In this document: piece by piece, positions 1-22,281 of the stretch
How the letters are laid out: each line of letters begins with the position of its first letter
Numbering within the stretch: position 1 is the stretch's first letter
DNA from: a virus
Strand: one strand, 5' to 3'
Virus record (IMG/VR): IMGVR_UViG_3300000115_000230
Span: 1-22,281 of that record
Length of the DNA: 22,281 bases
The notes under the pieces: generated by a model
What the model was told of the DNA's origin: nothing
The model's database searches: none
The model's input: the letters and a program-made list of their open reading frames with translations, nothing else
Program-made: the position numbers and the translations under genes

Positions 1-1
1 T

Positions 2-208
2 ATCTTTGCAACACCAGCTAACAAGTTGGAGTTCAACATACGCATGCAATTTGTAAAAGCAATGATTGAGTATTGCAAACCAGCAATACATAGTGTATCA
101 TTGGAACAACAAACCTACTTTAAATCTTTCGTAACATGGTTAGACAATACTAAGAAAGACTTTAAAGAATTACATACTTACATTAAGGAGTCAACAATAT
201 GTGCATAG
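2..208 (+). CDS. 3' end of an unknown protein (partial)
   Basis: The frame is open from the first complete codon at position 2 to TAG at 206-208, so only the last 68 residues are visible and the start lies outside the window. The segment is mixed charged and aromatic, with no recognisable motif; it contains one internal Cys and ends in Thr-Ile-Cys-Ala. The gene overlaps the next one by 10 bases and contains its ribosome binding site (AAGGAG at 185-190), so the two are translationally coupled. I do not recognise the family. A TTG at 26 could act as an internal start, but the frame stays open upstream, so a truncated longer gene is more likely. Confidence 0.6.
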   Translation: MFATPANKLEFNIRMQFVKAMIEYCKPAIHSVSLEQQTYFKSFVTWLDNTKKDFKELHTYIKESTICA

Positions 209-1065
209 CAATAATGAAATCAGAAAACAAAAAGATTAGTAAGACTACATTACAAAGATGTTACGATGCTAATCCAGATGGTGCAGGCTTTATGTTTGCA
301 GACAACAAAGAACTGACTGTAAAGAAAGGTTACTTTACATTCAAAGAATTCTACAAGGAGTATAAACCACATGAGAACAAACAAGTACTATTACACTTTC
401 GTATTAAAACGCATGGTAAGATTGATAAAAACAATTGCCATCCGTTCCTTGTTAATAGTGGGCTTGGCTTTATTCATAATGGTATTATCTCTGGTTACGG
501 TGATGATAAACAATCAGATACTATAGATTTTAACAAGTCTATACTACAAAAGATTGTAGCTAAACATGGTAACATGGGATTATTTGATGACCCAATGGTT
601 GAGCTTATTGAAAATGTAATAGGCTACAGTAAGCTAGTCTTCCTTGATAGACATGGTAACTATCGTATCATGAATGAAGATAAAGGTCATTGGAACAATG
701 GTATATGGTATAGTAACAACAGTTACAAGAAACCTGAACCAGTTACATACACAGGATATGATTGGACTAAGCAAGGTACGCAACGTACTTCGCTGCCATC
801 GGCAGCAAAGGACTATAGCTCCCTCGCTTCTAGTGATTGGCTTATATGTAATGAAGACTATGACTATGGTATAGGTGATGATACAGTAACTATTAAAAAA
901 GGTGAATGGGTTGAAGTAGAAAATGTAGATAATAAAAGTAAAACTTGTACACTAATTACTGGTGAGTACATGAACCCTACTATCTTTACTAAAGTTCCTT
1001 TATCTGTAGTAAAATCATGGGAAGATGCTGATACATATAATTACAACAAGTCGTTTGACTTTTAA
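199..1065 (+). CDS. Class II glutamine amidotransferase-like protein
   Basis: The 288-residue product begins Met-Cys, so removal of Met would expose Cys2 as the N-terminal nucleophile of an Ntn-hydrolase glutaminase. Matching family motifs are H66-F-R68 followed by T71-H-G73 (the HxRxxTxG-type substrate loop), H81-P-F, and H93-N94-G95 (oxyanion hole). About 190 residues resemble a glutaminase domain; the last 90 or so are unassigned, with no visible synthase domain. Such enzymes release ammonia from glutamine for a partner. The acceptor here is unknown; a nucleotide, DNA base or cell-wall target is possible. The start is fixed by the AAGGAG box eight bases upstream and by the required Cys2. 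An alternative is a YafJ-like stand-alone amidotransferase. Confidence 0.75.
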   Translation: MCIAIMKSENKKISKTTLQRCYDANPDGAGFMFADNKELTVKKGYFTFKEFYKEYKPHENKQVLLHFRIKTHGKIDKNNCHPFLVNSGLGFIHNGIISGYGDDKQSDTIDFNKSILQKIVAKHGNMGLFDDPMVELIENVIGYSKLVFLDRHGNYRIMNEDKGHWNNGIWYSNNSYKKPEPVTYTGYDWTKQGTQRTSLPSAAKDYSSLASSDWLICNEDYDYGIGDDTVTIKKGEWVEVENVDNKSKTCTLITGEYMNPTIFTKVPLSVVKSWEDADTYNYNKSFDF

Positions 1066-1083
1066 TTAATAATATAGTATAAT
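1055..1083 (+). promoter_or_regulatory. Sigma70-like promoter (P1)
   Basis: TTGACT at 1055-1060 and a perfect TATAAT at 1078-1083 are separated by 17 bases. It overlaps the end of the amidotransferase gene and lies about 20 bases upstream of the first of three tiny genes, so it should drive that cluster. Its spacer is closely similar to that of the promoter at 8222-8250 (12 of 17 positions by my alignment). Confidence 0.7.
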
Positions 1084-1102
1084 ATTTATATAGGAGTAAA
1101 TT

Positions 1103-1222
1103 ATGTTAACATGGTATATAGTAGTAGAAAATGAGTCGGGTGATAAAGTAGAACTACGAGATGTTCCGAAGGATGTCGAGGTAGTTGTTGATGAATATGT
1201 ACATGACATGGAGGGTAATTAA
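1103..1222 (+). CDS. Small hypothetical protein (39 aa)
   Basis: A 39-codon ORF starts at ATG 1103 behind AGGAG at 1092-1096 and ends with TAA at 1220-1222. It is acidic and Val-rich (starts MLTWYIVVE) and looks like a short beta-strand-forming protein; no family is recognised. It is the first gene after promoter P1. The next gene's ATG lies one base after its stop, and its 3' end supplies that gene's GGAGG box, so the cluster is compact and probably co-translated. Confidence 0.6.
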   Translation: MLTWYIVVENESGDKVELRDVPKDVEVVVDEYVHDMEGN

Positions 1223-1223
1223 T

Positions 1224-1403
1224 ATGTATGATAAAGAAAGAGATATGAATCCACCTGAACCAAGAGAGCAGTATGAACCTGACGTAGACGCTATTGGTGA
1301 TGAGATGTGGTTACGTAAAAAAGAAGAAGAAGAAAAAGAACAAGACGTAGAACCTAATGATGAGTACGATGAACATGACTGTTGTAGAGGTGATTGTAAA
1401 TGA
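1224..1403 (+). CDS. Small acidic, charge-rich protein (59 aa)
   Basis: The best start is ATG 1224, behind GGAGG at 1210-1214; starting further upstream at 1185 would overlap the preceding small gene in another frame and has no comparable box. The 59-residue product is dominated by Glu, Asp and Lys, with a KKEEEEKE stretch in the middle, and ends in a Cys-Cys...Cys motif (HDCCRGDCK). It is probably extended or disordered, with a possible metal-binding tail. It shares an ATGA overlap with the next gene at 1400-1403. Function unknown. Confidence 0.6.
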   Translation: MYDKERDMNPPEPREQYEPDVDAIGDEMWLRKKEEEEKEQDVEPNDEYDEHDCCRGDCK

Positions 1404-1570
1404 GATGTATAGCATGTAATAAAGCTCTTTCTGATTTTGAAAGTACTCGTAAAGATATTACTACAGGCGAATTTGTTGATATGTGCAATGAATGTTTTCG
1501 TTATGTCCAGGATTCTGTTGTTACTAATGAACGAGAAGACCTAAGACATAACGAAGATATAGATGAATAA
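1400..1570 (+). CDS. Small zinc-ribbon-like protein (56 aa)
   Basis: The ORF starts within an ATGA overlap with the previous gene and ends with TAA at 1568-1570. The 56-residue product has two CxxC pairs, RCIAC near residues 3-6 and MCNEC near residues 29-32, a spacing typical of a four-cysteine zinc ribbon. From memory, similar short proteins with this N-terminus recur in replication regions of marine podoviruses; their role is not established, and nucleic-acid or protein binding is a guess. The gene ends exactly where the oppositely oriented PqqA-like gene ends (1571), so the two are tail to tail with no spacer. Confidence 0.7.
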   Translation: MRCIACNKALSDFESTRKDITTGEFVDMCNECFRYVQDSVVTNEREDLRHNEDIDE

Positions 1571-1642
1571 TTATTTATTCATTACGTACATTGTTACTTC
1601 AAAACCGAAACGCATTTCAGTAGCTTGAGGTGTAGTCCACAT
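1571..1642 (-). CDS. pqqA: PqqA-like precursor peptide of PQQ (23 aa)
   Basis: On the minus strand, ATG (1642-1640) opens a 23-codon frame ending in TAA (1573-1571). The peptide begins MWTTP, contains an Arg-Phe-Gly-Phe segment, and has Glu15-Val-Thr-Met-Tyr19 near the end, followed by a short tail ending Asn-Lys. PqqA peptides such as the 23-residue Klebsiella one have the same length, an N-terminal Met-Trp...Pro, and the conserved Glu-x-x-x-Tyr. The radical-SAM enzyme PqqE, with PqqD, links this Glu and Tyr to start pyrroloquinoline quinone synthesis. Both residues fall at the same positions here. An AAAGGA box lies about seven bases before the ATG and an extended -10 promoter lies further upstream. 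No pqqB, C, D or E is visible, so host enzymes would be needed. A chance ORF with this pattern is unlikely. Confidence 0.82.
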   Translation of the reverse strand: MWTTPQATEMRFGFEVTMYVMNK

Positions 1643-1691
1643 AGTGTTATCCTTTCATAAAATATAAAAACTTTATTGTTTCTATACTATT

Positions 1692-1720
1692 ATTATAACA
1701 CTTTGTTTGATAAAAGTAAA
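1692..1720 (-). promoter_or_regulatory. Extended -10 promoter for the PqqA-like gene
   Basis: Read on the minus strand, TTTACT (1720-1715) and a perfect TATAAT (1697-1692) are 17 bases apart, and TGT directly precedes the -10 hexamer, which is an extended -10. Transcription would start near 1685 and give a leader of about 40 bases before the PqqA-like ATG at 1642. The -35 end lies beside the ribosome binding site of the divergent primase gene. Confidence 0.65.
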
Positions 1721-1731
1721 TAAGGAAAATC

Positions 1732-2412
1732 ATGAGTTTATTTAAAGGACATCTACCTTGTCCTAAATGTGGTAGTAAAGATAATCTAGGAGATTATGAT
1801 GACCACCAATTTTGTTTTGGTTGCCAGTATTATGTAAGAAAAAATGATACTGCTAGCTTACGAGCAAGAATGAATAAAGATAAAACTGATTCAAATACTT
1901 ATACTATACCTATTACCAATGACATACCTCAAGAAGCTATGCAATGGTTATTAAAGTATAATATTACAGAAAAAGAAATAAAAAAATACAAAATCTCATG
2001 GAGTCCTTTAAAGATTCTTGTATTGATTATATCAAAAAGTTATTGGCAGGGTAGAAACTTTGGCTTTGGTAATCAAAAGTATAAGTCCAATGGTATTAAA
2101 CCATTGAAGAAGTATGGTTCAGGTAATACATTAGTATTAGTAGAAGATGTTTTATCTGCTATTAAAATAGCAAGAACAGAGGATTACTCTGGTGTTCCTT
2201 TACTGGGCAGCAGTCTAAGTAAAGAACATGAGTTGCGTTTAATTAAAAACTATGATACAATATATGTATGGCTTGATAGAGACAAAGCTAAAAATGCAGT
2301 AAAGATTAAGAATAGATTAAGAGAATTAGGGATAACAAGTAAAGCGATTATAACACCCCTTGACCCTAAAGAGTATAACGAAACGGAGATTAATATATGG
2401 TTGAAGAACTAA
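1732..2412 (+). CDS. DNA primase (zinc-finger plus TOPRIM, T7 gp4 N-terminal type)
   Basis: This 226-residue protein would synthesise RNA primers at the replication fork. The N-terminus carries a zinc-binding module, C10-P-K-C13 and C28-F-G-C31, as in the primase half of T7 gp4. The TOPRIM core shows the catalytic Glu138 in LVLVEDVLSA and the acidic pair D182-R-D184 in VWLDRD. It lacks a helicase domain, which is supplied by the next gene overlapping its last 16 bases; in T7 both are on one polypeptide. The ATG at 1732 is preceded by AAGGAAA. The gene is divergent from the PqqA-like gene, with about 90 bases between starts. Confidence 0.9.
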   Translation: MSLFKGHLPCPKCGSKDNLGDYDDHQFCFGCQYYVRKNDTASLRARMNKDKTDSNTYTIPITNDIPQEAMQWLLKYNITEKEIKKYKISWSPLKILVLIISKSYWQGRNFGFGNQKYKSNGIKPLKKYGSGNTLVLVEDVLSAIKIARTEDYSGVPLLGSSLSKEHELRLIKNYDTIYVWLDRDKAKNAVKIKNRLRELGITSKAIITPLDPKEYNETEINIWLKN

Positions 2413-3635
2413 TACTTAAATTATTTATAGAAGATAATAAAGCCTTTACAAAATTCTATAAGTATGTTAAACTAAATTATATAAAGAATAATTATACTAA
2501 CTTATATAAATTATTTCTTGTTGTTAATAAATACTATACTAAATACAACAAAGATAATATAACTAAAGAAGAACTATTAACAGAATTTAATGTTAATTAT
2601 TATTTAGAAGATTCTGAAAGAGATGAAATAGAATCTTTAATAGATAGAGTTATTAACAAAACAATAGATAATGAAGACTCTTTAATAGAGTTACTTAACG
2701 AACATAAAAGAAGAGCGTTAGCTGGCGACATAGCCAAGCTAGCTCTTGATGTAGAAGAAGGTACTGCTAAAACTTCTGAACTAATAAATAAGTTTTCTGA
2801 TTTTGAACACCAAGATATACAAGAAGATACAGCAGAAGCAGTTAACATGGAGCTAAATGATTTATATAAATCTCAAACAGGTACACCGGGATTAAGATGG
2901 AGATTAAACTGGCTAAACAAATCACTAGGTTCATTACGCAAAGGTGATTTTGGTTTTATATTTGCAAGACCAGAGACAGGTAAGACCACTTTCCTTGCCT
3001 CAGAAATTACCCATATGGTTCAGAACACACCAGGAGATATAATATGGTTTAATAATGAAGAGCAAGGTAAGAAAGTGGCAATCAGATGTTATCAAGCTTT
3101 ACTTAACTTGACAAGTAAAGAACTCTTTGATAACATAGAAGTTAATAGTGAGAAGTATAAAGAATTAACAGGAGGTAGAATTAAGATATATGATTATGAA
3201 GACTCATCTAATACTGGACGTATAGAACAGATACTAAAAGAGTCAAACCCAAGTCTTATTATCTTTGACCAGATGGATAAAATAAAAGGATTCAAATCAG
3301 ATAGACATGACTTACAACTTAAACAACTATATCAATGGGCTAGAGAACTTGCTAAAGGATATGCTCCAGTCATTGCAGTTAGCCAAGCAGGAGGAACTGC
3401 TGAAGGTAAGCTATGGTTAACAATGGATGACGTTGATAGTAGTAAGACAGCGAAACAAGGTGAAGCTGACTGGATACTAGGCATAGGTAAAGAACAAGAT
3501 AATACAAGTCATATGAGATTCTTAAACATAAGTAAGAATAAATTATTAGGTGATAGCGATAGCTTGCCAGACCTAAGACATGGTAATGCTAGCGTAATAA
3601 TTAAACCAGAAACAGCGAGGTATATAGACCAATGA
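2397..3635 (+). CDS. Replicative DNA helicase (DnaB/T7 gp4 C-terminal type)
   Basis: A 412-residue RecA-fold helicase. The N-terminal 150 residues are Lys/Asn-rich and probably helical, suiting a primase-interaction or hexamer-linker region. The ATPase core starts around residue 165 (PGLRWRLNWLNKSLG). Walker A reads ARPETGKTT with G195-K196-T197, and Walker B is SLIIFDQMD with D291. A later IAVSQAGG segment matches the motif H3 region of gp4-type helicases. The first glycine of Walker A is replaced by Ala. The ATG at 2397 lies behind GGAG, and the gene overlaps the primase by 16 bases. Its end overlaps the polymerase start by four bases (ATGA at 3632-3635). Confidence 0.9.
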   Translation: MVEELILKLFIEDNKAFTKFYKYVKLNYIKNNYTNLYKLFLVVNKYYTKYNKDNITKEELLTEFNVNYYLEDSERDEIESLIDRVINKTIDNEDSLIELLNEHKRRALAGDIAKLALDVEEGTAKTSELINKFSDFEHQDIQEDTAEAVNMELNDLYKSQTGTPGLRWRLNWLNKSLGSLRKGDFGFIFARPETGKTTFLASEITHMVQNTPGDIIWFNNEEQGKKVAIRCYQALLNLTSKELFDNIEVNSEKYKELTGGRIKIYDYEDSSNTGRIEQILKESNPSLIIFDQMDKIKGFKSDRHDLQLKQLYQWARELAKGYAPVIAVSQAGGTAEGKLWLTMDDVDSSKTAKQGEADWILGIGKEQDNTSHMRFLNISKNKLLGDSDSLPDLRHGNASVIIKPETARYIDQ

Positions 3636-4783
3636 ACTATCTAACACTAGATGTAGAAACAACTATAAGTAACAAAGGTAATCCATTTGACCAATCAAAC
3701 AAGCTAATGCTTGTAGGATTAAGTAATGGAAAAACATATGATATAGAATACTCCGTTGACCCCTACAAGGAATTGCTAGACGACATCCAAATCGCTGTGG
3801 ATAAGGCAGATGTGCTTGTAGGGTTTAACATTAAATTTGATTTGCATTGGTTACAAAGATATGGTATAATATTTAAAGACAAAAGAATATGGGATTGTCA
3901 ACTAGTAGAATTTATACTGCGTAACCAAGCTAACCCTTACCCATCTCTTAATGGTGTAGCAGAATACTATGAGTTAGGAAGTAAGTTAGATGAAGTTAAA
4001 GAAAACTACTGGAAGAATGGTATTGACACAGACCAAATACCATTACCGATACTAAGAGATTATTTACAACAAGATGTAAAACTAACAGAACAAGTTATGT
4101 ATAGGCAACAAGCAGTATTAAAAGAAAGACCAGAGTTACAAAGACTTATATCATTACATAACCAAGACCTAATGGTACTACAAGAAATGGAATACAATGG
4201 TCTTAACTTTGAGTATGAAAAGTCTAATACACTAGGAGATGAACTTGAAGAACAAATTGGAAAGCTGGACAGACGACTTCATGAGTATATTAATTATGAT
4301 GATTTTAATCCCAACAGCGTTGACCATCTTAGTGCTTTACTTTATGGTGGTAATATTAAAGCAAAGCGTCAAGTACCTATTGGACATTATAAAACAGGCG
4401 ATAGAAAAGGTGAAGTTAAATATAAATGGGAAGAATTTTTAATACCTTTTAATAGAATGTTTAATCCAATCCCAGGAACAGAGTTAGCTAAAGAAGGATT
4501 GTATTCAACAGATGACAAGACATTGAGAAGTCTCAAAGGAAATAAGAACGCAATGGAACTACTAAACATCTTATTAACTAGAGCAACATTAGAAAAGAGA
4601 AGGTCTACATATTACATTGGATTAACCAAACTCATTGATACAATGAAATGGAAACACAATACAATACATGGACAACTTAATCAATGTGTAGCAAAAACAG
4701 GTAGGTTAAGTAGTAGTAAACCTAACTTACAGAACTTTGATGGAGAGATTAAAACACTCTTTACAACTAGATACGGAGAATAA
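3632..4783 (+). CDS. DNA polymerase A, N-terminal fragment (3'-5' exonuclease and thumb)
   Basis: The 383-residue product is the front part of a family A DNA polymerase. The proofreading exonuclease is complete: Exo I D7-V-E9, Exo II N66...D70 in GFNIKFD, and Exo III Y144...D148 in YLQQD. Residues 150-370 match the thumb and first palm segment, ending with TGRLSSSKPNLQNFD, the conserved region ahead of motif A. The frame then stops with TAA right after Arg-Tyr-Gly-Glu. The remaining polymerase motifs A, B and C lie in a separate gene at 5005-5724, after a 72-codon insert. The fragment alone should be an exonuclease without polymerase activity; the two products probably assemble into one enzyme. 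A frame-shifted or degraded polymerase is less likely, because no residues appear lost at the break. Confidence 0.88.
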   Translation: MNYLTLDVETTISNKGNPFDQSNKLMLVGLSNGKTYDIEYSVDPYKELLDDIQIAVDKADVLVGFNIKFDLHWLQRYGIIFKDKRIWDCQLVEFILRNQANPYPSLNGVAEYYELGSKLDEVKENYWKNGIDTDQIPLPILRDYLQQDVKLTEQVMYRQQAVLKERPELQRLISLHNQDLMVLQEMEYNGLNFEYEKSNTLGDELEEQIGKLDRRLHEYINYDDFNPNSVDHLSALLYGGNIKAKRQVPIGHYKTGDRKGEVKYKWEEFLIPFNRMFNPIPGTELAKEGLYSTDDKTLRSLKGNKNAMELLNILLTRATLEKRRSTYYIGLTKLIDTMKWKHNTIHGQLNQCVAKTGRLSSSKPNLQNFDGEIKTLFTTRYGE

Positions 4784-4784
4784 T

Positions 4785-5003
4785 ATGAGCAGAGATGACT
4801 ATTTACCAACAGATGAAGATGAGCAACAAGCTCAAGAAGAAGCACATAAACATCATACTATACAAGAGTTTGCTGCTATAGTAATGGCAGATGGACCAGC
4901 AGCAACGCTGGGTCAAATGCCTGATGATGCTAAAAATGAAATAAGACAATTAATATTGCATGATTACATGCAAAGATTATCATCAGCTAATTCAGGATTA
5001 TAA
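4785..5003 (+). CDS. Small gene inserted between the two halves of DNA polymerase (72 aa)
   Basis: ATG 4785 lies behind GGAG (4775-4778) and one base after the stop of the polymerase N-terminal gene; TAA is at 5001-5003. The 72-residue product has an acidic N-terminus (PTDEDEQQAQEEA), a His pair, then a probable helical region (IQEFAAIVMADGP...LGQMPDDAKNEIRQLI). It has no cysteines and no recognisable endonuclease or intein motif. Both of its borders carry the same seven-base stop-plus-start string TAATATG (4781-4787 and 5001-5007). Its position suggests a role tied to the polymerase, such as an assembly or processivity factor, but that is only inference. Confidence 0.7.
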   Translation: MSRDDYLPTDEDEQQAQEEAHKHHTIQEFAAIVMADGPAATLGQMPDDAKNEIRQLILHDYMQRLSSANSGL

Positions 5004-5004
5004 T

Positions 5005-5724
5005 ATGTTATTAAACGCAGACGCTAAACAATTAGAATGGGTAGGTGCTGCTTATCTATCTCAAGATAGCACTGCTATTAAAGAGATATTAGATGAAGTA
5101 GACCAACATACAGACAATCAAACAAGGTTTGGACTACCCTCTAGGTTAATAGCTAAGACGTTTGTCTTTAGATTAATCTATGGTGGTAGTGCATACTCAT
5201 ATAGTATGGACCACAACTTTAAAGATATAGGTAACGAATCCTTCTGGCAAGATGTGATAGATGAGTTCTATAAAAAATATGATGGTTTAAAGAAATGGCA
5301 CGAAGAAATACTTTTCCGTGCTAAAAGAGACCAGTATCTTATAATGCCAACAGGCAGAAGATACGACTACCCACCTGAGTTAAGTAGCTTAGGTAAAGTT
5401 AAGTATCCACGAACAAGAATACTTAACTATCCTGTTCAAGGATTGGGAGCAGATTTGATGTCAATTGCTAGAGTATCATTGCGCAATAGACTCAAAGATA
5501 AAACAGGTATACAATTAATTAATACTGTACACGATTCTATTATGCTTGACTTTGATACTAAAGTATGGGATAATAATAGTATAGTATCGTTAGTTGATAC
5601 TTGTTTTAATGACGTACCTGATAACTTTGAAAAGTTATTTGGTAAGAAGTTTAATCTACCCATGCGAGTCGAGTGTCAAATTGGTGAAACATGGGGTAAT
5701 ATGGAGACAGTAAATGCAAATTAA
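5005..5724 (+). CDS. DNA polymerase A, C-terminal fragment (palm and fingers, motifs A-B-C)
   Basis: This 239-residue protein holds the polymerase active site. Motif A is NADAKQLEW with D6 and E11, matching T7 gp5 D475 and E480. Motif B (O helix) has R47, K51, F55 and Y59 with the exact spacing of T7 R518, K522, Y526 and Y530. Motif C is TVHDSIMLD with H176-D177. Thus both catalytic aspartates are present. The residue equal to T7 Tyr526 or E. coli Phe762 is Phe, which in studied enzymes favours discrimination against dideoxynucleotides. Motif C has Ser where HDE is usual. ATG 5005 is chosen because it directly follows the small gene's stop and starts just before motif A. It overlaps the SSB gene by 11 bases. 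Confidence 0.9.
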   Translation: MLLNADAKQLEWVGAAYLSQDSTAIKEILDEVDQHTDNQTRFGLPSRLIAKTFVFRLIYGGSAYSYSMDHNFKDIGNESFWQDVIDEFYKKYDGLKKWHEEILFRAKRDQYLIMPTGRRYDYPPELSSLGKVKYPRTRILNYPVQGLGADLMSIARVSLRNRLKDKTGIQLINTVHDSIMLDFDTKVWDNNSIVSLVDTCFNDVPDNFEKLFGKKFNLPMRVECQIGETWGNMETVNAN

Positions 5725-6238
5725 TGTTATAGATGTAGGGAGTGTTAATACACACTCGGCAAAGAACGGTAGACAATACCAATCTTTAGAAGTAACTTAT
5801 AAGAATGAACAAGGACAAGCTCAATCTAAAAAGCTAATGTCATTCTCTGCACCTCAAGTATTTAAAGCAGCACAAGAATGGCAAAAAGGTGATAGTATTA
5901 ATGTCGCTACCAAGAAAGATGATAATGGTTATTGGCAATGGACAAATATTCTTGCAGATGGAGAAGTAGATACACAAGAAACTTCTGGTAGTGGTGTTAA
6001 ACCACAAGCAACCAGAGTATCTGGAAGTAACTATCCTACTCAAGATGAAAGAGCTCAAACACAAGCATACATTATTAAACAATCATCATTAAGTAATGCA
6101 GTATCTACTTTAGCTATTAGTGGTAAGCCAGTTACAGCTAATGATGTAATTAGTTTGTCTAAGATGTATGAAGGATACGTTCTTGGAGTTAATCAAACAG
6201 AAACAATAGACGACATGGCTTCTGATATACCTTTTTAA
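5714..6238 (+). CDS. Single-stranded DNA-binding protein
   Basis: The 174-residue product starts with a beta-rich segment (MQINVIDVGSVNTHS...GRQYQSLEVTYKN) consistent with an OB fold, followed by a Thr/Ser/Gln-rich linker. It ends with Asp-Asp-Met-Ala-Ser-Asp-Ile-Pro-Phe, the acidic DIPF tail that SSB proteins use to recruit replication partners. It would coat single-stranded DNA at the fork. The gene starts inside the polymerase C-terminal gene and is followed nine bases later by the exonuclease, fitting a replication operon. Sequence resemblance to E. coli SSB or T7 gp2.5 in the core is weak, so the call rests mainly on tail, size and context. Confidence 0.78.
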   Translation: MQINVIDVGSVNTHSAKNGRQYQSLEVTYKNEQGQAQSKKLMSFSAPQVFKAAQEWQKGDSINVATKKDDNGYWQWTNILADGEVDTQETSGSGVKPQATRVSGSNYPTQDERAQTQAYIIKQSSLSNAVSTLAISGKPVTANDVISLSKMYEGYVLGVNQTETIDDMASDIPF

Positions 6239-6247
6239 AGGATTAGT

Positions 6248-6994
6248 ATGTTAGCATTAATTGACCATGATTTAGTTGTATTTAGAAGTGCTGCCTCAGC
6301 AGAAAAAGATGGCTTTGGTATTGCAAAATATAGAGCAGAGCAGTTGTTAGATACTCTAATGGAGAAAACAAAAGCTACAGAATACCGTGCTTTTATTTCT
6401 TCAAAGAGTAACTTCCGTAAAGACATATTACCTAGCTACAAAGCTAACAGAACTGCTCCTAAACCTAAACATCTTAAAGCATTACAAGACTATGCATTAG
6501 AACACATGAATGCAGAATTAGCACGTGATGGGTTGGAAGCTGATGACGAACTTGCTATTAACCAAACAGACGACACTATAATAGTATCTCTGGATAAAGA
6601 CTTATTGCAAGTTGCAGGTAAGCACTTCTCATGGGAAATTAGTGGTAAGAATTGGACAAGACCTGATACGTTTGTAACACAAACAGAACTTGAAGGTCTT
6701 CGTCTATTCTTTGAACAATGTATCAAAGGAGATACAGCAGATAACATCAAAGGCATAAAAGGATTAGGAAATAAAAAAGCTAAGAATCTATTAGGAAGTT
6801 GTGAGAACCCTGAAGAAATGTTTATAATTGTCCAGGATTTATATGCAGACAATGAAAGATTAATTCAAAATGGTTCTTGTCTATGGATGAAAAGATTTTT
6901 AGAAGACAATTGGAGAGATAGGTTTGAACAATTTCAAAAGCAAACTGGAGGAGAAAGCATGGAAAGAACTGAAGAAGAATTTTCCGTCAGTTAA
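6248..6994 (+). CDS. 5'-3' exonuclease / flap endonuclease (T7 gp6-like)
   Basis: A 248-residue FEN/PIN-like nuclease that would remove RNA primers and degrade host DNA. Metal-binding acidic residues follow the family order: D6 and D8 at the start, E97-A-D99-D100, D116-K-D118 in SLDKDLL, and G161-D162...D165-N166. A helix-three-turn-helix DNA-binding segment (IKGIKGLGNKKAKNLL, about 167-182) follows. The arch-side basic stretch FRKDILPSYKANR is also present. It lies directly downstream of SSB with an AGGA box before ATG 6248. Its last 71 bases overlap the endonuclease I gene in another frame. Confidence 0.9.
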   Translation: MLALIDHDLVVFRSAASAEKDGFGIAKYRAEQLLDTLMEKTKATEYRAFISSKSNFRKDILPSYKANRTAPKPKHLKALQDYALEHMNAELARDGLEADDELAINQTDDTIIVSLDKDLLQVAGKHFSWEISGKNWTRPDTFVTQTELEGLRLFFEQCIKGDTADNIKGIKGLGNKKAKNLLGSCENPEEMFIIVQDLYADNERLIQNGSCLWMKRFLEDNWRDRFEQFQKQTGGESMERTEEEFSVS

Positions 6995-7307
6995 GTATGA
7001 ACCAGATGCTATACCATATAAGCAACCAGAAAAGGAGCGTAAGTACACGCCAGACTTTAAGCTTGCACGTGGTGTATATATCGAAGCTAAAGGTAAATTA
7101 GATTTAGCTACTAGACAGAAAATGGTTTGGTTTAAAGATATGCATCCAGGCATTACAATAATCTTTTTATTTATGAATCCTGATAATAAGATAACAAAGA
7201 GAAGTAAAACAACTTACTGGCAGTGGGCTGAGAAAGAAGGGTTCATGTGGCTAGACTTTAGGAGAAACTGGATAGATGGTTATAAAAAACTTAGTAGAGA
7301 ACGATGA
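6924..7307 (+). CDS. Endonuclease I (T7 gp3-like Holliday-junction resolvase)
   Basis: A 127-residue homologue of T7 endonuclease I, which cleaves branched DNA and breaks down host DNA. Catalytic residues keep the exact T7 spacing: E9 (T7 E20), D44 in TPDF (D55), E54 (E65) and K56 (K67) in YIEAKG. The start is inferred to be TTG at 6924: it gives the conserved FKSKLEEK N-terminus and lies eight bases after GGAG at 6912-6915, while no ATG in this frame precedes the catalytic Glu. The start is buried 71 bases inside the exonuclease gene, and the end overlaps the next gene by 32 bases. The active enzyme in T7 is a dimer. Confidence 0.9.
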   Translation: MNNFKSKLEEKAWKELKKNFPSVKYEPDAIPYKQPEKERKYTPDFKLARGVYIEAKGKLDLATRQKMVWFKDMHPGITIIFLFMNPDNKITKRSKTTYWQWAEKEGFMWLDFRRNWIDGYKKLSRER

Positions 7308-7467
7308 TGGTAGTGTAGACTTTGACTTTAAAGTTGATAAGAATGAAAATGAATTCTTAGTAAACTTTGCTATCAAAGCATTAATTAGAGAAGGTGTAAT
7401 TAAAACATCTACAGAAGAAATGCAAGAGGGTATGGATGTTAAAATAGATAAGGAGACATTAAATTGA
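7276..7467 (+). CDS. Small hypothetical protein (63 aa)
   Basis: The 63-residue product is acidic and contains a likely strand-strand-helix pattern (VDFDFKVDKNENEFLVNFAIKALI is split around residues 13-36), with no cysteines. ATG 7276 is preceded by AGGAG about eleven bases upstream and overlaps the endonuclease I gene by 32 bases. Its TGA stop overlaps the TTG start of the metallophosphoesterase. No family is recognised; position alone suggests a replication or DNA-processing accessory. Confidence 0.7.
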   Translation: MVIKNLVENDDGSVDFDFKVDKNENEFLVNFAIKALIREGVIKTSTEEMQEGMDVKIDKETLN

Positions 7468-8225
7468 AACATTTAGTAATCCCCGATACCCAAGTAAAGC
7501 CAGGCATTAGTCTGGCTTACTTAACTTGGATAGGGAAATATATAGTAGAAAAACAACCAGAAGTTATTATACAAATAGGAGACTTTGCAGACATGCCTAG
7601 TCTTTCTTCTTATGATACAGGTAAAAAATCTTTTGAAGGTAGAACATACAAAGCAGATATACGAGCTGCCAATAAAGGAATGGAGGCATTACTAGCTCCT
7701 ATGAAAGCCCTTAATAAAAGATTAGCTAAACAAAAGAAAAAACAATACAAACCTAAAATGATATTAACATTAGGTAATCATGAAGATAGAATTTCAAGAG
7801 CTGTAGAGTATGATAGAAAATTAGATGGTCTAGTAGACTTAGGAGATTTAAATTATGAAAAATCTGGATGGAAAGTATATCCCTTTTTGGATGTCATTAG
7901 TATTAATGGTATTGCTTACTCTCACTATTTTGCTAGTGGAGTTATGGGAAGACCAGTTACTTCAGCAAATGCCTTGCTTACCAAAAAACATATGTCATGT
8001 TTTGCAGGACATCAACAAGGCAGACAGATTGCTTACGGAAGGAGAGCTGATGGTACAGAAATGACAGCAATTATTGCAGGTAGTGCTTACATGCATGATG
8101 AAGAATACTTATCACACCAAACCAATCAACATTGGAGAGGTATCTATATGTTACATGATGTTAAAGATGGTAGCTTTGATGAAATGGCGGTTTCAATGAA
8201 ATATTTAAAGGAGAGATTTGCTTGA
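7464..8225 (+). CDS. Calcineurin-like metallophosphoesterase
   Basis: A 253-residue protein with the metallophosphoesterase motifs in order: D8-T-Q10 (motif I, usually DxH), G39-D40-F-A-D43 (motif II), G104-N105-H106-E (motif III), H154 in YSHYF, and G182-H183 (motif V). It would hydrolyse a phosphoester; the substrate, which could be a nucleotide, nucleic acid or phosphoprotein, cannot be told. The motif I His is Gln, so one metal ligand may differ. The start is TTG 7464, nested in the previous gene's stop (TTGA) and placed eight bases after AAGGAG. It sits between the nuclease genes and the nucleotide-metabolism genes. The P2 promoter overlaps its last four bases. Confidence 0.88.
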   Translation: MKHLVIPDTQVKPGISLAYLTWIGKYIVEKQPEVIIQIGDFADMPSLSSYDTGKKSFEGRTYKADIRAANKGMEALLAPMKALNKRLAKQKKKQYKPKMILTLGNHEDRISRAVEYDRKLDGLVDLGDLNYEKSGWKVYPFLDVISINGIAYSHYFASGVMGRPVTSANALLTKKHMSCFAGHQQGRQIAYGRRADGTEMTAIIAGSAYMHDEEYLSHQTNQHWRGIYMLHDVKDGSFDEMAVSMKYLKERFA

Positions 8226-8250
8226 CTTTCAAGTAAATTTATGGTATAAT
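8222..8250 (+). promoter_or_regulatory. Sigma70-like promoter with extended -10 (P2)
   Basis: TTGACT (8222-8227), a 17-base spacer and a perfect TATAAT (8245-8250), with TGG immediately before it (extended -10). The ATG of the DUF3310-like gene follows after one base, so the expected transcript start near 8257 lies inside that ORF. The promoter would therefore serve the exported protein, the small acidic protein and nrdJ rather than the ORF it abuts. Confidence 0.65.
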
Positions 8251-8251
8251 T

Positions 8252-8458
8252 ATGGTACAAGCTAAAGAAAAACAAGTAGGTGGTACTCACTACTCTAAGT
8301 ATTCAATACAACCTATTGAATTCATTACAAAAAACAATATACCTTTTATAGAAGGTAATGTAATTAAGTATTTACTTAGATGGAGAGAGAAAGGTGGTAT
8401 ACAAGACATAGATAAATGTATTCACTATTTAGAATTATTAAAGGACTTAGAAAAATGA
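8252..8458 (+). CDS. DUF3310-type protein (68 aa)
   Basis: The 68-residue product has the family signature: KQVGGTHYSK near the N-terminus, IQPIEFI, then FIEGNVIKYLLRWREKGGIQDIDKC split across residues 32-55 and a C-terminal HYLELLKD helix. Small proteins of this family are common in tailed phages. They are sometimes labelled nucleotide kinase because of similarity to T7 gp1.7, but no P-loop is visible here. ATG 8252 is the first start after an in-frame stop at 8234-8236 and lacks a clear Shine-Dalgarno box. The gene ends in an ATGA overlap with the next one. Confidence 0.8.
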   Translation: MVQAKEKQVGGTHYSKYSIQPIEFITKNNIPFIEGNVIKYLLRWREKGGIQDIDKCIHYLELLKDLEK

Positions 8459-8838
8459 AAAACTTAATTACAACAACTATAGGTCATTTAATTATAGTAG
8501 TTGTTCTTATTAGTTTATATGCATTACTAGGAAGTTTGTTTACAAAAGCTGAAGCAGGAGACAAAGTAGGTGTTGGTAACTTTGTTATGGCAGTCAGTTA
8601 TACAGAATCATACAATGATTTACAATACGTTGCTAACTTTGTTAATTGTGATATGGCACAGACCTATTACAATGAAAACTGTGCGACACAAGGTGCGATG
8701 ATTATGATGTGTCAATTAGAACAATATCTTTATATGCCTATTGGTCATGATAGTGATTCATCATTTGACTTTGAACCTACTGACAGACAATCATGTGGCT
8801 TTGTCGGTGTACAGAAACCTAAATTTATAAAGGACTAA
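8455..8838 (+). CDS. Small exported or membrane-anchored protein with four cysteines (127 aa)
   Basis: The start is placed at ATG 8455, in an ATGA overlap with the preceding stop; this removes 13 residues from the longer possible frame and leaves Met-Lys directly before a hydrophobic stretch of about 20 residues (LIIVVVLISLYALLG). This is a signal peptide or anchor, with a possible cleavage site near Ala-Glu-Ala at about residues 31-34. The mature part has four cysteines (FVNCD, NENCA, MMCQL, QSCGF), suggesting two disulfides in the periplasm, and is rich in Tyr, Asp and Met. I do not recognise the family. Finding it between nucleotide-metabolism genes is odd; an envelope, superinfection-exclusion or lysis-related role is possible. 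Confidence 0.72.
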   Translation: MKNLITTTIGHLIIVVVLISLYALLGSLFTKAEAGDKVGVGNFVMAVSYTESYNDLQYVANFVNCDMAQTYYNENCATQGAMIMMCQLEQYLYMPIGHDSDSSFDFEPTDRQSCGFVGVQKPKFIKD

Positions 8839-8856
8839 CGAAGGGTCGGTCATATT

Positions 8857-9039
8857 ATGCTAGTTTTTGAAGAAGTATTAGAAGAACTTAAACGAGTAGA
8901 TGAAATAACTCTACTAGAAATGTTAGATGTTACATCAGAAGAGATTGTCAATCATTTTAGAGACAAAATAGAAGATAACATTGATAAATTTCAACAATAT
9001 GTAATAGATAATAAAGAGGATATAATTAATTATGAGTAA
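8857..9039 (+). CDS. Small acidic protein upstream of nrdJ (60 aa)
   Basis: The 60-residue product is acidic and almost fully helical by composition: EEVLEELKRVDEITLLEML, then TSEEIVNHFRDKIEDNIDKF. This resembles, from memory, a short conserved protein with an E-x-T-L-L-E-x-L-D core found in many marine podoviruses; its function is unknown. ATG 8857 has GAAGGG about eleven bases upstream. The gene overlaps nrdJ by eight bases. Confidence 0.72.
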   Translation: MLVFEEVLEELKRVDEITLLEMLDVTSEEIVNHFRDKIEDNIDKFQQYVIDNKEDIINYE

Positions 9040-10906
9040 AGAAGGACTGCCATCGGTATACCAAGACGTTATAGGATTATCCAGATATGCTAGGTTTTTA
9101 CCAGATGAAAACAGAAGAGAAACATGGACAGAAACAGTAGATAGATTAATAAAGTATATAACACCTAAAGCTCCCGAAATAGATTTAGTAGAAATAAAAA
9201 AAGCTATCCTTAATTTAGAGATTATGCCATCTATGAGATTATTAATGTCTGCAGGTGACGCTTGTGAACGTGATAATATTGCAGCATTTAACTGTAGTTA
9301 TTTAGCAGTTAACAATAAGCGTTCTTTTAGTGAAGCTCTGTATATTTTAATGAATGGAACAGGAGTTGGTTTTAGTTGTGAACGTCAAGAAATAGCTAAA
9401 CTTCCTGCAATACCAGAAGCATTAGAAAATGTAGATGACGTTATTGTAGTAGAAGATAGTAAACTAGGATGGGCTAAAGCTTTTAAGAAATTATTATCTA
9501 GTTTATGGGAAGGTGATATACCTACATTTGACTATACTAGAGTTAGACCAGCAGGTGCTAGACTCAAAACATTTGGTGGTAGAGCTAGTGGTCCAGAACC
9601 TTTAAAAAGATTATTTGATTTTACTACAGTTATCTTTAAAGAAGCTAAAGGTCGTAAATTAAACTCTATAGAAGTACATGATATTATGTGTATGGTAGGA
9701 GAAATAGTTGTAGTAGGTGGTGTAAGACGTTCTGCGTTAATCTCATTATCTAATCTAACAGATAAACGCATGAGAGAAGCTAAAACAGGAGCTTGGTATA
9801 ATGAAAACCCTCATAGAGGACTAGCTAACAATAGTGTTGCTTATACTGAACATCCCGATAGTGAAACTTTTATGGAAGAATGGTTATCCCTAGTTAAGTC
9901 TAAGTCAGGTGAACGAGGAATCTTTAATAGAATAGCTGCTCAAAAACAAGCAAACAAATGGGGAAGAAGAGATGAAACTCTTAGCTATGGAACAAACCCA
10001 TGCTCAGAAATTATTCTTCGTGATAAACAATTTTGTAATCTTACAGAAGTAGTTGTTAGAGAGCATGATACTGAGGATACTCTTACTAATAAAGTTAAAC
10101 TTGCAACAATACTTGGTACAATTCAATCTACATTAACAAACTTTAAGTTTTTATCTTCTGAATGGGAACATAATACAGAAGAAGAAAGATTGTTAGGTGT
10201 ATCTTTAACAGGAATTATGGATGCTAAAATAACATCTAATCCTGACCCTAAATTACTAGAGAGGTTAAGAGATGAAGCAAGAAAAACAAATACAGAATAT
10301 GCAAGAATACTTGGAATTTCGCCATCAGCAAGTATTACGTGTGTTAAGCCTTCTGGTACTGTTTCTCAGCTCGTTGACAGTGCTAGCGGCATACATGCTC
10401 GTCATAACGACTACTACATAAGAACAATCCGTATGGATAAAAAAGACCCTATCTATACATTCTTAAAAGATAAAGGTGTTCAAGTAGAAGATGAGCAATT
10501 TAGACCTGATTCTACAGCAGTTTTTAGCTTTCCTATGAAAGCTCCTAAAGGAGCAATATTACGAAATGATAAAACAGCTTTAGAACAGTTAGAGCTTTGG
10601 TTAATATATCAAAGACATTGGTGTGAGCATAAACCTTCAGTTACTATTTCAGTTAAAGATGCTGAATGGGTAGAAGTAGGTGCTTGGACTTGGAAACATT
10701 TTAGTGAAATATCTGGTGTATCTTTCTTACCACATACAGACCATACTTACGTACAAGCTCCTTATCAAGATTGTACTAAAAAAGAATATGAAGCCTTATT
10801 AAAGAAAACTCCTAAATCTATAGATTGGTCTGAGTTTATTGAGAAAGATGATAATACAGAAGGTTCACAGACATTAGCCTGTACAGGTGGGAGTTGTGAA
10901 ATATGA
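9032..10906 (+). CDS. nrdJ: Ribonucleoside-triphosphate reductase, adenosylcobalamin-dependent (class II, monomeric)
   Basis: A 624-residue class II ribonucleotide reductase that turns ribonucleotides into deoxyribonucleotides for phage DNA synthesis, using a radical made from vitamin B12 coenzyme. The active site is complete: C88 in FNCSY (L. leichmannii C119), N322-P-C324-S-E326 (N406, C408, E410), and C335 in FCNLTE (C419, same 11-residue spacing). The C-terminal reducing pair is C617-x4-C622 in ACTGGSC, as in the lactobacillus enzyme. It is shorter than the 739-residue L. leichmannii enzyme. No R2 subunit or thioredoxin is nearby, so host reductant and host or salvaged B12 are needed. The start at 9032 has a weak, distant GAGG and may rely on coupling with the preceding gene. 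Confidence 0.95.
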   Translation: MSKEGLPSVYQDVIGLSRYARFLPDENRRETWTETVDRLIKYITPKAPEIDLVEIKKAILNLEIMPSMRLLMSAGDACERDNIAAFNCSYLAVNNKRSFSEALYILMNGTGVGFSCERQEIAKLPAIPEALENVDDVIVVEDSKLGWAKAFKKLLSSLWEGDIPTFDYTRVRPAGARLKTFGGRASGPEPLKRLFDFTTVIFKEAKGRKLNSIEVHDIMCMVGEIVVVGGVRRSALISLSNLTDKRMREAKTGAWYNENPHRGLANNSVAYTEHPDSETFMEEWLSLVKSKSGERGIFNRIAAQKQANKWGRRDETLSYGTNPCSEIILRDKQFCNLTEVVVREHDTEDTLTNKVKLATILGTIQSTLTNFKFLSSEWEHNTEEERLLGVSLTGIMDAKITSNPDPKLLERLRDEARKTNTEYARILGISPSASITCVKPSGTVSQLVDSASGIHARHNDYYIRTIRMDKKDPIYTFLKDKGVQVEDEQFRPDSTAVFSFPMKAPKGAILRNDKTALEQLELWLIYQRHWCEHKPSVTISVKDAEWVEVGAWTWKHFSEISGVSFLPHTDHTYVQAPYQDCTKKEYEALLKKTPKSIDWSEFIEKDDNTEGSQTLACTGGSCEI

Positions 10907-11043
10907 CAATAACATTTTCTCCTATTATGGGGATGCAAGTTGGATTTGAATTAACAGAAAGTATAGTAAATGATGAACGTATTGGTTATTGTTTAATAGA
11001 TATTTTTATACTTAGAATTCAATTAGCTTGGTTTCAAAAATGA
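10903..11043 (+). CDS. Small hypothetical protein (46 aa)
   Basis: The ORF begins in an ATGA overlap with the nrdJ stop and ends in another ATGA overlap with the next gene, strong signs of a coupled real gene. The 46-residue product has a mixed N-terminus (MTITFSPIMGMQVGFELTE) and a hydrophobic C-terminus (GYCLIDIFILRIQLAWFQK) that may be amphipathic or membrane-associated. Not recognised. Confidence 0.6.
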   Translation: MTITFSPIMGMQVGFELTESIVNDERIGYCLIDIFILRIQLAWFQK

Positions 11044-11207
11044 AATCAAGAGAAGCTGGAAAAGGAAGTAGCAGACGACCTACAAACTTTGATTCTTATT
11101 CTGCTGGTTATGATAGAATCTTTAATAAAGGAGAAATAGAGATGGAATATAATAAAATGCCTCAAAAGAAAGAAACAAAAAAGAAAAAAAAGCAAAAACC
11201 TTATTAA
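11040..11207 (+). CDS. Small basic protein (55 aa), last gene of the + arm
   Basis: The 55-residue product starts MKSREAGKGSSRRPTNF, followed by YDRIF; the G-K-G-x-x-R-R-P...Y-D-R-I-F pattern recalls a short conserved podovirus protein of unknown function. It ends in a lysine run (KKETKKKKKQKPY) whose A-rich codons form, on the other strand, the U tract of the terminator for the - arm. It starts in an ATGA overlap. DNA or RNA binding is plausible from charge only. Confidence 0.68.
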   Translation: MKSREAGKGSSRRPTNFDSYSAGYDRIFNKGEIEMEYNKMPQKKETKKKKKQKPY

Positions 11208-11268
11208 AGGTCTTTTAAGAGCTATGGTAAGGTTTTAATACTTTTTAATACCTTACCCTACCTTAGCT
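11195..11268. terminator. Bidirectional terminator between convergent arms
   Basis: AAAACCTTA (11195-11203) pairs perfectly with TAAGGTTTT (11228-11236), with an inner TTAAA/TTTAA helix. On the minus strand the stem is followed within three bases by eight T residues and further T runs, a strong intrinsic terminator for the virion operon. On the plus strand it is followed by a weaker TTTTT run. A second, mutually exclusive stem, GGTAAGG (11226-11232) with CCTTACC (11251-11257), extends through AGCTA/TAGCT (11220-11224 and 11264-11268). Confidence 0.75.
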
Positions 11269-11281
11269 TTAGATATACTTA

Positions 11282-14200
11282 CTAGTCAGCAAAGTAAGGC
11301 TCGGTTTTCCAATATTCTTCTAAATATGGTCCTAAATCTTTACCTTCAGCTATAGCTTCATTTAAATTCTTTACAGTAAGTCTAGCTTTTCTTTCAGCAG
11401 CTTTTCTAGTTTGATTAGGTGTTTTTATCTTAGCATCAAACTGTCTTCCTAATGCTTTATCTAAATCAAATTCTTCATAATCATCTTGAGCATTAAGTAT
11501 ATTAGAAAGTTGTGGAATAGTTTGTAATACTTTAGTACCTAAGTCTTTACCAAAATCTTCTATATTTCCAGAACCAGTTACATCATTAAAATCATATACA
11601 GGTAATCCATTATATATAGTTTCATTCATCATAACTTCATAAGCAAACATTAATGCAGGATTAATAGTTAATAAAACTTGTCTTAAAGATTGTAAATCTT
11701 TATTTTGTGTAGATACATCATGAGCTGTCTCTAATACGTGTAAAATACCAGCTCTTCTTATTTTAACTTCATCACCATCAAAAAGTTCTTCATATAAAGC
11801 ATCCATCATTGGATATATCATATACATTGCAGTACTTAAAGCTAAACCTGAATCTATACCATCTGCAAATTGTTTAGATTTACTTCTTCCTAATGCTATA
11901 TCTTTGTATCCTAAGGTTTGTTGAACAAGACTACCTGCTTTACCTGTTCTAGATAATATAGGGTCTAATCCAGACAATATATCTTTAGCTGTATTTAATC
12001 CTGATGATACCATACCATGTTTATACCTAGCAAAAATAACCCAATCAGGATTTTGTAATGCTCTAGAAATATTTCTTGTTATTTTGTATCCTAGTAAACT
12101 TTCAGGACCTACTGTTTCAGGTAACCTATAAGTAGGCATGTGTAACTCTACTAGTTTAGCAGCTTGTTGCATAGTTACAGGACTACCATCTGCATTTTTA
12201 CCTCTCATCTTTTGTTTAACCAACTGCATATATAACACATCACGCATAGTCCACATAGAATATTGAGCAAACTCAGATATATTAGCATATCCTTTAGATG
12301 CTTTATGCATAGCACTATAAGCTTTTTTACTTTTACCTAATGTGTTTTCATTACTTTTCCAAAATGTATCTGTACCTTGTTGCATTATTTTACCCCAAGC
12401 AGTAGTATTCATTACATTAACACTCATAGAAGATGCTCCACCTTCTATTAATTTAACATACTCAGGAGTTCTATTTAATACTTGTTCATAAGCCCATTTA
12501 TAATCTTCTGCCCATTTTGTTTTTTTAGGATTAAGACTACCAAGAAAACCTTTAGTAGAGTAAAAGTGAATTAACTCATTATGCATATGAGGAATAGGAT
12601 TAAGCATCATATTTTTAACAAGAGCATCTGAAACTCTACCTAAATAACTTTTTTCAAAAGGTCTAAAATTATCTTCAATTATATTAGCTACTCTTTTAGA
12701 AAACTTTTTACCTGAGAATCTAGTTAAACCTGCTTCCATTACATCTAATTTAAGGTCTGACAATTGATTAACACCAACATCACGATTAGCATTGTTAATA
12801 AATTCTTTATTTGTTCTAGCTATGTTTTTATTAGGAAACCTAGGGTCATACATTTTTTGATTTTGTACTGCCATTCTTTCAGCAGCTTTAGTTATATCAG
12901 ATATATTTCTTTGACCAAAAGCAGTTTTTAATAATTGTCTTTGATATTGGTCTAATCTAATCATTTGTCTCATTTCACTAAGAGAATCTAACATTGCTAG
13001 TAAAGGGTCTGTAGTTAATTCTCTTTTAAATACTTCAGAAAATTCTTTTCTAGATACTTGTTCTACTTTTAAATCACTTAATTTTAATGATTTACTTATA
13101 GGTCCAGTAGGAGCTGGTATAATATCTCCAGCACGTCTAACACCCTCTCCATTATTTAAATTTTTAGCAGCCAAAGTAAGTTCTCCAGCTAGTAAAGAGT
13201 TTGGAGAATTGGGGTTTCCAGGAGTTTCTTGTTTCTTACTAAATCTACCTCCACCAAGAGCTGTTGAAGAGTTTACAGCAATTATAGGTTGCCCAGGAAG
13301 TCCTGATTTATTTGCTTGTTTTGGATTTACTGCTTCTGCTACTGTAAAGAATATCTTTCTTCCTGTTGCTTGGTCTACAGCTTTATAGTATATTCTATCT
13401 GCTGTTACTGATTTTTCTCTAGGTGCTAAATCTCCATATTTAATTTTAAAAGGGTCTCCAAAAAAGTTTTTCATTATTCCAGGTTTTTCTAATGCTAGTC
13501 TTCTAGGAAAGAACTTTTCATTAATATCAAAGTCTTTAAGGAGTCCTCTTTTTTGTAAATACTTAACAGCTTGTACTTGTTCTTTTTGAAATCTATTAAT
13601 AACTGTTTCTAATGTTTTTTGATTTTCTGTAAATTTAGTTCTTAATGAGCCAGGAAGTGTACCTTCCATTACATCTATTACTTGATTATATTCATTAATA
13701 GTTTTTTCACTCATAGTTCGTTTAGGACCAAAACCATTAGCTTTACCAAATAAATTCTGCATACCTTCTATTACATTCATTTGTGCAGTTCTTCCTGCTT
13801 TAAACGCATCTTTAGCAGACCATTGTGTAAATCTTTTAAAACCATCTAAACCGTCAGGAGTATTTGTTAAAGCCTTTTTCATATCCTGTAAATAATTGGT
13901 TTTAAAATTTATTAATTTACCTGAAGAAAAATTATCAAATAAATCCATATCTGACATTTCAAATAATTTACTATACTCTTTTTTATATCCTTTTACATTA
14001 CCTAGCACATCATACTGTACTTGATTTGCTGACTCTTTAATTAGTTTAAGTTCAGATTCTAACTTCTTAACTACATTATAATTTTCAGTAAATAAACCAG
14101 CACCTTCACCTTTTAACTTATCTATTTCAGATTGTTTTTTAGTTATTATTCTTTCTGTTTTAACTTTATCTGTTGTGCCATATACTTTTTTTACAAGACT

Positions 14201-15053
14201 ACTATATCCTGTTTTATCTTTTGCCCATTTATTTCCTTTACCTATTAATGGTCCTGCTCTTAATGTTACAGCACTTACTATTGCTTCTGATGTATCTGGT
14301 GGAACTCCAGCAGCATTTAAAACTTCTTTTGTTGGTTCCATAACTGCTGCACTAAAAAATTTTAAAGTATTACCTATAAAAGTTTCATTCATTAAAGTAT
14401 TTGCAGATGGAGCATACTCACTTTGTTTATATTTTTCTAGACCATCTTCTATTATATTTTTAACTTTTTTATTAGTATCAGAATCTTCTACAAGAGTATC
14501 AACAACTTTATTTGTAAAGTCTTTATTAAGAATACCATCTTTTAAATTCTCTTGGACAAAAGCTTCAGACCAATCTCCTGCTCTTTTAGAGGCATCAGCA
14601 AAAGATATACCACTACCTTGTAACTCATGTAGTTTTAAAATAGCATCATAGTATCTGTCATCTACTTCTTTACCCTCAGCTTTTAGTTTATTAACACTAG
14701 TAGCTAATTGGTTTAAATCATCTTTATATTGTTTATTATACTTAGCATTTATTTTATCATCAGTATATACGTCTACTGAACCATATAAATTACCTATAAT
14801 ATCTGCTATAAATCCAGGACCTTCTACTAAAGCAATATTAGCTGTAGCAGCAGCTTCATAAAAAGGTTGAGCTAAAGGTCTTAATATAGGTCCTACATAG
14901 GGAATTTTTTCTATTCCAGCTTTATCAGGATTGACGTAAGCTGTTGAAGTTTGTTGTTCATTTATTTTAGACCGCAAGAAGTTCTGCTGCTTGAATATTA
15001 TTATCTTTATTAGCTTGTAATAAAGCATCTTTATACTCGTCAATAGTAGGCAT
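11282..15053 (-). CDS. Very large internal virion / DNA-ejection protein, likely +1 frameshifted N-terminus (about 1256 aa)
   Basis: The main frame (11282 to about 14968) encodes over 1,220 residues. Size and place, last in the tail and internal-protein module, match the large ejection protein of podoviruses (T7 gp16 is 1,318 aa). I see no lytic transglycosylase motif. A hydrophobic segment near the C-terminus (LALSTAMYMIYPMMDALYEE) could enter a membrane during DNA injection. The main frame has no good start: it opens with TTG at 15043 and a spurious Lys/Ile-rich stretch. In the +1-related frame, ATG 15053 overlaps the preceding gene's stop (TAATG) and begins MPTIDEYKDALLQANKDN, a typical start for such proteins, but hits TAA at 14969-14967 after 28 codons. 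Skipping the T of that stop joins it to KINEQQ of the main frame. Programmed frameshift and one-base indel are both possible. Confidence 0.82.
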
Positions 15054-15877
15054 TATTTTTTAACTTTATTTAAATAATATTGTATTACGCTTTCATCTTC
15101 TTTAGAAAGGTCTTTTTTAGGAGTGTTATCACTTTTGTTTTGTTTAACTGATATACTACTATCATCTCCAAAATTCCAACTATCTGAATTAACATCATAA
15201 TTATTTTTAACAAAAGTTCCTGCTTCGCTAATAGCTCTAGAAGCAGTATAGTCTTTGTTTTCTTTTAATAATTCTTCAGCTTTTGAATAGACTTGATTCC
15301 TAGCTTGGTTAGTAGCTTCTTTACTATCTTCATCAATACCCATAGCAGTTACTTGTTCTACAAGTAATTGAAACTCTTGAGATGTAGGGTCTTTTAATGC
15401 TTTACTTAGTAAGTCTAATTTTCTAGTTGCAAGTTTGCTAAGATTAAGTTCATTCTTAGTTTCCTTATCTCTTATATTTGACGCTAATGTCATTTCTTTT
15501 AGTAAATTAGTACTATCTATAGAAGACTGAGCAGTTTTATTTTCTTGTAATATTTGTGCTACTCCTGCTATACTTCTAGGACTAGCTCCTACAGAGCTTA
15601 ATTCTTTTAATAATTCTTCATATAATTTTATAGGGTCTGATGTATCTCCTAGTCTATCATTAACATTTTTAAAAGCCTGATTTACTTTTGTTTGTTCTTG
15701 CAAAGCAGGGTCTTGACTACCAAATAGACCTCTTACTATAGAGTTAAAACCTGCTCCTACTGCGCCATAGCCCTTAGGCATAAGAGCTCCAAATTGAGCA
15801 TCTTCTTTTTGACCAGCTAAATCTCTAGTTAAAGATTGTTCATCAAAATTAAATAATTTTTCTATATTCATTGCCAT
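15053..15877 (-). CDS. Putative internal virion protein (274 aa)
   Basis: The 274-residue product is helix-rich and hydrophilic, with no cysteines: MNIEKLFNFDEQSL at the front, a middle rich in Glu/Lys/Leu/Ser, and a charged C-terminus ending KVKK. It lies between two other presumed internal proteins and starts in a TAATG overlap with the upstream stop; ATG 15877 (Met-Ala-Met) and the ATG two codons on are both possible starts. The order of medium protein then very large protein resembles the T7 gp14-gp15-gp16 internal core cluster, so it may take the gp15-like place. This is inferred from position; no sequence motif proves it. Confidence 0.72.
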   Translation of the reverse strand: MAMNIEKLFNFDEQSLTRDLAGQKEDAQFGALMPKGYGAVGAGFNSIVRGLFGSQDPALQEQTKVNQAFKNVNDRLGDTSDPIKLYEELLKELSSVGASPRSIAGVAQILQENKTAQSSIDSTNLLKEMTLASNIRDKETKNELNLSKLATRKLDLLSKALKDPTSQEFQLLVEQVTAMGIDEDSKEATNQARNQVYSKAEELLKENKDYTASRAISEAGTFVKNNYDVNSDSWNFGDDSSISVKQNKSDNTPKKDLSKEDESVIQYYLNKVKK

Positions 15878-16827
15878 TAGTATGTACTCCTTAAATGAGG
15901 TGAACCTGCAAAACCAGGTGAAGCAGGCGCAAATGTTCCACCTCCTGTATACCCTCCTGCTGAACCACCAGAACTAAATGGATTAGTAAAACCACCACTA
16001 CCTAAACTACCTATGCCTTTACCTATTAATTGTGTAAACATTCCAGCATTAGCTAAACTTGAATTAAGTTGTGATTGAGCAGCAGCCATATAACCATTTG
16101 CTCTTGCTACATTTCCAGACTGAGCTGCACTACCTAATGCTATACCTTGATTCATAGGTTGTTGTCCTGTTTCTTCAATACCAGCACCATAACCAAACAT
16201 TCTATAAGCATCTTCATAAGGTTTCATAGCTAATTGTTGACCCATACCATAGAATCCCATACCTTTTTGTAAATCTGCATCTCTTTGCATTTCAGCTCTT
16301 GCTTGAGCATCCATAGCTAATGCATTATTTTCTCTGTTAAGAGCAGTTAAATACTCCATTCTTTCTGGGTTAACATATCCAGTACCTTCTGAATTAGCAG
16401 TTGCTTGACCCATACGACCACTAGCAAATAAATTATTAGCTAACATTTGTTGAGTTCTTTCTCTATCAGGAGTTAATAAATTTTGTACATTTTGATAATA
16501 TTGATTAGCGTCTGCTGAAACATCTCTAGTAGTAGCTTCTTTAAATAAATTTCTACCATAGTCTTGAACTACATCAGCATCTTCTACATCTCCAGTTCTA
16601 GGATATGAAAGAGCCTGTGTCATATACATATCTCTTAGTTGTTGTAATGGTGGAGATAAATTATAACTTGCTGTTAAATCTCCATAATTAAAATCAGAGT
16701 CGCCAAAGTAAGAACCAGAGACATCCCATGGCTTGTAACGAGCCATTTCTGCTGCTTCTCTCTGAGCTGCCGCTGCCTTTTTACCTGCTGCTGTTGTTCC
16801 TGTTATTGCTCCTACAATTGAACCCAT
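15877..16827 (-). CDS. Putative internal virion / DNA-injection protein (316 aa)
   Basis: The 316-residue product begins with a small-residue N-terminus (MGSIVGAITGTTAAGKKAAAAQ) that may be membrane-active. Long Gln/Ala/Met/Asn-rich helices follow (ERTQQMLANNLFASGRMGQ; QARAEMQRDADLQKGMG). The tail is Gly/Ser/Phe-rich (from about residue 270). This composition is typical of podovirus internal proteins of the gp14 type that are ejected into the envelope. ATG 16827 sits in a TAATG overlap with the GNAT-like gene and is preceded by GAGGTG. Exact function is unproven. Confidence 0.74.
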   Translation of the reverse strand: MGSIVGAITGTTAAGKKAAAAQREAAEMARYKPWDVSGSYFGDSDFNYGDLTASYNLSPPLQQLRDMYMTQALSYPRTGDVEDADVVQDYGRNLFKEATTRDVSADANQYYQNVQNLLTPDRERTQQMLANNLFASGRMGQATANSEGTGYVNPERMEYLTALNRENNALAMDAQARAEMQRDADLQKGMGFYGMGQQLAMKPYEDAYRMFGYGAGIEETGQQPMNQGIALGSAAQSGNVARANGYMAAAQSQLNSSLANAGMFTQLIGKGIGSLGSGGFTNPFSSGGSAGGYTGGGTFAPASPGFAGSPHLRSTY

Positions 16828-17129
16828 TATTTCACCTCTTTCTCAAAAATATATCCTACTAGTTTAAAATTATACTTCTTTATAAATGCTTTATAACTTT
16901 TTCTTGTTGTACCACCTAAAATAGTTTTACATCCTAATTGTTTTGCTAATTCATTCATATACTCATCCCAATAACTACCATCACCATAAACATTAATACA
17001 TACAAATTTATCTCCATCTATTTTCCAACTCATGAACCCGTGTTCATTTTCTATTAAATTTGTTTTGTCTATGTATTCACTATTAGATTTTTTTAAGAAT
17101 CTAGCTATATCTTTATTATTGATAAACAA
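16827..17129 (-). CDS. GNAT-like acetyltransferase-fold protein (100 aa)
   Basis: The 100-residue product has a C-terminal half that reads like the end of a GNAT fold: a helix (YMNELAKQLGCKTILGGT), then TRKSYKAFIKKYNFKLVG and a final strand. The N-terminus has strands around SWKIDGDKFVCINV. It is shorter than a full GNAT enzyme (about 140-150 aa), and no clear acetyl-CoA loop is seen. The start is probably TTG 17129, which overlaps the fibre gene by 14 bases; there is no good Shine-Dalgarno box and no ATG nearby. Lying between tail fibre and internal proteins, it could modify or simply be part of the virion. Confidence 0.65.
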   Translation of the reverse strand: MFINNKDIARFLKKSNSEYIDKTNLIENEHGFMSWKIDGDKFVCINVYGDGSYWDEYMNELAKQLGCKTILGGTTRKSYKAFIKKYNFKLVGYIFEKEVK

Positions 17130-17931
17130 CCCAGTTTATTAAAACATCATCTGAAGACATACCACCTAAACGTTCTTCTGTATGTATATCAAATGTAGTC
17201 GTAGTTTTATTACTTCCTGCAGAAGTCATCATAGTACCTCTAGAATTAGCATTAGGAGAATTAGATGCCATAGCTACTATTACATAATTAGTATTTGGCA
17301 TAGCTGTAGTAAAAGTTACTCTAAATATACCAGTTGCTATTTTAGCTACACTACCAAAGTTTTTACTTCCTGTGCCTACTGATAAAGCAGAACCATTAAA
17401 ATATCCAAATCCTCTAGCTCCATAATAAGGAAGAGTACCTGTTGTAGCTGTAATTGTTGTATTAGCTGTAGATTCCCAAACAGTTCCATTTGATGTTAGA
17501 ACATTACCTGATGTTCCTGGAGCTACAGAAGAAACTGCTGATGTACCTTCTCCTATAACAACTGCTTTAGAAGGTAGTGTACTCACACCAGTACCTCCAT
17601 CTGCTACTGTTACATCTGTTATACCTACTACTGACCCTCCTGATATATTTACAGCATTTGCATTCTGTGTTGCCATTGTACCTAGAGTGCCTACTTTTGA
17701 TTGAACAAAAGCTGTTGTAGCTACTTGAGTAGTATTTGTTGAAGTTCCAGCAGTTGGAGCTGTTGGAACACCAGTTAAAGCAGGGCTAGCTAAATTAGCT
17801 TTACTAGCTACTGCTATAACTAAATTATTAAATTCTGTATCAAATTCAGAACCTCTTATAATTTTTGCTGTATCCGAAGAAGGTAAAGAATCCTTTGCTA
17901 AAAAGTTTGTTGTTTTTGTATAATTAGTCAT
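17116..17931 (-). CDS. Tail fibre protein (271 aa)
   Basis: The 271-residue protein has a short helical N-terminus that probably attaches to the tail. A fibre-shaft repeat of the phage tail-fibre type follows (SPALTGVPTAPTAGTSTNTT then QVATTAFVQSKV). A Gly/Thr/Ser-rich beta region comes next, then a compact C-terminal domain (about 195-271) with FRVTFTTAMPNTNYVIV and TTTFDIHT, which resembles receptor-binding tip domains such as H-type-lectin-like beta sandwiches. It would recognise the host surface. ATG 17931 overlaps the upstream stop as TAATG. It is short for a fibre, so a second receptor-binding gene may lie elsewhere. Confidence 0.85.
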   Translation of the reverse strand: MTNYTKTTNFLAKDSLPSSDTAKIIRGSEFDTEFNNLVIAVASKANLASPALTGVPTAPTAGTSTNTTQVATTAFVQSKVGTLGTMATQNANAVNISGGSVVGITDVTVADGGTGVSTLPSKAVVIGEGTSAVSSVAPGTSGNVLTSNGTVWESTANTTITATTGTLPYYGARGFGYFNGSALSVGTGSKNFGSVAKIATGIFRVTFTTAMPNTNYVIVAMASNSPNANSRGTMMTSAGSNKTTTTFDIHTEERLGGMSSDDVLINWVVYQ

Positions 17932-19556
17932 TATGAAAGTTTTCCTGTTTTTAAAAATAAATCTATTTTTTGTATACTTAATGCTTCATCATCTATAGTA
18001 GCATCAATTCCAAAAGCAAATGTTTCTCCTTGTCCACCTAAAGGCACTTTAATATTATGCACACCAATTCCCGGAGATGAGAACTTACTTACATTATATA
18101 GTGAACCTGCAGTATTATATTTTGCATATACACCAGTACCTAAATCTCTTGCTATTGTTACAGTTCTTGGATTTAATGTATAGTCGTATCCATACTTAAA
18201 TACAAAGTCTTGTTCTCCAGCACCATCTACAACTAGATTAGCTCTTTTTAAAAACTTTTTAACTATCCTACCTTGAGAACCTACATCAGAAAAAGTAGAT
18301 TTATAAGTTAAATCATAAGTTGCTGCATTATCTAAATATCCTGCATAATGTCCTATTCCATTCTTAACACCTAGTAAAAACCTTCTGTCTGTTGTTTGTA
18401 AAAAACTATTAAACACATCTCCATTAGTTAAAGACCATGTAGTTGCTCTTGCTGAACCATTTTCTAAAGCACTCCTTAAATCAAAATAAATCATAATATT
18501 ATTTGCTGGAAATAAAATAATATAAGCTGCTTCTGATTCAGAGTATCCTGCTTTAATTAAATTAGGTGTAACCTCTATTGGTAAATAACTTGTTATGTCA
18601 TCTCTTATATTTAAAGATAACTCTCTCATAGGTAAAGACTTTTCTTGTATTGTTCTCATTAAAGACCTTACACCTGACTTAGATAAGAATATTAAATCTG
18701 TACCTGTAGATTGTATAGTATCTCTAGATACACATCCTACTCCATTTACTACATCTGATAAAGACATTGTAGCTGGATTACTTGGATTTTGGTAGACTAC
18801 TATATTATCTTTACATAGTATAATTAAAAATCCATTATGAGAAGCTAATCCTACTATCTCATCATTGTTACCTACTACTGAACTTATATCTAATACACCT
18901 GAAGAACCTGCAGTAAAATCTGTAGGGTCTAATAAATCACTATAAAACAAAGTATGTTTATTAGCAGTAACACCAGCTGTCCATATTCTACCAAAAGCTG
19001 CTAAACAACAATCAGGGTCAAAAGTTGTAATACCACTTGGTACAGTTCCATATGTTCCTATTTCTTGCCATATATAAGTACCACTAACACTATCACTTGT
19101 ACGTCTCCATACTAAAGCTATATTACCATTTTGTGTAGCTATACCATAGTTTAAAGCAGATGCTCCTGAACCCTTAGCTAATGACTGCATTTGCCATCTA
19201 CTACCTGTAAAAGTTCTACTAACTGTAGTTGTTTGGTCTGCTGCTTTAAGTGTATGTGCTGTTAATGTAGTTGTTCCTGTAAATAGTTTACCATCTCCTG
19301 CAGATAATATTTCTGTACTTCCATTTGGGTCTACATGCTCATGTAAAGACTCTATATATTTACCAGAGCCTAATGTTCCAACACTAGTAGTTAACATATC
19401 AAAACCTTTTCGACTAGCTAATCTACCTCCTTTATCTATTACACAATTATTTGCTTTTTGTGCATAGCCACTATCTAAGCCTACTCTAGCATCTTGAGTA
19501 TTTATTCCTAAAAACCCAGGAGCTAATAAACTAACAGAGGCTAGTTGTCCTGCCAT
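17931..19556 (-). CDS. Tail tube / nozzle protein (tail tubular protein B-like, 541 aa)
   Basis: The 541-residue product is beta-rich, with repeated strand-turn blocks (ALVWRRTSD, FGRIWTAGV, GFLIILCKDNIVVYQN, DLIFLSKSGVRSL) like the beta-propeller and nozzle of T7 gp12-type proteins. The N-terminus (FLGINTQDARVGLDSGYAQKANNCV) with RLASRKGFDML matches the region where such proteins contact the tail adaptor. The start is ATG 19556, overlapping the adaptor stop as TAATG; a longer frame from 19571 would add only five residues inside that gene. Adaptor, nozzle and fibre follow the usual podovirus tail order. Confidence 0.85.
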   Translation of the reverse strand: MAGQLASVSLLAPGFLGINTQDARVGLDSGYAQKANNCVIDKGGRLASRKGFDMLTTSVGTLGSGKYIESLHEHVDPNGSTEILSAGDGKLFTGTTTLTAHTLKAADQTTTVSRTFTGSRWQMQSLAKGSGASALNYGIATQNGNIALVWRRTSDSVSGTYIWQEIGTYGTVPSGITTFDPDCCLAAFGRIWTAGVTANKHTLFYSDLLDPTDFTAGSSGVLDISSVVGNNDEIVGLASHNGFLIILCKDNIVVYQNPSNPATMSLSDVVNGVGCVSRDTIQSTGTDLIFLSKSGVRSLMRTIQEKSLPMRELSLNIRDDITSYLPIEVTPNLIKAGYSESEAAYIILFPANNIMIYFDLRSALENGSARATTWSLTNGDVFNSFLQTTDRRFLLGVKNGIGHYAGYLDNAATYDLTYKSTFSDVGSQGRIVKKFLKRANLVVDGAGEQDFVFKYGYDYTLNPRTVTIARDLGTGVYAKYNTAGSLYNVSKFSSPGIGVHNIKVPLGGQGETFAFGIDATIDDEALSIQKIDLFLKTGKLS

Positions 19557-20200
19557 TATACAGCACTCCAAACAGTTTCTAAAGGTCTTCTACCAGCTTC
19601 TATTGCAATGTAATCAGATAGTAATTGTCTATATTTAAACTCTTGGTCAGAGCTTCCTCCATCTTCTCCTCTTTCACTAATAGCTCTAGCAAGTGTTCCT
19701 TCTATTACAGGTTGTGCTGGAATAGTAAGAGCATCAGAAGGTGATACTAAATCTTCTTGTGGTTGTACTATATTAAATCTTAATGTATACTCACCATCAG
19801 GTATAGGATAAACATCTACTTGTGCGTCTCCTCCTGATGTAACTCCATTAAAAGCATAGTAAGCTGGAGCACCTTTAGCTGGTGTATCAACCATAGCAAA
19901 GTTTTCATCCATCCATTCAGTAGGTCTAGAATACATCCATCCTTTTTGAGTTTCATTATAAGCATCTAAAACTCTAAATCTAGTTCCTGCATCTGTAAGT
20001 ACCCAATTAAATAAACCATCTTCTGTAGTAACTGTCATTGTATTTCTTAATGCAGACCAATTCCATGCATTTTCTACTTCGTTTTTAGTTACATTAACTA
20101 ATCTAGAAATAAGTTTAGAGTAATCATTCTCATCTAAAGAAGTTACTTCTTCTTCCCTTAATCTAACTAAAACACTATTTACTATTTCTAGATACGTCAT
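19556..20200 (-). CDS. Tail adaptor (tail tubular protein A-like, 214 aa)
   Basis: The 214-residue product shows the pattern of gp11-type adaptors. The N-terminal helix MTYLEIVNSVLVRLREEEV is followed by KLISRLVNVTKNEVENAWNW, then beta segments with FRVLDAYN, a proline-rich VDVYPIPDGEYTLRF, and a C-terminal helical stretch (TLARAISERGE...KYRQLLSDYIAIE). Adaptors connect the portal to the tail nozzle. ATG 20200 is preceded by AAGGAA at good spacing. Its stop overlaps the start of the nozzle gene. Confidence 0.85.
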   Translation of the reverse strand: MTYLEIVNSVLVRLREEEVTSLDENDYSKLISRLVNVTKNEVENAWNWSALRNTMTVTTEDGLFNWVLTDAGTRFRVLDAYNETQKGWMYSRPTEWMDENFAMVDTPAKGAPAYYAFNGVTSGGDAQVDVYPIPDGEYTLRFNIVQPQEDLVSPSDALTIPAQPVIEGTLARAISERGEDGGSSDQEFKYRQLLSDYIAIEAGRRPLETVWSAV

Positions 20201-20324
20201 TTCGACAAGTTCCTTTTAAATTATAATCACCTATATCTGTTACTGCTGCACACCACCATTCACCATTAAAGAAAAAAGCATCTTCTTTACATTTATTACA
20301 TATAGCTTTTCCTGTATCTACCAC
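20175..20324 (-). CDS. Small zinc-knuckle-like ORF (49 aa)
   Basis: Starting at GTG 20324, which overlaps the TAG of the preceding lysine-rich gene, this frame encodes 49 residues with C9-N-K-C12, a Trp-Trp-C25 and C40, a spacing that could bind one zinc. The segment FFFNGEWWCAAVTDIGDYN looks like real protein sequence rather than noise. It fills the only gap between the lysine-rich cassette and the adaptor gene and overlaps the adaptor start by 26 bases. The Shine-Dalgarno box is weak, so it may depend on coupled translation. No function is known. Confidence 0.55.
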   Translation of the reverse strand: MVDTGKAICNKCKEDAFFFNGEWWCAAVTDIGDYNLKGTCRNDVSRNSK

Positions 20325-20593
20325 TTTACTTTATCAGCCCAATATGCTGCACTAGTCTTTCCTTTCGCTATATTTTTTCCATGTCTTGCTTTAAATGATT
20401 TACGTTTAGCTTTCATTCTAGCAGACTCTCCTGCTTTAGGTTTACCTGCAGTAGAAGCGCCCTTCTCACCAAACCTAATCATTCTATCTTTACCATTATC
20501 TTTAATAAGAACTACATGAGATTTTTTACCCTTAGTAGACCTTTTAGGTTTATTATATCCTGCAAATGTTTCACCTCTATATGTTACACTCAT
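20318..20593 (-). CDS. Lysine-rich small phage protein (91 aa)
   Basis: The 91-residue, strongly basic product has a recognisable conserved middle and end: IRFGEKGASTAGKPKAGES followed by RMKAKRKSFKARHGKNIAKGKTSAAYWADKVKW. This is a widespread phage protein of unknown function. It is the last of five consecutive lysine-rich genes and starts in an ATGA overlap. DNA binding or packing is suggested by charge only. Confidence 0.8.
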   Translation of the reverse strand: MSVTYRGETFAGYNKPKRSTKGKKSHVVLIKDNGKDRMIRFGEKGASTAGKPKAGESARMKAKRKSFKARHGKNIAKGKTSAAYWADKVKW

Positions 20594-20826
20594 CTATAAC
20601 TCCTAGTTTTTTTAGCTATCTTCTTTGGTTGTTTTACGTGTTGCTTACCTTTTTTATTTCCTTTTCGTTTTGCTGCATTAGTAGCTTTTTTTTCTTTTTC
20701 AGTTAAAGCATTCCAAGCTGCATCAGGAAGATATCTTTTTTTACCTTCACTCTTTTTACCATCAGAGGTTCTCCACTTTTGTTTTGTCCATTTAGACAAA
20801 CTCTTTTGTGATTTAGCTTTAGCCAC
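20590..20826 (-). CDS. Lysine-rich small phage protein, DUF5872-like (78 aa)
   Basis: The 78-residue product matches, as I recall it, a conserved family of basic phage proteins: KSLSKWTKQKWRTSDGKKS, RYLPDAAWNALTEKEK, and KQHVKQPKKIAKKTRSYR at the end. The start is GTG 20826, five bases after a strong GGAGG (20836-20832) inside the upstream gene. A GTG at 20838 in the same frame lies over that box and is less likely. Function is unknown; nucleic-acid binding is plausible. Confidence 0.78.
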   Translation of the reverse strand: MAKAKSQKSLSKWTKQKWRTSDGKKSEGKKRYLPDAAWNALTEKEKKATNAAKRKGNKKGKQHVKQPKKIAKKTRSYR

Positions 20827-21001
20827 GATATCCTCCACCTTTTGCTTTATATTGCTTAGCTAACATCTGAGCTTTACGAGCTGACCATTGTCCAGGTTTA
20901 CCTCCTTTACCACCAGCTTTAATCTTATTAAAAAGACCTTTACGCATTGTAGGTTTAGTGTAATTACCTGCTTTATTTACAGTACTCTTTTTCTTTATCA
21001 T
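20819..21001 (-). CDS. Lysine-rich small phage protein (60 aa)
   Basis: The 60-residue basic product has the conserved pattern VNKAGNYTKPTMRK, then FNKIKAGGKGGKPGQWSARK and a Gly-rich end, familiar from many phages but without a known role. ATG 21001 is in an ATGA overlap with the upstream gene; its 3' end carries the GGAGG box of the next gene. Confidence 0.75.
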   Translation of the reverse strand: MIKKKSTVNKAGNYTKPTMRKGLFNKIKAGGKGGKPGQWSARKAQMLAKQYKAKGGGYRG

Positions 21002-21129
21002 TTTTTCTTAGGCTTAGTATGACCATAACCTTTTTTCTTTAGCTCTAAATGTTTCTTTTTAGTAAATACCATTTGTCCTTTACCAGTTTTAGAGTACATC
21101 ATGTGAGGTTTCATTTTTTTCATTTCCAT
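20998..21129 (-). CDS. Lysine-rich small protein (43 aa)
   Basis: ATG 21129 follows AGGAG at good spacing and overlaps the upstream stop (TAATG); TGA is at 21000-20998. The 43-residue product is Met- and Lys-rich at the start (MEMKKMKPHMMYSKTGKGQ) and has a KKKHLELKKKGYGHTKPKKK tail. It belongs to the basic cassette by composition and coupling. Not recognised further. Confidence 0.7.
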   Translation of the reverse strand: MEMKKMKPHMMYSKTGKGQMVFTKKKHLELKKKGYGHTKPKKK

Positions 21130-21389
21130 TATGCTCTCCTTTTCTTTTTCTTTTTGTTTGCTTCTTTAGCTAAGTTCTTTTTAGCTGACATTGCTTTTAA
21201 GTTACTTTTTCTATTATCCATTGCATTATCATTCTTGTGTGCTGCGTGGCGTTTATCACCTTTTTTAAGTTTAAGCTTAGTTCGTGCAGCATTACGAGAA
21301 GCTCGTTGTTTAACTCTTTTTTTCTTTTTTTCCTTTTCCCACTCAAGTTCTTTTTTATAATCTCTTTTTCCATTTGTCATAAAAGGCAT
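21129..21389 (-). CDS. Lysine-rich protein with HNH-like core (86 aa)
   Basis: The 86-residue product starts MPFMTNGKRDYKKELEWEKE and has a basic middle. It then shows HAAHKNDNAMDNRKSNLKAM, which resembles the H-x-x-x-x-x-D-N...SNL core of small HNH-type proteins. Zinc-binding cysteines are absent and the first His pair is degenerate, so nuclease activity is doubtful. ATG 21389 has GGGAG nine bases upstream and overlaps the previous gene's TAA as TAATG; a second ATG three codons on is possible. The C-terminus is a lysine/arginine run. Confidence 0.72.
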   Translation of the reverse strand: MPFMTNGKRDYKKELEWEKEKKKKRVKQRASRNAARTKLKLKKGDKRHAAHKNDNAMDNRKSNLKAMSAKKNLAKEANKKKKKRRA

Positions 21390-21490
21390 TACATATTACT
21401 CCCTACAAAAATAGATGCTACTACTAGTACCAAAGGTGTTATTGGCATTATTGTTATGAATAATAAAGCACCTATTATTTTTGTTTTCAT
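21389..21490 (-). CDS. Tiny membrane protein (33 aa)
   Basis: A 33-residue, almost entirely hydrophobic peptide (MKTKIIGALLFITIMPITP, then LVLVVASIFVG) forms one membrane segment. It starts in an ATGA overlap with the holin-like gene and ends in a TAATG overlap with the next, so it is coupled on both sides. Its place next to a holin-like gene suggests a lysis or antiholin role, unproven. Confidence 0.6.
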   Translation of the reverse strand: MKTKIIGALLFITIMPITPLVLVVASIFVGSNM

Positions 21491-21909
21491 GATTTAGCTA
21501 ACTGACCACCAAAATAAAATTCTATTATTATAGTAGCCCATGTAAATATCTCTTCAAACTTATATAAACCATCTACTGTTGTTAATCTAGTTCCACCACC
21601 TATTTCTATTCCAAATAAACTAAATCCACTATATTCAACAGGAACAGTTACATCCATTCCTAGCAATCCTGCTAAAGGATATATAGATACTAAACCTAGT
21701 ATTACTACAATAAGAAATCTACGATTCCATTGAGCGCCTTTAGATTCTTTATCAGAAGCTTCTCTCGCTTTATCTATTTCTATAGACTTAGCAGATAAAG
21801 CTTGTAGCATTAATTTCTGCTCAAGATGTTTTTGCTTAGATTTAATAGCTGCTAACTTTGCAAAAAAGCCCAAAGATATAGGTATTAAATGTGTAAGTAA
21901 TGACATCAT
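21487..21909 (-). CDS. Holin-like multi-membrane-segment protein (140 aa)
   Basis: The 140-residue protein has an N-terminal hydrophobic segment (LLTHLIPISLGFFAKLAA), a charged helical stretch likely to be a coiled coil (about 22-58), a clear membrane span (RFLIVVILGLVSIYPLAGLLG), and a weaker C-terminal hydrophobic segment (FTWATIIIEFYFGGQLA). This three-segment plan matches the 3-TM holin families of phages and gene-transfer agents. It would permeabilise the inner membrane at lysis. Two ATG codons start the frame; the first overlaps the upstream stop. A structural membrane protein is the alternative. Confidence 0.66.
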   Translation of the reverse strand: MMSLLTHLIPISLGFFAKLAAIKSKQKHLEQKLMLQALSAKSIEIDKAREASDKESKGAQWNRRFLIVVILGLVSIYPLAGLLGMDVTVPVEYSGFSLFGIEIGGGTRLTTVDGLYKFEEIFTWATIIIEFYFGGQLAKS

Positions 21910-22076
21910 GATATTTTAAATCCTGTCATAGTATAGACTGCTACTACAAAAGCTAATGCAAGCATACCTCTAACAGACCATTTTCCTACTTCTATCCATT
22001 TAGTGTCAAGCCAATCTTGTAAAGCTTCTTTTACTAATTCCCTATCCCTTAATCTTTTTCTTTCTTCTATTTTCAT
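21906..22076 (-). CDS. Small single-span membrane protein (56 aa)
   Basis: ATG 22076 begins a 56-residue product with a charged helical N-terminus (MKIEERKRLRDRELVKEALQ) and a hydrophobic segment near the C-terminus (GMLALAFVVAVYTMTGF). It ends in an ATGA overlap with the holin-like gene. No clear Shine-Dalgarno box is seen. Lysis-related or inner-membrane function is possible from context; no family is recognised. Confidence 0.62.
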   Translation of the reverse strand: MKIEERKRLRDRELVKEALQDWLDTKWIEVGKWSVRGMLALAFVVAVYTMTGFKIS

Positions 22077-22123
22077 TATACTTAGTTTCCTATTAATATT
22101 GATGGTTTAAATTCTTAGTATTT

Positions 22124-22281
22124 CTACTTAGGCTTAGGGTTATCTTCTTTTACTTTTGTTATTGCATCTTTCCATTTTGTTGTGCCATTTACAATATCAT
22201 GGTATCTCATATCTAGTTGGTCAGGTATACTTGGATAAGCATCTCGCCTTGCTTGTTTATATGCTTCTGGGTCTACCCAGT
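22124..22281 (-). CDS. 3' end of a conserved small phage protein (partial)
   Basis: The minus-strand frame is open at the window edge and stops with TAG at 22126-22124, showing about 51 C-terminal residues. The segment YKQARRDAYPSIPDQLDMRY followed by WKDAITKVKEDNP resembles a frequent phage tail-region motif (RxxxYPxxxDQLDxxY...A...VK..YP) of unknown function. The 47 bases between its stop and the next gene hold no evident gene. Confidence 0.65.
   Translation of the reverse strand, partial: WVDPEAYKQARRDAYPSIPDQLDMRYHDIVNGTTKWKDAITKVKEDNPKPK

Follow-up and report, generated by a model that had tools for sequence, protein, structure and literature searches.

The window analyzed here, a single viral record of 22,281 bases, contains a pqqA gene on the minus strand at positions 1571..1642, which comprises 23 codons and a TAA stop (MWTTPQATEMRFGFEVTMYVMNK). 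The encoded peptide matched the Pfam family PF08042 (PqqA) over the entire profile (1–19/19) with 41.6 bits (E = 1.1e-10; gathering cut-off 21.1 bits) and the NCBIfam equivalog TIGR02107 over positions 1–21/21 with 38.1 bits (cut-off 20 bits). Both scores exceed the curated cut-offs, and by these criteria the peptide qualifies as a full-length PqqA. It was the only PqqA match in a scan of the whole record, and the family matched none of 14 control genomes. The first-pass annotation had given the coordinates, the minus strand, and the length of 23 codons correctly, and the PqqA identity, for which it had proposed a profile search, is borne out by these scores. The N-terminal Met-Trp...Pro and the Glu15-Val-Thr-Met-Tyr19 motif described there were read as W2, P5, E15, V16, T17, M18, and Y19; the Glu-x-x-x-Tyr residues linked by PqqE correspond to E15 and Y19. 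A chance open reading frame was ruled out by the profile score, the synteny, and the pN/pS ratio. No PHROGs family was matched by the peptide, and this phage library is therefore ignorant of PqqA. A tblastn search with Methylophilaceae PqqB–E as queries detected no pqqB–E in the window, in agreement with the earlier statement that it holds no further pqq gene. In the classical pqqABCDEF operons (Klebsiella, Acinetobacter), PqqA likewise has about 23 residues, W2, P5, the cross-linked Glu and Tyr, and a G ahead of the E-V-T motif as in the phage peptide. Unlike in these operons, the phage pqqA is not followed by pqqB–E, and its sequence is of the Methylophilaceae type.

The left neighbor of pqqA is a small CxxC ORF (1400..1570, plus strand, 56 amino acids, no Pfam match); almost all relatives have a homolog of it on the left side of the site. 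The right neighbor is a Toprim primase-like gene (1732..2412, plus strand; PF13155, 22.1 bits, at the cut-off), which served as the synteny anchor. Relatives were gathered with the DnaB-like helicase (2397..3635, plus strand; PF03796) as query, so that the 80 relatives were picked regardless of PqqA; the site was readable in 63 of them. An intact pqqA was present antisense between the CxxC ORF and the primase in 32 of the 63. In the other 31, pqqA was missing at the site, and the flanking genes overlapped or were at most 62 bases apart. Decayed copies were not found at any of the 63 readable sites. In relative L170, with about 98% identity on either side of the site, the two flanking genes are joined directly; this empty site places the extent of the cassette, which is missing as a unit (about 160 bp), at about 1568..1731. 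Three of the 31 site-negative relatives (L188, L236, and L242) carry pqqA elsewhere on their own contig, and since the relatives' contigs are partial, other site-negative ones may also have it elsewhere. This pattern is that of a small cassette undergoing gain and loss. As about half of the close relatives are without pqqA at the site, the gene is not essential.

The selection acting on the peptide was estimated from 28 distinct sequences of the helicase-chosen set only, because the 80 best viral loci had been picked by peptide pattern. The copies of the helicase-chosen set were located with the core motif, and no pqqA-sized gap without a copy occurred among the sites read. The values obtained were pS 0.50 and pN 0.05, which correspond to a pN/pS of 0.10 (codon bootstrap 0.02–0.23). 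Variable columns were distributed over codon positions 1/2/3 as 7/4/18 of 23. In the viral copies read, residues 4 and 6 were the chief variable positions, whereas W2, P5, R11, G13, F14, E15, V16, T17, M18, and Y19 were invariant. E15 and Y19 did not vary in 96 distinct viral copies, a larger set that was partly picked by peptide pattern. The first-pass annotation had named the loss of Glu15, Tyr19, or the reading frame in relatives as well as a lack of purifying selection as evidence against its reading; all three were retained in the relatives, and purifying selection on the peptide was found. The substitution pattern indicates that pqqA is kept in the phage by selection.

Upstream of the gene, a Shine–Dalgarno sequence AAAGGA (1650..1655, minus strand) was read directly 7 nt ahead of the start codon, and an AGGA-like site recurs upstream of pqqA in the relatives. 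It is preceded by a leader hairpin (AGTATAGAAAC-AATAAA-GTTTTTATATT; 1661..1688, minus strand), which would form the predicted 5' end of the mRNA. The putative promoter consists of a −10 element TATAAT with a TG before it (1692..1697, minus strand), which is kept in the relatives, and a −35-like element TTTACT (1715..1720, minus strand; 17-nt spacer), identified by consensus match only. With its extended −10 and 10 of 12 consensus matches, it was the top promoter match in the region. In most syntenic relatives, the hairpin starts 3–7 nt past the −10 hexamer. From this predicted promoter, pqqA may be transcribed during infection.

The hairpin is indicated by fold z-scores and by compensatory changes in its stem. 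The mean z-score of 25 leaders was −2.8 vs −0.16 for the leaders of other genes on the same contigs (p about 5e-13, uncorrected for kinship among relatives). An unbroken stem of at least seven pairs was found in 15 of 19 relatives and was reached by 10% of the shuffles. Depending on the relative (n = 19), the same stem positions are occupied by A-T, T-A, G-C, or C-G, which points to compensatory change. The pairs were counted arm by arm because the MAFFT alignment of the leaders mis-registers the stem arms, whose loops differ in size. The leaders of other viral and host pqqA genes showed a weaker folding tendency (mean z about −1.1). By analogy with hairpins known from other 5' ends, it may protect the very short mRNA from decay. 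Rfam yielded no convincing match to the leader and no match at the gathering level anywhere in the window, and no terminator was found downstream of pqqA. As far as the predicted elements go, the cassette is self-contained and combines a promoter, a 5' hairpin, a ribosome site, and 23 codons.

The replication genes of the window include the Toprim primase, the DnaB-like helicase, a split family A DNA polymerase, and a class II ribonucleotide reductase. The closest isolates are the Methylophilales phages MEP401 and MEP402 (ribonucleotide reductase 80%, helicase 67–68% identity), and the MEP401-type replication module including the split polymerase is present. From its gene content, the window can be assigned to a MEP401-type phage (Zobellviridae, OM43 hosts). 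The host is most likely an OM43-type methylotroph, as judged from these nearest isolates. The peptide is identical to a PqqA of OM43 strain HTCC2181 (L089). A methylotroph host with a PQQ-dependent methanol dehydrogenase, which had been suggested before, accords with the propagation of MEP401/402 on OM43, with the identical HTCC2181 peptide, and with a pqqA near a xoxF-type gene on another viral contig.

All 120 Methylophilaceae genomes contained pqqA, with a median of four and a maximum of 12 copies (two or more in 113), and pqqE was detected above the cut-off in 112 of the 120, nearly always once. The usual though non-defining adjacency to pqqBCDE is absent for the window pqqA. This is not decisive, because 63 of 80 matched genome loci were likewise without other pqq genes in the flanking DNA covered, and 17 lay beside them. 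HTCC2181 has three pqqA copies, none of which is near pqqE; two of them are about 180 bp apart. The host copies (L089–L168) are scattered (1–12 in each genome), and the leaders of several of them contain hairpins that are unrelated in sequence. Methylophilaceae have been described as carrying three to 12 copies of pqqA, with the other pqq genes mostly present as a single set (PMC4109929). The orphan pqqA genes among them encode the same type of peptide and have their own leader away from pqqBCDE; they are chromosomal, with 1–12 per host, whereas the window pqqA is phage-borne and situated in a replication module. PqqA supply was reported to be rate-determining in Methylovorus MP688 (as cited in PMC11317620). 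Given multiple host copies and a rate-determining PqqA supply, extra precursor is a logical addition, be it by host or phage. OM43 cultures receive PQQ with the growth medium, and an external source of PQQ is therefore possible.

The first-pass annotation had described pqqA for this phage alone; the gene is present in many others. In an annotated phage collection, pqqA was found in P19250A, Venkman, MEP301, MEP401, MEP402, four Melnitz variants, and ctXG6705; MEP431–434, HIM624-A, and Venkman EXVC038S are not among these matches, which does not imply absence. None of the matching records carries a PqqA annotation: they have either no feature at pqqA or merely an antisense prediction labeled "hypothetical" (ctXG6705, Melnitz). 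The earlier reservation that relatives might already have been annotated with the gene thus does not apply, and the view that gene callers easily overlook 23 codons holds for the cultured methylophages. The papers on Melnitz, MEP301, MEP401/402, and Venkman are silent on a pqqA gene in their main texts. In IMG/VR, at least 588 viral stretches with a confirmed pqqA were found; 116 and 44 were obtained with other sequence types as queries, with some overlap. The A2 and A3 query peptides were approximate and used as search baits only. The neighborhoods of pqqA fall into several groups without two genes in common. In the T4-like contig L298, pqqA adjoins the major head protein, and in the T4-like L353 and L273, it is located near a gp32-like ssDNA-binding protein. 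None of 32 phage records, five isolates among them, contained pqqE above the cut-off, and no pqqB–E was found in the flanking DNA covered at methylophage-type loci. PqqC had no match in the phage records; this search was weak, as the 14 control genomes were likewise unmatched, and the result for pqqE is the firmer negative.

As an auxiliary gene, pqqA lies in true phage genomes, where it is surrounded by phage replication genes and carried by isolates, and it is both host-related and selected, judging from the peptide shared with HTCC2181 and the pN/pS. For the methylophages, host contamination was ruled out by complete isolate genomes with pqqA. Records of Acinetobacter MD-2021a that are labeled viral and contain a pqq operon are likely host contamination. 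Enterobacterial-type PqqA was located about 0.3–0.5 kb from the end of many contigs of about 40 kb (L286–L296, L307, and L309), which probably represent prophages inserted beside the host pqq locus; these peptides are likely host contamination, too.

On some viral contigs, pqqA is accompanied by PQQ-related genes. The 72-kb contig L009 encodes both the large and the small subunit of a ribonucleotide reductase, a peptide deformylase, and an exonuclease (PHROGs matches). Within 8 kb of its pqqA, it contains a PQQ-dependent methanol dehydrogenase (TIGR03075, 607.9 bits, cut-off 480) and the alpha subunit of a formate dehydrogenase (fdhA; 884.8 bits, cut-off 666); a quinoprotein dehydrogenase-associated SoxYZ-like carrier (197.5 bits, cut-off 140) directly follows pqqA. 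The best PDB match of the methanol dehydrogenase was the lanthanide-dependent XoxF 6oc5, with DEWDYDGINE in place of DEWDFDGINE. The genes for the XoxF-type methanol dehydrogenase, formate dehydrogenase alpha, a thioredoxin, PqqA, and the SoxYZ-like carrier form one stretch (L009:103-8903), a putative viral methanol-oxidation module. In L294:2734-5988, L249:3422-5990, and L273:3452-5999, pqqA directly follows ORFs with CxxCH heme motifs, some of which match cytochrome c families of Pfam weakly; these ORFs are perhaps a periplasmic electron-transfer set accompanying a PQQ enzyme. In L353:4248-5690, an alpha-type pqqA lies between phage genes for SufA-like and IscU-like Fe–S assembly proteins. 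Since PqqE is an Fe–S radical SAM enzyme, this grouping may not be accidental.

PqqA is a substrate rather than an enzyme, and one peptide is consumed per PQQ. The identity and intactness of the phage gene, its synteny, the purifying selection, and the cassette structure are established, as are the absence of pqqE from the tested phage records and the presence of the pathway in host genomes. We consider it highly probable that the window carries a genuine methylotroph-type pqqA in a selected cassette and that the phage precursor feeds host PQQ synthesis. The gene would be expressed during infection; PqqD/PqqE of the host would introduce the Glu15–Tyr19 cross-link into the phage peptide, and host proteases, PqqB, and PqqC would complete PQQ. 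Synthesis of the cofactor would thereby be raised, or sustained when host expression fails, and a PQQ-dependent (XoxF-type) methanol dehydrogenase could continue to supply energy to phage replication, to the benefit of the phage. The overlooked pqqA in many unrelated methylotroph viruses suggests that these provide raw material for the cofactor with which their hosts burn methanol. With somewhat less assurance, we regard it as probable that phages as a group follow such a substrate-only strategy, in which many unrelated phages of PQQ-using bacteria encode the precursor alone, in a mobile mini-cassette with its own promoter and a hairpin that stabilizes the mRNA, and leave the catalysis to host enzymes, with xoxF and fdhA added in some cases. 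This class would have been overlooked because gene callers skip genes of 23 codons.

Since the maturation enzymes are all the host's, a substrate without enzymes of its own could in principle also compete for them. As a decoy, the phage peptide would occupy PqqD/PqqE and lower host PQQ or redirect metabolism. A peptide acting as an inhibitor could dispense with Glu15 or Tyr19, yet both are invariant in all distinct viral copies read, and this constant retention of the reactive residues lowers the likelihood of a decoy role. The phage peptide also equals host copies, and contigs on which pqqA accompanies a PQQ dehydrogenase suggest an increase of PQQ rather than a decrease, so that this explanation appears quite improbable. 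A role independent of PQQ, for example in lanthanide uptake or in phage–host signalling or conflict, is unlikely as well. It draws on the orphan pqqA of M. extorquens, which responds to the lanthanide supply and for which a role in uptake was suggested (PMC11317620), and on a RiPP family annotated as PqqA that is tied to phage interactions by co-expression only (PMC11118758). However, conservation falls precisely on the residues of PqqE substrates, and the viral copies read showed no change of the peptide that is specific to phages.

A passive origin from hitch-hiking host DNA or contaminated viral contigs would account for the host-like peptide and is the case to be expected of records such as those of Acinetobacter MD-2021a, which are clearly host, or of the enterobacterial-type copies near contig ends. 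It is very unlikely for the window, because complete isolate genomes contain pqqA, synonymous sites are strongly diverged at the low pN/pS, decayed copies were not found, and the leader hairpin is conserved. The antisense position between two co-directional genes and the structured leader would also fit regulatory DNA or an antisense RNA for the neighbors, with the peptide being irrelevant. This is the least probable of the explanations, given that the constraint acts at the amino-acid level, pqqA does not overlap its neighbors, and the same peptide gene occurs at unrelated places in other phages. The supply of PQQ precursor by the phage is therefore retained as the preferred reading.

Phage PqqA as such is already known. 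In the T4-like Methylophilaceae virus VP_266 from Lake Baikal, it was interpreted as support for methanol dehydrogenase (PMC7678222, 2020), and viral pqqA, pqqD, and pqqE were listed for reservoir sediments (PMC13188868, 2026), where pqqA is a counted table entry without anatomy and was read as phosphate solubilization. VP_266 is a single T4-like population from fresh water that itself encodes a methanol dehydrogenase; L009 resembles it, as both have methanol dehydrogenase, PqqA, and peptide deformylase. In contrast, the window belongs to a small podovirus-like phage in which pqqA occurs by itself, within a cassette that has an empty counterpart site, and the gene was traced here across many phage groups. 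No earlier report of pqqA in cultured methylophages or of its breadth across phage groups was found in the open-access literature searched, nor of an empty site, a selection estimate, or the leader hairpin; the breadth, the missed isolates, and the cassette anatomy thus appear to be new. If the preferred reading is true, viruses of marine and freshwater methanol consumers manipulate the cofactor supply of methanol oxidation, and they do so at the sole step at which an ingredient is consumed and not recycled. Among auxiliary metabolic genes, pqqA is unusual in supplying a substrate instead of an enzyme, and annotation misses this frequent metabolic gene because of its small size. Its role is directly testable, since Venkman, MEP301, MEP401/402, Melnitz, and P19250A are already cultured with their hosts.

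Two further regions of the window deserve mention. The family A DNA polymerase is encoded by two ORFs (3632-5724), which are split just ahead of motif A, and a small ORF (4737-5003) is located between the halves. The split point is the same in all relatives read, with the halves nearly abutting or 180–450 bp apart. The split in MEP401-type phages has been published, and an intron was suggested (PMC10580990); Rfam gave no intron in the polymerase region of the window. The region 199-1065 showed a weak match below the cut-off to a class II glutamine amidotransferase (GATase_4), and an amidotransferase of this type is listed among the auxiliary genes of MEP401-type phages.

Follow-up and report, generated by a model that had tools for sequence, protein, structure and literature searches.

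The window, i.e. the whole 22,281-base stretch of viral DNA analysed here, comes from a marine phage, a relative of the OM43 phages MEP401 and MEP402 (Zobellviridae). Two of its genes, located at 3632-4783 and 5005-5724 on the + strand, together encode a family A DNA polymerase. They belong to a run of genes on this strand in which a DnaB-like helicase gene (2397-3635) is immediately followed by polymerase half 1, a small gene and polymerase half 2. The start ATG of half 1 and the stop of the helicase gene overlap by 4 nt. Half 1 (383 aa) carries the 3'-5' exonuclease, the thumb and the first part of the palm, and ends with ...IKTLFTTRYGE*. The 221-nt gap between the halves is filled by a separate gene of 72 aa (4785-5003, + strand) that leaves 2 of the 221 nt noncoding and belongs to a family common to MEP401 gp14 and MEP402 gp14; this gene was absent from the list of the first-pass annotation. 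Its ATG is preceded, 6 nt upstream, by a GGAG (4775-4778, + strand) that is, from its sequence, a putative Shine-Dalgarno motif. Half 2 (239 aa), which carries the fingers, the remaining palm and motifs A, B and C, opens with an ATG at 5005, reading MLLNADAKQLEW, in a frame that differs from that of half 1. Its own putative Shine-Dalgarno motif, AGGA (4994-4997, + strand, 7 nt upstream of the ATG), lies in the final codons of that gene.

The first-pass annotation had described a family A polymerase spread over two ORFs at these positions, and the Pfam DNA_pol_A matches of the halves bear this out, as they are complementary (profile positions 51-132 for half 1 and 154-380 for half 2) and both pass the curated cut-off of 34.3 (71.5 and 89.8 bits, respectively). 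The exonuclease Pfam match remains below its cut-off (20.1 vs 23.6). In alignments of 36 relatives for each half, no row departs from the residues taken as Exo I-III in half 1 (D7, E9, N66, F69, D70, Y144 and D148) or from those taken as motifs A, B and C in half 2 (D6, E11, R47, K51, F55, H176 and D177), the labels Exo I-III and motifs A, B and C being those that we take to apply to these invariant residues. The AlphaFold models (mean pLDDT 90.3 for half 1 and 93.5 for half 2) align with Bst Pol I (chain 4ez9_A) over residues 313-646 for half 1 (Z 20.1, rmsd 3.1, 319 aligned) and 648-875 (or 876) for half 2 (Z 22.7, rmsd 2.2, 215 aligned). In their predicted structures, the two halves are thus complementary portions of a single chain with the Pol I fold, half 1 reaching Bst residue 646 and half 2 starting from 648. 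The C-terminal 40 residues of half 1 are modelled with little confidence (block values of 66, 67 and 62), which would be expected for a strand deprived of its partner and is also compatible with poor order. The separation between exonuclease/thumb and palm, described as clean in the first-pass annotation, is not so: half 1 includes the TGRLSSSKPNLQN segment and the next strand, which we assign to the palm on the assumption of the usual Pol I fold, and the cut therefore falls inside the palm. The break is located in a loop within the palm and not at the thumb/palm boundary.

The extent of this organization was surveyed at 207 loci. After removal of 11 incomplete loci, and of three fragments with meaningless gaps (L050, L083 and L086) from the 159 loci called split, 156 usable split loci were retained; as the same contig is present more than once (for example L003, L029 and L123), they correspond to 128 distinct junctions. 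Because the two halves from the window served as its seeds, the survey's proportions of split and fused genes do not measure prevalence. The T7 polymerase, too distant for the two profiles, was counted among the incomplete loci and entered the tree by hand. The spacer between the halves ranges from -17 to 3598 nt, some spacers being empty or overlapping (-17 to 3 nt in nine distinct junctions). At one locus (L040), the frame shifts by one base within an A-run close to the start of half 2, which was read as an assembly error; at another (L194), a second break lies late in half 2.

Of 150 loci, 147 have the ATG of half 2 at the homologous position and three have no start codon there. Among the 75 distinct 20-mers upstream of half 2, 55 contain a Shine-Dalgarno-like motif, vs 63 of 799 internal-ATG controls; the other 20 lack the motif as defined here. 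The dN/dS ratio ranges from 0.05 to 0.23 for half 1 (10/10 comparisons) and from 0.03 to 0.20 for half 2 (9/10 comparisons, the tenth giving no dS), values which indicate that both halves are under purifying selection.

The same split is found in related genomes, i.e. in the complete isolate genomes MEP401 and MEP402 and in the MEP401-type taxa of the tree. For this tree, loci with partial matches were excluded and 159 loci were kept; with the window, the polymerase of Pseudomonas phage Ihaste and that of T7, this gave 162 sequences, which were reduced to 61 by similarity, L207 being put back by hand. All the MEP401-type split taxa (44/44) fall in one clade with MEP401 and MEP402 (UFBoot 92). 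The polymerase of the ICP2 type, also encoded by two genes, groups with the unsplit Ihaste polymerase (UFBoot 100), and the two trees constrained to unite the split polymerases in one clade are rejected by the AU test (p 5e-5 and 0.034). According to this phylogeny, the MEP401-type split is old, stable and vertically inherited, and the ICP2 split is independent of it.

The explanation that we favour, and regard as very probable, is that one family A replicative polymerase is made as two separately translated chains, likely assembled in a heterodimer, that the split is old and vertically transmitted, and that the junction is a slot for small genes. It draws, at the level of sequence, on two genes that are conserved, under selection and provided with their own starts, on a variable spacer without detectable intron and on complementary predicted folds. 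Each chain would be translated from its own start, chain 1 comprising the exonuclease, the thumb and a partial palm and chain 2 the fingers and palm, and the two most likely form a heterodimer that would act as a single T7/Pol I-type polymerase. The insertion of a mobile endonuclease may originally have broken the polymerase gene; the junction would later have become a slot where small genes come and go, leaving the halves untouched.

The content of this slot is indeed diverse. The small-gene family is found there at 94 of 157 loci, an unrelated membrane-type ORF alone at 17 of 157 and other content at 30 of 157. In some relatives, genes for HNH endonucleases, for a methyltransferase or for an HTH protein are found at the junction. 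A near-identical phage has another spacer between the same polymerase halves. In the survey, 99 of 258 pairs whose flanks are both at least 90% identical were flagged as slot-different, these pairs being redundant and including the trivial pair L131/L132, in which both slots are empty. The 72-aa gene of the window has no Pfam, PHROG or PDB family, and scans of 18 members of its family against these collections gave scattered matches only (E 0.014 or weaker); no function is therefore proposed for it.

On a variant of the two-chain explanation, the small protein would in addition be an obligate third subunit, a bridge or a chaperone, which would account for the position of its gene between the halves. 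The family is under selection (median pairwise dN/dS 0.253, 335 pairs), it occupies most slots, and at L131 and L132, where the slot is empty, a copy is retained 3.6 kb further upstream, in the same orientation. However, besides the slots filled with unrelated content, 14 of the 157 loci have an empty slot and no copy found in the stretch, most stretches being partial contigs so that a copy elsewhere is possible. We consider an obligate role unlikely.

Much less probable is an intron in the polymerase gene, corresponding to the spacer. The split of MEP401 and MEP402 (OP830906 and OP830907), with its small inner ORF, is already published, and that report suggests a possible intron and leaves the question open (PMC10580990). 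Introns often target the polymerase genes of phages according to a second study (PMC11878797), and some relatives have group I matches that are below the gathering score but have low E values (L089, 6.9e-5; L095, 1.2e-4; L088, 1.8e-5). These introns, however, sit elsewhere in the gene: those of L089 and L095 break the frame inside motif B (L094 is broken at the same point, without Rfam hit), and that of L088 lies between SSSKP and NLQN, in a gene that retains the ordinary split too. In the window, Rfam finds no intron match at gathering score, and at E<=5 the region 4500-5400 gives a weak S15 leader only; the six slot-bearing relatives scanned have no intron match at E<=0.1. Furthermore, the stop of half 1 and the ATG of half 2 keep to homologous residues in the junctions with spacers of only -17 to 3 nt as well, and the noncoding portion of such introns averages 350+-108 bases in the second study (PMC11878797) vs 2 of 221 nt outside the ORF here. 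The split is thus probably not an intron, which bears on the question left by the authors of the MEP401/MEP402 report.

It is very doubtful that the gene is decayed or mis-assembled, a frameshift or insertion having killed the polymerase and replication relying on another enzyme. The first-pass annotation had judged the pair functional rather than decayed, and this judgement is reinforced by the constraint on both halves (dN/dS 0.03-0.23) and the invariance of the residues read as catalytic, as well as by the recurrence of the split in 128 distinct junctions. Nor is it a one-off assembly error, being present in the MEP401 and MEP402 isolates and in L003, another IMG/VR contig, which matches the window over 7362 nt with 99.986% identity. 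An intact polymerase gene elsewhere, named at the outset as what would overturn the reading, is absent from the window's record; this record is an incomplete genome, about half of MEP401's 42,987 bases, and a further polymerase gene outside it is therefore possible. All five complete MEP401-type records (MEP401, MEP402, ct2os315, ctOsX528 and QDWS535) have no other DNA_pol_A gene beyond the two half matches.

A split intein joining the two chains after translation, as proposed, together with an HNH gene, for the split family B polymerase of jumbo phage MIJ3 (PMC6892783), is barely conceivable here, as neither inner end has spare residues (Bst 646, then 648) and half 2 starts directly with the motif A strand, leaving no room for intein parts. 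Read-through or frameshifting was rejected, since the change of frame between the halves and spacers of -17 to 3598 nt do not fit a single recoding event. ICP2_2013_A_Haiti alone has its halves in one frame, separated by a single TAA that is followed by a Shine-Dalgarno-like AAGGA and an ATG.

As the split was already in print, the gain lies in its meaning: its age, its stability, the case against an intron and the slot content that differs between near-identical phages. A two-chain family A polymerase that is stable across a phage group and can be had from phages in culture (MEP401 and, separately, ICP2) would be a split polymerase of natural origin, with halves available for expression and mixing, showing where a well-studied enzyme tolerates a cut and how one break point can be an exchange site for small genes. 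It also explains to annotators why such polymerases show up as two partial genes. More tentatively, the loop just before motif A may be a place where phage family A polymerases repeatedly undergo fission and insertion, broken at least twice (MEP401-type and ICP2-type); the MEP401-type enzyme would then be an obligate heterodimer and its junction a safe harbour for accessory genes, which near-identical phages would exchange with sharp borders, and one small protein family would be retained as a polymerase accessory. This wider proposal is possible rather than likely.

Among known systems, the closest are MEP401 and MEP402, which share the gene order and the break of the window. Like MEP401-type loci, the window has an ORF with the exonuclease and the N-terminal part of DNA_pol_A, a small ORF and an ORF with the C-terminal part of DNA_pol_A. 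Its half 1 is 67-68% and its half 2 69-70% identical to theirs, vs 38-44% for the small genes. The Vibrio phages of the ICP2 type (NC_015158, NC_024791 and VP41s3 MZ073369) likewise encode a family A polymerase by two genes, and the space between these contains, depending on the record, an HNH endonuclease gene, an 87-aa ORF or nothing. Their break is about 15 residues earlier than that of the window, half 1 of ICP2_2013 ending with ...PNLQNISN* and its half 2 beginning with MSDIKRCIISRF. Polymerase gamma is also a family A enzyme. In cyanophage Mic1, the DNA polymerase gamma is spread over ORF86 and ORF85, with the exonuclease on the first ORF, and the break is reported inside the PolA motif, a 298-bp stretch being called an intron (PMC7156551); by this description, the likeness to the window is that of an enzyme spread over two ORFs. 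A literature search for gp43A/gp43B returned no papers; the split 43A/43B polymerase of the T4-type Aeromonas phage 25 consists of two chains that co-purify and have polymerase activity (PMC2988022). In T4-type Aeromonas phages, an endonuclease gene can sit at the 43A/43B break; these enzymes belong to family B, whereas the polymerase of the window is of family A by both Pfam and fold.

The 22,281 bases of the window make up the entire virus record, and their + strand carries a run of replication genes around the polymerase: a primase-like gene, a DnaB-like helicase (2397-3635), the first polymerase gene (half 1, 3632-4783), a 72-aa ORF (the small gene, 4785-5003), the second polymerase gene (half 2, 5005-5724), a gene assigned to no family (5714-6238) and, finally, a 5'-3' exonuclease. 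Half 1 ends in ...TGRLSSSKPNLQNFDGEIKTLFTTRYGE followed by a stop, half 2 starts with MLLNADAKQLEW, and positions 51-132 of the DNA_pol_A profile fall on half 1 and positions 154-380 on half 2. The window sequence has purine-rich motifs at normal distances, GGAG 6 nt ahead of the small gene and AGGA 7 nt ahead of half 2. The first-pass annotation was right in seeing here a polymerase encoded by two genes. Elsewhere in the window, the gene at 199-1065 (+) encodes a protein starting with MCIAIM, an opening that we take to resemble class II glutamine amidotransferases; MEP402 gp07, at a similar place, carries the annotation putative glutamine amidotransferase. Four small, very lysine-rich ORFs, one of them matching phrog_7595 (unknown function), lie in a row at the right end (20318-21389, -).

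The closest protein matches of the halves belong to the OM43 phages MEP401 and MEP402 (Zobellviridae), with 67-68% identity for half 1 and 69-70% for half 2, identical gene order and a small ORF at the same place. PMC10580990 describes their polymerase as encoded by two ORFs with a small unknown protein separating them, reports split polymerases also in most group I metagenomic genomes and names an intron as possible. Therefore, the split, which had been presented as unusual for family A, is of a kind already published; a search for MEP401 and DNA polymerase returned nothing beyond this paper, and no follow-up was found within the literature searched. The present comparison adds a case against an intron, locates the break within the fold, finds that genes in the slot (the junction between the halves) are exchanged with sharp borders, and points to a probable second, independent break in ICP2-type phages.

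Profile-based sorting of 207 loci related to the halves classed 159 as split, 37 as fused and 11 as incomplete, proportions that are not a prevalence since the collection was seeded by the window. After removal of three fragments, 156 usable split loci remained (128 distinct junction sequences), with spacers between -17 nt, where the genes overlap, and 3598 nt; in 9 distinct junctions the spacer does not exceed 3 nt. In the fused loci, mostly relatives of the HMO-2011 polymerase, the corresponding region is uninterrupted.

AlphaFold2 models built from 36-row alignments reached a mean pLDDT of 90.3 and a pTM of 0.79 for half 1, and 93.5 and 0.89 for half 2. Half 1 aligns with residues 313-646 and half 2 with residues 648-875 of the same Bst Pol I chain (4ez9_A), and half 1 ends at 699 of Klenow; where the modelled halves align on these Pol I structures places the cut within the palm, just ahead of the motif A strand. 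The half 1 model is least confident in part of its final 40 residues, the region that would be paired with half 2. The residues that we take to be catalytic do not vary across the 36 aligned rows of either half, and dN/dS is 0.05-0.23 for half 1 (10/10 comparisons) and 0.03-0.20 for half 2 (9/10 comparisons). No other DNA_pol_A gene was found in the five complete MEP401-type split records, so that the intact polymerase elsewhere, named by the first-pass annotation as contrary evidence, was not encountered there.

The slot contents vary between otherwise nearly identical loci. One contig gathered twice (L004 and L124) matches the window at 98.5-98.7% identity over both flanks (1732-4789 and 5005-9221) but differs in its slot, where a 67-aa ORF related to the small gene is joined by a 38-aa ORF (317 nt, versus 221 in the window). 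Likewise, L179 and L181 are longer than L190 and MEP401 by 223 nt that hold an additional ORF, the flanks being 98-99% identical; in L163, a relative of this ORF has a match to the winged helix family HTH_39. Among 157 loci, window included, the slot holds the small-gene family in 90, a different membrane-type ORF in 17, both in 4 and other contents in 30, including HNH genes (L081, and a weak match in L204) and, in ct2os315, a methyltransferase with other genes; it is empty in 16, and in two of these the small gene lies 3.6 kb upstream instead. The 3.6-kb slot of L039 (2402-6001) includes a cytosine methyltransferase and a stomatin-like gene, among others. The small-gene family matches no known family, and its dN/dS (median 0.253 over 335 pairs, some up to about 0.75) indicates purifying selection.

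Rfam detected no intron in the window. Its sole match in 4500-5400 is a weak S15 leader (E 0.59), and six of six scanned relatives with filled slots gave no match at E<=0.1. Group I introns, scoring below the gathering score, do match elsewhere in the polymerase gene of relatives. Those of L089 (E 6.9e-5; 2051-2554) and L095 (E 1.2e-4; 2938-3494) break the frame within motif B (FR^IYGG), so that these genes have both split and intron; L094 is broken at the same point (5332-5980) without Rfam match. The third (L088, E 1.8e-5) sits within half 1, where it separates SSSKP from NLQN; the locus also has the ordinary split (stop, slot ORF, half 2), and an HNH gene accompanies this intron (2951-3600). 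In L194, half 2 is interrupted once more towards its end, near the NYPVQG region (6462-7174, about 700 nt between pieces), without Rfam match at gathering score. Of 150 loci, 147 have an ATG at the homologous residue as the start of half 2, and a Shine-Dalgarno-like motif lies at proper distance in 55 of 75 distinct 20-mers upstream of half 2, versus 63 of 799 around internal ATGs. At the sequence level, the contrast between introns elsewhere and the slot, together with the loci whose slot is empty, favours two genes that are translated separately.

Vibrio phage ICP2 and its relatives likewise have their polymerase in two genes; between these, ICP2 has an HNH gene, VP41s3 a short hypothetical ORF and ICP2_2013_A_Haiti nothing. 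Their half 1 stops directly after PNLQN(I/L)SN, and a strand carried by half 1 in the MEP401 type is carried by half 2 in the ICP2 type. A tree of 61 taxa gathers the 44 split taxa of the MEP401 type in one clade (UFBoot 92) and places the three ICP2-type taxa together with Pseudomonas phage Ihaste (UFBoot 100), whose polymerase is not split. Because the T7 root is a long branch, the deeper branching order is weakly supported (77 and 82). A single clade of all split taxa was rejected (AU p 5e-5 by full constrained search, 0.034 by fast search). The polymerase was thus probably split twice.

Most likely, half 1, the small gene and half 2 would be translated in succession from a common message, and the halves would then join via the palm and act as one polymerase. 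An origin of the split through endonuclease insertion is plausible, because HNH genes occupy the junction in some relatives. PMC2988022 reports working enzymes from other phage genes broken by homing endonucleases, and that in Aeromonas phage 25 the 43A and 43B products co-purify and show activity as a polymerase; this split provides a precedent, but in a family B polymerase, whereas the one described here belongs to family A.
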